DNA of 64,000 nucleotides, taken from positions 846,737 to 910,736 of the forward strand of contig NZ_QXHD01000004.1 in NCBI RefSeq assembly GCF_011009555.1, in the 5' to 3' direction. Each line of letters starts with the position of its first letter. The first letter of the stretch is position 1. The DNA comes from Adonisia turfae CCMR0081 (GTDB lineage Bacteria; Cyanobacteriota; Cyanobacteriia; Phormidesmidales; Phormidesmidaceae). The notes under the pieces are model-generated. The model worked only from the letters and a program-made list of their open reading frames with translations. It searched no databases and was not told the origin of the DNA. This document shows positions 1 to 64,000 of this stretch, in pieces. Both the position numbers and the translations under genes were made by a program.

Positions 1-2689
1 CCGGACTTGCCCCGATACCTGTTAACAGACGTCCAGTTTGTATAGGTGTCCTAGGGGCGGTAGACAAAGTGATGGGGTCTTTGCCGTAAACCAAATATGG
101 AGGTTTCCATGCACCATCTATCTGACGTTGTTGACGACGAATAGCCACTGAACTAAGAAGGCTTCTATCTTGATCATAGACGGTCAAGCTGGAGGATGTC
201 CCCCATGTCTGAATCTCAGGCCAGGTCAGGAAAAAGATATCCCCCGGTTCCTGTAGGCTGTGGTCGCGAAGGTAGTGCTGTTCTAACGCTAAGAAACAAG
301 CCCTCAATTCCGCTAATAATCGGTTATATACTTCTGCAATGTTGCCTTTTAGATCCAGGCGAGTTTGTACCTGGCGTTGTTTCCAATTGGGTTTAGTAAT
401 AGTGCCCTTAGCCCCTTGGGTCGGTGCAGGGGGTTGTTTCAAGAATGTGACTAAGAGTGCTCTGATCGGAGCTGGTTGTTCCTGCCAGATCGGTACTGAA
501 ATATCTGTTGCTACCTCACTGAGATAACCATAGGAGGCCAGAAAGTTATCGAGTTGCTCAAAGAGTGGGGCGCTATCGGGTAGTTGGGCCAATGCGTGTA
601 AACACTCTTCGCTATCGTCAGGGACAGTTTCTAGCTGTGGGAGTAAACCAGCATGCTGTCGGGCGATGTCTTTGATAGCCTCAACGGCTGCAAGTTCTGG
701 ATTAGAACGATAATTGAGCTGTGCACTATCCACTGTGAGAATTGCCTTACAGAGCGCAAAACCCAGCGGTCCCAAAATGTTATAAAGCGTTGCTCGTTTC
801 AGCAAAGACAAAATACTTTCTATCTGTTGTTTTATGTCTTCGGGGGAGAGTGTATGGGGCGATTTAAGAGAGTGCAGCCCAGGCTGAAAATGTGTTTGAT
901 AATCTCGTTTAAAATCTTTGGCTAACTGCCATTCTCTGGTTGCTAGTTTTAGGAGCCCTGGTAAATTCCGTAATGTGGCAGCTAGAGGCGGACGGCTAAA
1001 CTTTGCGCCACGGGTCAGAAACTCTAAACTTTCGGCAGGCAGACCCATGCGGATAAAAATATCTCCCAGGAGCGTAGCATTAAAGTACGCATGGGAACGA
1101 TGCAGCATCGCCGTTTGTGAGAAATCTAAGCCAGCTGCCCGTTGCCCCAATACCAGAGTGAAGAGATCTCCCCAAACACCACAGGTGAGGGGCTGATTGA
1201 TGGACCAGGTCAGGGGATGAATCACACCGGGAATCACCTCAGCTGCAATTTTGCGAGTCCAGAGGGGCCTTAATGTGGTGATTGGGCGACTTTGCAACAC
1301 CCATATGTGTTCGCCGTCATAGGTCCATTCCACATCCTGGGGAATATCACCAAACCGTTGTTCCAGGTGGCGGGTTAGATAGGCAATTTGTTGAATCAGA
1401 CGCGGGGGGATGGATTGACCAACTTGAGGGAGAGACGTTCCATGGCAAGTCTCTCCCTCCGTGGAGGATTCCTCATTTGGATCCATTGGTAAATCAACCG
1501 CGTCCGACAACTGCCAGTCATCCCCAGATTGCATATCTTCTGGCGTAATTGTCACATGGTATCGCTGCGGTGTAATTTGCCCAGAAACAACCCGACTGGC
1601 CGGACCTGGCAGTGCCTCAATCACCACATCATGACCACACCGAGCAATCGGGTCACGACTAAAGGCAACACCGGAGATCACCCCCTGAATTTGCTGCTGC
1701 ACCAGAACGTTCATAGAGGCTTCAGAAAGCCCCAGATCCTGTCGATATTTGACAGCACTGGGGCGATTGTAGGCTTGGAAGCATGTTGCGATCGCACCCT
1801 CCAACCCTGCCTGGCTGACCACATCTGTCACCGACACATACTGCCCGGCTGATGACGCACCTAGACCGTCTTCCCCCACGGCTGAAGACCTTACCACCAG
1901 AGGCTGCTGGGGCGACGGCTGGCAAAGACCCAATAACGCTGACGGATCGTCCCCTGCTTGCAGAATGTAACCCATGGGCACCGGATACCCCCACGCCTTT
2001 AGCTGAGATAGGGTAGCCGCTTTATTCCCCACCTTAGTTGGGTCGAGCACCTGGTCTAGTGCCTGTAGGGCCGACTCGCCGCGAAAAAAGCGAAACAGCC
2101 GTCGCGATTCTGTCCGAGTGCCTTGGGTCGGCAGCTCCAAATCATCCGGCAGCTTCTGATAAATCCAGCCAATCAGACCCATTAAACAGGCCACTGCTGC
2201 CACTTGCATGCCATTGCTGTGAACCAATCCCGTGAGAACGGGCAGTAAAACTAATGCAAACATACGTCCCTGTTTTCGTTCTCGCAGTACTGTAAATGCC
2301 ACCAAACTCAGCAGCCAGCCTAAAATTGCCACCAGCGGGTCGTAAACTAAAAAGCCCCAGCTTACGTTGGTTACCCCCGCACCTCGACTTAGCCAATAGC
2401 GTCCCATCACTAGCGCCATTAACGCCACCACTGGCCAGATCGGATCCCCTGGAAAAAAGTGCTGGGCCAGCAGCACCGCGCCAATCCCCTTAAACGCTTC
2501 CAGCGCCACAACCCCCAACCCAACTACGGTGCCCCCGTGGTAAAACGCCGCTGACACCCCCACATTGCCGGTGCCCATCTGCGACAGCCGTTTTCCCGTG
2601 GCCAGCAGCACCCACCATCCCGTTAAGGGCAGTCCCCCCCATAGCGGGCAAACTAGAAAAATCAAGAGTGCGCCCCAAACCTGTGCCAT
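1..2689 (-). CDS. PlsY-like acyltransferase domain fused to PEP synthase-like module (3' end beyond window)
   Basis: The minus strand is open from the ATG at 2689 to the window edge, about 896 codons with no stop. Residues 1 to about 190 are a multi-helix membrane domain resembling PlsY (glycerol-3-phosphate acyltransferase, phosphatidic acid synthesis). Its motifs are diverged: GTGNVGVSA where SGNPGATN is usual, LEAFKG for the LDxxKG motif, and RGAGVTN where FKGGKGVAT is usual. Residues about 210-470 are a PEP/pyruvate-binding ATP-grasp domain, with VVRSSAVGED, SGVAFSRDP and a closing WVLQSRPITT. A helical linker follows, and the last visible residues, LLTGIGASP, begin the PEP-utiliser mobile (phosphohistidine) domain. 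An in-frame TGA lies just upstream of the ATG. As I recall, such fusions are annotated in other cyanobacteria simply as acyltransferases. Substrate and activity are inferred, and the acyltransferase half may be inactive or altered. The catalytic-His region lies outside the window. Confidence 0.85.
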   Translation of the reverse strand, partial: MAQVWGALLIFLVCPLWGGLPLTGWWVLLATGKRLSQMGTGNVGVSAAFYHGGTVVGLGVVALEAFKGIGAVLLAQHFFPGDPIWPVVALMALVMGRYWLSRGAGVTNVSWGFLVYDPLVAILGWLLSLVAFTVLRERKQGRMFALVLLPVLTGLVHSNGMQVAAVACLMGLIGWIYQKLPDDLELPTQGTRTESRRLFRFFRGESALQALDQVLDPTKVGNKAATLSQLKAWGYPVPMGYILQAGDDPSALLGLCQPSPQQPLVVRSSAVGEDGLGASSAGQYVSVTDVVSQAGLEGAIATCFQAYNRPSAVKYRQDLGLSEASMNVLVQQQIQGVISGVAFSRDPIARCGHDVVIEALPGPASRVVSGQITPQRYHVTITPEDMQSGDDWQLSDAVDLPMDPNEESSTEGETCHGTSLPQVGQSIPPRLIQQIAYLTRHLEQRFGDIPQDVEWTYDGEHIWVLQSRPITTLRPLWTRKIAAEVIPGVIHPLTWSINQPLTCGVWGDLFTLVLGQRAAGLDFSQTAMLHRSHAYFNATLLGDIFIRMGLPAESLEFLTRGAKFSRPPLAATLRNLPGLLKLATREWQLAKDFKRDYQTHFQPGLHSLKSPHTLSPEDIKQQIESILSLLKRATLYNILGPLGFALCKAILTVDSAQLNYRSNPELAAVEAIKDIARQHAGLLPQLETVPDDSEECLHALAQLPDSAPLFEQLDNFLASYGYLSEVATDISVPIWQEQPAPIRALLVTFLKQPPAPTQGAKGTITKPNWKQRQVQTRLDLKGNIAEVYNRLLAELRACFLALEQHYLRDHSLQEPGDIFFLTWPEIQTWGTSSSLTVYDQDRSLLSSVAIRRQQRQIDGAWKPPYLVYGKDPITLSTAPRTPIQTGRLLTGIGASP

Positions 2690-2936
2690 ATGCTGCTCAG
2701 TCAAAGGTCACTTCTATCTGAGCACTAGTCGAGGACATTGTGGGTAATCCTTAAGCTCAGTCTTAGCAATGGGTTATTGATTGCAATCAATTAATCCACC
2801 CTTCGACTCATGCACCCGTCCACGTCACTAGTGGGTAACCTGACGCCACACAGTACTCGTTCTTGGTTCTTGGGGTGATTATTTTTAATCTAGTGGAGCT
2901 TGGTTAAAGGGCTTGAACTCAAAACCCTTGCACCTT

Positions 2937-5900
2937 TTACTCCCAAAAATCCTCACATACCAAGCGATCCGCGTCGCTGAGGTCGCCGTAGGCTAAATAA
3001 TCCTCAATCCATTGGCAGCTCTGGCGCATTAGGTCTTGCATTTGTAGATTCCAGAGGCGCACCTGCCCATCGGCTCCGGCTGAGGCTAGACGGTCACCTG
3101 TGTTGTTAAACGAGCCTTGCCAGATGATGCCTCGGTGTCCTGTGAACGTGTGCAGCGGTTGACCGCCTGGGAGTTGCCAAAAGCGAATGGTGCCATCATC
3201 ACTGGCGGAGGCAATGACATCGCCGTTGAGGCCAAAGGAAACGCTGCGGACCCAGTCATGGTGACCTCGCAAAATCTGTAGTAGGTCACCCTCTTTCCAG
3301 AGACGGATAGTGTTGTCACTGCCTGCTGAGGCGATGATTTTGCTGTCGGGGGCAACGGCAACGGCCCAGACACTGCCCGTATGGCCTGGCAAAATGGTGC
3401 CGGTTTGGTTCGCAAAGCTGGCGTCACCGATGGTTAGACCTGTTAAGTCCCATTGGCGTAGGGTGCCGTCTTCACTACCTGACACTAGATACTTGCCGTC
3501 AGGGCTGAAGGCAACGGTCCAGACCGTACCCTCGTGACCGCTGAGTTGACCGATGGGGGTGCCGTCGGTGTACCAGAAACGAATGTTGCGATCGCTCCCC
3601 GCTGACGCTAAATAGGTGCCATCGGGGCTAAAGTTCACAGACCAGATGGCATTTTGGTGGCCTTGGCAGGTATGTAATGGTTCACCATCAGCTGTCCAAA
3701 GCTTGACGGTATGGTCGGCACTGGCGGATGCAATCAATCGACCATCCGGACTCCAATCAACGCTATAGATACTGCTGTTGTGAGCTTGCTGGGTATGGAG
3801 TAGCTTATGGTCTCCCCCTACAGTGGCCCATATTTTTAATGTCTGATCGGCTCCTGCTGATACCAGTTTTGACCCGTTGGGCTGCCAGCACACATCCCAG
3901 ACGATACCATGGTGTCCTTGGAGACTGGGGATGTCACGTGACTCTAGCTGCCAGAGGCGAATGGTGTTGTCATCACTGGCTGAGATCAGCTGTGTGCCCT
4001 GGGGATTAATGCCCAAACTGAGCACGCTGCTGCGATGTCCTTTGAGCGTATCCAAAAGTTTGCCATTCATATCCCATATGTGAATGTTCTGATCGTCACC
4101 CGCTGACATCAGGTATGTGCCATCAGGGCTAAAACACAAATCTCTCACCCAGTTTTGATGCCCCTCAAAATATTGAAACAACTCCCCATTTAAATTCCAA
4201 AGCTTGATCAGATGATCATCGCCACAGGAGGCAATATGTTGTCCATCTGGACTAAACACAGCCTGCAATAACCAGCCTGCATGGCTACTCATGGCCTGTA
4301 GTAACTCACCTTCCGTATTCCAGAGACAGAGGGTGCCGTCTTCTGCCGCAGAAACCAGATATTGACCATCGGCGCTAAAGGCGATGGATCTGACCCAGTC
4401 CAGGTGGCCTTCGAGGGTTTTTAACCATTGCCCATCATGGGTCCAAAGTCTGACGGTGTGGTCATTACTGGCGGAGGCAATTAGTTTTTGGGTGGGGCTA
4501 AACGCCAGACTATTGACAGCGCCTGTATGGCCCGTCAAAATTTGCAAACATTGTCCAGACATGTCCCAGATACGGACCTTAAAGTCATCGCCAGCCGAGC
4601 CAATTAAGCAACTATCATGGCTAAACGCCACATCTAAAACACTGCCCTGGTGTCCAGTAAACACCTGCAACAGTTTGCCGCGAGCATTCCATAAACGCAC
4701 GGTGCCATCGTCACTGCTGGAGGCCAGGTATTGACCATCGGGGCTGAAACAGGCTGAGAGCACCCAGTCTTGGTGGGCGTGAATGCGATGTTTCTCTCGC
4801 ACTGTATGCAAGGCTTGCCACAGGCGAAATAAAATTTGATTTTCTAAATACCCCGATATGGGAGTCAGCTGACTTTGTTGTGCCCCTTTTAATGCCTCTA
4901 GTAAGGCACCTAAGCCATCGTGGGAGAGCAATAATGCCTGGGAGACCGAGGCCAGGGCCTGCATCTCCGCAGTTTCTGCCCGGTAGCGTTCCTCTGTAGC
5001 TTGAGCTAGGGCCATGGCTTGTTCTTGTAGGGCTGTGCGCAGCTGAGTTTCAAATTGTTTTCTACGTCGTCGTTCTGCTTCTAACACAGTGACCAATCCC
5101 GGTATATCCTGCTGCTTGATCAGATCCGCCAGATAATCATGGGCGAGTTGATAGCGGACGCTACTGCCGACGTCTCGACTTTCAAAGAGCAGGCCCGATT
5201 CTGCCAAAATTTCAAGGACAAGACTCAGCTGGTCAGGGTCTACCAATATGCCGAGAGATTCTAAGGATTCTTCTAATTCTGTCAGGGTTTTTAGCGGGCG
5301 TGTTGTACTTTCATCACTCAAGAGATAGAGAATGGTCTGCGCTAAGGTTTCATTTTCAGGTCCACAGTCTCGAATCACCCGATTTAAAAAACTGAGCACC
5401 AGCATTCGAATGGGGTCGTCTCCTAATTCTTTTTGATATCGTCTCAGGGTTGTAATGTTTTTACGTTGCAGTTCAGCCCCAACCACCTGTAACTCAATCG
5501 GACGCACTTCATGGTCTTCCGCCGTTAGATCAGCTACAAGCGCTTTAATCAATCCCTCTTCCAAATAAAACTGCGCATTGTCCGTCAGCTGACGAAGAAC
5601 AGCCTCACATTCCTTTGGGGTAAAATTCCCCAAATAGTAACGTACATCCCGGCTCAGGATATCTAAATCGAGGTTGGCCAAACGTTCCCATTCCATTAAA
5701 TAGTGCAAATAGTCATTGCGCAGAGCGAGCACAATTTTTAGGTAGGGGATATTCAGACAGTCTCGCAAAAAGTAGTAAAGAGAACGACGCTTTTCAACGG
5801 TAGGGCGCTCAAAGAAAAACTCTTCAAACTGATCAAAAATAAGAATGATTTGTTGATAGTTATTCTGCGCATGCTGGCGTAGGTGGTTTAATAAGCTCTC

Positions 5901-7775
5901 GCCTGTGATGGGAAACGAGACTTGGAAGTTGGGAGGGGCTGAGGGTAAGGATGAAGTGACCTGCTGTAGTGCTTGCAGAATCGAAATTTCCCAACTTGTG
6001 TATTGACGTATGAGCAGTGGCAGGGTGATGCGACCTTCAGCTGTAGCTTGCTTGAGGGTGGGGACTAACCCACTGCTGAGGAGAGAGCTTTTGCCCACAC
6101 CTGACTCGCCATGGAGAACCACGAGGGTGTGCTGGGGCTGTAGTAAGCGTCCCACTAGATCATTAATCGCTTGCTGCCGCCCCGAGGCACGCATTTCAAT
6201 TGGGGAAATGTCACTGGTGGTCTTAGCGGATGGAGCCCGATAGGGTTGTAGGGGACTGGCTCCAATAAAAGCCCGCAACCCCATGGAATTTTCCACCTGT
6301 CGCTGTTCTTGTTTGATGGCAAACGCTTCTAAGTAAAGCTGTTTGGCAAAATACAGGCTCTGGAGATTGCTAAGAATTTTCAGGTAAAGAGATGCATCAT
6401 ATCGGCGATCTGTTCTTTGGCGAGCATTCTCTAAATCATGGAGCGCTTCATCCAGTAAACTATCATCGCCCTGTAGCGTTTTAGCTTGTCCCCGGAGAAA
6501 ATAGTAGCGACCTTGATGGTAGCGCAATGCCAATATAACCGCTTCAGGAGAGACCTGTACTGTCCTATCGGCAGTATCCGGCATAATTTGCCCTGAAGCT
6601 TGTGTGCTTTTGACAGCTTGAGCTAACAGCCTTAATGCTTCTGTCGCTAATTGTTGGGCCTCTGCTCCATTGATATGGGACAGCTCAGCTTCTGCTAAGT
6701 AACCATAGTCTTGGGCCAGACGCACCAGATCGTTTTGATGTAGGTCTCGCCCTTCCTTGGCCAAGGTGATGAGAGCATCCCAATCCTTGAGCTTTCGTAA
6801 GGTTTCAGCTAAAACATGAATAAAATTGGCTGTGCGGTCTCTACGGTGTTGTTGTCGAAGAACATTGAGAAAGCGTTCATAAAAGCGACGAGCCTGTCGA
6901 TAAGAGCCGATGGAGGTAGACGGTTGGAGTTTGCCATGGGTTTGCCACCATAGCCCCAAGTGTAAGAGTAAAACTGCTTGTTGATCGCTGGTGTTTTCAA
7001 CTGTTTTGTCGACCTGTATCCAGTAGTCTAGGCTCTGTTCGTAATAGTCCCTGGCGACTTTCAACCGCTCAGGTGTGTGGGCTTCTCGACCTTGGAGAAA
7101 ATTTAAGCTGGCTTGTAAGGCCCCATCCAGTTGAACGTGATGTTGGTTGAGATCTGCGATCGCAAACGATAGTTCCCGCTCAGTTAAGATTTTTAGATGC
7201 TGGCTTAAGCTGGGCAACTGCGGTGACGAATAGTCGAGAAAATGATCATTATGGTTGTCTAGAATGTGAGTAAATAGCTCATTAGCACCACGATGTAAGG
7301 CCTCAATCAAAGCCTGAATTGGGTAATTCACCCGAATAGGAACCGCCGCAAAACTCTTGAGGTCGGCGGCATAGTGAGTCAGGTTTTGTAGAACTGTGTC
7401 ATTCATCCACAGCACCACCGGATAGGGAAATTTGGTCAGCAGGGCATTGCGTCCTACATTGGCTGCCTTAAACAAAACATCCTGTGCTTCTACCTGATCA
7501 AAGCCAGTGACCATGACAGCTGCTGGCGTTTCAGGGAGTGATGCTTGGCGATTGAGAATTGCTTCGGTCAGAGAACGACTCGAAGCTAACAGCTCGACAG
7601 TATGAAACTGGTGAGTTTGGGCCAGAGCACTTAGCAATAATTGAGTTAGGCGTTGATAGTTAGCGCGCACCAGAATTAACGAAAATTGGCCACTGCCCAG
7701 CGTCATTGCCCGTTGGAGATCAGTCAGGGCTGTTTGGTTATGGGTAACAATTTCGGGTAGATCAGCCTGGTACAT
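2937..7775 (-). CDS. STAND NTPase with iSTAND-like N-terminus, helical repeats and 14 WD40 repeats
   Basis: A protein of about 1612 residues. Residues 1 to about 200 resemble the degenerate STAND-like N-terminal domain of cyanobacterial STAND/TPR proteins (KFPYPVVLWMND segment, no Walker A). Residues about 230-520 are helical and TPR-like. A P-loop NTPase follows, with Walker A GESGVGKSS near residue 561 and a Walker-B-like IILIFDQFEEF; it looks like an nSTAND1/AAA module. Next come a short coiled coil and fourteen WD40 repeats from about residue 1000 to 1580, enough for two seven-bladed propellers. The likely role is a cytosolic sensor or scaffold whose NTPase switches on ligand binding by the propellers; the ligand is unknown. 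The longer frame to 7832 encodes a heptamer repeat, so I chose the internal ATG at 7775. The gene lies downstream of the ATPase gene at 7891-9207, same strand, gap about 115 bases. Confidence 0.88.
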   Translation of the reverse strand: MYQADLPEIVTHNQTALTDLQRAMTLGSGQFSLILVRANYQRLTQLLLSALAQTHQFHTVELLASSRSLTEAILNRQASLPETPAAVMVTGFDQVEAQDVLFKAANVGRNALLTKFPYPVVLWMNDTVLQNLTHYAADLKSFAAVPIRVNYPIQALIEALHRGANELFTHILDNHNDHFLDYSSPQLPSLSQHLKILTERELSFAIADLNQHHVQLDGALQASLNFLQGREAHTPERLKVARDYYEQSLDYWIQVDKTVENTSDQQAVLLLHLGLWWQTHGKLQPSTSIGSYRQARRFYERFLNVLRQQHRRDRTANFIHVLAETLRKLKDWDALITLAKEGRDLHQNDLVRLAQDYGYLAEAELSHINGAEAQQLATEALRLLAQAVKSTQASGQIMPDTADRTVQVSPEAVILALRYHQGRYYFLRGQAKTLQGDDSLLDEALHDLENARQRTDRRYDASLYLKILSNLQSLYFAKQLYLEAFAIKQEQRQVENSMGLRAFIGASPLQPYRAPSAKTTSDISPIEMRASGRQQAINDLVGRLLQPQHTLVVLHGESGVGKSSLLSSGLVPTLKQATAEGRITLPLLIRQYTSWEISILQALQQVTSSLPSAPPNFQVSFPITGESLLNHLRQHAQNNYQQIILIFDQFEEFFFERPTVEKRRSLYYFLRDCLNIPYLKIVLALRNDYLHYLMEWERLANLDLDILSRDVRYYLGNFTPKECEAVLRQLTDNAQFYLEEGLIKALVADLTAEDHEVRPIELQVVGAELQRKNITTLRRYQKELGDDPIRMLVLSFLNRVIRDCGPENETLAQTILYLLSDESTTRPLKTLTELEESLESLGILVDPDQLSLVLEILAESGLLFESRDVGSSVRYQLAHDYLADLIKQQDIPGLVTVLEAERRRRKQFETQLRTALQEQAMALAQATEERYRAETAEMQALASVSQALLLSHDGLGALLEALKGAQQSQLTPISGYLENQILFRLWQALHTVREKHRIHAHQDWVLSACFSPDGQYLASSSDDGTVRLWNARGKLLQVFTGHQGSVLDVAFSHDSCLIGSAGDDFKVRIWDMSGQCLQILTGHTGAVNSLAFSPTQKLIASASNDHTVRLWTHDGQWLKTLEGHLDWVRSIAFSADGQYLVSAAEDGTLCLWNTEGELLQAMSSHAGWLLQAVFSPDGQHIASCGDDHLIKLWNLNGELFQYFEGHQNWVRDLCFSPDGTYLMSAGDDQNIHIWDMNGKLLDTLKGHRSSVLSLGINPQGTQLISASDDNTIRLWQLESRDIPSLQGHHGIVWDVCWQPNGSKLVSAGADQTLKIWATVGGDHKLLHTQQAHNSSIYSVDWSPDGRLIASASADHTVKLWTADGEPLHTCQGHQNAIWSVNFSPDGTYLASAGSDRNIRFWYTDGTPIGQLSGHEGTVWTVAFSPDGKYLVSGSEDGTLRQWDLTGLTIGDASFANQTGTILPGHTGSVWAVAVAPDSKIIASAGSDNTIRLWKEGDLLQILRGHHDWVRSVSFGLNGDVIASASDDGTIRFWQLPGGQPLHTFTGHRGIIWQGSFNNTGDRLASAGADGQVRLWNLQMQDLMRQSCQWIEDYLAYGDLSDADRLVCEDFWE

Positions 7776-7798
7776 TGGAGGTGGTGGGCAGCCCCACC

Positions 7799-7847
7799 GG
7801 GCAATGGGCAGTGGGCAATGGGCAATGGGCAATGGGCAATGGGCAAT
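7799..7847. repeat. Seven tandem GGGCAAT heptamers
   Basis: There are seven copies of the 7-base unit; the second is GGGCAGT and the others are identical. They sit between the ATPase gene and the STAND/WD40 gene, just upstream of the chosen start of the latter. Short tandem heptamers of this kind are common between cyanobacterial genes. They falsely extend the STAND reading frame with a repetitive Pro/Ile/Ala peptide. Confidence 0.95.
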
Positions 7848-7848
7848 T

Positions 7849-7873
7849 GTAGGGGCTTTCCTTGTGGGTGCCC
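7849..7873. repeat. GTAGGGGC...GTGCCC dispersed repeat, copy 1
   Basis: The sequence GTAGGGGCTTTCCTTGTGGG continues to TGCCC. It is a short imperfect inverted repeat related to copies near 10786, 15968, 20510 (opposite orientation) and 39951. All sit between genes. It looks like a small non-autonomous dispersed palindrome; no coding content. Confidence 0.6.
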
Positions 7874-7890
7874 TGCTATGGGTGTCCTAA

Positions 7891-9207
7891 TTAATTATCA
7901 GCAAGCCAATTCTTAAAGCGATTCGTCTCCTTCAAGACTGGATTGAGATCAAACCAGCGACCGCCATTGTCTCGATATTCATAGAGAAATAAACTGCGTA
8001 GCAGCAAAATATAGGCTTCATTGCCCTGGGTGTCGGGGGTGCTAATTGCTTTAAACATCAGCTGCCATTCGTTTTCATCAATTAGCGCCATGAGAGAATC
8101 TCTTTCATCTCGAATGACGGCCTCAAGAACGGCTGATTGGATCGGTGGATCACCCTTTTGTAGACAACCATAAAGCAGCCTCATGAGATTGCGCATATGC
8201 CCACCACTGAGGCGACAAAGACGGTTGAGCACAGCAATATTTTCAAAAACGTCATTGATATGGTCGATGCGCTCGTTGTAGTTTTTATTGGGAAAAGCTC
8301 GGGCCAGCACCATTTGCTGTAACAGTGCTAACCCTGGCTCTGAGGTGGTGCCATCGCGCTGGGTGACGGGCACCATGGGTAATACTTTAGGAGAAACACC
8401 AAACCGATTGGATAAACGCGGTAGGTCGTCAGAGAAAACAAGAGCAAGGGGAATGGTATATAACAGATGACAGTTCAGACGCTTGAGCTGCTCACCGCGA
8501 TCAATAAATAGATATTCTGACTGGGTGCGACCATTGGCCCGTTCTACGGGATCAATGCGGTCGAGGTTGTCGACAATGACCACCAGCCCCTTTTTGCCTT
8601 TGGAACGGAGTGTGGCGATCGCAACTTCCAGTAGCTCTTCATTAATGGCATCAATAATGCTCTTCGTCCGTGGTTCCAAATACTGACGCATACGACTACG
8701 CATTTCTGGACTCTCTTTTGCCCTGGCCGTAATCGCTGCAATCCCAACCGAGAAACTGACATCGGCAATTTCCATGGGTGTTTGTAGAGTTTCCGCTAGA
8801 TTGCGAAATAGATTCACTAAAGCCGATGGTTTCAGCGTAATGCCATCATTTTCTAAACTCTCCACCACCTGATGGGCAATCATCAGCAGAATATCACTGA
8901 TATCCACATCAGCCATTTCTAAGTCCCGGTCTGACTCAAAATAAACCACATGCAGACCCTGCTGCTCTAGCTGGGCCTTGAGTCGTAGTAGTTCTGTCGA
9001 CTTGCCACAGCCAATATTGCCTGTAAAGAGTTGTGTGGTAGCCTCATCAGGAGAAAGTAAGGTAATTGTACGCTCCAGTTCTCTGACAATATCTCCGCCT
9101 CGCACTGACGAAAAGTCAATGTAATATTGCCGATCCTCAGCCTGTACTAATCGTAATGGACGGCTGGGGTTTGCAGCACGATAAAAACGAGGCAGATCTA
9201 GAACCAT
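7891..9207 (-). CDS. AAA-type P-loop ATPase paired with the STAND/WD40 protein
   Basis: A protein of 438 residues with no signal peptide or membrane segment. Residues 63-71 are a Walker A motif, GNIGCGKST, and residues around 207-214 a Walker-B-like VVIVDNLDR. The N-terminus (RQYYIDFSSVRGGDIVRELE) and the helical C-terminal half (LSGGHMRNLMRLL) fit an ORC/STAND-like AAA ATPase fold often labelled only 'ATP-binding protein' in cyanobacteria. It lies upstream of the STAND/WD40 gene on the same strand, so the two are probably one transcript and may work together, for example as regulatory ATPase and sensor. A role in signalling or in a conflict system is inference. The upstream 264 bases hold no gene until the small ORF at 9472. 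Confidence 0.8.
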   Translation of the reverse strand: MVLDLPRFYRAANPSRPLRLVQAEDRQYYIDFSSVRGGDIVRELERTITLLSPDEATTQLFTGNIGCGKSTELLRLKAQLEQQGLHVVYFESDRDLEMADVDISDILLMIAHQVVESLENDGITLKPSALVNLFRNLAETLQTPMEIADVSFSVGIAAITARAKESPEMRSRMRQYLEPRTKSIIDAINEELLEVAIATLRSKGKKGLVVIVDNLDRIDPVERANGRTQSEYLFIDRGEQLKRLNCHLLYTIPLALVFSDDLPRLSNRFGVSPKVLPMVPVTQRDGTTSEPGLALLQQMVLARAFPNKNYNERIDHINDVFENIAVLNRLCRLSGGHMRNLMRLLYGCLQKGDPPIQSAVLEAVIRDERDSLMALIDENEWQLMFKAISTPDTQGNEAYILLLRSLFLYEYRDNGGRWFDLNPVLKETNRFKNWLADN

Positions 9208-9471
9208 TGATACAGAACATCACAATATTCGTCATCCTAGACGAATTTATAACCAATGAGTTGCGTGGTTTGAGTGCTGTTGATCACTAACTACCTAAGG
9301 GGGGGTGATAAAGACTACCTATTTTTAAGACATGCAACAGGGTTTGTCACATTATTCTACTGAAAGTAAAGATTTCCTTGGGGGTGTAGAGCCTCTAACG
9401 ATCTGCCTAAACTAGATGCTGAAATATCTGTGTGCATCATCGACAAGCAGTCTAAAGGAAGCTAAAAAACG

Positions 9472-9618
9472 ATGACCTTAATGCCAGATCATAAGCGTAG
9501 TTCCCAGGCAGGCACTTATCCCGACAATATCAACTACGCAATCTATGAATTAATTTGGGCTTTAGGTATTGTTATGGTTTGCCTATTTACAGCCATGGCG
9601 TTGATTCGCCATTCTTAA
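9472..9618 (+). CDS. 48-aa single-pass membrane protein
   Basis: An ATG preceded by AAGGAAG at good spacing opens a 48-residue frame. It has a polar N-terminus (MTLMPDHKRSSQAG), a segment NYAIYELIWALG and one hydrophobic stretch IVMVCLFTAMALI, ending in RHS. Size and layout resemble the small membrane subunits found in cyanobacterial photosynthetic or respiratory complexes, but I do not recognise the family. The ribosome-binding site and clean topology argue that it is real. It stands alone between the divergent ATPase gene and the lipoprotein gene. Confidence 0.6.
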   Translation: MTLMPDHKRSSQAGTYPDNINYAIYELIWALGIVMVCLFTAMALIRHS

Positions 9619-9715
9619 AATCTTTCGGCGTTACTGCTCCTCAGGAAGATTTAATCTGAAAAACATAGGCCTCGAATAAGCTTGCCAGATAGAAGATATT
9701 ATGTAGTTCTATGCT

Positions 9716-9735
9716 GGGGAGGTAATTGCCTCCCC
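9716..9735. promoter_or_regulatory. Perfect 7-bp hairpin containing a GGAGG sequence
   Basis: GGGGAGG, a 6-base loop, then CCTCCCC. No T-run follows, so it is not an ordinary terminator for the small gene upstream. The left arm holds a Shine-Dalgarno-like GGAGG that would be paired when the hairpin forms. It lies 14 bases before a GTG and about 32 bases before the ATGATG of the lipoprotein gene. Masking of the ribosome-binding site is possible. Confidence 0.5.
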
Positions 9736-9754
9736 AGTGATTGTTATAGATATC

Positions 9755-10288
9755 ATGATGGTTTGTATGACTGCTATTACCCGTAGGCTGATGATAAGCA
9801 TTATGGTTCCATGTTTATCATTCATTGGCAGCTGTGTCGTTGAGGATTCGGTATCGTCACAGGTGATAGCAGAGCAAACTCAGGCAAGTAACAATATGGA
9901 ACAGGGCATTCAGGGCAAAGTGATCCAGCTGTCTGGTGATTTTATGCCACAGCTTGGAGCTACAGGAGAGTCACAAAATAGTCAGTCTGCTCTAGCTACC
10001 AATGTTTGGGTATTTACTGGCAAAATTCAGCCAGAAATTCTCGATCCTCAGTGGATATCAACGGTAAATGCGAGGGACCATGCTCAGTTGTTACAGGTTG
10101 TTGAGTCAGACAGCAATGGTGAGTTTTCCATTGCTCTAGAGCCCGGTGTCTATACTCTTTTCTCTCAAAATAACGAGGCTTTATATCTTAATTCTTTTGA
10201 TGGTGAGGGCTATTATGCTTCTGTTGATGTCAAAACAGGGGCTATTAGCGCTGTTGAACTCGTGAATAGTGAAGGAGCTGTTTTCTAG
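9755..10288 (+). CDS. Putative lipoprotein, function unknown
   Basis: About 177 residues. After a short basic stretch (TRR) there is a hydrophobic segment ending in FIGSC, which fits a lipoprotein signal peptide with the Cys as acylated residue. The mature protein is polar; its second half (SNGEFSIALEPGVYTLF) resembles a small carboxypeptidase-regulatory-like beta-sandwich motif. The start is uncertain: GTG at 9737, ATG at 9755 or 9758, or ATG at 9767 all keep the frame, and the last gives the most typical signal peptide. No obvious operon partner; probably anchored in the periplasm. Confidence 0.6.
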   Translation: MMVCMTAITRRLMISIMVPCLSFIGSCVVEDSVSSQVIAEQTQASNNMEQGIQGKVIQLSGDFMPQLGATGESQNSQSALATNVWVFTGKIQPEILDPQWISTVNARDHAQLLQVVESDSNGEFSIALEPGVYTLFSQNNEALYLNSFDGEGYYASVDVKTGAISAVELVNSEGAVF

Positions 10289-10367
10289 AGACTGATTGAT
10301 TAGAGGTTCAAGCCCTTTGTTTTGTATTGATTCCTAAGAGACCTTCCTGGACTGGCTGCGTGGAATT

Positions 10368-10679
10368 ATGGTGCTAGAAGTCGCTATTTTGAATGTGAAG
10401 TCAGGAGAGGCTGTCGCGTTTGAACAAGCATTTTTGCAAGCTCAATCGATTATTAGTTCTATGAATGGCTATGTTAGTCATCAGCTACAGAAGTGCATGG
10501 AGCAAGAGAATCGCTATATCTTGCTGGTGACATGGCAAACCTTGGAAGATCATACTCAAGGTTTTAGACAGTCAGCTGAATATCAGCGATGGAAAGCCTT
10601 GCTTCATCACTTTTATGATCCATTTCCTGTGGTTGAGCATTACCAATTGCTCGCAGGCAACAAGAGGTTGGAAAGCTAA
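10368..10679 (+). CDS. Antibiotic biosynthesis monooxygenase (ABM) domain protein
   Basis: 103 residues forming one ferredoxin-like ABM domain: an opening strand VLEVAILNVKSG, a helix with FEQAF, then GYVSHQL, RYILLVTWQTLEDH and a closing FPVVEHYQL. Members are small dimeric proteins acting as monooxygenases or stress-related enzymes; the substrate cannot be read from sequence. It follows the lipoprotein gene by 79 bases on the same strand; a functional link is not evident. Confidence 0.85.
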   Translation: MVLEVAILNVKSGEAVAFEQAFLQAQSIISSMNGYVSHQLQKCMEQENRYILLVTWQTLEDHTQGFRQSAEYQRWKALLHHFYDPFPVVEHYQLLAGNKRLES

Positions 10680-10783
10680 ACACTAAAGAGCTGAGCCCCT
10701 AACCAAGAAGCTCAGCCGATTGTTTCGCGCAGATGACTTATACCAAATCCGAAATTATTATCCCCGATTAAAATTGGATAATC

Positions 10784-10816
10784 TCGTAGGGGCAATCCCT
10801 TGTGGTTGCCCTTCGA
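10784..10816. repeat. TCGTAGGGGC...GCCCTTCGA dispersed repeat, copy 2
   Basis: Imperfect inverted repeat between the ABM gene and the convergent aminotransferase gene. Both ends (TCGTAGGGG and GCCCTTCGA) match the copy at 15968-15998, while the centres differ. It may help end transcription of both flanking genes through its hairpin, but no T-tract is seen. Confidence 0.6.
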
Positions 10817-10847
10817 TATCGGGGGCAGGTAACCAGGGATTTTGTAG

Positions 10848-12008
10848 TTAGATGTCTGCCATGACTTTTTCCCAGACTGCCAATAAGCGATCTACATTCT
10901 CGGGCTGGCTGTTGTAGCCCATGAGGCCAATACGCCAAACCTTGCCGCCCAACTCACCGAGACCATTGCCGATCTCTATGTTGTGGTCCTTGAGCAGTTT
11001 GCTAGTCACTGCTTTTGCATCGACACCCTCAGGTACCTTCACAGTTGTCAGGGTGGGTAAGCGATACTCCTTGGGCACGTGGCAGCTCAGACCTAACTCT
11101 GCCAGACCGTCCCAGAGCTTTTCTGCAGTCTGTTGATGACGGTCCCAAGAGTTTTCTAGACCTTCTTCAAGAACTAGACGCAGAGCTTCACGAATAGCGT
11201 AGGTCATGTTGACAGGAGCTGTGTGGTGATAAGTACGCCCCTGGCCCCAGTAGTTGCGCAGTAGGGAAATATCTAGATACCAATTGGCCACTTTAGTCTG
11301 ACGTTTGTCCAGCTTTTGCAAGGCCCGTTCACCCATGGTAAATGGAGAGCTTCCGGGAGGACAGCTCAGACCTTTTTGGCTGCAGCTATAGGCCATATCC
11401 ACTTTCCATTCATCTAAGAAGATGGGGACACCGCCGAGGCTTGTAACGGTATCAACCAATAGCAGACAGTCAAACTCACGACACAAGTCACCCACACCTT
11501 CGAGGGGCTGACGCGCACCTGTAGAGGTTTCAGCGTGGACCAAGGCTAAGATGGCTGGACGATGCTCTTCCAGGGCCGCACGCAATTCGCTAAGGCTGAA
11601 TACTTCACCCCAAGGCTTACTTATGCTGCGGACGTCGGCACGGTAGCGACCGGCCATATCAAATAGGCGATTACCAAAGTATCCGTTGATGCCCACTAAG
11701 ACCACATCACCAGGTTCTATCGTATTGGCCAGGGTGGCTTCCATCGCTGCTGAGCCGGTGCCACTGATGGGCAGGGTCATGGGGTTTTCAGTTTGCCAGA
11801 CGTAGCGCATCATGGCCTGCACTTCGTCCATCAAGTCGAGGTAAACCGGATCTAAATGGCCGATGGGCTGACGGTTCATGGCCGCTACAACATCGGGGTT
11901 GGAGTTGGAGGGGCCAGGACCTAGGAGTAGTCGCTCAGGGATGTCCAGAGCTTTGGGGGTGATGCGAAAAGTTTCATTGACCTTGGGTCGGGATGCAGTC
12001 AGACTCAT
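10848..12008 (-). CDS. Alanine/serine-glyoxylate aminotransferase
   Basis: 386 residues, a full-length class V PLP aminotransferase. The N-terminus RLLLGPGPSNSNPDV is the family signature. The PLP lysine is in YSCSQKGLSCPPG near residue 205, preceded by LLLVDTVTSLGG, which holds the PLP-nitrogen-binding Asp. The enzyme transfers an amino group to glyoxylate, giving glycine, and serves photorespiratory recycling of glycolate in cyanobacteria. The donor (alanine or serine) cannot be decided from sequence. It is monocistronic, divergent from the NlpC/P60 gene. Confidence 0.9.
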   Translation of the reverse strand: MSLTASRPKVNETFRITPKALDIPERLLLGPGPSNSNPDVVAAMNRQPIGHLDPVYLDLMDEVQAMMRYVWQTENPMTLPISGTGSAAMEATLANTIEPGDVVLVGINGYFGNRLFDMAGRYRADVRSISKPWGEVFSLSELRAALEEHRPAILALVHAETSTGARQPLEGVGDLCREFDCLLLVDTVTSLGGVPIFLDEWKVDMAYSCSQKGLSCPPGSSPFTMGERALQKLDKRQTKVANWYLDISLLRNYWGQGRTYHHTAPVNMTYAIREALRLVLEEGLENSWDRHQQTAEKLWDGLAELGLSCHVPKEYRLPTLTTVKVPEGVDAKAVTSKLLKDHNIEIGNGLGELGGKVWRIGLMGYNSQPENVDRLLAVWEKVMADI

Positions 12009-12214
12009 AACGATTATTAGCGGACAGCGATGGTGATATCTAGCAAACGGTAGCTAAGGCGACAAAATATTTTTTTCATTGTCTGATGTAATGGCTCATT
12101 CGTTAAATCAAGACACTAAATAAAAGCGGTAGCTATGATATGTGACGCTTTGCATTACAGTATTTGCGACAGAAGACGTTGGTGCTCTGGGATCAGGGTG
12201 GAGGGAGTGAGCAA

Positions 12215-12922
12215 ATGCAATTGGAGGAATTAAAGAACCGCTGGCGGTTGGCCCCTGGGACTGAATATCGTTGCGATCGCACCCTCAACCTTTACAAAAC
12301 CCCCACAGCTGCCGAATTAGTCACCCAGGCTGCAGCGGGACGTCAGCTAAAAATTGTGGCCATTGAAGCTAATAGCTTGCATGTGATGCTCTGTGCTGAC
12401 GATTATCCAGGCTGGCTGCGATTAGGCGATGTAGATGCCCTTGACTTAGCGAGTGCGCCTTACCATGCTCTGATGGTTACCCGACCTGATGTGGAACAGG
12501 CAATTCCTGGAGCCATTGCCTTTGCCGAGGCGGCCATGGCTGTGCCCAATGAATATTTGTGGGGAGGCACTGTAGCCCCAAACTATGACTGTTCTGGTCT
12601 GGTGCAGGCGGCCTTTGCTGCGGTGGGCGTGCCGCTGCCCCGTGATTCCTATCAACAGGAGGACTTTACGGACACGATTGAGATCGGTGAGTTGCTGCCA
12701 GGGGATCTGATCTTTTTCGGTACTCCAGAGCGGACCACCCATGTAGCCCTGCATCTGGACCAGGGGCGCTATATTCACAGTTCGGGTAAAGACCAGGGCC
12801 GCAACGGCATTGGCATTGACTCAATTTTTGATCTGAGCAATCCCGTTAGCCAGGCTTACCACATCCAATATCGGTGTTGTGGCCGTATTATGAAGGGCTA
12901 TGCACCCCAGAAGACACACTGA
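12215..12922 (+). CDS. NlpC/P60 cell-wall endopeptidase with SH3b domain
   Basis: 235 residues. The first ~75 form an SH3b-like domain (TEYRCDRTLNLYKTP, GWLRLGD). The C-terminal NlpC/P60 domain has the catalytic Cys in NYDCSGLVQAAF, one His in THVALHL and another in YIHSSG. Cyanobacterial enzymes of this architecture cleave the gamma-D-glutamyl to diamino-acid bond in murein peptides. No signal peptide is seen, which suggests work on recycled cytoplasmic peptides or non-classical export. The upstream TTG frame at 12164 is less likely: the ATG at 12215 has GGAGGGAG at good distance. Confidence 0.9.
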   Translation: MQLEELKNRWRLAPGTEYRCDRTLNLYKTPTAAELVTQAAAGRQLKIVAIEANSLHVMLCADDYPGWLRLGDVDALDLASAPYHALMVTRPDVEQAIPGAIAFAEAAMAVPNEYLWGGTVAPNYDCSGLVQAAFAAVGVPLPRDSYQQEDFTDTIEIGELLPGDLIFFGTPERTTHVALHLDQGRYIHSSGKDQGRNGIGIDSIFDLSNPVSQAYHIQYRCCGRIMKGYAPQKTH

Positions 12923-13067
12923 TAGGTAATGTGTTGATACTGTGTGCTAAACCTATATCCAAATACCTGGCTCAAATTCAAAGTCTGGATTTCAAAACCT
13001 GGAGTTTTAATGGTGAACACGGTTTAATACTCGTGAACACGGCCCAATTGTTTCACACCGACGTTTT

Positions 13068-14396
13068 ATGCGCTGGTTTCCTATATCTATGGTTAAACGC
13101 ATCTTTCGCTGGTTCTTATTTGGCGGCATTCTATTTTTCTTGGCCAAAACGCTTAAGGATCATTGGCAAGAAGTTAGAACCCTTGAAATTACTAGCGCTA
13201 CATTGTCCCTGTTAACCATAGCTTTGGGCATAAGCTTGATTGCTCACATCTGGTCGGGATGGGTCTGGCATTTAATCTTAAAGACCATTGGCCAGCCTCG
13301 AGATGGCCGCTGGTCTACAGCGATTTACCTGAAAACTAACATTGCCAAATATTTACCGGGTAATGTGTGGCATTTTTATGGTCGTGTGCTGGCGCTGAAG
13401 TCATCAGGGTCGTCCACAGGTGCAGCCATTGTGGGAGTAGTGCTGGAGCCTGTGCTGATGGCGGCAGCAGCTCTAGGATTAGCGGCTATCAGCTTTAGCT
13501 TGACCGTCGGAAACCAGTGGCTATTGGTGATTCCTCTGGGGGCTTTGGTGGCCATGCTGGTGGCGATTCATCCCCGTTTTCTTAACCCCCTACTACGTAA
13601 GTTGGGCAAAGCAAAAGCTCAGTCCCAGGGCTTAACGGTGATTACCAGTACGCTGCGGATGCAGTCTTATCCATGGCACTCGCTTTTGGGAGAACTGGGG
13701 TTTGTCTTCCTCCGGGGCATGGGTTTTATTATGACGATTGTGGCGCTGCAGCAGGGGCTGCAACCCAGTCAGTTTTTCACGATTTTAGGTTCGTTTAGTT
13801 TGGCCTGGTTATTGGGCCTGTTAGTGCCTGGTGCTCCCGGTGGGGTGGGTGTGTTTGAAGCAGTTGCGATCGCACTCCTGGGTAATCAGCTACCCAACGG
13901 CCTGCTGATCAGCAGTGTCGCCCTCTACCGACTGGTGAGCACCATGGCCGAAGCCCTTGGAGCTGGCCTTATTTGGCTAGAAGAACGGATTGCCGATGTT
14001 ATGGCACCCATGGCCAATATGAGAAAGCGGCTTTTATTATTGCCACCTGCCAAGGATGACATTTCTTATGAAGCAGATGAGCCAATGTCCGCTTTGCTCG
14101 AAACAGATCCGCAGGAGATATCCGAGGTTTCCTATGTAGTCCCTCCTCAGGAACCGTCTTCGTCTGAAGAGACATCCCTCCCAGAAATCACCATGTATGG
14201 TGAAGATCCTGACGCTGATGACTTAGAGGGAGATTTTGTCGGTGACGAACTGAGCGAGGACCCTGGGGAAGATGCCCCTGCCCCTGTGGATTTAAACAAG
14301 TCAGGTCCCATGCTGCCATCTTTTGTTCCCCAGGCCTTTAAGGGGGAAGGAGAACCTACTTCAAAGTCTTTTTCCCCTAGAAATAGTAGTTATTAG
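13068..14396 (+). CDS. Lysylphosphatidylglycerol synthase TM region/UPF0104-family membrane protein
   Basis: 442 residues. Residues 1 to about 310 hold seven or eight hydrophobic segments with the family marks NIAKYLPGNVWHFYGR and LLVPGAPGGVGVFE. The relatives are flippase-like integral membrane proteins (YbhN/AglD type); the transported lipid is unknown. The last ~130 residues are acidic, Ser/Pro/Glu-rich and probably disordered, an extension beyond the usual family length. An ATG seven codons inside, at 13089, is an alternative start. The spacer before the gene has two direct copies of GTGAACACGG. Confidence 0.85.
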   Translation: MRWFPISMVKRIFRWFLFGGILFFLAKTLKDHWQEVRTLEITSATLSLLTIALGISLIAHIWSGWVWHLILKTIGQPRDGRWSTAIYLKTNIAKYLPGNVWHFYGRVLALKSSGSSTGAAIVGVVLEPVLMAAAALGLAAISFSLTVGNQWLLVIPLGALVAMLVAIHPRFLNPLLRKLGKAKAQSQGLTVITSTLRMQSYPWHSLLGELGFVFLRGMGFIMTIVALQQGLQPSQFFTILGSFSLAWLLGLLVPGAPGGVGVFEAVAIALLGNQLPNGLLISSVALYRLVSTMAEALGAGLIWLEERIADVMAPMANMRKRLLLLPPAKDDISYEADEPMSALLETDPQEISEVSYVVPPQEPSSSEETSLPEITMYGEDPDADDLEGDFVGDELSEDPGEDAPAPVDLNKSGPMLPSFVPQAFKGEGEPTSKSFSPRNSSY

Positions 14397-14454
14397 CATT
14401 AGTTTTAAGTTCTAAGTTTTGAGTAGGAAGTGATATGGGAAGTTTAGGCTCTTG

Positions 14455-15447
14455 TCAGTTGTTTTGCAGCAGGCCTGTGACTCGATCAACAATGTAGTTG
14501 GCCGTCTGTTCTAAAAACATCAAATCTAAGGTATCGACAGTATCGCTGGCTTGATGGTAGTTGGGGTTGCGAAAGTTAGCGGTGTCACTCACCATGACGG
14601 CTCCAATGCCTTTTAGCCAGAAGGGGGCATGGTCGCTACGGAATAGATCTGGCATAAAGGGCAGTACTCCGATGGGGACTGGTAATGTGACTGCCTTGAG
14701 GGATGAGTCCGATGCAGTGGCGGGCTTAGTCTCAGTTTCAGTGGCAAAGGTCGCTAACAGGTCTGGATGATCGGTATCACCAATCACGCCAATAAAGTCT
14801 CCTGTGGATGGTAAATCTTGTTGTTCTAACCCTGGTGGGTAGGTTTGGCAGCCGGTTTCATAACAGGCGTACCCTAGCATTTCTAGAATAACTGCACCCG
14901 CTAACCCATCAAGGTTAGCGGCATCATTAACAAATGCATTACTCCCTAACAGACCAGCTCCTTCTGGCTGCAACTCTTCCTGATCAAAAAAGACGACCTG
15001 TAGGGTTTTATGGGTGGGGTAGTCGGCAAACAGTCGGGCAATTTCTAACGCGGTGACGACAGCGCTGCCATTGTCGTCTGCGCCGGGGGACCCTGCCACT
15101 GAGTCATAGTGTGCGCCGACTAGAATTTTTTGCTCCGGTGTTTGGGTACCTGGGCGAATAACGCTGAGATTAGTGCCTACACTATCGCCAGAGCCGAAGG
15201 TTTGGGTGCTGGGTTCGTAGCCGTAGCTTTGGAGTTCTTTGATCAAGTAGGTGCGGGTGCGGGCCAGGGCAATGTTGGTGTAGCGTTCAGCGGCCAGGGT
15301 TTGAAGGTGCGATCGCAACCGCCCGCTATCCACCATGAGGCCTTGGGGTTGGGCTTTGGAGGATACCTCATAAAACATAAACATGCCGACGGCTAAGGTC
15401 AGTAAGCCTAGCCACAGTCCTACTCGACGCCTAAATTGATTGCCCAT
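14455..15447 (-). CDS. M28-family zinc aminopeptidase, exported or membrane-anchored
   Basis: 330 residues. An N-terminal hydrophobic segment (LGLLTLAVGMFMFYEV) acts as signal or anchor. The M28 metal ligands are visible: His in GAHYDSVAG, Asp in PGADDNGSAV, the catalytic Glu pair in DQEELQPEG, and a late His in NYHQASDTVDT. Such enzymes remove N-terminal amino acids from peptides, here probably in the periplasm. The gene converges with the membrane protein gene before it and diverges from the VanZ gene; only 14 bases separate the two 5' ends if the longest VanZ frame is used. Confidence 0.9.
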   Translation of the reverse strand: MGNQFRRRVGLWLGLLTLAVGMFMFYEVSSKAQPQGLMVDSGRLRSHLQTLAAERYTNIALARTRTYLIKELQSYGYEPSTQTFGSGDSVGTNLSVIRPGTQTPEQKILVGAHYDSVAGSPGADDNGSAVVTALEIARLFADYPTHKTLQVVFFDQEELQPEGAGLLGSNAFVNDAANLDGLAGAVILEMLGYACYETGCQTYPPGLEQQDLPSTGDFIGVIGDTDHPDLLATFATETETKPATASDSSLKAVTLPVPIGVLPFMPDLFRSDHAPFWLKGIGAVMVSDTANFRNPNYHQASDTVDTLDLMFLEQTANYIVDRVTGLLQNN

Positions 15448-15461
15448 AACCTATATCAATT

Positions 15462-15944
15462 GTGGTTGATGTATCCGATATGGAGATGTTGCCCACTGTA
15501 GATAGCGATACTGAAAACCGTCTATCAGCAGCTTATTTCTATTTTATGAAAACGTCATCGAAACTTGGTCAGTCTAACCAGCGCAATGTTGTTTGGCTAG
15601 CAGTGGGCTATGGTGGATTATTTTTACTGATTCTGTGGGCCGCTTACACCAATAATTTACCGCTCAAGTTACTGGGGAGAATCCCCTACTACGACAAGAT
15701 TGGCCATGTGGTGCTTTATGCTCTAGCCAGCTATTTGGGCCATCGAGTGCTAAATCGACGTCACTTCAAAGGCATACGATATTTACCCATTTTCCCAGTG
15801 CTGTTTAGCTTGGTGATGACGGCAGAAGAGATTGTGCAAGGCCTATCTCCCTATCGAACACTGGATTCCCTCGATTTGGTGTGCAGTTTAGGCGGTGTCG
15901 TGTTGGGCTATTTTCTGGCCCAAGGCCCTGGAAAACGCAGTTAG
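15462..15944 (+). CDS. VanZ-like membrane protein
   Basis: Up to 160 residues with about four membrane helices and the VanZ pattern: DKIGHVVLYALASYLGHRVL, FSLVMTAEEIVQGLSP, and RTLDSLDLVCSLGGVVLGY. VanZ-like proteins are small membrane proteins of mostly unknown role. The start is uncertain: GTG at 15462, ATG at 15480, or ATG at 15546. The last leaves about 15 residues before the first helix and is plausible. Confidence 0.8.
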   Translation: MVDVSDMEMLPTVDSDTENRLSAAYFYFMKTSSKLGQSNQRNVVWLAVGYGGLFLLILWAAYTNNLPLKLLGRIPYYDKIGHVVLYALASYLGHRVLNRRHFKGIRYLPIFPVLFSLVMTAEEIVQGLSPYRTLDSLDLVCSLGGVVLGYFLAQGPGKRS

Positions 15945-15967
15945 AGATTTGTTAAAAAGCATATCCA

Positions 15968-15998
15968 TCGTAGGGGTGCACCGCCGTGCGCCCTTCGA
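15968..15998. repeat. TCGTAGGGG...GCCCTTCGA dispersed repeat, copy 3
   Basis: A hairpin-forming element with a GTGCACCGCCGTGCGC centre and the same outer sequences as the copy at 10784-10816. It lies just after the VanZ gene and before the coiled-coil pair. Confidence 0.65.
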
Positions 15999-16119
15999 CA
16001 TGTACGCTATAAATAACTTTGATAGACGGCGAGAGTTAAGTTTAATCAGGATCTGCATTGCTGCATGGACCCATCGGTGCAAGAATTAGTCCAATGATGC
16101 GTCAGCTGGAGTCATCGTG

Positions 16120-17118
16120 ATGGTTGCATCGCAGGATAGTAACGAACAGGTTTTAGCGGCCTTCCAGAAAATTCTTGCAGACCGCAAAAAGCTAGGGTCC
16201 CGAATTGCCACAAAAGAGCAGGAAGCTGCAGCTGCCAAAAATGCACAGATGCTGGATGTGGCATCTGCCTATACTGTTGACGGTATTGTTAAAGGCCTAG
16301 CCGATCTGCAACTGGAGTTTGGCAGCATTGTAACTGAGCTATCAGAAAAATTAACCGCTGAATCCTTAAAGCTGGGGGAATTGGATCAGGCCATTGAGAT
16401 CGAAACGCGTCATCTACAAACTCTGAAGCAAATTCGCGTGGTGGCTGACACCCTCCATCTGCTGACCCAAGAGCATCAGGACAAACTCAGAAGCCTTGAG
16501 CAAACCGAAACTGAACAGCAAGCGGCTCTGGAAAAAGAAATGACTGAAGTGCGATCGCACTGGGCTAAAGATCAAGCCGATTTTGAGCAGACCGTGCGCG
16601 AGCAGACAGAGCGGTTAACCAAAGGACGAGAGCGACAAGAAGCAGACTATCAATATGAACTAGAACGAAAGCAAACCGTTGATGCCAATGAGTTTGACGA
16701 GATACGCCGCAATCAAGAGAAAGAATTACAGGATACCGGGCAAGTCAACGACCGGCAGTGGACTGAGCGAGAGAGAATCCTAGAGGAGAATCAGTCCCTT
16801 TTAGAGGACTATCAACAGCGTGTAGATGTCTTCTCAGCTGAGCTCAGTGAGCTAGTCGACATAACGAGAGAAAATGCGGCGACTGCCGTACAGCAGAATG
16901 CAGACGTGCAAGCCGAACTGCTGGAGAAGGAGTGGGAAGCCACCAAACAGGGCTACGAGTTTACCATTCAATCACTGGAACAGAAAATTCAAGAACAAAC
17001 TCAGCAAATTGAAAGCATCAATACTCAATTGCAAGAGACCATGCAGCAGTCCCACACGCTGACTATAAAAGCGTTTGAAAAATCTTCCACGGCTGATTCT
17101 CAAGAAAGAGGAGGTTAG
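16120..17118 (+). CDS. Coiled-coil protein A of a tandem paralogous pair
   Basis: About 332 residues. A short N-terminal helix (VLAAFQKILADRKKL) is followed by a conserved block with FGSIVTELSEKLTAESLKL, then an almost continuous Glu/Gln/Lys-rich coiled coil from about residue 75 to 320. No membrane segment or nucleotide-binding motif. It aligns along its length with the next gene, most clearly in FGS(I/A)V(T/S)ELSEKLT and in the ends (LTIKAFEKSS / LAVKAIEGAS). The stop is one base before the ATG of the next gene, so the two are translationally coupled. Conserved cyanobacterial coiled-coil proteins of this size have been linked to filament formation and cell shape; that role is only a guess here. 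GTG at 16117 directly precedes the ATG. Confidence 0.8.
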   Translation: MVASQDSNEQVLAAFQKILADRKKLGSRIATKEQEAAAAKNAQMLDVASAYTVDGIVKGLADLQLEFGSIVTELSEKLTAESLKLGELDQAIEIETRHLQTLKQIRVVADTLHLLTQEHQDKLRSLEQTETEQQAALEKEMTEVRSHWAKDQADFEQTVREQTERLTKGRERQEADYQYELERKQTVDANEFDEIRRNQEKELQDTGQVNDRQWTERERILEENQSLLEDYQQRVDVFSAELSELVDITRENAATAVQQNADVQAELLEKEWEATKQGYEFTIQSLEQKIQEQTQQIESINTQLQETMQQSHTLTIKAFEKSSTADSQERGG

Positions 17119-17119
17119 C

Positions 17120-18214
17120 ATGACCGATATACCAACGAATAGAAATACAAAAGCGCAGATTCTAGACGCTTATAATGAATTGCTCAAAGAACGAAATAAG
17201 CTAGAAAAGCAGCTCGACAAACTACAGCAAGAGCCAAAGGCAAGTCCCACAACCGTTGTAGAGACAAAACCCTCTGAACCTGTGAAAAAAATGAGCCAGC
17301 AGCCCGTCGATCAACCACAGGACAAAATGACCGCTACCATCAACACCCTGGCTGGGTTACACGCGGGATTTGGTAGTGCCGTCAGTGAGCTGTCCGAAAA
17401 GCTGACTTCGAAAGCGGCTCAACTACAGGCTCTCCGGTTAGCCGTTGCCGAGGAACTGGCGCAACTGGAGGCTTTGCACAATTTAGATGATATCCAAGCC
17501 GATACCCTGGATACCCTAATCCAAACCTGTGAAGACAACAGTAAAGCCTTTGAATCCGACTTTAATCAAAGGAGTGACACCCTCGAAAATGAACTACAGG
17601 ACCTGAAACAGTCCTGGGCAAAGGAGCAGGAGGAGCATAAGCGTTCTGTGAAAGAGCGTGATGAAGAACAGCAGAAAACCAGTCAGCGGGAGGCTGAAGA
17701 GTACGACTATACTCTCAATCTCCAGCGTAGTTTGGCGCAGACGGAATACGATCAGGCTCAAGAGGAACGTTATAGGGAATTAGCAGAGGCTAAGCAGACC
17801 CTGGAGGAACAGTGGGCTGAACGGGAAAAAGCCATTGCTCTTCAAGAACAACAATTTGCTGAGCTAAAGGCCCAAGTCGAAGCCTTTGAGAAAGAAAAAG
17901 CAACGGCCATCAAGCAGGCCAAGGCAGAAGGAGAACAAACAGCCGGTGCCCAGACAAAAATAGCAGTGGATCTGCGCAATAAGGAATTGGATGGCTTTAA
18001 GCGTGTGTATGAACTGAGGATTCAGGCCCTGGAACAAACGATCACGACCAGTGAGGAACGGATTCAGACCTTATCGAAACAGCTGGCGGCAGCCCTAAAA
18101 CAAGTTCAGGATTTGGCAGTGAAAGCCATTGAAGGCGCATCAACTATTCAATCCTTTGAGGCGTTTAAGTCCCTGGCAATGGAACAGGCCAAAACCCAAA
18201 TGAAAGGGAAATAG
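17120..18214 (+). CDS. Coiled-coil protein B of a tandem paralogous pair
   Basis: 364 residues. The ATG is preceded by GAGGAGG inside the last codons of the first gene, which fixes the start and shows coupling. Residues 1-70 form a helix plus a Pro/Lys/Gln-rich spacer absent from the partner. From about residue 85 (LAGLHAGFGSAVSELSEKLT) it parallels the partner: a shared head, then a long coiled coil to residue 330. Equal stoichiometry and hetero-assembly are inferred from the coupling and shared heads. No enzymatic motif. The 190 bases after the gene contain no feature before the restriction debris. Confidence 0.8.
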   Translation: MTDIPTNRNTKAQILDAYNELLKERNKLEKQLDKLQQEPKASPTTVVETKPSEPVKKMSQQPVDQPQDKMTATINTLAGLHAGFGSAVSELSEKLTSKAAQLQALRLAVAEELAQLEALHNLDDIQADTLDTLIQTCEDNSKAFESDFNQRSDTLENELQDLKQSWAKEQEEHKRSVKERDEEQQKTSQREAEEYDYTLNLQRSLAQTEYDQAQEERYRELAEAKQTLEEQWAEREKAIALQEQQFAELKAQVEAFEKEKATAIKQAKAEGEQTAGAQTKIAVDLRNKELDGFKRVYELRIQALEQTITTSEERIQTLSKQLAAALKQVQDLAVKAIEGASTIQSFEAFKSLAMEQAKTQMKGK

Positions 18215-18407
18215 TCTAGTCGGTAGCGGCACATTTTGCGAATGCGGCAGCATCCTTGTATTTCCCTGGTTGCATCATTCTGACGTGGAGTAGCTCGCCT
18301 GTAAAAATGGATAGATACACCTATTGATATTGATAAGTTTTTGTTCGTACAAGGGAACCTTAAACCTGAGCTAATTCCCCATCATCCCCGCAGTCAGGGC
18401 CATTCCT

Positions 18408-19290
18408 ATGCAGGTTTCTAGGAATTTTGCATTTCTCAAGGTTCATAGCTTAGCGCTTGTCAGGCTGGGTACGCTAGCTGAAAATTATTTTGCAAACGAT
18501 CCGAACACCTGTCTGATTAAGCTGCGTCAGTTTGGGGAGCAACTGGCTCAGTTGATAGCTGCTACGGTTGGTCTCTATGAAGACCCCGATGAAAGCCAAT
18601 TTGAACTCCTGCGGCGGTTAGAGAATCGTGGAGCAATTACGGGACAAACCACCCAACTGTTTCATGAAATTCGGAAGGTGGGTAATCGGGCTACCCACGG
18701 TAGCTATGGCGAACATGGGGCCGCACTGAGCCATCTGAAATACGCTCGGTAGCTTAGGCATCTGGTTTCATCGCTTAATTGATGCGCAATTGCGCGAGGC
18801 GGGTTGGGAGGTTGATACGGAAACATTGACCTATGGCAATGGCACTCGTCCCCAGAAAGGGAAAAATCTAGCCATTGCTGAATGGCCCACTGCCGGTGGA
18901 CGGGCTGATTATATTTTATTTGTGGGGTTGGATGCGATCGCAGCCGTCGAAGCCAAACGTAAAAGTAAAGATGTATCTGGGGCAGTAGACCAGGCCAAGC
19001 GCTATAGCCGGGGATTCCAGACAGCCCCACCCGGTGGTCCCTGGAGAGACTACAAGCTGCCGTTTGTATTTGCCACCAATGGCCGAGAGTTTTTGCCCCA
19101 ACTTGAAACTAAGAGCGGCATCTGGTTTTGTGATGTTCGGCGTCCAGAAAACCTGCGCCGTCCCTTACGCAGTTGGTATAGCCCAGCTGGTTTGCTCGAT
19201 ACCCTAGCCCAGGATATCGATCAGGCCCAGACGCAACTGGCTCAGGAGCAATTTAACTACGGCTTTGACCTACCAGCATATTTATCGTAG
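18408..19290 (+). pseudogene. hsdR: hsdR fragment (type I restriction subunit N-terminus), frameshifted and internally deleted
   Basis: The first frame (18408-18752) is the DUF4145-type N-terminus of HsdR: NFAFLKVHSLALVRLGTLAE, CLIKLRQFGEQLAQL, VGNRATHGSYGEH. A single extra T in 'gctcggTagctt' near 18751 makes a stop; without it the text reads on as ARSLGIWFHR. That is joined directly to LIDAQLREAGWEVDTE, so the segment normally between them is missing. The second frame continues with the nuclease core (GRADYILFVG, AAVEAKRKSKDV, AVDQAKRYSRGF) and stops at 19290, before any helicase domain. The missing helicase and the joined hsdM remnant show one large deletion. No functional restriction subunit can be made. 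Confidence 0.88.
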
Positions 19291-19837
19291 TTTGAAGCCT
19301 GGAGGGCGGGCAGCGGTGGTACTGCCGGATAATGTGCTGTTTGAGGCGGGGCAGGGGCAAAAGATTCGGGCTGACCTGATGAATAAGTGTAATCTCCATA
19401 CGATTTTGCGATTGCCCACGGGGATTTTTTACTCACCAGGGGTAAAAACAAATGTGTTGTTCTTTCAGCGAGGTAAGACAGAGAAGGGTAATACGGAAAC
19501 GGTGTGGGTATACGATCTGCGGACGAATATGCCCAGCTTTGGTAAACGGAACCCATTGACACGGAAGCATTTTGAGGAGTTTGAAACCTGTTACGGGGAG
19601 GATGCGAATGGGGGGAGTTCCCGGAGCGATCAAGGAGAAGAGGGGCGGTTTCGGTGCTTTAGCCGAGAGTTTATTCGGGAGCGGGGGGAGAATTTAGATA
19701 TTTCCTGGCTGCGGGATGAGAGTTTGCAACCGGCGGAGGATTTGCCAGAGCCGGATGAGATTGCGTCAGCGATAATGGAGAAGTTACGGGTAGCGATGAC
19801 GGAAATGGAAGCATTGAGCGCGTTGCTGGAGGAGTAA
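19265..19837 (+). pseudogene. hsdM: hsdM fragment (C-terminal part of type I DNA methyltransferase)
   Basis: About 190 codons matching only the C-terminal part of HsdM: QHIYRSLKPGGRAAVVLPDN, LLxE-like VLFEAGQGQKIR, HTILRLPTGIFYSPGVKTNV, VLFFQRGK and a final EKLRVAMTEMEALSALLEE. The N-terminal helical domain and the SAM-binding and NPPF-type catalytic motifs are absent. The fragment begins inside the end of the hsdR remnant in another frame, so the junction at about 19262-19275 is a deletion scar. It is followed three bases later by an intact ORF. Confidence 0.88.
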
Positions 19838-19840
19838 ACG

Positions 19841-20446
19841 ATGCCTAAACTATTGGATAAAGATGCCAGCTACACGTTTCGTTCGTATTTTGAGCTGCCT
19901 TACGATACGGATGAGGTGTTGGCAGAATTTGGCTATAGCTATACTCAAAAACGGTTGAGTCTACCCAAAACCGATAAGACATTATCTGGTCTCGATCAGC
20001 TTAAGACCCAAATTGAGGAAACGCTGCCCTATGTACAACTCACCAGTGAAAGTGCCAAGCGTGAGGTATTGGTCGCCCCTGTTTTGACGCGCGTTGCCAC
20101 ACTTTGTCACCAGGTTTTGCGATTCGAGTATTCATTAAAGGTTAGTAATTGGTTACAGGGTAATTTAGATTATCTAATTCGTGCGCAACATCAGGTGATT
20201 GTGGTTGAGGCAAAGCGGGATGATCTTACCCGAGGGTTTACGCAACTGGCGGTGGAGATGATTGCTTTGGCGATGGTGGATGATGCGCCGTCAACGATTT
20301 ATGGGGCGGTAACGATGGGGAATCTATGGATTTTTGGGGTGTTGGATCAACAGAAGAAATTAATCACTCAGGATATTGGGGGATATCAGGTGCCGGATGA
20401 TGTGGAGGATTTGGTGCGGGTATTGGTGGGGATTTTGGTGGGGTGA
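19841..20446 (+). CDS. Type I R-M-associated protein with nuclease-like EAK motif
   Basis: 201 residues. The family is commonly found inside cyanobacterial hsd loci; I know no experimental function. The second half contains LDYLIRAQHQVIVVEAKRDD followed by a helix (RGFTQLAVEMIALAMV), which fits the D...ExK layout of PD-(D/E)XK nuclease folds. It ends in a Val-rich stretch. The frame is intact although both neighbours are broken, so it may persist alone. Spacing to the hsdM remnant is 3 bases, to hsdS about 210; that gap holds only a small repeat. Confidence 0.7.
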   Translation: MPKLLDKDASYTFRSYFELPYDTDEVLAEFGYSYTQKRLSLPKTDKTLSGLDQLKTQIEETLPYVQLTSESAKREVLVAPVLTRVATLCHQVLRFEYSLKVSNWLQGNLDYLIRAQHQVIVVEAKRDDLTRGFTQLAVEMIALAMVDDAPSTIYGAVTMGNLWIFGVLDQQKKLITQDIGGYQVPDDVEDLVRVLVGILVG

Positions 20447-20509
20447 TGGGGGACTATGTTGGTGGACCGTGTTTACCCTGCATGGGGCGGTTGGTAATGG
20501 CGTTAGGTG

Positions 20510-20541
20510 TTGCGGGGCTGGCACAAGGCACAGCCCCTACG
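20510..20541. repeat. Inverted-orientation dispersed repeat, copy 4
   Basis: Read on the minus strand this begins GTAGGGGCTGTGCCTTGTGCC and ends AGCCCCGCAAC, resembling the GTAGGGGC elements elsewhere in the window. It lies in the gap before hsdS. Confidence 0.5.
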
Positions 20542-20655
20542 AAATGATCTATTTTGAATGGGGTTAATAAATTTGAACTTGGTATCGACATCGACATCGA
20601 CTCGTAACCTTTACCCTGACCTAACCGTAACTCTCACCTCACCTGAATTGTTGCG

Positions 20656-22394
20656 ATGAAGGACAACTTACTGTCGGGGGGTGTGGGGGAGTTAGGCCCC
20701 CACGAACAGGAGGGTTTCAGGGAGGAAAGCCCTGAGCAACTCTTATCGCGATTAGGCAGTTTTCAACCATTGTTGCTTGAGAGAATGGAGGATTTTTTGA
20801 GTAGCCCTGAATTAGAGCATATTCCGCCATCTTGGCAATGGAGCACATTATCTGAAATCGCTGCTATTAAAGGCGGTTTAACAAAAGGAAAGAAACGGAA
20901 AGAAACTGATAAACTTTTGACGGTTCCATATCTACGTGTCGCTAATGTCCAAAGAGGTTTTTTGGATTTAGAAGAGATCCGTTATATTCAGGCAACTGAG
21001 GATGAACTGAATCAGCTAAAACTAATTTCAGGAGATATCCTTTTTACTGAAGGTGGTGATAGAGATAAATTAGGACGAGGATGGATTTGGGCAGGAGAAA
21101 TTAAGGAATGCATTCATCAGAACCATGTTTTTCGTGCAAGATTATATCTACAAGAATTATCACCTAAGTTAATCTCTCTATACTCAAATAGTTTTGGTCA
21201 AAAATACTTTCTTGGGGTTGGAAAGCAGACTACCAATTTAGCTTCGATTAACCTGACAAAACTTTCGAATCTGCCCATTCCCATTCCCCCCCTCAACGAG
21301 CAACACCGCATCGTCACCAAAATCGAAGCCCTAACCACCCGCAGTCGCAAAGCCCGCGCAGCCCTCGACGCCATCCCCCCATTGCTGGACCAGTTTCGGC
21401 AGTCCGTCCTCGCCGACGCATTTCGGGGTGACCTGACGGCAGATTGGCGGGCACAGAATCCCGATGTGGAACCTGCGGGAAAGTTGTTGTAGCGGATACG
21501 CGCGGAGCGACGGATACGATGGGAAGCAGCTGAACTGGAGAAGATGAAGGCGAGGGTAAGCTTCCGAAGAATGATAAGTGGAAGGAGAAGTATAAGGATG
21601 TGGGCGTGATTGATAAAAGTATCCTTACTCGACTTCCTCAACTACCTGATAAATGGTGTTGGACAACATGGGAGTCAATTCTCGCGTATGACGACCGAGC
21701 ATTTAAACGTGGACCATTTGGTAGCGCGTTAAAGAAATCTATCTTTGTTTCTTCAGGATACAAAGTGTACGAACAATATTGCCCAATTAATGACGATTGC
21801 TCATATGTCCGTTATTACATCACTCCGCAAAAGTTTGAAGAGCTAAAGGAATTCGCTGTCAAAGCAGGTGATTTCTTAATAAGTTGTTCGGGAGTTTCAC
21901 TTGGCAGAATAACTCAGGTTCCCCAGGATTTTGAGGAAGGTGTTATTAATCAAGCATTATTACGTGTTCGTCTGCATAATGATGTCATTGATGATCAGTT
22001 TTTTACGTGGCTGTTTAGATCTCCAATTTTTCAAAAGCAGATATTTAATAATGCAACAGGTTCTGCGATCTCAAATGTTAAGGGAGTCAAAGAATTAAAG
22101 GCTATGTTCGTTCCTATTCCTCCTTTGGAAGAACAGCCTGTGATTGTTGAGAAGCTTTTATGTCAATCAAATGGAGGAGACATTATTGCAGAAGAATTAC
22201 AAGAATCTCAAAAATCTCTCAGTTACCTCGACCAATCCATCCTCGCCAAAACCTTCCGAGGCCAACTCGTTCCCCAAGACCCCAACGACGAACCCGCCAG
22301 CGTGCTGCTAGAGCGTATTCGGGTGGAGCGAGAGAAAGTGGGGAAGAAGAAGGGGAAAGGGAGAGGGAAAAGAGTGAAGGGATTAGGGGAGTAG
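20656..22394 (+). pseudogene. hsdS: hsdS (type I specificity subunit) broken by a stop codon and a frameshift
   Basis: The first segment (20656-21492) is target-recognition domain 1 plus the central helix: SWQWSTLSEIAAIKGG, IPIPPLNEQHRIVTKIEAL, VLADAFRGDLTADWRAQNPD. It stops at a TAG (21490-21492) where the family has Glu: the downstream codons read RIRAERRIRWEAAELEKMK, the normal continuation. A second lesion near 21549 shifts the frame; the new frame then reads GEGKLPKNDKWKEKYKDVGV and the complete domain 2 (21600-22394), with IPPLEEQPVIVEKL and SILAKTFRGQLVPQDPND. Two independent lesions plus the wrecked hsdR and hsdM show that the system is dead as restriction-modification. Half-subunits could still be translated. 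Confidence 0.9.
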
Positions 22395-22474
22395 GAGAGC
22401 AAGCCGGAATGTTTCACGTTCACCAGAGAAAATTTGTAAGACTTACCACTTCGTTCATACCAATAGAAACATGA

Positions 22475-22611
22475 TCGGAGGGAGCCAAAACCGGCTGCTT
22501 GGGGCCCCTCCGAGTTCCCCAAACCCCCATGGCTAGGGCCGGGAGGCCGCCCTAGGACCCCGCCTACTGGGTTGTCCCCAATTGCATTAAAGTAGGGGTT
22601 ACGGCGGGGTC
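22475..22611. repeat. Three consecutive inverted repeats (structured non-coding block)
   Basis: Three hairpins in a row lie in the 353-base gene-free stretch after hsdS. TCGGAGGG (22475-22482) pairs with CCCTCCGA (22506-22513). CTAGGGC (22533-22539) pairs with GCCCTAG (22549-22555). GACCCCGCC (22556-22564) pairs with GGCGGGGTC (22603-22611), with a nested CCTACT/AGTAGG. No T-run follows and no coding frame is seen. It could be a folded RNA, a recombination site or mobile-element debris. Confidence 0.6.
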
Positions 22612-22747
22612 GATTAATCAGGTTATCGCATTGTTGTTTGGTCCATATTCAAGTAGAGTATGCCTTTGCTCGAATAGGCTTTCAATGCCTTCAGATTTTC
22701 TGTTCAGAAAATGAAACAGCCCTGGGGAAGCAGGGGCGGAGATGTCT

Positions 22748-22972
22748 TTAAAGATCTTCCAAATACAGTGTTTTGAACTCTTCTGCCGCCTGGGGTTGAA
22801 TTTGCTTTAAAGCCTTAATCAAACTAATGACCGTTTCAGAACTAGGATCCCGCACCTCATTGGCCCAACGATAAACATTAGATGCACCGATCCCCATAAC
22901 GGCAGCCAATCGCCCCTGGCTAATGCCGTGGCTCTCCATTACCACTTTAAGTACCTTACCCGCTCTGCCCAT
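22748..22972 (-). CDS. XRE-family helix-turn-helix regulator
   Basis: 74 residues, nearly all one helix-turn-helix: ISQGRLAAVMGIGASNVYRW forms the two DNA-contact helices, followed by NEVRDPSSETVISLIKAL. The ATG at 22972 has AAGGA about 8 bases upstream; a TTG-initiated longer frame to 23017 would start inside an operator palindrome and is unlikely. Two identical palindromes lie 39-82 bases upstream, which suggests autoregulation. The nearest genes are the hsdS remnant (convergent) and a small degraded ORF (divergent). Similar small XRE proteins are common in cyanobacteria, with targets mostly unknown. Confidence 0.8.
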   Translation of the reverse strand: MGRAGKVLKVVMESHGISQGRLAAVMGIGASNVYRWANEVRDPSSETVISLIKALKQIQPQAAEEFKTLYLEDL

Positions 22973-23010
22973 GCCTTTGATCCTTACAAAGGCTGCGACA
23001 TTTCGTATAC

Positions 23011-23053
23011 AGTCCAATTGGACTGTGATATCCTGATTTAGTCCAATTGGACT
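23011..23053. promoter_or_regulatory. Twin operator: two perfect AGTCCAATTGGACT palindromes
   Basis: Two identical 14-base perfect palindromes (23011-23024 and 23040-23053), each followed by GTG on the plus strand, with centres 29 bases apart, about three helical turns. They lie between the XRE gene and a divergent small ORF. This is the classic layout for cooperative binding of a small dimeric XRE regulator. Which strand or strands it controls cannot be read from sequence. Confidence 0.8.
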
Positions 23054-23101
23054 GTGCCTATTTTAAGGATAGGCATTGCCTTTATCGCTGAATCCTTTTC
23101 T

Positions 23102-23374
23102 ATGGAAACCCAAGCCTTTGTGACACTCCCTCAGCCTGGTGTCACGCCTGAATCTGCGCTCCAGGTTTAGGCACCGCATAAAGCTGACCGGGAGCCGGTA
23201 AAAATCTTGATTATCGGTTCCGAAGCTGCCGTCAACACCATCATCCATAGCCTGCACCACCACCGCTTTGCCGAACCGTTTGAGTGGACCCCATTTTTAC
23301 CCACGGATCGTCCGATTCAGATTCAGGCCGGGGAGGCGTTGCGATCGCTAGTAAAATATCTGCCCCGTTCGTAA
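23102..23374 (+). pseudogene. Small degraded ORF with in-frame TAG
   Basis: An ATG frame reads METQAFVTLPQPGVTPESAL, hits TAG at 23168-23170, then continues in the same frame with VKILIIGSEAAVNTIIHSLH, RFAEPFEWTPFLPTD and SLVKYLPRS to TAA at 23372. The second part resembles small cyanobacterial proteins with a KVLIxGSE start that databases sometimes name only vaguely. I see no good start codon for it apart from TTG at 23207. A worse copy of its 3' end is at 23850-23958. It is either a nonsense-broken gene or a short protein with an unusual start. Confidence 0.55.
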
Positions 23375-23421
23375 ACTGCTGCTGTGGGCAGAGCCAACAC
23401 CCTACGCTCCAGGCAGAGCCT
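23264..23421. repeat. Direct repeat copy 1 (gene 3' end plus GGCAGAGCC element)
   Basis: This segment, the last ~110 bases of the small ORF plus the element GGCAGAGCC...CTACGCTCCAGGCAGAGCC (23387-23421), recurs at 23850-24014. Long stretches are identical, for example around CCCACGGATCGTCCGATTCA. The two copies flank the DUF4926 gene. Confidence 0.85.
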
Positions 23422-23488
23422 ATACCCAACGGGTCAATACAATAGTAAAGTCCTGCAACTAGGAGACCGAAATTCTAAAGCAAGGGCC

Positions 23489-23782
23489 ATGAAGCTGGAA
23501 GGCGAACTGATTATCCCCGAAGCCAAGATGAATGAGTCCACCGTCAAACTCTATGACCGCATCTCCCTGAACCGCGACTTTCCTGAGTACAACCTCAAAC
23601 AGGGCGATGTGGCCACTTTTATCGACACGGTTCCCGATCCCGAGGGTATCGAAGAAGGTTATATTCTCGAAGTCTTTAATGCCCTAGGCGAATCGATTGA
23701 TGTCGTGACTGTACCCAAGTCCGCCGTGGAACCATCACACCCTAATGAAATCCTTTCGGTGCGTAACCTGGTTCAGGTTTGA
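23489..23782 (+). CDS. DUF4926-family small protein
   Basis: 97 residues. The core (VKLYDRISLNRDFPEYNLKQ, GDVATFIDTV, EGYILEVFNALGESIDVVTV) matches DUF4926, small beta-rich proteins of unknown function frequent in cyanobacterial accessory regions near toxin-antitoxin-like genes. I chose the ATG at 23489; the frame is open further upstream to 23384 but that part is repeat sequence. An internal ATG at 23529 is possible. The gene lies between two copies of a direct repeat, which suggests the block was moved or duplicated. Confidence 0.75.
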   Translation: MKLEGELIIPEAKMNESTVKLYDRISLNRDFPEYNLKQGDVATFIDTVPDPEGIEEGYILEVFNALGESIDVVTVPKSAVEPSHPNEILSVRNLVQV

Positions 23783-23849
23783 TTTGCTCAATCCAGAGCT
23801 AGAGCTATCCCAACCACCTGTCCCTGGTCTTGCCACGGCTATACAACGC

Positions 23850-24014
23850 CGCTTTGCAAATATTTTTGAATAGACCCCATTTTGACCCACGGATCGTCCG
23901 ATTCAGATTCAGGTGGGGGAGATGGTGCGATCGCTAGTGAAATACCTGCCACGTTAGTAAACTTCTTGCTAGTGGCAGAGCCACCACCTACGCTCCAGGC
24001 AGAGCCTGGGAGCA
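23850..24014. repeat. Direct repeat copy 2, decayed small-gene fragment plus GGCAGAGCC element
   Basis: Aligned with 23264-23421, the coding part has two nonsense changes (Trp TGG to TAG at 23871, Leu TTA to TGA at 23883) and an extra A near 23940, so it is clearly a dead copy. The element at 23975-24014 reads GGCAGAGCCACCACCTACGC and then CCAGGCAGAGCCTGGGAGC. Confidence 0.85.
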
Positions 24015-24034
24015 AGTTACATGAGAAACACATT

Positions 24035-24379
24035 ATGCAAGGCGAAATCGACCAATACGGCTTCGAACGCATCCAACTCACCAGCCTGATCGCCCTCAAC
24101 CAGTTAATTGCCGAGCGCTTTGACCTCCCCCCACGTCCCTACACCACCGATCTCCGTGCCGCTCTGGAACTCGTCATCTGGGCCTTAGACCACGACGACT
24201 TTCCCTACTTCGCCATCTTCAAATCCGCTGACGAAGCTTTTCCCAGTAAACCCTTTGGCGTTGGCTTTGCTCGCAAAATGTGGCGGTATGCTGAAACTGG
24301 TGCCCTAGCCATCTGTCTAGATGCCCTCTATCAACTCAAACAAATAGAAGTAGACCTTAAACTCGATGAAGCAGAATAG
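24035..24379 (+). CDS. Uncharacterised 114-aa protein
   Basis: 114 residues from the ATG at 24035; the longer frame from 23882 is repeat sequence and improbable. Mostly helical: GFERIQLTSLIALNQLIAER, AALELVIWALDHDDFPYFAI, ending KQIEVDLKLDEAE. No membrane segment or known catalytic motif. I do not recognise the family. It follows the second repeat copy and precedes another uncharacterised gene on the same strand by 93 bases, so they may be co-transcribed. Confidence 0.6.
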   Translation: MQGEIDQYGFERIQLTSLIALNQLIAERFDLPPRPYTTDLRAALELVIWALDHDDFPYFAIFKSADEAFPSKPFGVGFARKMWRYAETGALAICLDALYQLKQIEVDLKLDEAE

Positions 24380-24472
24380 CCCATCACGATTAATCCCATG
24401 ACTTGACATCACGGCTGAAGCACCCGTAATTTGCTCAGTATTCACCGCACTACTCTGGCCCCAAGCATTTCC

Positions 24473-25306
24473 ATGAAACTCGATCCTGCTGACGTACAGC
24501 TCTTCTTTGATTTGATGCTGCCCTTGCAATGGTACGTTAGCCAGCAAGCAAAACTATTACCCGACATTAAGACCTTTAAAGCCTACACAGACAGCTCCAT
24601 GGATGACAAAATAATTGTCAGAGATTATCTCTTTGACCATCCTGAGCTAATTGATCAATTCATCCAAGACAATCCAAACAATCTGGAGGCGGATAAACTC
24701 AGCCTCATCGACCCATGGAAAAACTTTATTCATGGCGACTTTTTTATTGAACGGCTGCTCAAAAAATACAGCATTTTTATAGACGATAAAGAAAACGTCT
24801 ACGCCGTGCTAGGTCTCATGGAAGGTTTGGATGCCTTTATGGACAAGCGGGATTTACCAGTGCGAGTACAAACCATTCTGTTGCCCTTTAAAGGCAAGAT
24901 TATCTATGATGGTTTCTTCCGCTGGTACAACATCTTCTTTGGTGGCGGCATCAAATCATCCCTCAAACAAACTTACCTGATTGCCAAAGATAACAACGCC
25001 ATTATTGACACCCTTGAACCAGACGCCATACCGACCGAGAAGAAGGGTAAAAAGGTTCGTAAACAATCCACTGATCAAGACTGGGGACCACTCCTAGATG
25101 AACTGGCCGAAAAAGCTAAAAAGCTACGGGGTGGCGGCGGACAGCCCGCTACCTACAGCCCTATTTTTAGCCTGGTGCGTACCAGTATTGAACTGGCCCA
25201 ACTGGCCACCGCTGATTCACCTGATATCGATAAACTGTTCAAAAAGGGAGCCCGACTCGATACGCTGCTACAACAAGTGGAGAAGGCCCTGCTGAGAAAT
25301 GTATAA
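24473..25306 (+). CDS. Uncharacterised 277-aa protein
   Basis: 277 residues from the ATG at 24473 (the frame opens 14 codons earlier). I recall the pattern, DPADVQLFFDLMLPLQWYV, DPWKNFIHGDFFIERLLKKY and LPFKGKIIYDGFF, from unnamed cyanobacterial proteins, but know no function. A charged region near residues 185-195 (KKGKKVRK) separates a globular N-terminal part from a helical C-terminus. No membrane segment. Proteins of this kind occur near pRiA4b-ORF3-like genes, as here (27.6 kb), but a shared role is inference. Confidence 0.65.
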   Translation: MKLDPADVQLFFDLMLPLQWYVSQQAKLLPDIKTFKAYTDSSMDDKIIVRDYLFDHPELIDQFIQDNPNNLEADKLSLIDPWKNFIHGDFFIERLLKKYSIFIDDKENVYAVLGLMEGLDAFMDKRDLPVRVQTILLPFKGKIIYDGFFRWYNIFFGGGIKSSLKQTYLIAKDNNAIIDTLEPDAIPTEKKGKKVRKQSTDQDWGPLLDELAEKAKKLRGGGGQPATYSPIFSLVRTSIELAQLATADSPDIDKLFKKGARLDTLLQQVEKALLRNV

Positions 25307-25350
25307 CCGATTTATACTGCCCACTGATCATTGGAGGTGCGATCATAAGT

Positions 25351-25395
25351 GGCAAGGCCACCACCACTACTCGCTCCAGGCAGAACCTTGGGAAT
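25351..25395. repeat. GGCAGAGCC-type element, copy 3 (diverged)
   Basis: GGCAAGGCCACCACCACTAC followed by TCGCTCCAGGCAGAACCTTGG. It matches the elements at 23387 and 23975 with several changes. It lies between the 277-aa gene and the convergent Uma2 gene. Confidence 0.65.
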
Positions 25396-25398
25396 GAG

Positions 25399-26007
25399 TT
25401 AACTTACCTCACCACGACTCTCTTCAGAAGTCTCAAACTCAATCCCTTCATATAAATCAGCCAGGGCAATCTCAACGGGTACCGACACCAGCTCAAAGGA
25501 CGCATTTAATCCTTGATACTCTGTCAATAGCCATTGATGCTCAGATTGTTTTACGTGATGTTCCACAAAAGGACGATACTGGTCAATCAACACATAATCC
25601 TGAAATGTCTCAATGGTGCGATAGTGAACAAACTTATCGCCGCGATCATAGTTTTGAGTGGATCGTGAGAGAGTTTTAGCAATCAAGATCGGATTAATAA
25701 CCGTATCCTTACGTCCTGGTTTCAGCCCAAGTGGATCCGCAACCACCATCACATCTGGATACGTGTATAGATCAATCACTGGAATCCATAATCGCTGATC
25801 CGTCACAAACACCGTATAAGGTTTCTTCCGTAAGCCAAACCACAGTAGCGCATTCAACGCACTCGATAGTTTATTATGCGCAGGTGTACCCCCTGCCATT
25901 TCTACAATTTCTCCAGCCTGATATTCATGGCGCAGCTCAGACTCCACTTCTAAAGCCAGGTACTCTTCAGCTGTGTAGGTCTTCGGTTTAGATGTGGCAA
26001 TCGTCAT
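25399..26007 (-). CDS. Uma2-family (DUF820) nuclease-fold protein
   Basis: 202 residues. The family marks are YTAEEYLALEVESELRHEY, EIVEMAGGTPAHNKL, the restriction-endonuclease-like core YPDVMVVADP with ILIAKTLSRST, and YVLIDQYRPFVEHH. Uma2 proteins have a PD-(D/E)XK fold, are hugely expanded in cyanobacteria and have no established function. This copy has Lys where most have Glu in the (V)EVLSxST motif (IAKTLSRST), so the active site may be altered. Convergent with the gene before it; the next gene lies 58 bases upstream on the same strand. Confidence 0.88.
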   Translation of the reverse strand: MTIATSKPKTYTAEEYLALEVESELRHEYQAGEIVEMAGGTPAHNKLSSALNALLWFGLRKKPYTVFVTDQRLWIPVIDLYTYPDVMVVADPLGLKPGRKDTVINPILIAKTLSRSTQNYDRGDKFVHYRTIETFQDYVLIDQYRPFVEHHVKQSEHQWLLTEYQGLNASFELVSVPVEIALADLYEGIEFETSEESRGEVS

Positions 26008-26065
26008 CGCTTTGCCCCCGTGTGCTAGCTCAAATGTAAGTTAAACCGATAATTTTAGCTATTCA

Positions 26066-27487
26066 CTAAAATCCTTTACCCTTCTTTTTCTTTTTTGCCC
26101 CTTTACCTTTCTTACCCAATGCCTTGACCTCTTGCAATGGTGACTTACGAGGCTTTACAGGCTTAAGGGGCTTTACAGGTGCTGGAGGCTCAGCAGGCGC
26201 TTTACCAACGGAAGACGGTTTCTGCTCAGCTTGATTCGGTGTCATTTTCCCAGCCACATCTGAGAACATAGCCCCCCAGTCGCTTTTTTCAGAAGGCTCA
26301 GTGCTCAACGGTTCAGATTCATTAAACGTGTCAGTAAACCGTTTAGCCTCCGCCTCAAAGTCTGCCTCCGTTTGACAGTCTGGCTTACCCCAACGATGGA
26401 TAAAGCTATACTGCCAGAGAGGTCCCGGCCAATGCTTTAGCAATGTTCCTTTGTGATTAGTTGCCACCTGAATGGCCGACTCATAAACCGAGTCCGTAAT
26501 CACCCCTGCCGTGCGCAAAAAGTCATATACATGGGGAATTCCCCACAGCGTTGCAAATCCCTTCGATTGGCGGGAAGACAAAAAGCCACCAATCAGCTGG
26601 CTGACATAGCGATCCAGATTCTTTGCATTAATGCTAAAGAAAAGGTCTGAATGGGAGAGTTGTTTTTTAGACAGATCCCGTTCTTCTAAAGCACTCATGA
26701 CTGCTGACCAAATCGCCTGACTACAGACAAAACTCAACTGATGCTGATTCGCCATGTGGATATTGAATCGCAGCGATAATTGAGGAAAGACTGCGCTAAG
26801 CTTCTTTTGAAATAACGCTATGATTTCAGGCCCATCCAGCACCTGGCCAGATAGGTTTTGGGAAATTTCCTGTTGTATTTCCGGTGTCTTTTCAAAGTCA
26901 AAGAGTTTAGCATCCTTTCCCCAAGCCTCCCAATCAACTGACTGGCCTTGCTGAACTTGCCGATAGGCTTGCTCCAACAAATCAGCAATGACAACTGTAC
27001 CAAACGTATCTGATGAGCCTCCTATCAAGTCTCTGGAGGTGGCGACAGGCGTATACACAGCACGGCTTACCTCAACCGCCTGATCTCGGGCATCATAAAA
27101 GCGCAGATCATCCATCATAGGCAAAAGAAAATCGATGCTTTTAACTGGGTTTTGCTGATAGCGAGCCAGTTCTGAGGCGATTAACTCTAACTCTCGGTTA
27201 AAAAGCGCTACTCGAATGGGGAAATTGTCAAAATAATAGAATGCTTTCTGGTATAGCTCAGGCTGTTGCTGCTGAAAGATTTCTGTAAAGGCTAATGCCT
27301 CCTCAATTAAGTTGTTTCCCTCCAAGTCACATTGCACATCTATCAGCAAGGAAGCAATATCTTCCTTTTCCGCAAACGTTAGCGGAATGGGTTTAGAAAT
27401 AGCCTCTAGCAAAAGCTGGTGCTGCTCCTGGGGAGACGCCTCACTAAAGTGTTCGTACCATTGATCGAAATCTTCTATAAATAGAGA
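26066..27487 (-). CDS. Uncharacterised 473-aa helical protein with Lys-rich tail
   Basis: 473 residues from the ATG at 27487 (a longer frame opens at 27523). The N-terminal half is all-helical (FIEDFDQWYEHFSEASPQEQ, LEEALAFTEIFQQQQPELYQ-like repeats), resembling TPR-type scaffolds. The C-terminal ~75 residues are Pro/Lys-rich and end in KKGKGAKKKKKGKGF, a strongly basic tail that suggests nucleic-acid or membrane contact. No enzyme motif found. It diverges from the DUF6398/pRiA4b gene across a 131-base spacer, so both may share a control region. Confidence 0.65.
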   Translation of the reverse strand, partial: SLFIEDFDQWYEHFSEASPQEQHQLLLEAISKPIPLTFAEKEDIASLLIDVQCDLEGNNLIEEALAFTEIFQQQQPELYQKAFYYFDNFPIRVALFNRELELIASELARYQQNPVKSIDFLLPMMDDLRFYDARDQAVEVSRAVYTPVATSRDLIGGSSDTFGTVVIADLLEQAYRQVQQGQSVDWEAWGKDAKLFDFEKTPEIQQEISQNLSGQVLDGPEIIALFQKKLSAVFPQLSLRFNIHMANQHQLSFVCSQAIWSAVMSALEERDLSKKQLSHSDLFFSINAKNLDRYVSQLIGGFLSSRQSKGFATLWGIPHVYDFLRTAGVITDSVYESAIQVATNHKGTLLKHWPGPLWQYSFIHRWGKPDCQTEADFEAEAKRFTDTFNESEPLSTEPSEKSDWGAMFSDVAGKMTPNQAEQKPSSVGKAPAEPPAPVKPLKPVKPRKSPLQEVKALGKKGKGAKKKKKGKGF

Positions 27488-27618
27488 CATAGCAAGCTGA
27501 TAGCAGGTGAGCCTTGGCCACATGCTATCGCGATCCTTATATGTTCCTGTAGCTACACCTTAATGTTTTAATACAGAGCAATAATGATCACGGTAGGTCA
27601 AGTACAGGTGCACTTCAG

Positions 27619-28650
27619 ATGGCGAAGGTCAAAAAGTCGGAAAACGTACCCAAGGCCATGCAGGCCAAGTTCGACAGCATTGTGACCATTACCGACGAGT
27701 TTGCCAAACAATATCTGAATGATGAATATGCTCAGTTCATTCGCTATGCCGTTGCAGCCCTATGTCGTAAACGACCATCGCCGTTAGCCAAGGGGCGCGA
27801 TAAAACCTGGGCCTGTGGCATTACCCACGCCATCGGTATGGTCAACTTTTTGTTTGATCCGTCCCAAGACCCACATATCAGTGCCAAGGAGTTATATCAA
27901 GCCTTTGGAGTAAGCAGCAGTACTGGACAAGCCAAGTCAAAACTGGTGCGCGATATCCTCAACACCCATCAAATGGATCCTGATTGGTGTCTATCTAGCA
28001 AGTTAGACGACAACCTCATGGCCTGGATGATTTCGGTGAATGGATTTATGGTAGATGCCCGCTCAATGCCCAGACATATTCAAGAAGAAGCATTTGCTAA
28101 AGGCTTGATTCCCTATCTTCCTGACAGTGAAGAGGAGGCTCAGGTAGATGCCTCAATGCCAATCCATAGTAAAACAGAAGCAACGAAGCAATCTGATGAA
28201 ACATTGTTTGTTTTATATGTCGTTATCATTGCTGGGCCAGTAACAGACGAGTTTATAGAAGAAAATCCTGAGATCTCGCGCACCATTGAAATTAAGGGCA
28301 GTCATACACTTAAAGATCTCCATAGGCTCCTGTTTAGTGCCTTCGATCGAGAAGAAGAACATCTCTATGAATTTCAGTTAGGGGGACGGGGACCCAATGA
28401 CCCTAATGCAACCAGGTATGGGGTGCCAATGCCTGGTGACCCCAGTTCTGTCAACGATGTTGCTAAAGCTAAACTAGCCTCGTTAGGGTTATCTCAAGGA
28501 GACTTCTTTGGCTACTGGTTTGATTTTGGGGATGACTGGTGGCATCAGATTGCGGTGATGGATATTAAAGAGAAAGCACCTAAAGGGAAATATCCCAAAG
28601 TGACCGCAAGAGTTGGTGCTAGCCCACCCCAATATGCAGAATTTGATTGA
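27619..28650 (+). CDS. DUF6398 N-terminus fused to plasmid pRiA4b ORF-3-like domain
   Basis: 343 residues. Residues 1-170 match DUF6398: KAMQAKFDSIVTITDEFAKQ, RKRPSPLAKGRDKTWACGI, FGVSSSTGQAKSKLVRD, the last looking like a small DNA-binding helical motif. From about residue 190 the pRiA4b ORF-3 domain follows: TLKDLHRLLFSAFDREEEHL, YEFQLGG, FFGYWFDFGDDWWHQI. The latter domain is found in plasmid and transposon passenger genes; its function is unknown. The neighbours are other unknown proteins, and the region carries repeats and pseudogenes, so recent acquisition is plausible. Confidence 0.8.
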   Translation: MAKVKKSENVPKAMQAKFDSIVTITDEFAKQYLNDEYAQFIRYAVAALCRKRPSPLAKGRDKTWACGITHAIGMVNFLFDPSQDPHISAKELYQAFGVSSSTGQAKSKLVRDILNTHQMDPDWCLSSKLDDNLMAWMISVNGFMVDARSMPRHIQEEAFAKGLIPYLPDSEEEAQVDASMPIHSKTEATKQSDETLFVLYVVIIAGPVTDEFIEENPEISRTIEIKGSHTLKDLHRLLFSAFDREEEHLYEFQLGGRGPNDPNATRYGVPMPGDPSSVNDVAKAKLASLGLSQGDFFGYWFDFGDDWWHQIAVMDIKEKAPKGKYPKVTARVGASPPQYAEFD

Positions 28651-28814
28651 GATCAAGGTATGAAGCCTCACAGAGAATTAATCGGGTTGGATTAATATCT
28701 CCTAATCGTTGTTTTGTATCAGATTATTGCTTGATTTCTCTATCCTATTGGCCCAAGGGTGCTACCACGTATACTACTGAGGAAGGTGTCATATAAATTG
28801 GGATAAAATCATCA

Positions 28815-31115
28815 GTGTTTCCTAAATACCTCCAATATTGGCGCAAAATAGGGCTAATTCCCACCCTTGCTTTTAGCCTTTTCTGCATTACCTCAAAACT
28901 GCCCCAAGCCAGTGTCTTAGCAGAAACGTCAGGTGCTACAACTGCCACCTTTGACCTCAATGCTGATCTGCAAGAGCAAGCGGAATTTTATAATCTGCCC
29001 TACCCCTCAGACTTTCGTCTCGATGAAAATGGACAACCTGATCTGTCAGGGTTTCCTGTTTTCTCAAAACATGGTGTTGGTCTATTTAAGCGCCTAAAAA
29101 GCATCGCTAGCGATCGCCCTGGATTTCCTACCACTGCTGCAGGCTATTTTCGTTTTAATCAACCCCTCGCACCCCTCAATATTGATGACCTGATCCCAGC
29201 TGACAGCGATTCTCCTATTCTCTTGATCGATATCGATCGCAACTCGCCAGAACGGGGTCGCCTGTTTCCCATCGTTGCCACCACTCCAGAACCTGATCCC
29301 TATTACGTGCCTGAATATTTACTAGCAGTCTCTCCCTATCCGGGCATTGTGCTTAAACCCAATCGCCGGTATGCCTATGTGGTGCAAGATTCCCTAAAGG
29401 ATATTAACGGCCAAGCGCTAAAGACCACCGACATCTTTGCCCAACTGAGAACAGGTAATATTCCTCAAGGGCAAATGAGACGCAAGTTCCTGGCCTACGT
29501 TCTCTATCAGCCTCTGTGGGAAACGCTTGACCAATTAGGTGTTGATCGAGAGAGCGTAGTGGTTGCCACGGTGTTTACCACGGGTGATGTGGTGGCTGAC
29601 ATGGCCAACCTTTCTAATCAAGTCTTAGAGCAGTACCGTCCTGATGTGCGCTCATTCGCGTATGATCCCAATCACGTTATCTCGGATCTTGACTACTGCA
29701 AATTTACCGCCAGGATAAAACTACCCCAATTCCAAAAAGGCTTTCCACCCTACTTCTTTTCTGAAGAGCAAGAAGGTCTGTTTGTGTTTGATGCCAGTGG
29801 CGACCTAAAACGCCAACGTTATCAAACTGTTCCTTTGGTAATTACGTTGCCAAAAACGCCGATGCCGCCAGAGGGCTATCCATTGGTCGCTTACTACCAC
29901 GGGACTGCTGGGCTGAGTACCCAAGTGGTCGATCGAGGACCCGTCCCCAGACCTGAAGTCCATCGATTGCTGAATCAAAGACCAGTACCGGAACTGAATC
30001 GATTGCCCGATCGAGGACCGGCCGATGTAGTGGGTCGTCATGGGTTTGCCTCAGTGGGCAGTGCGTTACCGCTGAATCCAGAACGTCTTGATAATGTTTC
30101 AGCGGTTGTTTTTTCTGAGTTGTTGGATGGTCGTATATATTTGAATCCGGTTAATCTCTCTGCCTATCGCGATACCTTTCGCCAGGGAGTGATTGAGCAA
30201 CGTCTTTTGCTGTCAGCTTTGGAGCGTTTACAGATTCCAGCCGAAGCACTAGCAGGTTGTGAAGGTCCCTCGTTACCTATGGGAGAAACTCATTTTCGTT
30301 TACAAACGGATTCAGTCATTGCTTTGGGGCAATCGCAAGGGGCCCAATATGCCGTGATGATGGCAGCGGTTGAGCCAAAAATCAAAGCTGTTGTTCCCAC
30401 TGGCTCAGGAGGCTTTTGGGCTTTATTGTTTTCCATCTTGACGAATTCTGATCAACGTCAGGAGGCTTTAGCAAGATCTTTGCCTGATTATTGCCAAGAG
30501 CTCTTGTCGAAAGGTTTGCCTGAAGAAGAATTACCAGGTGATTGCACAGTAGATGACTTTCGAGAGATTGGCAGACTATTAGGGCAGGTGCTCGAACGCT
30601 CGGAACCGCTAAACCATTTGTACCCGGCGTTGCGTTTACTACAAAGTTCTTGGGAGCCGGTAGAGCCCATGGTATATATGCCTCGGATTGCTAGACGACC
30701 ATTGCCTGATCATCCGGTGAGATCGATCTATCAACCTGTTGGGCAGTTCGATAGTGATTTCCCTGAAGACGTCTTCAATGCAATGGCGCTGGCGAGTGGT
30801 GTTCAACAGGCGGGACCTACACTTTGGCCTGGAATGCAAGCATCTTTAGCATTAGAGGGATTCGATGGAATCTTGTCCTATCCGGTTTCTGACAATTTGA
30901 TCAGTGAAACAGGCGTTCCTTACACTGGGATTGTGGTGCAATATGAGGGAGATGGTATTAAAAACTCCCACACTATTTTTTCTCAAAGTCTCAGTGTGAA
31001 ATACCAATATGGTTGTTTTATGGAGAGCATTCAGGAACAGGAGTCAGCTACTATACTGGCTCCCCGAGCATTCTTGCCTCCTTGTTTGTTTCCATCCATA
31101 TGGCCATTGCCTTAG
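28815..31115 (+). CDS. Exported alpha/beta hydrolase
   Basis: 766 residues with an N-terminal signal segment (IGLIPTLAFSLFCITSKLPQ). The nucleophile elbow GQSQGA near residue 510 and the oxyanion-type YYHGTAG near residue 357 mark an alpha/beta-hydrolase core, and a long N-terminal beta-rich part (LPYPSDFRLDENGQPDLSGF) resembles large secreted lipases/esterases. Between the oxyanion and nucleophile motifs is an odd Pro/Arg-rich stretch with imperfect repeats (DRGPVPRPEVHRLLNQRPVP). The start is a GTG at 28815; no nearby ATG. Substrate unknown. Stands alone. Confidence 0.75.
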   Translation: MFPKYLQYWRKIGLIPTLAFSLFCITSKLPQASVLAETSGATTATFDLNADLQEQAEFYNLPYPSDFRLDENGQPDLSGFPVFSKHGVGLFKRLKSIASDRPGFPTTAAGYFRFNQPLAPLNIDDLIPADSDSPILLIDIDRNSPERGRLFPIVATTPEPDPYYVPEYLLAVSPYPGIVLKPNRRYAYVVQDSLKDINGQALKTTDIFAQLRTGNIPQGQMRRKFLAYVLYQPLWETLDQLGVDRESVVVATVFTTGDVVADMANLSNQVLEQYRPDVRSFAYDPNHVISDLDYCKFTARIKLPQFQKGFPPYFFSEEQEGLFVFDASGDLKRQRYQTVPLVITLPKTPMPPEGYPLVAYYHGTAGLSTQVVDRGPVPRPEVHRLLNQRPVPELNRLPDRGPADVVGRHGFASVGSALPLNPERLDNVSAVVFSELLDGRIYLNPVNLSAYRDTFRQGVIEQRLLLSALERLQIPAEALAGCEGPSLPMGETHFRLQTDSVIALGQSQGAQYAVMMAAVEPKIKAVVPTGSGGFWALLFSILTNSDQRQEALARSLPDYCQELLSKGLPEEELPGDCTVDDFREIGRLLGQVLERSEPLNHLYPALRLLQSSWEPVEPMVYMPRIARRPLPDHPVRSIYQPVGQFDSDFPEDVFNAMALASGVQQAGPTLWPGMQASLALEGFDGILSYPVSDNLISETGVPYTGIVVQYEGDGIKNSHTIFSQSLSVKYQYGCFMESIQEQESATILAPRAFLPPCLFPSIWPLP

Positions 31116-31313
31116 TGCCATGGCATAGTGTCACGTCTATGAAAAGATGCAATATTTTGTTTTATGAGGTGTAGAGGATGTCTTCAAAGATGGCGAGCTT
31201 GGGTGCTGAGTCAATCATTTCCATTGAACTCAACTATTGTTATTTAGCTTAATTCAGAGAATTAAAGCGTTACCCTAATCAGAGATAGGCGATCAGTCGA
31301 TTAGGAAGGAGCT

Positions 31314-31658
31314 ATGTACGGAATTGTAGGTGTTGAGGAAATATCAGCTCCGGACTTTGCCCAGCGGCTGGCAGAGGATGGGTTACAGCTGGTAGATGTT
31401 CGAGAACCAGAGGAAGTTGCGATCGCACACCTCTCCAACTTTATCTATTTGCCTCTGAGCCAATACGCTGACTGGGCCGATCAAATCTTTACCCATTTAG
31501 ATCCCAGTCTTGAAACCATTGTCATGTGCCACCATGGCATTCGTTCAGCCCAAATGTGTCAGTGGTTACAGCGTCAAGGGTTTGAGCGCACCAAAAACCT
31601 GTCTGGTGGTATCGATGCCTACTCTCGCCTAGTAGATAATACCGTTCCCCGTTATTGA
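31314..31658 (+). CDS. Rhodanese-domain protein
   Basis: 114 residues, one rhodanese domain: LQLVDVREPEEVAIAHL, the active-site Cys in VMCHHGIRSAQM, and NLSGGIDAYS. Single-domain rhodaneses carry sulfur as a cysteine persulfide; partners are unknown. A ribosome-binding AAGGAG precedes the ATG. It is 118 bases upstream of the Pap-like operon on the same strand, possibly its first gene. Confidence 0.9.
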   Translation: MYGIVGVEEISAPDFAQRLAEDGLQLVDVREPEEVAIAHLSNFIYLPLSQYADWADQIFTHLDPSLETIVMCHHGIRSAQMCQWLQRQGFERTKNLSGGIDAYSRLVDNTVPRY

Positions 31659-31776
31659 TGACTTAGAGGGGCTGCCTCTGGTAATTTGGTAAATCTAAGA
31701 TTGAGTTGAGAGTCTATGTTTGGCCAGCTACTGCTAGGGCACTAGCTCCACTCACTGCTCACCACTCAAAAATTCC

Positions 31777-32247
31777 ATGCTTAGCCAGCTTCAAACCCTT
31801 GTCCGTGAAGTTGATGGACGTTATGCCACCGACACAGAGCTAATGTTTTTGCAAAATTACCTGCAAACGGCTCGTCTACGGTTTAGTGCCTATCAAAAAA
31901 TTCAGAAAGCCGAGACCGCTATCATTCAACAGGTCAAACAAAAACTAAAGGCTACTGACCCTCAACTGCTCCGGCGGGGCAAAGTTGATCTCAGCGCTAA
32001 GTGGCAGCGGGATGCTGTGATCGGGTTTCGCTACTGTGCCCATGCGCTACTAGTAGCTGACGAAGAAGGATTAGAGGAGCGTCTTTTGCTGTGGTTTCAG
32101 TCCATCATACGTTCCTTTAAGGCCCAGCAAAGCTGCGACATTACCTACAAAATTATGCAGGATGTAGTGCGTCAGCATCTAACGCCGCAAGAAGCAGAGC
32201 TATTTTGTCCAATTTTGGCCCAGGCTAGACTTTTGCTAGGGCAATAG
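31777..32247 (+). CDS. Phycobilisome-like protein without chromophore cysteine (Pap-type operon)
   Basis: 156 residues, an all-helical phycobiliprotein-like fold: GRYATDTELMFLQNYLQTAR, RFSAYQKIQKAE, KWQRDAVIGFRYCAHALLVA. In true phycobiliproteins the last segment begins KCARD; here Cys is replaced by Trp, so bilin attachment at the usual site is not expected. Such proteins accompany V4R proteins in the operon known from Synechocystis as slr0144-slr0152, implicated in photosystem II assembly. The next gene starts 37 bases downstream. Confidence 0.72.
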   Translation: MLSQLQTLVREVDGRYATDTELMFLQNYLQTARLRFSAYQKIQKAETAIIQQVKQKLKATDPQLLRRGKVDLSAKWQRDAVIGFRYCAHALLVADEEGLEERLLLWFQSIIRSFKAQQSCDITYKIMQDVVRQHLTPQEAELFCPILAQARLLLGQ

Positions 32248-32284
32248 CGTTACCCTGAAGGTACGCTCATGTATCGCAGGTCTT

Positions 32285-32965
32285 ATGGATATTCCATCGG
32301 TTGGCGCCCACAAGTTGCGTCAGCAATATCCCAATAAACACAATTACTATAAGTTTGCCGATTTTTTCCAGTTCAATGCATCTAAGGGCACTATTTCTGA
32401 CTGGCATGGCAGCCGTAATATCCTGACAAGTGAAGATTTCATCATTGGTTTGTTAGAGGGCTTGGAAGAAGAAGTGGGAGCCGCTTCAGCCGCTGTGATG
32501 TACTCCATTGGTTTGGAATGGGGTAAACAAGACTCATTATTTTTTGACCAGTGGTTTGAGCGGGAGTACAACGTTAGTCCCCAGCAGGCTAACCTTATGT
32601 TTCTATTAGAAACCTGGTGGTGGCCTTTTACGGCCCAAGGTTGGGGCCGTTGGGAAATTGACATGGCCGATCGCACCCAGGGGTTTATGTTCATTAACCT
32701 CTTTGACTCAGCCGTTGCACGCACTTTGGGGGATGTGGGTAAACCCGTCTGCTATCTGTATGCAGGACTGTATGCTGGCTTTTTTACTGAAATGGTACGT
32801 AAACAGCTTAGCTGCATTGAAATTCAGTGCTATTCCATGGGGGAAACCTACTGTAAGTTCTTATTGGGGGCCCGAGAACGAATTGATGCGGCGGCGTTTT
32901 GGCTAAATGAAGGGGCGACAGCTAGCGATATTCAAAACCGGCTGCGTTCCGGAGATTCATTGTGA
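32285..32965 (+). CDS. V4R-domain protein, Slr0144-like
   Basis: 226 residues. The C-terminal V4R (4-vinyl reductase) domain shows GKPVCYLYAGLYAGFFTEMV and the Cys-bearing IEIQCYSMGETYCKFLLGA. V4R domains bind small hydrophobic or tetrapyrrole-like ligands in some families. By gene order it corresponds to Slr0144 of the Pap operon: followed by a small protein, a phycobilisome-like protein, another V4R protein and a kinase. Its stop overlaps the start of the next gene (TGATG), a sign of coupling. Expected to be soluble or peripheral at the thylakoid. Confidence 0.82.
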   Translation: MDIPSVGAHKLRQQYPNKHNYYKFADFFQFNASKGTISDWHGSRNILTSEDFIIGLLEGLEEEVGAASAAVMYSIGLEWGKQDSLFFDQWFEREYNVSPQQANLMFLLETWWWPFTAQGWGRWEIDMADRTQGFMFINLFDSAVARTLGDVGKPVCYLYAGLYAGFFTEMVRKQLSCIEIQCYSMGETYCKFLLGARERIDAAAFWLNEGATASDIQNRLRSGDSL

Positions 32966-33255
32966 TGGCTAACGATGTAATCAAGTCTAAAGTGAGCAGT
33001 CAGCCCCTGGAACTTATCTCAGTTGGGGAGTTTTTTCAGCAAATCAACTGGTATGGCAGGACAATGCCTGGTATGGATGAGGCAGACCTGGCGAATACTC
33101 CCTATGAAACGGTTGGGCAATTTTTTGCTACATTTCCTTGGCAGGGAGCAGGGGGGGCTACGACTGCTGACGATTGGGATGCAGTGAAAGATGATGAGAC
33201 TGCCCCCATTGAACAAGCTACTCTCACGCTAGAAGACCTATCGGCGCTATTTTAG
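32965..33255 (+). CDS. Small Pap-operon protein, Slr0145-like by position
   Basis: 96 residues from the ATG overlapping the preceding stop. The centre (ISVGEFFQQINWYGR, YETVGQFFATFPWQG) is hydrophobic and aromatic; the C-terminus is acidic (ETAPIEQATLTLEDLSALF). No known domain. Assignment to the slr0145 position rests on gene order only. Its role in photosystem II assembly is inferred from the operon. Confidence 0.6.
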   Translation: MANDVIKSKVSSQPLELISVGEFFQQINWYGRTMPGMDEADLANTPYETVGQFFATFPWQGAGGATTADDWDAVKDDETAPIEQATLTLEDLSALF

Positions 33256-33312
33256 GTCTGTCGGTTATTTTGAACACGCTAGTTTTGAATAAAATTGCCC
33301 TCTAGCATCACC

Positions 33313-33807
33313 ATGACAACGCCTCCTAGCCAGCACATTTTGCGACAGATTGAGCTTCAACCAGATAAGAGCTATCTGACACCTCAGGAGTTGAGTAGTC
33401 TGGGCCGGTATGTTGGCAGCTTAACGGACCGTGTCCGCGCATATCGCCAGCTGCGTGAGTGGGAGGTTAACCTGATTCAAGAACTGGTGGATCGGCTGCC
33501 GACCGAGCTGAAGGAAAATACTAGGGCACTGGAACAAAGTATCAAACAAACGATCTTGATCCTGCGCTATGCCGCTTTAGGCATGCTGGTGGATGACGTA
33601 CATCTAGGGCGACGTCGCTTAGAGGGATGGTTGCCAACGATGGTGATGGTTTATCAGACCCAATCAATCGATGTATTGCTGCAAAAATCCCTCAATCAAC
33701 AGCTGCCCAGGCTATTAACTGACTCCCAGTTTGCTTTACTACAACCAGCCCTAGAGTCAGCACAACAGCTCTTAAAAGATGCCGTAAAAGAAGAGGGGGC
33801 AGAATAG
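33313..33807 (+). CDS. Second phycobilisome-like protein, Slr0146-like by position
   Basis: 164 residues from the ATG at 33313 (TTG at 33295 possible). Helical like the 31777 gene: YLTPQELSSLGRYVGSLTDR, RAYRQLREWEVNLIQELVDR, IKQTILILRYAALGMLVDDV. The bilin-binding cysteine position is not Cys, and the protein contains no Cys that I can find. The two copies in one operon may form a non-pigmented heterodimer; that is inference. Confidence 0.68.
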   Translation: MTTPPSQHILRQIELQPDKSYLTPQELSSLGRYVGSLTDRVRAYRQLREWEVNLIQELVDRLPTELKENTRALEQSIKQTILILRYAALGMLVDDVHLGRRRLEGWLPTMVMVYQTQSIDVLLQKSLNQQLPRLLTDSQFALLQPALESAQQLLKDAVKEEGAE

Positions 33808-33894
33808 AATTTCCATTCTAAAAAACTTGCCGATGATAAAATTTCTCCACGTAAGCGTAGTTTCAGTACGAGAACCTTTGAGGGACTCATTGTA

Positions 33895-34560
33895 ATGGTA
33901 TTAGTCGCCGATTTACTTGCAGACACTAATCTGACGTCCAACTACTTTGCCAGTGATGTCTATGTGCATGGCAGCCTAGATCTGGGGTTATTGGAGAATC
34001 GTCGTGGTGATCGGCTACTGGCTTTACCAGAAACCCTGATTCGGGCAATTTATTCAGGGTTAGATAATGAAACTGGTCAGGCCTCAATGTTGGTGTTATA
34101 TAACTGTGGGCGCTGGTGGGGGAAAAATTTTTACACACGCTTTTGCGAAGAGCTAACTGATTACCACAATCGTTCGATATCCAGTTTGTCAATGTCTGAG
34201 TTTATACAGGCTTTGCAGCAGTGTTGGGTGACCCATGGTTGGGGGCAAATCAGTTTGGATAATACCTATAAACCTGACGGATTTTTGGTGGTAAAAATCC
34301 GCGCATCGGCTTTTATTGACTATGCTCCTCAGTTAGAAAGACCTGTAGGATTTCTAGAGATGGGCGCATTACAAGCATTTTTCAGTGAATTGAGTGAGCA
34401 AACGTTGCACTGTGTACAAACAGCTTGCGAGTCATTGGGGGCTGAAGAAAATTGTTTTGTTCTGGGTGTCGAAGAGCGATTGGCCCTGGCAGAGGCAGGT
34501 GTAGAACAAGGGCTTTCCCACGCTGAAATTATGAGCTTACTGGTGGGCCAGGGAGCTTAG
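33895..34560 (+). CDS. V4R-domain protein, Slr0147-like
   Basis: 221 residues with a C-terminal V4R domain (VGFLEMGALQAFFSELSEQT, HCVQTACESLGAEENCFVLG). It parallels the first V4R protein through YNCGRWWGKNFYTRFCEEL and WGQISLDN. Position and domain match Slr0147 of the Pap operon. It ends 38 bases before the kinase gene, with none of the ferredoxin-like or TPR genes that stand between them in Synechocystis. Confidence 0.82.
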   Translation: MVLVADLLADTNLTSNYFASDVYVHGSLDLGLLENRRGDRLLALPETLIRAIYSGLDNETGQASMLVLYNCGRWWGKNFYTRFCEELTDYHNRSISSLSMSEFIQALQQCWVTHGWGQISLDNTYKPDGFLVVKIRASAFIDYAPQLERPVGFLEMGALQAFFSELSEQTLHCVQTACESLGAEENCFVLGVEERLALAEAGVEQGLSHAEIMSLLVGQGA

Positions 34561-34597
34561 TCGCGTGCCAACGGATTGATAACGGGATTTAGTGAAC

Positions 34598-36355
34598 ATG
34601 AGCCATCAGCGGTCTAGCTATCGCCTGTTGGGGCTGGTCGGCAACGGTCAGTTTGGGCGTGTGTATTGCGGTGTGCATCGCAAGACCGGGCAACTGGTCG
34701 CCATTAAGTATTTACATCGTCATAGCTTATCAACCCATGCGTTTTTGCGAGAGCTTCACTGCTTATTGAGTTTGTCGCATCCCCATATAGTTGCCTGTCA
34801 CGCTTTAGAGCATTGTGAGGATGGGCGGCGGTTGGTCTTGGAATATTGTGCCGGTGGTACATTGCGATCGCACATGCTCAGCCCCCTCAGCGTGGCTGAT
34901 ATTCTCACCCTGGTGTCAGATGTGCTCTCGGGGCTGGCCCATGCCCATCAGCAAGGCATTATCCACTGCGATATTAAACCCGAGAATATTTTGCTCAGCT
35001 ACAGCGATGGTCGCTGGCGAGCCAAGATCTCAGACTTTGGTATTGCCAAACTTACCCAAGACCAGCAAAATCACGAAGGCACAGGACAGACGGGATCCCC
35101 GGCTTACATGGCACCAGAGCGTTTTTATCGCCAGTACTCCCCATCAGCAGATGTATACGCAGTTGGCGTGATGTTGTTTGAGCTGCTAGTAGGTCAACGC
35201 CCCTTCACCGGTACGCCTATGGCCTTGCAATCAGCCCATTTAAACCAGCCTGTGCCTGATGCAGACCAACTTAGCGAACCGCTGAAACATATTATTGCCA
35301 AAGCCTTAGAAAAGTTGCCTGCGCGCCGCTATCCAACCGCTGCGGAAATGTTGGTTGACCTCAAACAATTAGATCCCTCTAGTCTGAATCTTGGACAGTC
35401 GCTTAACGCCCCAAAGATCGATTACGTTTCCTACACGGGCAATCCCCTACATCGGCTGACTCAACCAGTCACCCATTTTCAAAAGCTATCAGCGGCATCC
35501 ATTACGCAGGATGATGAGTCAGCTGTCGAGTCCACAATGCTGATGGTCCACGGTTTACAGCTTGCTACTCTCCAACAGCAGTCACTCAACGTCTCACCGC
35601 AAATTCTTGATGCGTCAGTACAAGGGCTACATCTATCCCCAGCCGGACTGATGGTGAGTACGGCATATACCCTTTGGCGTGGTGCAACCCCTGAGTGTTT
35701 GACCTCCCTGAGTCATTGGCCATTGCCTGCCATGGCTGCCGTGGCACCGCATCAACGTTGGATAGCTACGGTTAGTCCCAGTACCAAACAATTGACCATT
35801 ACCCAATTACGTGAACCGACTCAGACCCCTGTACGTCGGCCCTTGCCTCCAGATATTGAGATCCATCAGGTAGTGGCGATTGATAAGGCCCACATCGGTA
35901 TTTTGGCCAGTAGTGCTGGTTCAGGCAGCCAGCTGATGTTGTGGAACCGTCGAGGCATGTATCTGACCTCACTGGATTTAGGGATCACGCTGCAGCAGCT
36001 TACGCCCACAGATCAGCGCCATCAATGGATGGCTATCGATGTCCATGCACCTCACACCGTTGTCTTTCTCACCCTCAAACCCCTGCGCATGACACGCATG
36101 ATTTTGGATATTTGCCCGGCGCTAATGCTGGATTTGCCCTGGGGATATCTTTTCAGCAACACTGTAGGACGCATGTTACTGCTTGACCGCGATTTCTATC
36201 CCATTGGGGGGATTCAGGGGCCAGCTGGGGTAACTGCACTGACTGCTATGAGTGCCCATGAGTTACTAGTGGCCACATGGCAAAACAAACCGATTGGGCT
36301 CGGGGCGCTCCATAGGTTAAACCTGCAAGAATTTGATCTGGGTATGATTTTTTAA
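34598..36355 (+). CDS. spkG: Ser/Thr protein kinase, SpkG-like
   Basis: 585 residues. The N-terminal eukaryotic-type kinase domain (about 1-270) has the glycine loop LVGNGQFGRVY, VAIK lysine, catalytic HCDIKPENILL, DFG in ISDFGIAKL and activation-segment GSPAYMAPERF. The remaining ~310 residues are beta-rich, possibly a degenerate propeller, with no transmembrane segment. Length and location at the end of a V4R/phycobilisome-like operon match Slr0152 (SpkG), linked in Synechocystis to salt response. The gene symbol is by synteny and length. GTG at 34592 is an alternative start. Confidence 0.8.
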   Translation: MSHQRSSYRLLGLVGNGQFGRVYCGVHRKTGQLVAIKYLHRHSLSTHAFLRELHCLLSLSHPHIVACHALEHCEDGRRLVLEYCAGGTLRSHMLSPLSVADILTLVSDVLSGLAHAHQQGIIHCDIKPENILLSYSDGRWRAKISDFGIAKLTQDQQNHEGTGQTGSPAYMAPERFYRQYSPSADVYAVGVMLFELLVGQRPFTGTPMALQSAHLNQPVPDADQLSEPLKHIIAKALEKLPARRYPTAAEMLVDLKQLDPSSLNLGQSLNAPKIDYVSYTGNPLHRLTQPVTHFQKLSAASITQDDESAVESTMLMVHGLQLATLQQQSLNVSPQILDASVQGLHLSPAGLMVSTAYTLWRGATPECLTSLSHWPLPAMAAVAPHQRWIATVSPSTKQLTITQLREPTQTPVRRPLPPDIEIHQVVAIDKAHIGILASSAGSGSQLMLWNRRGMYLTSLDLGITLQQLTPTDQRHQWMAIDVHAPHTVVFLTLKPLRMTRMILDICPALMLDLPWGYLFSNTVGRMLLLDRDFYPIGGIQGPAGVTALTAMSAHELLVATWQNKPIGLGALHRLNLQEFDLGMIF

Positions 36356-36364
36356 ATGCCTCAG

Positions 36365-38284
36365 TTAATTGCGTAAATTGACTTGTCCATCAATGCCATT
36401 CTCTTCCAGCCATTCTAAGCGCTCTTGAGCATCAGCCTCATTGACATAGGCTCCGGCCTGCATAAATACTTGACTGCCCATCTGTGTACGAAAAGCATCA
36501 GGGACCAAGCTCTGAAGTTTCTCTGCATCAGCCATATCTACGAGCACACGATAGCGAAACGTTGCAGTTAGGGCGACTGAGCCTGGCGGTGTCAGGCTCA
36601 GTGATCCACTCCGACTGGGAATGGCTATCGATGGCACAGGCAGCCGCTCACCATTGGTTGTGGCTGTGGGTATATCAGGGCGTACATCGGGGGTAGTGAG
36701 GTCACTACTGTTCTCTGCTCGTGGAGATGAGGCTGGCTCAGGTCTGCCATTGAGTCGGGTTAACAGTTGCGAAACACCTTCCCGTTGTCCAGATGATGAA
36801 TTGTTTTGGTTAATATTCGGTGCACTGGCTGGAATAACGGCGATGGGGATAGCATCATCAGTACTGGTTTCGGTTGGAGCCGCAGCAATGTCCTCCGTTG
36901 CAGTCGGGGCGGCTTCATCAGCGACATCAATAACGATTTCGTTGGCCTCTGATGATGGGGCCTGGCGGGTGGATGATGGGGCCTGGCGGGTGAGGGATGC
37001 TTGAATATTGACGGGGGCTGGGGCAGCCGATGAGATGGCTAGATGCTGTCTGTAAGATGCGATCGCACCCGTTGGCTCATCAGTTTCATTGTCATGAGTC
37101 GCTGTGTTAACACGCTCTAGTCCATCGTCTGGTTCATGAGTCTCAGATAAACCTTCTACAACCGGATTGAAATCAGCTGTAGCTTGGTTGATGGCTATAT
37201 CAGTTGCAGGAATATCAGCTTCGGGCTGTGCCAGTTCTGTTGTTTCTGCTTGCACATCAATAGGACTGCTAGTCTCAGAGCTGTTAGTCTCAGAGCTGTT
37301 AGGGGTAGATGCTGGCCTTGTTAAGACCGCTGGCCTTTCCTGTACTGACACCGTAGGTATTCTCGTTTCATGGGAAACCTCAGATACTTTAACGGCGACG
37401 ATATCAGTAGAATTCTCAGCTATAGCGGCTGTAGTGGTGTCTACTTCCACCACACCATTGCGCCCATTGTCATCCAGAACATTAGCTTCTAAAACAGGAC
37501 GGGCATTGTTTTTTAAGGCAATTCCCACCTCATTGCGTGTAATGCGATTATTGTTAATAACGGGAGTCGCCGGGTTGGCCACAGTGATGGCTCGGCCTGT
37601 CGTTTCAAAATAGTTGCCTCGCACAAGGGCACGACTATTTCCCTGAATGCTTAAACCGTAATGGTTACGGTTGAAATAGCTGTTTTCAATGACAGGATCA
37701 CCATGGGTAATCTGAATGCCCGCAACAGCGTTAGCAACAAGCGCGACTCTACGCAGAATCGGTGAGCCTGCTGAAATCCACACGCCGTTTCCCTTAGAGT
37801 TAGAGATGACGACATTGGCAAGACCGGATCGATCAGCCGCCAATATAGTTGCATTTTGAGTGCCGTTGCCATCACGGAAATCTCCTCCACCCGTAATAAT
37901 TGTGTTGCGGGTTTGACCTGCATTTCCCTGAATCGTAATACCTGGTCGTAAACGCAACGGAAATTGTTCCCCTGACTCTTGGCTGTAGTGCCCCGGTGCT
38001 AGCAAGATTACCGTGCTGGTGTTGGTGGGAGCCATCCGTAAGGCTTGGGTAATCGTTTTATAGGGTTGTTCGGCACTGCCAGCACCTTGTATATCAGTGC
38101 CTGTGGCTGCATTGACGTGCAAGACACCATAGCTTTGAGAGGCTTGACTCATGCTGATGGTGTTTTGTGCAGTCGAGCCATGTTGGGCTTGTGCTCGTGC
38201 TGGAAGAGCCGTCATGAGGGTGGCCACGCTTAGCAGCACTACCCTGTCCAGCAGGTGTTGTTTTATTCGTTTTGTTGCGTTCAT
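36365..38284 (-). CDS. DUF1565 beta-helix protein with C-terminal SPOR-like domain
   Basis: 639 residues from the ATG at 38284. A signal peptide (VVLLSVATLMTALPARAQAQ) is followed by DUF1565 (LHVNAATGTDIQGAGSAEQP, YKTITQALR) and a right-handed beta-helix of repeated N/G-rich turns up to about residue 290. A long low-complexity Thr/Glu/Pro/Ala spacer follows, and the end (QVFMQAGAYVNEADAQERLE) resembles a SPOR domain, which in other bacteria binds denuded peptidoglycan. So probably a periplasmic or surface protein with a wall-binding tail. Perfect short tandem repeats in the spacer (21 bases at 36951-36992, 15 bases at 37270-37299) suggest length variation. Confidence 0.78.
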   Translation of the reverse strand: MNATKRIKQHLLDRVVLLSVATLMTALPARAQAQHGSTAQNTISMSQASQSYGVLHVNAATGTDIQGAGSAEQPYKTITQALRMAPTNTSTVILLAPGHYSQESGEQFPLRLRPGITIQGNAGQTRNTIITGGGDFRDGNGTQNATILAADRSGLANVVISNSKGNGVWISAGSPILRRVALVANAVAGIQITHGDPVIENSYFNRNHYGLSIQGNSRALVRGNYFETTGRAITVANPATPVINNNRITRNEVGIALKNNARPVLEANVLDDNGRNGVVEVDTTTAAIAENSTDIVAVKVSEVSHETRIPTVSVQERPAVLTRPASTPNSSETNSSETSSPIDVQAETTELAQPEADIPATDIAINQATADFNPVVEGLSETHEPDDGLERVNTATHDNETDEPTGAIASYRQHLAISSAAPAPVNIQASLTRQAPSSTRQAPSSEANEIVIDVADEAAPTATEDIAAAPTETSTDDAIPIAVIPASAPNINQNNSSSGQREGVSQLLTRLNGRPEPASSPRAENSSDLTTPDVRPDIPTATTNGERLPVPSIAIPSRSGSLSLTPPGSVALTATFRYRVLVDMADAEKLQSLVPDAFRTQMGSQVFMQAGAYVNEADAQERLEWLEENGIDGQVNLRN

Positions 38285-38451
38285 CGTCGAATCCACTATC
38301 GTGATTGCCCGGAAAGTCTATTTCTCCCGGCTATTTGCGATGACGCTCTGCCCACCATCCCAAATCTATGGTTAGTACTGCAAATGTGCGGTGGGTGCGT
38401 GAGGCAGGATGTCGTTAATGCCTAGATTGTTTATGCCTAGCGATTTTGATG

Positions 38452-38476
38452 GGGGGGTGAAAAAATGTCAACCCCC
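38452..38476. other. G-run/C-run hairpin upstream of thiE
   Basis: GGGGG..TGA, a short A-rich loop, TCA.ACCCCC. No T-tract. It lies midway between two divergent genes (286-base spacer), so it could be in either leader. No TPP-riboswitch conserved core (CTGAGA, or ACC...GGNTAATACC) was seen. Confidence 0.4.
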
Positions 38477-38582
38477 TTGTGACAGATTTCTTTGATTTTC
38501 TATGCTTGGCCACCACAAAAACTCAGATTAGTTTACGCTGATAACGAATTTACAGCTGATACGATGGGAAGGCTTTGCCTTC

Positions 38583-39635
38583 ATGCTGATCTTGTCTATG
38601 CACTCTGAGCCAATTGCTGCAAAACAGTCTCAGAAAGTACTGTATCGAATTCTAGATGCCAACCTGGACCGGGCTCGCGAAGGCCTCCGCATTATTGAAG
38701 AATGGTGTCGGTTTGGGTTGAATGATGCCACTTTGACAGAACAAATTAAATACCTGCGTCAGACCCTGGGCGGTTGGCACAGCGATGATATTCGTCAAAG
38801 TCGCGACACCCCAGGAGACCTGGGTACGGCCCTGAGCCATCCCCAAGAAGAACAGCGAGATACTATGCAAACAGTGGTAAAGGTCAACTGCTGTCGCGTT
38901 CAAGAGGCACTGCGAGTGCTAGAAGAGTATGGCAAGCTCCATGCTAGTGAAATGGCAACGGGTGCCAAGCAGATGCGCTATCAGCTGTACACGTTAGAAA
39001 GTAAGCTGCTGGGCCATAATGTGCGGCAACTTCTGGCCAAAGCGCGCACTTATCTCGTGACATCTCCCCATGATCGTTTACTAGATGTTGTGGAGTCGGC
39101 TTTGAAGGGGGGGATTGATATTGTTCAATATCGTGAAAAGCAAGCCGATGATGACGTGCGACTGGAGTTGGCCAGCAAGATCAAAGCCCTTTGTCATCAA
39201 TATGACTCGTTGTTTATTGTGAATGACCGAGTGGATATTGCTGCAGCTGTCGGGGCAGATGGCGTGCATCTGGGGCAACAAGATTTACCCATGGCAGCAG
39301 CGCGTCGCATTCTGGGACCATTGCCCATTGTGGGGCGCTCCACCACAAACTCTGTAGAAATGGCTAGAGCCATTGACGAAGGCGCTGACTACATTGGCGT
39401 TGGGCCAGTCTATGCCACACCTACAAAACCTGGAAAAGCTGCGGCTGGTTATGACTACATTCGCTACGCTGTAGAAAATGCGCCGATGCCCTGGTTTGCT
39501 ATCGGTGGCATTGATCTAACCAATGTGGCCTTAGTGCGAGACGCTGGTGCACCCGGTGTCGCCATTGTGCGGGCTATTATGCAAGCCGATGACCCGCTCC
39601 AAATCACTCGTTCCTTTAACCAGCATTTTGAGTAA
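38583..39635 (+). CDS. thiE: Thiamine-phosphate synthase, long cyanobacterial form
   Basis: 350 residues. The N-terminal ~140 (RILDANLDRAREGLRIIEEW, VKVNCCRVQEALRVLEEYGK) is an extra helical domain typical of cyanobacterial ThiE. From residue ~155 the TIM-barrel synthase follows: IVQYREKQADDD, DSLFIVNDRVDIA, GVHLGQQDLP, IGVGPVYATPTKPGK. It joins HMP-pyrophosphate and thiazole phosphate to make thiamine phosphate. Followed 22 bases later by thiS. ATG at 38598 is an alternative start. Confidence 0.95.
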   Translation: MLILSMHSEPIAAKQSQKVLYRILDANLDRAREGLRIIEEWCRFGLNDATLTEQIKYLRQTLGGWHSDDIRQSRDTPGDLGTALSHPQEEQRDTMQTVVKVNCCRVQEALRVLEEYGKLHASEMATGAKQMRYQLYTLESKLLGHNVRQLLAKARTYLVTSPHDRLLDVVESALKGGIDIVQYREKQADDDVRLELASKIKALCHQYDSLFIVNDRVDIAAAVGADGVHLGQQDLPMAAARRILGPLPIVGRSTTNSVEMARAIDEGADYIGVGPVYATPTKPGKAAAGYDYIRYAVENAPMPWFAIGGIDLTNVALVRDAGAPGVAIVRAIMQADDPLQITRSFNQHFE

Positions 39636-39656
39636 TAGATTCCTTTTCCCTTTCCT

Positions 39657-39884
39657 ATGAACACTAGCTCTGAAGCAACCAGCATTATGCTGCAAGTCAA
39701 TGGTGAATCGAAATCCTGTGCTGAGGGGACGACGTTACCTCAGTTACTGATTCAGCTGGCTATGGATCCACGTTTGGTCGCTGTGGAATATAACGGTGAG
39801 ATTTTGCATCGTCAGTTTTGGGAAACGACTGTGATGCAAACTAATGACCGCTTAGAGGTGGTGACCATTGTTGGCGGCGGCTGA
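39657..39884 (+). CDS. thiS: Sulfur carrier protein ThiS
   Basis: 75 residues, a ubiquitin-like fold protein ending in VVTIVGGG; the C-terminal Gly-Gly is adenylated and then carries the sulfur for the thiazole ring. Core motifs: LQVNGESKSC, VAVEYNGEILHR, DRLEVVTIVGGG. Next to thiE as expected. Confidence 0.92.
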   Translation: MNTSSEATSIMLQVNGESKSCAEGTTLPQLLIQLAMDPRLVAVEYNGEILHRQFWETTVMQTNDRLEVVTIVGGG

Positions 39885-39950
39885 TCGTTCACCAGGCTTC
39901 GTTAATCAGTGTTAAGAATCGTCGAGGCTTGTGTGTAGTCGGTCGGCTAT

Positions 39951-39972
39951 GTAGGGGCGGTAATCCCGCCTC
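39951..39972. repeat. GTAGGGGCGGTAATCCCGCC repeat
   Basis: A perfect GGCGG...CCGCC hairpin within a GTAGGGG-type element. It lies in the 210-base spacer between thiS and the DUF1517 gene and could stop transcription, although the following T-run (TCTTTTG) is short. Confidence 0.55.
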
Positions 39973-40094
39973 TTTTGACTCACCATATGGTCTAACTAAA
40001 AACGTTAAAGTAAGGAGGGCTACACCTTGGTGGGTTTTCCCGCCTGAGTAGAGCCTTAGTAGACCTGTCTCAGCGTTTTTCTATACCCTGCATC

Positions 40095-41048
40095 ATGAGT
40101 CGATTTAAGCTAACCCGATTTACGTCTTGGTTACGCCCACTGCTCAAGCCGTTCTTGGTTTGTTTCCTGGCATTGGTTCTAGTGTTCTCTCAGGCTGATA
40201 GCGCTTTAGCTGCCCGTGCTGGCGGGCGCATTGGTGGCGGCAGTTTTCGGGCTCGCCCATCCTCTGGTCGGACGTATTCGTCGCCCCGTAGCTATCAAGG
40301 TCCGTCTCGTGGTTACTATCCTGGCGGCGGGTTTGGCTTTGGTTTTCCACTGGTGATGCCGTTGTTTGGTTTTGGTGGCGGTGGCCTATTTAGCTTGCTA
40401 ATCTTTTTTGCGATCGCATCCTTCCTGGTCCGCAGCTTCCGCTCCACTGGCTTTGGCGAAGGAGAGACTTACACGCCTAATCCAAAGGTTTCTGTCGCTC
40501 GTTTACAGGTGGGATTACTGGCCAAGGCTCGCCACCTTCAGGACGACCTTAACCGCTTAGCAACCTCCTCAGACACCAGCTCATCGGCTGGGCTGAGCAA
40601 AGTACTACAAGAAAGTACGCTGTCGCTGCTACGTCATCCCGAATACTGGGCCTATGCAGATACTGAAACCGTCCAAACCAAGCTAACGTCTGCTGAGGTG
40701 GAATTTAATCGCTTGGCGCTGATGGAGCGAAGTAAGTTCAGCCATGAAGCAGTTTCTAACGTTAATAATCAAATCTCTGGTGGTAATAGCGCTACGTTGC
40801 CCGACGCTGACGGCAATTTACAGAGTGGTGAATACATTATTGCAACCATGATTGTTGCTGCCCAAGGTAAGTTGACGCTGCCTAACGTGAATTCCGAGCA
40901 AGACTTGCACAAAGCCTTAAACCAAGTTGGGGCGATTCCGAGTGATGAACTCGTGGCGGTTGAGGTAATGTGGACGCCCCAGGCCAGTGGTGAAACCTTA
41001 ACGAATGATGAGGTTATTGCCCAATATCCAAATTTGAAGTTGGTTTAG
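40095..41048 (+). CDS. DUF1517-family membrane protein
   Basis: 317 residues. The N-terminus holds a hydrophobic segment (FLVCFLALVLVFSQADSALA) ending in an ALA-type cleavage site, then a Gly/Arg/Ser-rich stretch (RIGGGSFRARPSSGR), a second hydrophobic segment (LFSLLIFFAIASFLVRSF) and the soluble DUF1517 domain (KVSVARLQVGLLAKARHLQD, EYIIATMIVAAQGKL). Related to thylakoid proteins of plants and cyanobacteria of unknown function. Terminator directly downstream. Confidence 0.9.
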   Translation: MSRFKLTRFTSWLRPLLKPFLVCFLALVLVFSQADSALAARAGGRIGGGSFRARPSSGRTYSSPRSYQGPSRGYYPGGGFGFGFPLVMPLFGFGGGGLFSLLIFFAIASFLVRSFRSTGFGEGETYTPNPKVSVARLQVGLLAKARHLQDDLNRLATSSDTSSSAGLSKVLQESTLSLLRHPEYWAYADTETVQTKLTSAEVEFNRLALMERSKFSHEAVSNVNNQISGGNSATLPDADGNLQSGEYIIATMIVAAQGKLTLPNVNSEQDLHKALNQVGAIPSDELVAVEVMWTPQASGETLTNDEVIAQYPNLKLV

Positions 41049-41093
41049 GACTGTAACTTATCAGTTGTAGCGACATTGATTAGCGATGCTTAA

Positions 41094-41126
41094 ACGGGAG
41101 TCCATCTTTTGGGCTCCCGTTTTTTA
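41094..41126 (+). terminator. Rho-independent terminator after the DUF1517 gene
   Basis: ACGGGAGTCC and GGGCTCCCGT form a stem with a CATCTTTT-side loop; TTTTTT follows. This is the only clear structure in the first part of the 307-base spacer. Confidence 0.9.
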
Positions 41127-41248
41127 TTGGACCCTTTTTTATTGGGTGACTTAGGCCCTGCATACGTGAAATTTTGTTTTGACGATTACCTTGATGTCCT
41201 ATTGTTTTGACAAATGTTTTTCACTTTCGAGCCTATCTAAGTACAGAT

Positions 41249-41291
41249 CCGGGTATAGTGGTTCCGGCTTGAGGGGCCGACCCGGTAGCCG
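41249..41291. other. Nested inverted repeats upstream of the YdcF-like gene
   Basis: CCGGGT (41249-41254) pairs with ACCCGG (41280-41285), enclosing CGGC (41265-41268) paired with GCCG (41276-41279). A competing pair is CGGCT (41265-41269) with AGCCG (41287-41291). It is about 65-107 bases upstream of the ATG at 41356 and may be a folded leader or a small RNA. Confidence 0.4.
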
Positions 41292-41355
41292 AAAATGAAC
41301 TAATGTGCTTAACTTTTGAACAATCTCCCTTGCGCCTGTTTTTTAGAAGGTTCCC

Positions 41356-42450
41356 ATGCTTGTTCTGCTTACCCGTGTTTTACTTTGGGCCACTCTTGGA
41401 CTCTTAGTTTGGTACATTCTGACTAAAATCATTCCAAAACAGTACCTGACTTGGTTTGGCGGAGTAATTGTTCTGATTCTGATTGTTGCCTCCTTTGCAG
41501 ATCCCAATGATGAAACAATTGGAACTATTTGGCGGCTGCTCTCATTGCCATTGACGCCTCTCGGGGCAACAATTTTGCTGTTGGGATCTGCAATCAGTGA
41601 CGGTGTGGGAAAAGTAAAAGGGCAGCAGGTGGCAGCGGCCTTGGCTATTTTGGTCATTACCAGCCTGCCGATTTTTAGTCGCTTCATCGTTGCCCGCTCA
41701 GAGCTAGAAGTGCAGCAGGCATTTGCTGCAAGAGCGGCCCAGTGTGCTGAGGTTTGTCCTGCCGGTTTAGAAGGACCGCGATTAGACCGGACAGGGGCGA
41801 TTGTGGTGCTGGGTAATGATGCTGGAGATTCGCAAGGAGCCGTTGCCTTTCAAAGTGCGAGTGATCAAGCATATAACTCAACGCTGGTACCCCGCTTAAT
41901 TTATGGATCTCAACTTTATAATGAGGCTCGTCAAGCAGGTGCCGATCCGTTTGTAATTGTGACCGCTGACCCCGGTGGAAGTGGTGAAGCTAGTCAGGTC
42001 AAGCGCCAGAATATTAGAACGGTTCTGGTTAATAATGGAGTGCCTGGAGAAAATATTCGTTTTGAGTCCACTGGTTTGAACGTCCATGGCACAGCTGATA
42101 GGGTAGATCGTTTTTTGCGTAATCAGCAGGTACTACCGGCGAGAAATAATCGCAATGAGCCGACCGATCCACGGATTATGCTGGTGGCTCCAGCCATGAC
42201 GATGACACGCTCGGCATTGACCTTTGAGAATATGGATATGCAGGTCATTGCTAAGCCGACAGATTTTTACTCAGTCAATACATGGTCCGGGAATGATACG
42301 TTTTCCCGATTGCCTGACATCATTCCTAATGTAGATGCCCTACAGCTAACATCCCGCTATTGGGATGAAGTGCTGACATCCACCTACTATTTTCTACGGG
42401 GTTGGCTCCCTGACTTCGACTTTGGTTGGGACTCTAATATCGAACTCTAA
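41356..42450 (+). CDS. YdcF/ElyC (DUF218)-family membrane protein
   Basis: 364 residues. Three or so N-terminal membrane helices are followed by a DUF218 domain: GAIVVLGNDAGDSQ, LVPRLIYGSQLYNEARQAGA, NNGVPGENIRFESTGLNVHG, IMLVAPAMTMTRSALTFEN. Family members act in envelope polysaccharide metabolism or vancomycin-type tolerance in other bacteria; the exact activity is unknown. The start has AGAAGG at good spacing. Confidence 0.85.
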   Translation: MLVLLTRVLLWATLGLLVWYILTKIIPKQYLTWFGGVIVLILIVASFADPNDETIGTIWRLLSLPLTPLGATILLLGSAISDGVGKVKGQQVAAALAILVITSLPIFSRFIVARSELEVQQAFAARAAQCAEVCPAGLEGPRLDRTGAIVVLGNDAGDSQGAVAFQSASDQAYNSTLVPRLIYGSQLYNEARQAGADPFVIVTADPGGSGEASQVKRQNIRTVLVNNGVPGENIRFESTGLNVHGTADRVDRFLRNQQVLPARNNRNEPTDPRIMLVAPAMTMTRSALTFENMDMQVIAKPTDFYSVNTWSGNDTFSRLPDIIPNVDALQLTSRYWDEVLTSTYYFLRGWLPDFDFGWDSNIEL

Positions 42451-42567
42451 CATTAGCCATCACTGCTTAGGGTCATCACCGCTCAGCTTGTACTAAAAGG
42501 CAAGCTGGGCTTTAGGGTACTACGATAGTGAAGCAGCGATGGCTGCAGAAGCGTTTCGAGTACTTTT

Positions 42568-44316
42568 ATGGCAAAGTCTAGGCTGCAGTATCTAACCAGC
42601 TATCTTCAACCACATCGTCGACATCTTTTCGTGGGTATTTCAACCCTCTTGGTGGTTAATATCCTGAGCGTATGGATTCCCTTAATTATTGGTGATGCAG
42701 TTGAGCGCCTCAAAATTGCCTTTAGCCAGGGCACTATTTTGCGCTATGTGCTGTTGATTTTGGTATTAGCCACGGTCATGTGGGTAATACGTATGGCGTC
42801 ACGAGTGCTGATCTTTGGTGTGGGGCGTAAGGTTGAGTTCGATCTTAAACAGCGCATTTTTGAGCATTTGCTGTCGTTAGAGCCTGCCTATTTTGCAGAA
42901 AATACCATTGGTGATCTGATCAACAGAGCCACCAGTGACGTGGATAATATTCGCCGGTTATTAGGGTTTGCCGTACTTAGCTTGGCGAATATCCTATTTG
43001 CTTATAGCTTTACTGTGCCAGCGATGCTGCGTATCAGTGTGCGTTTAACGTTGGTGGCGTTGGCTATTTATCCGGTCATGATGCTATTGGTAGGCTCCTT
43101 TAGCAATCGTCTGCGGCAAGAACAGTTGGATGTTCAACAGTCACTGTCTGACCTGAGCACCCTGATTCAAGAGGATATGAGTGGCATTGGATTGATCAAA
43201 ATCTACGCTCAGGAGACAAACGAGCAACAAGCGTTTGCTCAGCGTAATGATGAAGTACTGGAGGCTAATTTATCCCTGGCTCGTACCCGTAATACGCTCT
43301 TTCCGTTGCTGGGAGGTTTAGCTAGCCTAAGTTTGGCCATTATTTTAGCGGTGGGGGCTCGCAGCATTGCTGCAGGCACGTTGGCTGTAGGCGATTTTGT
43401 CACCCTTTTGCTTTACGTCAATAACCTGGTTTTTCCAACCGCTCTGCTCGGATTTACGATTACGTCCTATCAGCGGGGTGAGGTTAGTGTTGACCGCATT
43501 GAGGCAATTTTTGCGGCTCAGCCGAGGGTGGCGAGCGTTGCCAAGGCATCATCTTTGCCTGTGGGTGAAGTATCTGGCCGATTACAGGCTCAAGGGTTGA
43601 CTTATGCATATCCTGGCACTGATACGCCAGCGATTCAGGATATTTCGTTTTCTATCGAGCCTGGGGAGACCGTTGCTTTAGTGGGCCCCATTGGTTCGGG
43701 TAAATCTACACTGGCCAAAACCCTACCCCGGATTTTAGAAATTCCGGAAGGGCACCTGTTTATAGATGATTACGATGTGACCCAGGTAGCTCTGCCAGAT
43801 CTGCGACGGGCAATTGCTTTTGTTCCCCAAGACAGTTTTTTATTCAGTACCAAAATTAAAAATAACTTGCGCTATGGGGTGCCGTTGGCAGAAATGCCTG
43901 AGATTGAGCAAGCGGCAAAACTCGCTCAGATTCGGAACGAGATTGCCAATTTTCCTAACCAATATGACACCGTTGTGGGTGAGCGCGGGATTACGTTGTC
44001 TGGAGGTCAGCGACAGCGAACGGCGTTGGGAAGGGCACTGCTGGTGGATGCTCCTATTTTGGTACTTGATGATGCCTTGTCTAGTGTTGACAACCAAACG
44101 GCAACTCAAATTTTGGATAATTTATCCCACGGTACCCAGCGCAAGACGGTGATTTTTATTACTCACCAGATGTCAGCTGCGGCAAATTGCGATCGCATTA
44201 TCGTAATGGATCAAGGTCGCATCGTTCAGACAGGCAGCCACGATAGTTTAGTCCGGCGTGCTGGTTTATATCAGCAACTTTGGAATCAGCACAAACTTAA
44301 AGAAGTACTCCAATAG
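42568..44316 (+). CDS. ABC exporter, fused permease and ATPase
   Basis: 582 residues. Residues 1 to about 310 are a six-helix exporter domain; then the ATPase with Walker A GPIGSGKST, Q-loop FVPQDSFLFS, signature LSGGQRQRTALG, Walker B PILVLDDALSSVD and H-loop FITHQMSAAA. This is the MdlB-type multidrug or lipid half-transporter, active as a dimer in the inner membrane. Substrate unknown. Its end converges with the pil operon across a perfect hairpin. Confidence 0.92.
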   Translation: MAKSRLQYLTSYLQPHRRHLFVGISTLLVVNILSVWIPLIIGDAVERLKIAFSQGTILRYVLLILVLATVMWVIRMASRVLIFGVGRKVEFDLKQRIFEHLLSLEPAYFAENTIGDLINRATSDVDNIRRLLGFAVLSLANILFAYSFTVPAMLRISVRLTLVALAIYPVMMLLVGSFSNRLRQEQLDVQQSLSDLSTLIQEDMSGIGLIKIYAQETNEQQAFAQRNDEVLEANLSLARTRNTLFPLLGGLASLSLAIILAVGARSIAAGTLAVGDFVTLLLYVNNLVFPTALLGFTITSYQRGEVSVDRIEAIFAAQPRVASVAKASSLPVGEVSGRLQAQGLTYAYPGTDTPAIQDISFSIEPGETVALVGPIGSGKSTLAKTLPRILEIPEGHLFIDDYDVTQVALPDLRRAIAFVPQDSFLFSTKIKNNLRYGVPLAEMPEIEQAAKLAQIRNEIANFPNQYDTVVGERGITLSGGQRQRTALGRALLVDAPILVLDDALSSVDNQTATQILDNLSHGTQRKTVIFITHQMSAAANCDRIIVMDQGRIVQTGSHDSLVRRAGLYQQLWNQHKLKEVLQ

Positions 44317-44327
44317 TGCTTATAAAA

Positions 44328-44363
44328 CCCATGGATGTTTAGCTACAGCTAAACATCCATGGG
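44328..44363 (-). terminator. Perfect 16-bp stem terminator between the ABC gene and pilC
   Basis: CCCATGGATGTTTAGC and its exact complement GCTAAACATCCATGGG are separated by TACA. On the minus strand TTTTAT follows, so it fits as terminator of pilC; on the plus strand the stem is followed by TGCAAAA, without a T-run. Confidence 0.8.
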
Positions 44364-44427
44364 TGCAAAATTGAATTACTATTTGCCATTGTCCAACTCA
44401 TTCAAACTGGGGCTAATTCAGGCTTCA

Positions 44428-45648
44428 TTAGCTAATTGCGCCGGGCAGTGCAAAGATCGGCAAATACATAGCCACCAAGATTGAACCAACCATACCCCCC
44501 AGAAAAATAATCATAATGGGTTCCATAATGCTGGTTAAGGCTTTAACGGCTTGTTCAACCTCATCCTCATAAAAGTCTGCGACTTTCATCAGCATTTGGT
44601 CTAATTCACCTGTTTCCTCACCAATGCTAATCATCTGAATGGCCATAACAGGAAAGACTTGGTGTCTTTGTAAAGCCAGGCTGATCATGCCCCCTGTCTG
44701 AATCTCTGAACGAGCCTCTTCAATTGCATTGGCAATCACCTGGTTGCCAGAGGTATCTCGAACAATTTCTAAGGCTGTCAAAATGGGAACACCTGAGCGC
44801 GAAAGTGAGCCAAATGTGCGGCAGAATCTTGCAGTTGCTGACTTTTGAACTAAATCACCAAATAGAGGCAGCTTCAAGAACAGACGATCCATTGTTTCCC
44901 GGCCAGCGCGAGTTTTGTAGTACTGTCTGTACGCAATTCCAGCAATCACTAGGGCTGCAATCGTTAACAAAACCAGGAGAGGATTACGCAGAAATCGGCT
45001 TATGTTGATCATAAACTGCGTAAAAGCTGGCAGCTCTGCCCCAAGCTCAATAAAGATCTCTTCAAAGATGGGCAACAGGAAGACCGTCATACCAATAAAA
45101 ATGGTGACCGCTAGAACCCCTACCGTTACTGGATAAGCCATAGCAGACTTAATCTGGTTCTGTAAGCGATTTAGATCCTCCAAAAGCTTTGCCAGACGAT
45201 TGAGAACCTCATCCAGCACACCACCGACCTCTCCTGCCTGAACCATGCTCACATAGAGCAGATCAAAGCTAGCTGGATGCTTGCGCATCGAGTCAGATAA
45301 GTTGTTTCCCTGTTGGACATCAGAGTTGATCTCCAGCAGGGCTTTCTTTAACTTGGGGTTAGGGCATTGCTCACCCAAAATTCCAATGCCTCTGACTAGG
45401 CCAACCCCAGCATTGACTAGAGCCGCAAACTGACGCGAAAAAACAGCCTTATCCTTAACCGAAACCTGAACTAGAGAGGTTTTCATATCCTCCCAATTTA
45501 AATTCAAGCCTCGATCTTGCTTAATGCTCTGAATATAAACTCCACGCTCCTTAAGCATGGTGCGAGCTTCACCAGGCGAATCAGCAACAACCTTCTCACG
45601 TCGCGTGCGACCTGTGGTGTCTCGACCTGTAGCAACATAGGTAGGCAT
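44428..45648 (-). CDS. pilC: Type IV pilus inner-membrane platform protein
   Basis: 406 residues, two tandem type II secretion F domains (FSRQFAALVNAGVGLVRGIG and FCRTFGSLSRSGVPILTALE), each followed by membrane helices (VGVLAVTIFIGMTVFLLPIF; IMEPIMIIFLGGMVGSILVA). It couples the PilB/PilT motors to pilus growth and retraction. Last gene of pilB-pilT-pilC. In cyanobacteria these pili serve phototactic twitching and DNA uptake. Confidence 0.95.
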   Translation of the reverse strand: MPTYVATGRDTTGRTRREKVVADSPGEARTMLKERGVYIQSIKQDRGLNLNWEDMKTSLVQVSVKDKAVFSRQFAALVNAGVGLVRGIGILGEQCPNPKLKKALLEINSDVQQGNNLSDSMRKHPASFDLLYVSMVQAGEVGGVLDEVLNRLAKLLEDLNRLQNQIKSAMAYPVTVGVLAVTIFIGMTVFLLPIFEEIFIELGAELPAFTQFMINISRFLRNPLLVLLTIAALVIAGIAYRQYYKTRAGRETMDRLFLKLPLFGDLVQKSATARFCRTFGSLSRSGVPILTALEIVRDTSGNQVIANAIEEARSEIQTGGMISLALQRHQVFPVMAIQMISIGEETGELDQMLMKVADFYEDEVEQAVKALTSIMEPIMIIFLGGMVGSILVAMYLPIFALPGAIS

Positions 45649-45702
45649 GGATTTTACCTCTGCAAATTTTAGGCTTATAAGTTATGGAAGGCTTTATACA
45701 GC

Positions 45703-45723
45703 GTTGCCTGATTTTTAGGCAAC
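45703..45723. other. Hairpin between pilT and pilC
   Basis: GTTGCCT, a 7-base loop, AGGCAAC, in the 124-base spacer. Without a T-run it is not a clear terminator; it may stabilise mRNA ends and let pilC be expressed at a different level from pilT. Confidence 0.45.
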
Positions 45724-45772
45724 CCCCAACGTTAACTAGTAAGGAGTTGGTAAATCAGACATCAACCTTTAA

Positions 45773-46924
45773 CTAACGGCGTGCACCAGTAGCAGAACGA
45801 CCACGCTGTTGATTCCTGGGAGTACCGGTACCACTAGTGGTACCGGCACCACCTGCATTGATCAAGCGCTGTAATTCGTCAGCTCGGGACGATTTGCCTA
45901 TGGCACTTTCAAAGCTAATCGTGCCAGCTTTATGCAAATCCGCTAAAACCATCTCTAACGTCTGCATGCCCAGCTTACCGCCAGTTTGAATAGCACCATA
46001 AATTTGAGCGGTTTTACCTTCTCGGATCAAGTTAGAAATCGCTGGGGTGACCACCATAATCTCTTGAGCCATTACACGACCAAACTCACCAGGTTTGGGA
46101 TTTGCTTTAGGAACAAGGGTCTGACTGAGAACGGCAACCAGAGAATTAGAAAGCTGTACGCGTACTTGCTGTTGCTGTCCCGGTGGAAACACATCAATCA
46201 TTCGATCTACAGTTTGCGCCGCAGAACTTGTGTGTAAGGTGCCAAAAACAAGGTGTCCTGTTTCTGCCGCTGAAATTGCCAGGGAGATCGTTTCTAAATC
46301 CCGCATCTCACCCACCAGAATGACATCAGGATCTTCCCGTAGCGCTGCCCTAAGTGCGTTGGCAAAACTCTTAGTATCTTCACCAATCTGGCGTTGATGA
46401 ATCAAACTCTTAATGGGCTCATAGACAAATTCAATCGGGTCCTCGACTGTCAGAATATGCTCAGCCCTGGAATGATTAATATCATTGATCATCGAAGCCA
46501 ATGTGGTCGACTTGCCCGACCCCGTTGGCCCAGTCACCAAAATCAACCCCCGGGGCTTTCGAGCTAGCTCAATTACGATATTGGGGAGACCTAGTAAATC
46601 TGCACTTGGAATTTTAGAACTCAGCGCTCTTAAACAGGCGGCATAGGTGCCTCTGTCCTTATAAACATTGACACGAAAACGCGCTAAGCCTTTAACACCG
46701 TAGGAACAATCCAGCTCCCAAGTCTGCTCTAGGTGTTTCCGTTGGGTATTATTGAGCATGCTGAAAATCAGTCGTTGGCACTGTTCAGGTGTCAGCGGTG
46801 GATGTTCAGTCGGGGTGAGGTGACCACTAACCCGAATGTATGGGGGCAAACCTGCTGAAAGGTGAAGGTCAGATCCGCCTCGCTCAACCACCTCTTCCAT
46901 CAAGTCTTCGATCATCATTTCCAT
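45773..46924 (-). CDS. pilT: Type IV pilus retraction ATPase
   Basis: 383 residues, the usual PilT length. Walker A GPTGSGKSTTL, Asp box/Walker B region DPDVILVGEMRD, and the retraction-typical GGSDLHLSAGLPPYIRVSG N-terminus and IRVxAIG-like LGMQTLEMVLADLH. It powers pilus disassembly. The C-terminal ~30 residues are Gly/Thr/Arg-rich. Middle gene of the pil operon. Confidence 0.95.
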   Translation of the reverse strand: MEMMIEDLMEEVVERGGSDLHLSAGLPPYIRVSGHLTPTEHPPLTPEQCQRLIFSMLNNTQRKHLEQTWELDCSYGVKGLARFRVNVYKDRGTYAACLRALSSKIPSADLLGLPNIVIELARKPRGLILVTGPTGSGKSTTLASMINDINHSRAEHILTVEDPIEFVYEPIKSLIHQRQIGEDTKSFANALRAALREDPDVILVGEMRDLETISLAISAAETGHLVFGTLHTSSAAQTVDRMIDVFPPGQQQQVRVQLSNSLVAVLSQTLVPKANPKPGEFGRVMAQEIMVVTPAISNLIREGKTAQIYGAIQTGGKLGMQTLEMVLADLHKAGTISFESAIGKSSRADELQRLINAGGAGTTSGTGTPRNQQRGRSATGARR

Positions 46925-47067
46925 AGGGCCACCTCGGGTAGATATCTACAAAATCGTTATAAGCAGAGAAATAAAGGAAATAGAGAAGCTGGTCAGCAGA
47001 GCTCAACATAAGTAATGGAGATGATTGTACCCATTTCAACCTTATGAATTACATCTAGTTAGCTTAG

Positions 47068-49080
47068 TTAACTAGTTTGGAAGCGCGGTGTTAGACAATA
47101 AGGACAATCCAACCAGTCGTGGTGTAGTTCGGCACCACAGGTGGAACAGCTTAAAACACTCTTACGTCTGGCCTTGAGCTCGGCCTCCAAGCCTGTATCG
47201 GTGAATGTCACGCGTTCTACTTCTTCTAATGTTGTGTAGCCTTGCTCCACAAGATTAAGACTGTAAGACAGCAAGGTTTGCATTCCTTCTTCGACGGCAG
47301 CCTCCTTAATATGTTCTGCAGGTGCCCCATCAGAAATCATTTTCTGCAAGCCTTCGGTTATACGCATAACCTCATACACACCTACTCGGCCCTTATAGCC
47401 TGAACCCTGACAAGTTTGGCAAAGCGCACCGGTATTATTATCCGTTTCAGCTTGCTCTGGAGAAACCGTATGGGCTCGATAAAACTTAATGTCACCGCTA
47501 GAAGAACTAAGGCCAAAGCGGGCCAGCTCTTCACTACTGGGGGTATAGGCTATTCTGCAATCGGTGCATACTCGCCGTACCAGACGCTGTGCCAGCACAC
47601 CCACTAATGAACTGGATACTTGGAAAGCTTCCACCTCCATTTCATTTAGACGGGAAATGGCACCTGCTGCATCGTTGGTATGCAAGGTCGTTAATACAAG
47701 GTGGCCGGTGAGTGCTGCTTCAATGGCTGTTTTAGCTGTTTCGGTATCACGGGTTTCACCGACCAGAATTACATCGGGGTCTTGCCGTAAAAATGCCCGC
47801 AGAAGCAGTGGAAAGTCGATGCCTTTTTCACGAATGACTTGTACCTGAGTAATGCCCGGTAGAGCATATTCAATTGGATCTTCCGCAGTACTTATATTGA
47901 TGCTAGGATCGTTGCGCTCTGCCAGGACTGAATAAAGGGTCGTCGTCTTACCTGAACCTGTGGGTCCCGTTACTAGAATCAACCCATAGGGGGAATTGGT
48001 CATCTCCCGAACGATATTCAGAGTTTCATCATCCGTGATCAGCTTATCCAAACCAAGCTGGGTATTGGTATTATCTAGAATTCGTAAAACGACTTTCTCA
48101 CCATAGCGACTAGGAATAGTACTAACCCGAAAGTCAACTTTACGTCCTTGGAATACTCGCCGAATCCGACCATCCTGGGGAATACGTCGCTCTGCAATAT
48201 CTAGCTCAGAAATGATTTTTAAGCGGGCTGTAACCGCTGGGATAATCTTTTTAGGAAATTTTTGAAAGGCCTGACGTAGAACCCCATCACGGCGAAACCG
48301 AATACGTAAAAAGTCTTCCTGCGGCTCGACGTGAATATCAGAAGCCCCTTCTTGGAGAGCCTTAACTAATATTTTATTAACTAATGCGATAACAGGAGCT
48401 GCACCTGCATCCTGAACTGCTGTGCTTAAATCAGCTTCTTCATCCAGGGCATCTTCAAGTCCGGCATCATCAAGGTCTAAATCCTCTAAATTTGAGTTAA
48501 CATCTACAGCCTGTTCAAAATCTCGTTGCTTTTCCTTGGCAACTTGATCATCTAAATATGCCGAAATCATCCGTTGATAGTCTTCAACGGTGATAACCAT
48601 GCGGCGTAACTTTAGATTTTTCGGGCGTAAGATGCGATTGAGATCATCCTGAGCCTCTAAATTCTCTGGATCCACCATGGCCACGAGTACCGTGGAAATA
48701 TCATCTTGGGTGGTTTGAGAAAGCGGTAGTAAACGATGGCGGCGACAGATATCAACGGGAATTAAACTGTCAATTAAATTGCCAACTTTTGTATCAGATA
48801 CACTTTCAAGCTCTGGATCTAGTGACTCTACCCCGTAGAGGATCTTAAGTTCGAATAGCTGTTGTTTCTTATACTGTCGTAGGAGTTCTGGACTCAGCTG
48901 CTGACCAGTCAGTGACTCTAATACATCAGTTAACGAGCGTCCTGACTTTCGACTTTCAACCAATGCCTGTTGCATTTGGTCAGTATCAACGTAACCTGCT
49001 TGAATTAGCTGGTTGCTAAATGGTGAAAAGCTTCTTTGTAGAACAAGCGCTTTCCGAGATGATGATGAGGAATTGGTCAT
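47068..49080 (-). CDS. pilB: Type IV pilus extension ATPase
   Basis: 670 residues. The N-terminal MshEN-like domain (FSNQLIQAGYVDTDQMQQAL; c-di-GMP-binding in relatives) is followed by the GspE ATPase: ASDIHVEPQ, Walker A GPTGSGKTTT, DPDVILVGETRD. The normal zinc-binding tetracysteine is CTDC...CQTC. A second Cys4 motif ends the protein (CSTCGAELHHDWLDCPYC), a zinc-ribbon-like tail beyond the usual family end. It drives pilus assembly. First gene of the operon, divergent from grpE. Confidence 0.95.
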   Translation of the reverse strand: MTNSSSSSRKALVLQRSFSPFSNQLIQAGYVDTDQMQQALVESRKSGRSLTDVLESLTGQQLSPELLRQYKKQQLFELKILYGVESLDPELESVSDTKVGNLIDSLIPVDICRRHRLLPLSQTTQDDISTVLVAMVDPENLEAQDDLNRILRPKNLKLRRMVITVEDYQRMISAYLDDQVAKEKQRDFEQAVDVNSNLEDLDLDDAGLEDALDEEADLSTAVQDAGAAPVIALVNKILVKALQEGASDIHVEPQEDFLRIRFRRDGVLRQAFQKFPKKIIPAVTARLKIISELDIAERRIPQDGRIRRVFQGRKVDFRVSTIPSRYGEKVVLRILDNTNTQLGLDKLITDDETLNIVREMTNSPYGLILVTGPTGSGKTTTLYSVLAERNDPSINISTAEDPIEYALPGITQVQVIREKGIDFPLLLRAFLRQDPDVILVGETRDTETAKTAIEAALTGHLVLTTLHTNDAAGAISRLNEMEVEAFQVSSSLVGVLAQRLVRRVCTDCRIAYTPSSEELARFGLSSSSGDIKFYRAHTVSPEQAETDNNTGALCQTCQGSGYKGRVGVYEVMRITEGLQKMISDGAPAEHIKEAAVEEGMQTLLSYSLNLVEQGYTTLEEVERVTFTDTGLEAELKARRKSVLSCSTCGAELHHDWLDCPYCLTPRFQTS

Positions 49081-49538
49081 AGTCGCCGCAGAAAATCCTT
49101 ACAGAAGGTTGCCCACAAAACGCTTTTCTGTAGACAGCTACAATCGGGGGCTTTATCCTGTAAATTCAGGATGCTCCCAAACGTTGCAGCGTATCGTACA
49201 ACGCTGCTTCATTTCCCGATAATAGCTTGAACAATAGCATCCAGCTAGCCGCAATACTGGCATTGTGAGTTGAAAATGAATATGGCAATCGAAAATATAT
49301 GTGATGCCTGCCCTAATTTTATGTAGTCATTACGTTGCAAAATGCACTATTGTGATACGTCTAAGGTGATTGTATAGAGACTACAGACCAGGGTGGTGTT
49401 GGGCTTTCTAGGCTAGAAACGTGGTTTTTGATCTGGATCCTTACATAAACGGGGTCTTAGCGTGGCGCAACTCGCTTAAAATATCAGCGTCTAAGGCAAT
49501 GGTTACCCCCTATGTTCTGTTATTGATGAGGTTAAACG
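49081..49538. promoter_or_regulatory. 458-base divergent spacer between pilB and grpE
   Basis: No coding frame. It must hold both promoters. The strongest structure is GGGGGC-tta-TCCTG...CAGGA-t-GCTCCC near 49147-49178, about 70 bases upstream of pilB, which may fold in the pilB leader. No CIRCE element (TTAGCACTC-N9-GAGTGCTAA) is present; a weak TTAGCG...CGCTTAA imperfect repeat sits about 80 bases before grpE. Confidence 0.5.
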
Positions 49539-50240
49539 ATGGTAGAGGACGTTAATCCGGCAGAAAACGTTAATCCAGCGGAAAGTAATTCTATGGAAGA
49601 GGATGAAGCCTCTGATGTGATCAATGAGGTGGATGAAAATATTGAAGAGCTTAAGGTTGAAGACGCTGATATAGATATAGATTTTGAGAATGAGTTGCCT
49701 GAGGTTGCCTCCAATGATGTAGCGGCTAAGGGGGCGGATGCTTCTCCAGATGATTTGGCTGCTATCTCTAATTTGGAAGAACAAGTAGCACAGCTAAAAG
49801 TGCAATTGGAGGATAGGAGTAGTCAATATTTAAGGCTGACAGCTGATTTCGAAAACTTTCGTAAGCGTACGAGCCGTGAGAAAGAAGACCTTGAACTTCA
49901 AATCAAGTGCAATACCATTAGCAATATGTTAGAGGTTGTGGATAACTTTGAGCGGGCTCGGGCTCAAATTAAGCCTCAAAATGACGGTGAAATGGCTGTT
50001 CATAAGAGCTATCAGAGTGTTTATAAGCAACTGGTGGAAGCTCTTAAGCGTATCGGTGTGGCTCCAATGCGAGCAGAGGGTAAAGAATTTGACCCTAATC
50101 TACATGAAGCCGTAATGCGTGAACCGACAGATGAGCATGCTGAAGGTACAGTTATTGAAGAATTAGTAAGGGGATATGTTTTAGGGGAGCGAGTTTTGCG
50201 TCATGCCATGGTCAAAGTTGCTACTCCTTTAGAGGAATAA
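49539..50240 (+). CDS. grpE: Nucleotide exchange factor GrpE
   Basis: 233 residues. An acidic N-terminal ~80 residues with duplicated DVNPAEN units, then a long helix and the GrpE core: [49 protein letters not shown], ending in [16 protein letters not shown]. It releases ADP from DnaK. First of grpE-dnaK-dnaJ. Confidence 0.95.
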
Positions 50241-50287
50241 CTCCGAACTTCCGAACTCTATTGAAGGTAAAAAATACTTGCTCAAAA

Positions 50288-50324
50288 CATAGCTGAGCTA
50301 GTTATTAAAGCTAGCTCGGTTATG
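50288..50324. other. 14-bp stem-loop between grpE and dnaK
   Basis: CATAGCTGAGCTAG pairs with CTAGCTCGGTTATG around a 9-base loop (two G-T pairs). It starts 47 bases after grpE and has no strong T-run. It lies in a 437-base gap, unusually large for these genes, which otherwise shows only AT-rich sequence; a separate dnaK promoter is likely there. Confidence 0.55.
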
Positions 50325-50677
50325 AAGCTTTCTTGAATATCAAGGTGCTTTATTAGAGTTTATGGTTTTGGGTATTGTATTTATATTGGAGAGTAGCTCA
50401 AGCATGTTTTCCAAATGTGCTCATTGCAGATACTTTCTGTGGTTGAGAGTTATCAACAGGGTGTAACCATATAGCAATTTTTTACTTAAAGCATATATCT
50501 ATATCGGTTAGTCCATACGGCTAATGCTTGCTATAAGTCAGTGCATCCTTTGAATGGTTTTTGCCAATTCTTATTTTTTAGAGAAATATGGATTTACTGT
50601 GCAAGCTAATGTTGGTTGGTTGATGGACGTCTATTTCTAAAAAGTTGTGTGATTTTCTGGAGTAAGCAGGCTCTCAG

Positions 50678-52690
50678 ATGGGTAAAGTTATTGGCATTGA
50701 TTTAGGAACTACAAATAGCTGTGTTGCTGTTCTAGAAGGTGGCAAGCCCGAGGTGATTACTAACACTGAGGGTGGGCGGACTATGCCGAGCATCGTTGGA
50801 TTTGCCAAGAATGGAGAACGGTTGGTTGGCCAGCTAGCAAAGCGTCAGGCCGTTACGAATGCAGAAAATACTGTTTACAGTATTAAGCGCTTCATCGGGC
50901 GTCGTTGGGAAGATACGTCCAGTGAGAGATCCCGAGTGCCTTACACGTGTGTACGCGGAAAAGATGACACGGTGGATGTTCTAATTCGCGGCAGGGCTTA
51001 CACTCCACAAGAAGTGTCTGCCATGACTCTACAGAAGCTGAAGCAGGATGCAGAAGCTTATCTTGGTGAGGAGGTTACTCAGGCTGTTATTACAGTACCT
51101 GCTTACTTTACCGATGCCCAGCGCCAAGCAACCAAGGATGCTGGGAAGATCGCTGGCCTAGAAGTGTTGCGTATTATCAACGAGCCAACGGCCGCTGCCT
51201 TATCCTATGGTCTTGACAAGTTAGATCAGGATCAGACTGTTTTGGTGTTTGACCTGGGCGGTGGCACATTTGATGTTTCCATTCTGCAGCTCGGAGACGG
51301 CGTTTTTGAAGTGAAAGCCACGTCTGGTAACAATCATCTTGGTGGTGACGATTTTGACAATAGTATCGTCACCGCTTTGTTGGATCAGTTTCGTGACCAG
51401 GAGGGGATGGATCTATCAACGGATCGTATGGCTCTACAGCGTATCCGTGAAGCGTCAGAGAAAGCCAAGATTGAGCTTTCGACTCGGGCTACAACATCTA
51501 TTAATTTGCCTTTTATTGCAGCAGATGAAGCTGGACCTAAACATCTGGAGTCTGAGCTGTCCCGCACTAAATTTGAAGAGTTGGCGAAGCCGCTGGTTGC
51601 AGCAACATTAGAACCTGTAGGACAGGCTTTGAAGGATGCTGAGCTGACGCCAGATGACATTGATCGGATTCTACTAGTAGGTGGCTCTACAAGGATTCCA
51701 GCTGTTCAAAAGGCTATCACTGATTACTTTAACGGCAAGACACCTGATCGCTCTGTGAATCCAGATGAAGCAGTGGCCTTAGGTGCGTCTATTCAGGCGG
51801 GTGTGCTAGGAGGTGAGGTCAAGGACTTATTGCTATTGGACGTGACTCCCCTATCGCTAGGGATTGAAACCTTAGGTGAGGTGTTTACTAAAGTAATTGA
51901 GCGAAATACTACCATCCCAACTAGTAAGTCGCAGACTTTTTCAACGGCAACGGATGGTCAAACGTCGGTGGAAGTCCATGCTTTGCAAGGTGAGCGGGCG
52001 ATGGCTCGGGATAATAAGAGTCTTGGCCGATTTGAGCTGACAGGTATTCCACCTGCACCTAGGGGGATACCTCAAATTGAAGTTTCCTTTGAAATTGATG
52101 CTGACGGTATTCTGCAAGTAGCTGCTAAGGATAAAGGCACTGGTCGGGCGCAGAGCATTCGTATTACTAACACAGGCGGTCTAACGTCTAGTGAAATTGA
52201 TAAGATGCGCGAGGAGGCTGAAGCCTACGCGGACGAAGATGCTCGTCGCAAGATCGTTGCTGAAATGAAGAATAAGGCTGACACCCTCTTCTATAGCTAT
52301 GAGTCGACGATGCGGGAGAACGCTGAGTGGATCAGTGAAGAGCGTAAAGCTCAAGCTCAGGAGTCTGAGGTTGCATTGCGGGCTGCCCTGCATAATAAGG
52401 ACATTACGCCTGAAGAACTTCAATCAGCACTAGATGCATTGCAACAAACTATTTTTGCAATCGGTGCTGAGATGTATCGCCAGGTGAATGAAGATAACTA
52501 TGATATTGCGATGGATGAGACGACTCCAGATATGTCCACATCTGAGCCTGTTGAGCCCATTGGTGCCGAAGCGACTCCAGTAGAAGAACCTGCGTCAGTA
52601 GCCACTCCTGAAGCTATAGATCTGTTGGCTGATGATCCGGAGTTTGATTTGGATGCAACTATTACGGCGGATTACGAAGCGATTGAATAG
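50678..52690 (+). CDS. dnaK: Hsp70 chaperone DnaK
   Basis: 670 residues. [19 protein letters not shown], phosphate loop [25 protein letters not shown]-type [14 protein letters not shown], and substrate domain [12 protein letters not shown]. The C-terminal tail is acidic and Pro/Glu/Ala-rich and lacks the usual EEVD-like ending, as in one of the several cyanobacterial DnaK paralogues (DnaK1-type). Works with the flanking grpE and dnaJ products. Confidence 0.95.
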
Positions 52691-52792
52691 TAACCGAATG
52701 ATTAGAGTACGGGAATTGCGAATCAGTAATGTGCCGTGCTTACGTAGAATAGTTGGATAGGTTTCCAGTTGTCGTTGTTAAGCTAGCATTCT

Positions 52793-53920
52793 ATGGCTCG
52801 TGATTACTATGAGGTGCTCGGTGTTTCCCGGGGGGCCGATCAGGATGAAGTAAAGCGCGCTTATCGGCGGCTGGCACGTAAGTATCACCCTGATGTCAAT
52901 AAGGATCCGGGTGCAGAAGACAAATTTAAAGAGATCAATCGAGCGTACGAGGTTTTATCTGAACCGGAAATTAGGGCTCGGTATGATCGCTTTGGCGAAG
53001 CTGGTGTGGGTGGTGCTGCGGCTGGTGGCGCAGGCTTTCAAGATTTTTCTGATATGGGTGGTTTCGCCGATATCTTTGAAAGCTTCTTTAGCGGATTTTC
53101 TGGTGGCCCCAGTCAGGCTAAGCGACGTGGTCCTATGCGTGGGGACGATCTACGTCTCGATCTGAAATTAGACTTCACTGAGGCTATTTTTGGCGGTGAA
53201 AAAGAGATCAAAATTAGCCATTTAGAGAATTGTATGACCTGTAAGGGGTCTGGTGCAAAACCAGGTACTCGTCCTCGGACTTGTTCTACATGCGGTGGCT
53301 CAGGTCAGGTGCGTCGAGCGACTCGCACACCCTTTGGTAGTTTTACTCAGGTTTCAGCTTGCCCTACCTGTAATGGAACAGGTGAAGTTGTGGAAGAGCG
53401 CTGCGAAGTTTGTGGCGGTGCAGGGCGTAAGCAGGAAACTAAGAAGCTTAAAATTACAATTCCTGCTGGCGTAGATAATGGCACGCGTTTGAGGGTTTCC
53501 AATGAAGGGGATGCAGGGATGCGGGGCGGCCCACCGGGTGACTTGTATGTATACCTGTTTGTCAAAGAACACAGCAAGTTTAAGCGTGATGGCATCAATG
53601 TGCTTTCGGATCTCAAGGTGAGTTATTTGCAGGCTATCTTAGGCTGTGATTTGAAGGTGGATACTGTTGATGGGCCAGTGGATGTGCATGTGCCACCAGG
53701 GACCCAGCCCAACACAGTTGTGACGATGGAAAATCGTGGTGTGCCTAAGTTGGGTAATCCAGTTAGTCGTGGTAATCACTTGCTAACTGTTCTAGTGGAT
53801 ATTCCTACTCGGATTAAGACTGAAGAACGTGAACTTCTGGCTAAATTAGCTGAAGTGCGAGGTGATTCAGTCTCTAAGAAGGGGTTGGAAGGTTTTTTAG
53901 GTGGTCTGTTTAAGGGCTAG
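52793..53920 (+). CDS. dnaJ: Hsp40 co-chaperone DnaJ
   Basis: 375 residues, type I. J domain with HPD (KYHPDVNKD), Gly/Phe region, four zinc repeats ([32 protein letters not shown]), and the C-terminal client domain. It delivers substrates to DnaK and stimulates its ATPase. Gap to dnaK 102 bases. Confidence 0.96.
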
Positions 53921-53958
53921 GCTTGGGACGCCGACGATTAAGATATTTCTTTTGTAGT

Positions 53959-54210
53959 ATGACGGATGTTTTGAATCGACCTGACGAAACGTTGGATTTG
54001 CGTGGGACACCCTGTCCTCTGAATTTTGTGCGTACCAAGCTCAAGTTGCAACGAATGCCGCTTGGTGAACTTTTAGAAGTTTGGCTGGATGCTGGTGAAC
54101 CTGTGGAGCAAGTCCCCGATAGCCTACGTTCAGAAGGGTTTCTAATTGAAGCATTGGAAGCAAGTCCAGAAGGGTACTTTGCACTGCAGGTGCGACGACC
54201 TGTGGTATGA
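53959..54210 (+). CDS. tusA: TusA/SirA-like sulfurtransferase
   Basis: 83 residues. LDLRGTPCPLNFVRTKLKLQ holds the CPxP-like site (here CPLN) with the sulfur-accepting Cys; the rest is the small two-layer fold (LLEVWLDAGEPVEQVPDSLR). The frame opens upstream at 53923 with no ATG; the ATG at 53959 is better. Ends in ATGA overlap with rsgA. Its role in tRNA thiolation or sulfur relay is inferred from the family. Confidence 0.85.
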   Translation: MTDVLNRPDETLDLRGTPCPLNFVRTKLKLQRMPLGELLEVWLDAGEPVEQVPDSLRSEGFLIEALEASPEGYFALQVRRPVV

Positions 54211-55322
54211 GGGGAGCAACGGAGTACTTAACCTTATCGTCCATTGAAGGAACTGTAGTTGCCTGTCAGGCAAATTACTATCAAGTTAAGCTGCCTCTAG
54301 AAGATGCTGAACCTCATTATTTTTTGTGTACCCGCCGTGCTCGTTTGAAAAAACTTGGGCAACAGGTGGTGGTAGGCGATAGGGTTTTGGTGGAAGAGAT
54401 TGATTGGCAGGATAAGCGAGGCGCGATCGCAACCATTCAAACGCGTACCAATTTGCTCGACCGTCCCCCTATTTCCAATGTTGACCAAATCCTTTTAGTG
54501 TTTGCCTTAGCTGAACCTGCCTTAGATCCTGCTCAGCTGAGTCGATTTTTAGTTAAAGCAGAATCCACGGGCATTCCCGTGACCCTTTGTCTCAATAAAC
54601 GGGATCTGCTTTGCCAGGAGTCAATTGACCACTGGCAAACGCGCTTAAGTGATTGGGGCTATGAGCCTTTGCTAGTAAGCGTTCGAGAAGATAAAGAGCT
54701 ACCTGTCGCTCTGATGGAGACCTTAAAGCATCGAGTGAGTGTTGTTGCTGGTCCTTCAGGTGTAGGGAAGTCGAGTCTTCTGAACCGTTTAGTGCCTGAT
54801 GTGGATGCTCGCACCAATGCAGTTTCTGGCAAGCTGGGTAGAGGGCGGCACACCACGCGCCATGTGGAATTATTTGATTTGCCAGCCGGTGGTTTGTTAG
54901 CTGATACCCCTGGTTTTAATCAACCTGATTTGACTTGTCCCGTTGAGACGTTGATGGCATGTTTCCCAGAAATCCGTCAGCGTGCGGGCCACTGTCAGTT
55001 TAATGACTGCCTCCATCGCGATGAGCCTGGCTGTAGTGTTCGCGGTGAGTGGGAGCGCTATGACTATTACCTGTCTTTACTCAATGAAGTACTGCACCAT
55101 CAGCAGCAGTTGGATGATCGTCCCACTGCTGAGGTGACTGAAAAAGTGAAGATGGGCAGCGATGGTCAGGTACAACACGAGCCGAAGCTAGAGGCTAAAA
55201 AATACCGTCGCACATCCCGTCGTCGTCATCATCAAGACTTGCAAGACATGTGCTACGACGTGATGGGAGCGAAGTCCATTGATGATGTCGATGATGCAGT
55301 TCTAGAGGAATATGGGTTTTGA
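54207..55322 (+). CDS. rsgA: Ribosome small-subunit GTPase RsgA
   Basis: 371 residues. OB-fold N-terminus, circularly permuted GTPase with G4 (LCLNKRDLL) before G1 (GPSGVGKSSLLN) and G3 (LADTPGFNQPD), then the zinc knuckle (CQFNDCLHRDEPGC). It helps 30S maturation. A ~60-residue basic/acidic tail (YRRTSRRRHHQDLQD) follows the usual end. Translationally coupled to tusA by an ATGA overlap. Confidence 0.93.
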   Translation: MRGATEYLTLSSIEGTVVACQANYYQVKLPLEDAEPHYFLCTRRARLKKLGQQVVVGDRVLVEEIDWQDKRGAIATIQTRTNLLDRPPISNVDQILLVFALAEPALDPAQLSRFLVKAESTGIPVTLCLNKRDLLCQESIDHWQTRLSDWGYEPLLVSVREDKELPVALMETLKHRVSVVAGPSGVGKSSLLNRLVPDVDARTNAVSGKLGRGRHTTRHVELFDLPAGGLLADTPGFNQPDLTCPVETLMACFPEIRQRAGHCQFNDCLHRDEPGCSVRGEWERYDYYLSLLNEVLHHQQQLDDRPTAEVTEKVKMGSDGQVQHEPKLEAKKYRRTSRRRHHQDLQDMCYDVMGAKSIDDVDDAVLEEYGF

Positions 55323-55400
55323 GTTTTGGCGCATGAGGGGTACGGAGTAGAGAGTATGGAGTGGATATGGGGGCAGAGGCTGTTCTTCACTCTCCATTCC

Positions 55401-56105
55401 CTACTCCCCCAATGTTTTCCAAAAACTTGCTTCCAATTGCTGACTATTTTTACAAGAATTTCGATACCACTGTAGCCGTAGTGTTTGTTTCTCTGCGGAA
55501 GTCAGTTGCCAAGGATGAGTAGAATGGTGGATGCGATCGCAAATACTCTGCAAACAGAGCGCGGCACTAACTGAGATATTAAAGCTCTCACTAAAGCCAT
55601 ACATGGGAATTTTGAGTAACCTATCGGCTTCAGCCATGGCAATCTCTGATAATCCATCCAACTCATTGCCAAAGAGTAAGGCGATGGGTCGCTCGGTTGG
55701 CAACGCAGATAGCTCCAAAGCCTCTGTGTGTGGTGTCGTTGCTACGATGCAATAGCCTTTAGCTTTGAGGACTGCAATGCAATTGCGTGTATTGTCCTGT
55801 CGTTTGGTGTAACGATGGGTTGTTAACCATTTTTGGCAACCTCTAGTGACATTGAGATTAACCTTAAAGCTCGTAGTTTGTTCGATGATATGTACGTCTT
55901 GGATGCCAAAGTTATCGCAGTTACGCAAGACAGCCCCAGCATTTTGACTGGTGTGCAGATCCTCAAGCGCTACAGTGACATAGCGGGTGCGATAGGCTAA
56001 AACCGTTTCAATTTTGGCCCTTCGTTCCTCTGTTAAAAACTTTCCCAGATAATTAATGAGTTCCTCGGTAGTCTCATTACTCACCGGACGGTGGGCAGTG
56101 CTCAT
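55401..56105 (-). CDS. trmH: tRNA (guanosine-18-2'-O)-methyltransferase, SpoU family
   Basis: 234 residues. SpoU motifs: VALEDLHTSQNAGAVLRNCD (1), LLFGNELDGLS (2) and IPMYGFSESFNISVSAALCL (3), forming the SAM-binding knot. It methylates G18 in the tRNA D-loop. The start is 7 bases after the cysS stop, so the two are co-transcribed. Confidence 0.93.
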   Translation of the reverse strand: MSTAHRPVSNETTEELINYLGKFLTEERRAKIETVLAYRTRYVTVALEDLHTSQNAGAVLRNCDNFGIQDVHIIEQTTSFKVNLNVTRGCQKWLTTHRYTKRQDNTRNCIAVLKAKGYCIVATTPHTEALELSALPTERPIALLFGNELDGLSEIAMAEADRLLKIPMYGFSESFNISVSAALCLQSICDRIHHSTHPWQLTSAEKQTLRLQWYRNSCKNSQQLEASFWKTLGE

Positions 56106-56111
56106 CTGCTC

Positions 56112-57560
56112 TTACCGATGCCACTCGGTTACACCACCAGGCTTGTCAATGAGAGTTATGCCTTGGGCGGTCAGGTCATTGCGAATTTTGTCGGCCAGAG
56201 CGAAGTCTTTTGCCTTTTTAGCGGCTAGTCTCTGCTCGATCAAATTGGCGATTTCCTCGTCACTGGGACCGTCCTGTTCCATAGGACTATCCTCTGGGGT
56301 GGCCTCAATACCCAGGACCTGGGCAAGGCAAACGAGTGTGTGCCATTGCTGCCGTAGGCTGTCACTATCTGCATCAGCTTTGCCCTCATGGATCAAGAGA
56401 TTACCTTGGCGGCGGAGTTCCTTGGCGAGTTCAAAGAGAACGGCTACCGCTTCAGGCGTATTGAAATCATCATCCATAGCGTTCTGAAAACGCTGTACGG
56501 CATCGCTCCCATGGTCAAGCTCTAGGGAAGCATCTTGCCACTTCAGCTGAGCACCATGGTTAGCACCAAATAGCAGTCCGTCTTTGAGGGTTTGCCAGCT
56601 TTTGGTGGCGGATGCGATCGCATCTGCCGTGAAGTCCACTGGCTTACGATATTGAGCCTGGCAGAGAAAGAGACGTAACGCCATGGGGTGCAGACCGTCA
56701 TCTGCATCCAGGAGCTGACGAATGGTGGTGAAATTGCCCAAAGACTTGGACATCTTTTCACCGTTCACATTCACCATGCCATTGTGCATCCAGTATTGGG
56801 AGAGGGGGTGACCTGTAGCCGCTTCTGACTGGGCTATTTCATTCTCATGGTGTGGAAAGGTGAGATCGCCTCCCCCCATGTGAATATCGATGGTGTCACC
56901 CATGCGATCACGCACCATCGCTGAGCACTCAATGTGCCAACCAGGACGTCCTGGACCCCACGGTGATTCCCATGAAGGTTCTTCCGGTTTAGCCCCTTTC
57001 CATAGGGCAAAATCAAACGGATCTTTCTTTTTCGATTCGCCACCCGCTACTCGACCGCTGGCACCAGCTTGCATATCATCTAACTTACGACCCGAGAGCT
57101 TACCATAGCCATCAAACTTGCGTACTTTGTAATACACATCGCCCCCAGTGGCGTAGGCATACCCCTTATTTTCTAATTCACCAATCAGGCGTTTAATGCC
57201 GTCGATGGTGTGAGTGGCGTAAGTATACTCATCAGCCTCCAATATGTTCAGCCGCGCCATATCTTTGTGGTAGGCCTGAATAAAGCGTTTTGACACGGCC
57301 TCCATGGTGGTGCCCTCTTGGCGGGCACGGTTCAAAATTTTATCGTCGATATCGGTAAAGTTTTGTACATAATGCACATCGTAGCCGCGCCATTGCAGAT
57401 AGCGACGTACTGTATCCCAAACCACATAACAGCGAGCATGGCCCAGGTGGCAATAGTCATAGACCGTTACACCGCAGCAGTAAATCTTAGCCGTACCTGC
57501 TTGTAACGGCTGAAAGGGTTCCTTGCAGCGGGATAGGGTGTTGTAAAGGACTACGCTCAT
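56112..57560 (-). CDS. cysS: Cysteinyl-tRNA synthetase
   Basis: 482 residues, full length. Zinc Cys and HIGH motif in CCGVTVYDYCHLGHAR, GWHIECSAM for zinc and cysteine recognition, and KMSKS in GEKMSKSLGNF. Charges tRNA-Cys. Start ATG at 57560. Confidence 0.97.
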   Translation of the reverse strand: MSVVLYNTLSRCKEPFQPLQAGTAKIYCCGVTVYDYCHLGHARCYVVWDTVRRYLQWRGYDVHYVQNFTDIDDKILNRARQEGTTMEAVSKRFIQAYHKDMARLNILEADEYTYATHTIDGIKRLIGELENKGYAYATGGDVYYKVRKFDGYGKLSGRKLDDMQAGASGRVAGGESKKKDPFDFALWKGAKPEEPSWESPWGPGRPGWHIECSAMVRDRMGDTIDIHMGGGDLTFPHHENEIAQSEAATGHPLSQYWMHNGMVNVNGEKMSKSLGNFTTIRQLLDADDGLHPMALRLFLCQAQYRKPVDFTADAIASATKSWQTLKDGLLFGANHGAQLKWQDASLELDHGSDAVQRFQNAMDDDFNTPEAVAVLFELAKELRRQGNLLIHEGKADADSDSLRQQWHTLVCLAQVLGIEATPEDSPMEQDGPSDEEIANLIEQRLAAKKAKDFALADKIRNDLTAQGITLIDKPGGVTEWHR

Positions 57561-57711
57561 TAAACGGGTGAATATTACTGCTATGGCTCTCTAGCCTCAT
57601 CATTTCCTATGGTAAGCCGGTTTGGTGCCGGAAGATATGGCGCAGAGCATTCGCAAAAATGAGATTACGCTCATTGCTCAATCGGTGTCTGTCATACATG
57701 GCTCACCAAAA

Positions 57712-57739
57712 AGGGGCGGTACAAAAAAGTACCGCCCCT
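57712..57739 (-). terminator. Strong terminator of the petC-petA operon
   Basis: On the minus strand AGGGGCGGTAC, loop TTTTTT, GTACCGCCCCT, then a TTTTT run: an 11-bp perfect GC-rich stem 30 bases after petA. Confidence 0.92.
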
Positions 57740-57770
57740 CAGGTTCCAAGCTCAAGGTAATGGAATGAAT

Positions 57771-58739
57771 CTAGAAGGTCACATTTGCAGCCTGAACAGT
57801 TTCAACCTGCTTCTTCTTGAGCACCAACATAATCTGAGTCACTGCTGCGGCTCCTAAAAAGGCTAGCAGGCCCTTAATGCGACCAGGGCTTTGTAGAACA
57901 ATCTCAGTGTCATGCTGACCAAAACCACCAACGTTGGGGTCATTGGTTAAAGCAGCACCCGTTTCAACAGTATCGCCCTTAGCAACAATTAACTCTGGAC
58001 CAGGTTGTAGGCTTTCGGTAACGGTTTCACCATCAGCGGTTTTGATAGTGATCTCCGTACCGCTGTCGCCCTTAACAACATCTGTAATCACGCCACCCTT
58101 AGATGCGGTGTAAACCACATTATTAGTTGCTTGACCTGTGGGGTAAAGTTGACCACGACCACGGTTGCCACCAATGTGGATCTGATACTTACCAAAGCTA
58201 ACGTTGTTATTGGTGGCTGGGTCAGGCGATAGAACAGGGAAAACAATTTCCTGATACTGCTCACCGGGGACAGGGCCAACTAGCAACCAGTTTGGATGCT
58301 CATCACTGTAAGGCATGAAATAGGTGCTACCCACTTCTTCCTTAATCTCTTCCGGAATGCGCTCTTCAGGAGCTAGCTGAAAACCGTCAGGCAGCATTAG
58401 AACTGCACCTACATTCAACCCACCTTTGCTACCATCGCCCAGTACTTGCTGAGCATCAAGGTCATAGGGTACCTTGACCACTGCCTTAAAGACCGTGTCA
58501 GGTAGTACAGCTTGAGGAACTTCAATCTCAGTCTTCTTCTGACCTAGATGGCAGTTGGCACAAACAATGCGGCCAGTTGCTTCACGAGGAGTTTCGTAGT
58601 TTTCCTGGGCCCAGAAAGGATAGGCGGCTGCCGATTGAGCATTGGTCAGTACCAAGCTTAGGGTTGCGATCGCAACTAAAGCACTAGAAGCGATGACCTT
58701 CAGCAGCTTATTGAACACGCTTAAAAAGTTAAATTCCAT
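57771..58739 (-). CDS. petA: Cytochrome f
   Basis: 322 residues from the ATG at 58739; the frame stays open to 58814 but that part overlaps the petC end region and is unlikely. Signal segment ([20 protein letters not shown]) with AAA-YPFWAQ cleavage giving the Tyr heme ligand, haem site CANCH, and a C-terminal anchor ([20 protein letters not shown]). Electron carrier of the cytochrome b6f complex in the thylakoid. Confidence 0.97.
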
Positions 58740-58794
58740 CCGTCGCACGCTAGCAATCCAATTACGTAGAGAGAAATCAAATGAAACAGACAAC

Positions 58795-59340
58795 CTAAGC
58801 CCACCAGGGAGCATCGCCTGTTCTAAAGTCGGTGTCGGTCCAAGGGCTTAGAGTTACCTTGTCATCATCTTTGGACACACTTGCGTTAGCCAGGGCCAAA
58901 GAAAGAGGCGCTGGGCCACGCACTACCTTACCAGTGGCATCATACTGAGAACCATGGCAAGGACACTTAAACTTGTTCTCGCTAGCGTTCCAAGGAACAA
59001 CGCAACCCAAGTGTGTGCACACGGCATTAACGGCGTAGCTGTCAAGAGTACCATCGTCAGTTACGACCAAATACGTTGGATCACCCTTTAAGCCTTGAAC
59101 CAAAGAGCGGTCACCAGCACCGTGAGTCTCTAGATAACTGGTAGCTACCACATCGTTACCTAATTCATCCTTAGCAGTAACGCCGCCACCGGCTGAGCCG
59201 CTGCTCGGAGGTAAAAAGTACTTAACAATGGGATAGAGAGCGCCCACAGCCGTACCAGTAGCTGCTCCAAAGGTGAGCAGATTCATAAATTGGCGACGCC
59301 CTAAATCAGGGACATCAGGGTTTCCAGAAGCTTGAGCCAT
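58795..59340 (-). CDS. petC: Rieske iron-sulfur protein of cytochrome b6f
   Basis: 181 residues. N-terminal twin-Arg-like [20 protein letters not shown] anchor helix, and the [2Fe-2S] motifs CTHLGC and CPCHGSQYD. Passes electrons from plastoquinol to cytochrome f. petA follows 55 bases downstream. Confidence 0.97.
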
Positions 59341-59743
59341 AACTGTCAGACTATATATGCGAGTATGAATCTAAAGGCTGCATCGCCCAGTACAAACCCC
59401 TGTAACAAGTAACCACAAGTACATTTGTGGCTCATATCGTCACAGAAGTTTGCAAATTGCTATGAGTATTATTGCATTTAGCCGCCTCAGAAAAACTGTT
59501 CTTCCTAAGGCTCACTGGTTTCAATAGTTAGTAGGTGTCGCTTTTGAAGCTTATTTTGCCATGGCAAAACCATGACTTAAAAAGACGCAAACCCTCACCA
59601 GACAGTTGCTCCCCAGACCACACCTCATTTATTAACTATCTGAGCCTATGATTTGAAAAATCTGTATCTTATTTACTTCTCATAGAGGTGCGTTATCTGA
59701 AATCGTGTAAATAAATGTAAAATAACGGGCAGTTTAGCGACCT
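59341..59743. promoter_or_regulatory. 403-base divergent spacer with two palindromes
   Basis: No gene seen. It separates petC from the DUF3067 gene and must hold both promoters. CCACAA (59413-59418) faces TTGTGG (59425-59430), about 75 bases upstream of the petC ATG. A 16-base perfect palindrome, TTTTGCCATGGCAAAA, is at 59554-59569. Both could be regulator sites; neither matches a site I can name. Confidence 0.5.
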
Positions 59744-60055
59744 ATGACCCCAGAAGACTTTCAAGAGCTACTCATCAATAAATGGGGCTATTCCTTTGAC
59801 GTTCAAATCCGCAAGACTTCTACCAAGGTCTTTTTCCAAGTGATGTGGCGTTATCTAGAGCAGGTTTCTTTCCCCATGGATGAGGACGAGTATTTGGCCC
59901 ATCTCAAAGATATTGTGCTGTATCTAGAAGCCATGGGGTGTTTGACGCAGGTGCAAACTGCAATTGAGCAAACGAATGAGCGTCCTAGATTGGGTAAAGC
60001 CGTTAGTATCCCTATCGATTTAGGAAGACGAGCTTCTGAGTGGCTGCTTGATTAG
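59744..60055 (+). CDS. DUF3067-family protein
   Basis: 103 residues. The conserved text KWGYSFDVQIRKTSTKVFFQ, VMWRYLEQVSFP and RPRLGKAVSIPIDLGRRASE marks the cyanobacterial/plastid DUF3067 family of unknown function. Soluble. Confidence 0.88.
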   Translation: MTPEDFQELLINKWGYSFDVQIRKTSTKVFFQVMWRYLEQVSFPMDEDEYLAHLKDIVLYLEAMGCLTQVQTAIEQTNERPRLGKAVSIPIDLGRRASEWLLD

Positions 60056-60818
60056 TGCATTTCTTTAAAGCAAGTTTCTGAGAGGCCCATTGAAATAATG
60101 CATATTTATACATTGGTGGGACTGTGATTATACCCAGCTGAATGCTTGATTTTTAGGTGTTAGAGCCCTACATTCAGGTCTCTAAAGCCCGCACGAACTT
60201 GGGCAGGAGTTGGTTAGGAATATTTAGGCAAGAGATGTACTAATGGCTGATCTGTCTGATAAAATCTGAACCAAATTGTATTCTTAAATACACAATCTGC
60301 AATACACAAAATATTGCTGAAATCTGGTGGTTCAAGCTACAGCTTTTGAAAACTAATTTGACTTTTTGGTAGTCACCTAAAACTTGCATAAAAGCAGGAT
60401 AAATGTGTGGCGTCAAAATTTTAAATCTGGCATTAATTACTCATGCAAATCAATTGCCTAAATAACAATTCCACATAAAAATGCACATGCTTATGCCACA
60501 AGCCATGATTTGATGACTTGAGTACGCTGAATTTCAGCATATTTCTGTCATTTTGTTCTAAGTGATAGACATTGAAGCGTTATGCTAAATAGCTATTACT
60601 GAGGTTAGAGACAGTTTTTCTAAGATGAGAAAAAACTCATGGATGTCTAATTCTCTACTGTTTGGCCACTTACTAAAAACTTGATGTTTTTACTGGTATC
60701 AAAAACTTAGTGTGTGTGTGTCGAAGAAATATCTCACTTAGGGAAAAACAGAGCAAATTATTCTAAGACCGATGTTACGATTTGCATGAATTCGCTCAGT
60801 ATGCTTTGAGGGCCTGCC
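60056..60818. other. 763-base AT-rich non-coding stretch before prs
   Basis: I see no convincing reading frame on either strand. It contains many A/T runs, a short GTGTGTGTGT tract near 60713 and TGAATTTCAGCATATTTC-type short repeats. It must include the prs promoter. Its length is out of line with the compact neighbourhood, so an unrecognised small RNA or a lost gene are options. Confidence 0.5.
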
Positions 60819-61811
60819 GTGATCAGCTCTGCAACACTGCCTGCTAAACCCACTGTACCTAGCTTAGAAGACAACAGTCGCCTGAAGTTATTTTCAGGGT
60901 CATCGAATCCAGCCCTCTCAAGGGAGGTTGCTCGTTACCTGGGAATTGATTTGGGGCCGATGGTGCGTAAACAGTTTGCCGATGGTGAGCTGTATGTTCA
61001 AATCCAGGAGTCCATCCGTGGATGTGATGTCTATCTGATTCAGCCAACCTGTCGACCGGTCAATGATCACTTGATGGAGTTGCTGATCATGATTGACGCT
61101 TGTCGGCGGGCGTCTGCTCGTCAGATTACAGCGGTGATTCCGTATTACGGTTACGCTCGCGCGGACCGCAAAACTGCCGGTCGAGAATCGATTACCGCTA
61201 AATTAGTTGCCAACTTAATTACCCAAGCGGGTGCTAATCGAGTTTTGGCAATGGACTTACATTCATCCCAAATTCAGGGCTACTTTGACATTCCTTGTGA
61301 TCATATCTATGGGGCTCCAGTACTGGTTGATTACTTGGCGAGCAAATGCCTGACTGATTTAGTGGTGGTATCCCCTGACGTTGGGGGGGTGGCACGGGCA
61401 CGCGCTATTGCCAAGCGACTCAACGATGCCCCTTTGGCCATTATTGATAAGCGTCGTCAAGCCCACAATGTTGCTGAGGTCATGAATTTGATTGGCGATG
61501 TAGAGGGCAAAACAGCCGTTCTGGTGGACGACATGATCGATACGGGCGGAACTATCTCGGAGGGGGCAAGATTGCTGCGGGCCCAAGGGGCCCGCCAAGT
61601 ATATGCCTGTGCTACCCATGCTGTGTTTTCACCACCAGCAGTGGAGCGTTTATCCAGTGGGGTGTTTGAAGAGGTGATTGTGACGAATACAATCCCTGTG
61701 GCACCGGAGCGTCAGTTTCCTCAGCTGACGACCCTCACAATTGCTAATTTGCTGGGGGAGACTATTTGGCGCATTCACGAAGAAAGCTCCGTTAGTAGTA
61801 TGTTTCGCTGA
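60819..61811 (+). CDS. prs: Ribose-phosphate pyrophosphokinase
   Basis: 330 residues from the GTG at 60819. FSGSSNPALSREVARYLG, PYYGYARADRK, DLHSSQIQGYFD, VSPDVGGVARARAIAKRL and the PRPP loop AVLVDDMIDTGGT. It makes PRPP for purine, pyrimidine, His and Trp synthesis. Terminator downstream. Confidence 0.96.
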   Translation: MISSATLPAKPTVPSLEDNSRLKLFSGSSNPALSREVARYLGIDLGPMVRKQFADGELYVQIQESIRGCDVYLIQPTCRPVNDHLMELLIMIDACRRASARQITAVIPYYGYARADRKTAGRESITAKLVANLITQAGANRVLAMDLHSSQIQGYFDIPCDHIYGAPVLVDYLASKCLTDLVVVSPDVGGVARARAIAKRLNDAPLAIIDKRRQAHNVAEVMNLIGDVEGKTAVLVDDMIDTGGTISEGARLLRAQGARQVYACATHAVFSPPAVERLSSGVFEEVIVTNTIPVAPERQFPQLTTLTIANLLGETIWRIHEESSVSSMFR

Positions 61812-61862
61812 GGTCGAATCCTTAGGACTGATCCAGTGTGAATGAACTCTAATAATTCTGAT

Positions 61863-61892
61863 GGAGAGGTTTTTAAAACCTCTCCTATTTTT
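61863..61892 (+). terminator. Rho-independent terminator of prs
   Basis: GGAGAGGTTTT and AAAACCTCTCC form the stem, then TATTTTTT. The remaining 222 bases up to the ankyrin gene show nothing recognisable. Confidence 0.92.
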
Positions 61893-62114
61893 TACTGATT
61901 TTCTCGTGGCCGTCAGTATCTCATGTTTGTAGGAAGCTGATGAAGTCTGGGCCTCTTGTGTTAGTAACGGAACAGTTTGGTATTTAGCGCACGTTGTATG
62001 AGCTTAGTACCACATATTGATGAGGCGATGATGAAGGCTGTTGGCCATTGACTATCTCTGGAAACTTTAGGGGTGCATGCATAGACTTGGTAACTACATT
62101 GCTGTTTAGAACCC

Positions 62115-62918
62115 ATGGTAAAAAGCACGTCTATCCTCCAGTTGGCTAGTGCTGTTCTGGCCTTGTTGGTTTTTAATCCTAAACTTGTACAGACTCAATT
62201 AGCGCGTATACCGTTTTCGCTGTCTGGAGCTGTTGCTCAAGCTGGATCGCTGCAGGCTCGACTGCCTGACCTCGATCAGCGATTGCTGAACGCTGTTCGC
62301 AGTGGTGATATACGACAGGCAGAATTGGTGCTTAACCAAGGTGCCAATGCAGATGCTGGCAATCGTTATGAGGGGTATCCAATTGCGATCGCAACTGAAC
62401 AAGGAAACCGAGCGATGGTCCAGTTGCTAGTGGCCAATGGGGCTGATGTCGATGTGGTTAGTACCGGTGGGCAAACGGCTCTGGGTAGAGCCGTTGACAT
62501 GGGCAACCTTGACCTGGTCCGAATTTTAATCAACGCTGGTGCATCTCCTGACCGGCGGACTACCTATGGTGTGCCGCTGTTATACCGTGCCACTGAGATG
62601 GGCAATCATGAACTGGTCAGACTGCTTTTGCAGGGGGGAGGCAATGCCAATGCTCAAGTTTCTGGCATTACCTCTTTATACAAGGCTGTCGAAATAGGAA
62701 ATTTGGCAATTGCGCGATCATTGCTGGCGGGAGGTGCAGATCCAGATCAGGCGACTCCGCTATATCGAGCAGTTGAGGTGGGTAATGCAGAGTTAGTTAG
62801 GCTATTGCTGAACTATGGCGCTAACCCACGCATAAGTCAGCGCGGTGTGAGTGCATTAGGCTTAGCCCGTGCCCAGGGGAACCGTGAGATCGCTACCCTG
62901 TTGCGAGACGCCATGTGA
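62115..62918 (+). CDS. Exported ankyrin-repeat protein
   Basis: 267 residues. Signal-like N-terminus (ILQLASAVLALLVFNP), then about six ankyrin repeats from residue ~52 (LLNAVRSGDIRQAELVLNQG, AIATEQGNRAMVQLLVANGA, AVDMGNLDLVRILINAGA and so on). Acts in protein-protein contact, probably in the periplasm. No enzymatic part. Confidence 0.88.
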   Translation: MVKSTSILQLASAVLALLVFNPKLVQTQLARIPFSLSGAVAQAGSLQARLPDLDQRLLNAVRSGDIRQAELVLNQGANADAGNRYEGYPIAIATEQGNRAMVQLLVANGADVDVVSTGGQTALGRAVDMGNLDLVRILINAGASPDRRTTYGVPLLYRATEMGNHELVRLLLQGGGNANAQVSGITSLYKAVEIGNLAIARSLLAGGADPDQATPLYRAVEVGNAELVRLLLNYGANPRISQRGVSALGLARAQGNREIATLLRDAM

Positions 62919-62939
62919 TGACGTCATCTAGGTCGTCGC

Positions 62940-63371
62940 TTAATCGATGTAGGCGTGACAGTTGTTTGGAACTAAATTTAATATGCCTGAACGTACTTGA
63001 TTGATCGGTATCCAAACAGCATCGTGAGTTTTCTGGCCTTCGATGAGTTTGTACGTCTGATCTAATCGATAAAAAATAGAGTCAGCAAAATCACAACGGA
63101 ATAGCTGAATCAACTCATGGCCAGGTTTTCCGTTACAAACAAAAATATTGTCTAAGCACGTCAGATACCTGATGTTTATCAAGTCTGCCTGGATTTCTTC
63201 TTGAAATTCTCGTTTAAGGGCGTTGACACTAGTTTCGCCAAAATCGATGCCACCCCCCAGAAAACGATAGAAGGGTTTATCTTTGATGCTGTCGTAACCC
63301 TTGCTAACAAAAACATGCCCTTGATGCTGAATTAAGCCAAGGGCAATCGGTCGAATACGTGGCTTGCCCAT
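62940..63371 (-). CDS. NUDIX hydrolase
   Basis: 143 residues. The NUDIX box is GGIDFGETSVNALKREFQEE, with both catalytic-metal glutamates. Cleaves a nucleoside-diphosphate-linked compound; the substrate cannot be read. Confidence 0.92.
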   Translation of the reverse strand: MGKPRIRPIALGLIQHQGHVFVSKGYDSIKDKPFYRFLGGGIDFGETSVNALKREFQEEIQADLINIRYLTCLDNIFVCNGKPGHELIQLFRCDFADSIFYRLDQTYKLIEGQKTHDAVWIPINQVRSGILNLVPNNCHAYID

Positions 63372-63438
63372 GAAGTTTTCTGCAATGGCAGTAGTGCTGG
63401 TGCTATTGGGGTCTACCCAATCATAATCATTGCTCTAC

Positions 63439-63477
63439 CCGAGAATTAGAAAGACTCATCACCTGTCTAATTCTCGG
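63439..63477. other. 12-bp perfect inverted repeat between the NUDIX gene and ycf23
   Basis: CCGAGAATTAGA and TCTAATTCTCGG with a 15-base loop. It lies after the ycf23 stop and before the NUDIX start on the minus strand. No T-run, so its role as terminator is unsure. Confidence 0.6.
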
Positions 63478-63493
63478 ACTTGCACATCAGAAT

Positions 63494-64000
63494 TTATACC
63501 TTTTCGATGGCACGGGTCACTGTCTGTAGAGATTCCCTCAGGCTACGAACAGCAGCAATCATAGCAATCTCATTATTCAACTTATTAACTGCTGAGCCGA
63601 CACCGACACCGGCTGCACCGGCTGCAATAGCCATGGGAGCTGTGACATCTGAAATACCTGATGCGCATAGCACAGGAATACATACAGCGCGTGAAATAGC
63701 ATGGGCTGCCGCTAGGGTTGGCGTCGCTTTCTCGATTAAGCCAATACATCCAGAATGTCTGGGTTGGCTACTGGTGCCCCCTTCAGTTTGAATAATGTCT
63801 GCTCCCTGAGCCACAAGATTTTCGGCCAGCTGTACTTGCTCATCCAGGGGCAGTGTATGAGGGACTGTGACTGACAACGTGATATGGGGCAAAAGCTCAC
63901 GAGTTTGTTGAGTGAGTCTTAAGACGTCATTGGCGCTGAAAGTTAGCCCTTGAGCATAGAAAGCATCAAAATTACCAATTTCAATAAGTGTGGCACCGGC
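63494..64000 (-). CDS. ycf23: Ycf23/DUF561 protein (5' end beyond window)
   Basis: The minus frame is open to the window edge, with 168 codons visible: AGATLIEIGNFDAFYAQG, ITLSVTVPHTLPLDEQV, ADIIQTEGGTSSQPRHSG, IPVLCASGISDVTAPMAIAA, GVGVGSAVNKL. This is the TIM-barrel-like Ycf23 family found in cyanobacteria and plastids, of unknown function. The N-terminus is missing. Confidence 0.92.
   Translation of the reverse strand, partial: AGATLIEIGNFDAFYAQGLTFSANDVLRLTQQTRELLPHITLSVTVPHTLPLDEQVQLAENLVAQGADIIQTEGGTSSQPRHSGCIGLIEKATPTLAAAHAISRAVCIPVLCASGISDVTAPMAIAAGAAGVGVGSAVNKLNNEIAMIAAVRSLRESLQTVTRAIEKV

Follow-up and report, generated by a model that had tools for sequence, protein, structure and literature searches.

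A front-BBAG form of the Pap cluster in Adonisia turfae, with Fd5 and a predicted Roadblock protein encoded at a second locus

We analyzed a stretch of 64,000 nucleotides from Adonisia turfae CCMR0081 (the window) and identified, at positions 31777-36355, six adjacent open reading frames (ORFs) on the plus strand, which encode in order a phycobilisome-like protein, a V4R protein, a small protein, a second phycobilisome-like protein, a second V4R protein and a Ser/Thr kinase. In our reading, to which we assign a probability of about 75%, this is a front-BBAG form of the Pap cluster (slr0149-slr0144-slr0145-slr0146-slr0147-slr0152), within a system that is split between this operon and a second locus carrying Fd5 and a predicted Roadblock protein, and whose products would still form one thylakoid complex. 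An earlier note on this DNA had given the same order of six genes, which recurs in many cyanobacterial loci and so is not a chance arrangement. The same note had called the operon shortened, with a gene gained at the front and slr0148-slr0151 lost; that gain is a displacement and, for slr0149 and slr0148, that loss is a relocation.

Gene content and orthology of the cluster

The six genes, and the gene upstream of them, are listed below with their Pfam matches and their relationship to Synechocystis genes.

31314-31658, plus strand: rhodanese-domain protein (Pfam Rhodanese, 2.9e-14)
31777-32247, plus strand: BBAG (phycobiliprotein-like globin), slr0149 orthologue (PF00502, 6e-20; reciprocal best hit; tree)
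32285-32965, plus strand: V4R protein 1, slr0144 orthologue (V4R, 1.1e-18; reciprocal best hit, 61% identity)
32962-33255, plus strand: small protein, slr0145 orthologue (no Pfam match; reciprocal best hit, 26% identity)
33295-33807, plus strand: second, more divergent phycobilisome-like protein, slr0146 orthologue (PF00502, 5.8e-5; reciprocal best hit, 31%)
33895-34560, plus strand: V4R protein 2, slr0147 orthologue (V4R, 2.4e-11; reciprocal best hit, 47%)
34592-36355, plus strand: SpkG (slr0152)-type Ser/Thr kinase with conserved C-terminal region (Pkinase, 2.7e-53; reciprocal best hit, 36%)

Gaps between the six genes range from -4 to 87 nt and, judging by this spacing, the genes probably form one transcription unit; the rhodanese gene ends 118 nt upstream of the BBAG gene. 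A scan of the cluster for promoters and terminators yielded signals no more frequent than those in shuffles. The ATG at 33313 is a probable alternative start of the slr0146-type gene, and the kinase gene has an alternative ATG start at 34598. Exactly two V4R matches are present in the 8.66 Mb genome, both of them in the cluster. Over 226 residues, V4R protein 1 does not differ from its counterpart in Leptolyngbya sp. PCC 7375, which is thus a close relative. An AlphaFold model of V4R protein 1 was of low confidence (pLDDT 53) and was set aside, and a PDB sequence search with the V4R protein returned a sole match, the phenol-gene regulator 5fru (E 0.009). The small protein contains two FFxxxxWxG-type motifs and, in an 18-row alignment, a conserved C-terminal LEDLSxLF tail; genome-wide, the motif matched only the small protein itself, i.e., a single copy. 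Homologues of the slr0145 type are chains of such short motifs, with more than two in some relatives and a C-terminal tail ending in LF or LFG, and LFG or FG is likewise a frequent ending among Slr0151- and Fd4-type proteins. To judge from the sequences, these endings might represent a shared docking motif.

The Synechocystis reference was locus L101 of genome G208, a member of the genus that was picked via ApcD and is not PCC 6803 itself. Between G208 ApcD and PDB chain 7sc7_AE, a component of the phycobilisome of Synechocystis PCC 6803, identity is 99%; the corresponding values are 77-85% in same-family genomes outside genus g50 and 81-84% in two g50 members. At L101 the gene order is V4R1-small-slr0146 type-V4R2-FeS-BBAG-PetF-TPR-kinase, corresponding to slr0144 to slr0152 in sequence. 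The Fd4/petF gene of this locus is split across two frames (two partial ORFs at 12925-13255), which may reflect either a pseudogene or a fault in the assembly. All six proteins of the A. turfae cluster were reciprocal best hits to L101, with identities ranging from 26% (small protein) to 61% (V4R1), which bears out the membership in the Pap operon family that had been proposed. For the Slr0144-Slr0147 types these identities are 61%, 26%, 31% and 47%, respectively, so that the low similarity that would have spoken against membership was not seen, and the slr0145- and slr0146-type genes sit between the V4R genes in the same order as in the Pap operon. The kinase, encoded by the last gene of the operon, aligned with the L101 kinase at 36% identity over 614 columns, C-terminal part included, and its designation as SpkG-like was also sustained.

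The front phycobilisome-like protein was 34% identical to the protein at the slr0149 position of L101, again as a reciprocal best hit. In a tree of 85 proteins it fell among the slr0149-type BBAGs and the second phycobilisome-like protein among the slr0146-type proteins, with the genuine phycobiliproteins in a separate group (100/100 support). Given that the BBAG group itself had weaker support (80/53), the slr0149 assignment depends in part on reciprocal hits and gene order. Previous work describes slr0149 as phycobiliprotein-related and not as a ferredoxin (PMC6002478; PMC10151467). The supposedly additional gene at the front is therefore the slr0149 orthologue, moved ahead of slr0144, as indicated by reciprocal best hit, tree and gene order in relatives.

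Phycobiliproteins and some BBAGs bind bilin covalently at the CXRD motif, by way of its Cys (PMC10151467). The front BBAG of A. turfae reads WQRD at this site, with Trp76 where the bilin-attachment Cys would be and Asp79 retained; the Asp is conserved in all BBAGs compared. Among distinct loci, Trp occupies the position of the bilin Cys in 50 of 55 front-type BBAGs, whereas Cys is found there in 11 of 13 BBAGs from Synechocystis-order loci. Gene position (front or back) was considered as the driver of this difference and set aside, as the difference follows phylogeny at least partly, and we make no causal claim. According to Rockwell et al., CXRD is limited to some cyanobacterial BBAGs (PMC10151467), so that loss of the Cys is known in kind; a conserved Trp in its place is apparently new, no earlier description having been found as far as we searched.

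The site and the tree also bear on the suggestion, carried by an ApcA-like annotation in some genomes, that the front gene encodes a working allophycocyanin subunit. Its product does match both the Phycobilisome family and allophycocyanin chains significantly, and a similarly placed gene on an Acaryochloris plasmid is annotated "allophycocyanin"; however, the protein lies outside the fully supported group of true phycobiliproteins, lacks the bilin Cys and is encoded in a genome with many genuine phycobiliproteins, and the same annotation has been doubted for Acaryochloris (PMC6002478). We consider this suggestion extremely improbable. Elsewhere in the genome, apart from the antenna genes, weak Phycobilisome-domain matches were seen in open frames of 344-387 aa (G000:C11:2959348, 2505886, 5330253, 1601282 and 6117528).

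Genes outside the operon and the second locus

A profile search of the genome for the Fe-S protein gave one strong match (G000:C11:1995125-1995601, E 4e-86), the orthologue of Fd5; slr0148 and slr0150 are known as Fdx5 and Fdx4, respectively (PMC7363133). The encoded protein is 61% identical to the L101 Fe-S protein, and its gene lies 1.117 Mb from the operon and thus outside it. For slr0151, which is absent from the operon, the genome search found only generic TPR-repeat matches. These matches (E 1e-20) were rejected as slr0151 because they cover the TPR repeats only, and the best of them is a different protein without the Slr0151 N-terminal region. The N-terminal part of slr0151 gave, as its best match in the genome, a weak one (29%) inside an interrupted frame. 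The Fd4 gene (slr0150) is likewise absent from the operon, and elsewhere in the genome only canonical PetF-like ferredoxins were detected, the best at 56% and none recognisable as an orthologue. A. turfae appears to have dispensed with slr0151 and may have dispensed with Fd4 too. Hence the claim that slr0148-slr0151 are missing survives in part: neither slr0150 nor slr0151 is in the operon, and a search of the rest of the genome did not recover slr0151, but slr0149 is at the front and slr0148 was recovered 1.12 Mb away.

Had the operon truly been shortened, the functions of the ferredoxin and of slr0149 would have been lost, and the front position would have gained a new phycobilisome-like gene. 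The absence of slr0148, slr0150 and slr0151 from the operon itself fits such an account, as does the lack of a credible genome match to the slr0151 N-terminal part. Against this, both reciprocal best hit and tree identify the front gene as the orthologue of slr0149, and Fd5 is encoded elsewhere in the genome and accompanies the operon without exception within the family. Genome search and tree thereby refute the account for slr0148 and slr0149, and overall we regard it as very unlikely.

Directly upstream of the Fd5 gene lies a gene, X4, the product of which had no match in Pfam. The AlphaFold model of X4 (pLDDT 85, shallow alignment) begins helix-strand-strand-helix-three strands-helix, and the best Foldseek matches to this model were Roadblock/LC7 proteins (best E 4e-4, TM-score to target 0.57). 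On the strength of the model, X4 is predicted to carry a Roadblock/LC7 domain. Within the window's family, strong matches to Fd5 and X4 were detected in all 29 genomes that carry the V4R pair and in 0 of the 12 that lack it (Fisher P = 1e-10, a statistic that ignores phylogeny). The 12 genomes without the pair span six genera, and g2, g3 and g8 also hold system-bearing genomes. Among the 12 is G097, in which one isolated V4R match was not taken as a pair, and among the 29 is G258, a fragmented assembly that shows one V4R match. The co-occurrence of Fd5 and the Roadblock gene with the V4R pair despite the split is apparently new as far as searched, and among the papers searched none joined V4R domain, roadblock and cyanobacteria. 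Another genome, that of locus L090 (G148:C26), has five V4R matches, one of them in an open frame of ~600 aa near an X4-like gene.

Arrangements of the operon in other cyanobacteria

Among 121 distinct loci, a sample that leans to Leptolyngbya-like genomes because its initial members were retrieved with the cluster's own protein as query, the commonest complete arrangement was X4-FeS-BBAG-V4R1-small-PBS2-V4R2-kinase, contiguous in 25 loci, which links the two halves that are split in A. turfae. V4R1-small-PBS2-V4R2-kinase alone was seen in 21 of the 121, and the Adonisia form, BBAG-V4R1-small-PBS2-V4R2-kinase, in 18, with a further 5 preceded by rhodanese. The Synechocystis-like order, in which FeS-BBAG follows V4R2, was a minority and came from other families. 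Leptolyngbya-like cyanobacteria commonly have the front-BBAG form, and the kinase stays in the operon in most relatives. The word "shortened" thus misleads: the form is equal or shorter in many filamentous relatives, X4-Fd5 stands directly in front in others, and comparison across cyanobacteria reveals genes reshuffled and not simply lost. Variability of the cluster between cyanobacteria has already been published (PMC10151467). A rhodanese gene upstream of the operon was found in L003-L009 and in 0 other fetched loci, i.e., in a Leptothoe/Leptolyngbya PCC 7375-like clade plus L009.

A plasmid search for the cluster gave matches on Acaryochloris plasmids only. Plasmid pREC3 of Acaryochloris marina MBIC10699 (L242, NZ_AP026078.1 265565-268873), typed as conjugative, carries V4R/hypothetical/V4R/2Fe-2S/"allophycocyanin" in a Synechocystis-like order, the last of these probably being a BBAG; a second plasmid, NZ_AP026077.1, has a V4R match as well.

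The Pap operon of Synechocystis sp. PCC 6803 similarly holds slr0144, slr0145, slr0146, slr0147, slr0149 and slr0152 together on one strand, with the internal order slr0144-slr0147 and the kinase last. In contrast, slr0149 is sixth in Synechocystis and first in A. turfae, which has slr0148 at another locus, neither slr0150 nor slr0151 in the operon, a rhodanese gene upstream and, in its BBAG, Trp in place of the bilin Cys. Compared with the BBAG/V4R/Fe-S cluster of Rockwell et al. 2023 (PMC10151467), the main text of which makes no mention of a Roadblock protein, rhodanese or Leptolyngbya, the Fe-S gene of A. turfae is unlinked. The slr0144-slr0152-like clusters of Acaryochloris share with that of A. 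turfae partial gene sets and a slr0149-type gene easily taken for apcA, although in Acaryochloris RCC1774 homologues of slr0148 and slr0151 still adjoin the cluster (PMC6002478).

Proposed function

In Synechocystis, the Pap operon is tied to photosystem II (PSII) assembly and repair (PMC9145668; PMC4853703), Slr0144-Slr0149 interact mutually, are located on thylakoids and have been linked to the repair of photosynthesis (PMC9880817), and Fd5 is no longer phosphorylated when SpkG is missing, the activity of SpkG itself being putative (PMC11863333). By analogy, we infer that the complex and the phosphorylation of Fd5 extend to A. turfae. The products of both loci would form a single thylakoid complex, in which the BBAG and V4R proteins, in their putative role, would handle tetrapyrrole and Fd5 would pass or tune redox state in PSII assembly or repair. 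The SpkG-type kinase encoded at one locus would act on its presumed target, Fd5, encoded at the other, and the module would work without slr0151 and possibly without Fd4. The replacement of the usual bilin Cys in the BBAG weighs against this reading.

The cluster could instead be left over from bilin metabolism or from the sensing of light, its BBAG, V4R and Fe-S genes coming from pre-PcyA clusters and having no direct part in PSII assembly. Rockwell et al. derive the genes from such clusters and consider that PSII effects may stem from the adjacent slr0150-slr0152 (PMC10151467); of these, slr0150 and slr0151 were not recognised in the Adonisia genome. The thylakoid location, mutual interaction and link to photosynthetic repair of Slr0144-Slr0149 (PMC9880817) argue against a remnant, as does the retention of the kinase in the operon of most relatives, and we view it as conceivable but rather unlikely. 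For the Leptolyngbya-type Pap system, a tentative and doubtful extension is that the BBAG, with its conserved Trp and retained Asp, would have abandoned covalent bilin attachment and would serve as a non-covalent tetrapyrrole carrier or sensor, and that the Fd5-linked Roadblock protein would be an unrecognised obligate subunit in much of cyanobacteria.

The Adonisia cluster is a modest variant of a known, variable system, with a function that we extrapolate from work on Synechocystis. The role of Pap is debated, with PSII assembly, repair or bilin handling having been put forward. A lineage that has the BBAG, V4R and kinase genes without recognisable slr0150 or slr0151, and with Fd5 and the Roadblock protein encoded elsewhere, separates the core of the system from Synechocystis-specific additions, and provides one new candidate subunit, the predicted Roadblock protein, and one testable residue change, from Cys to Trp.
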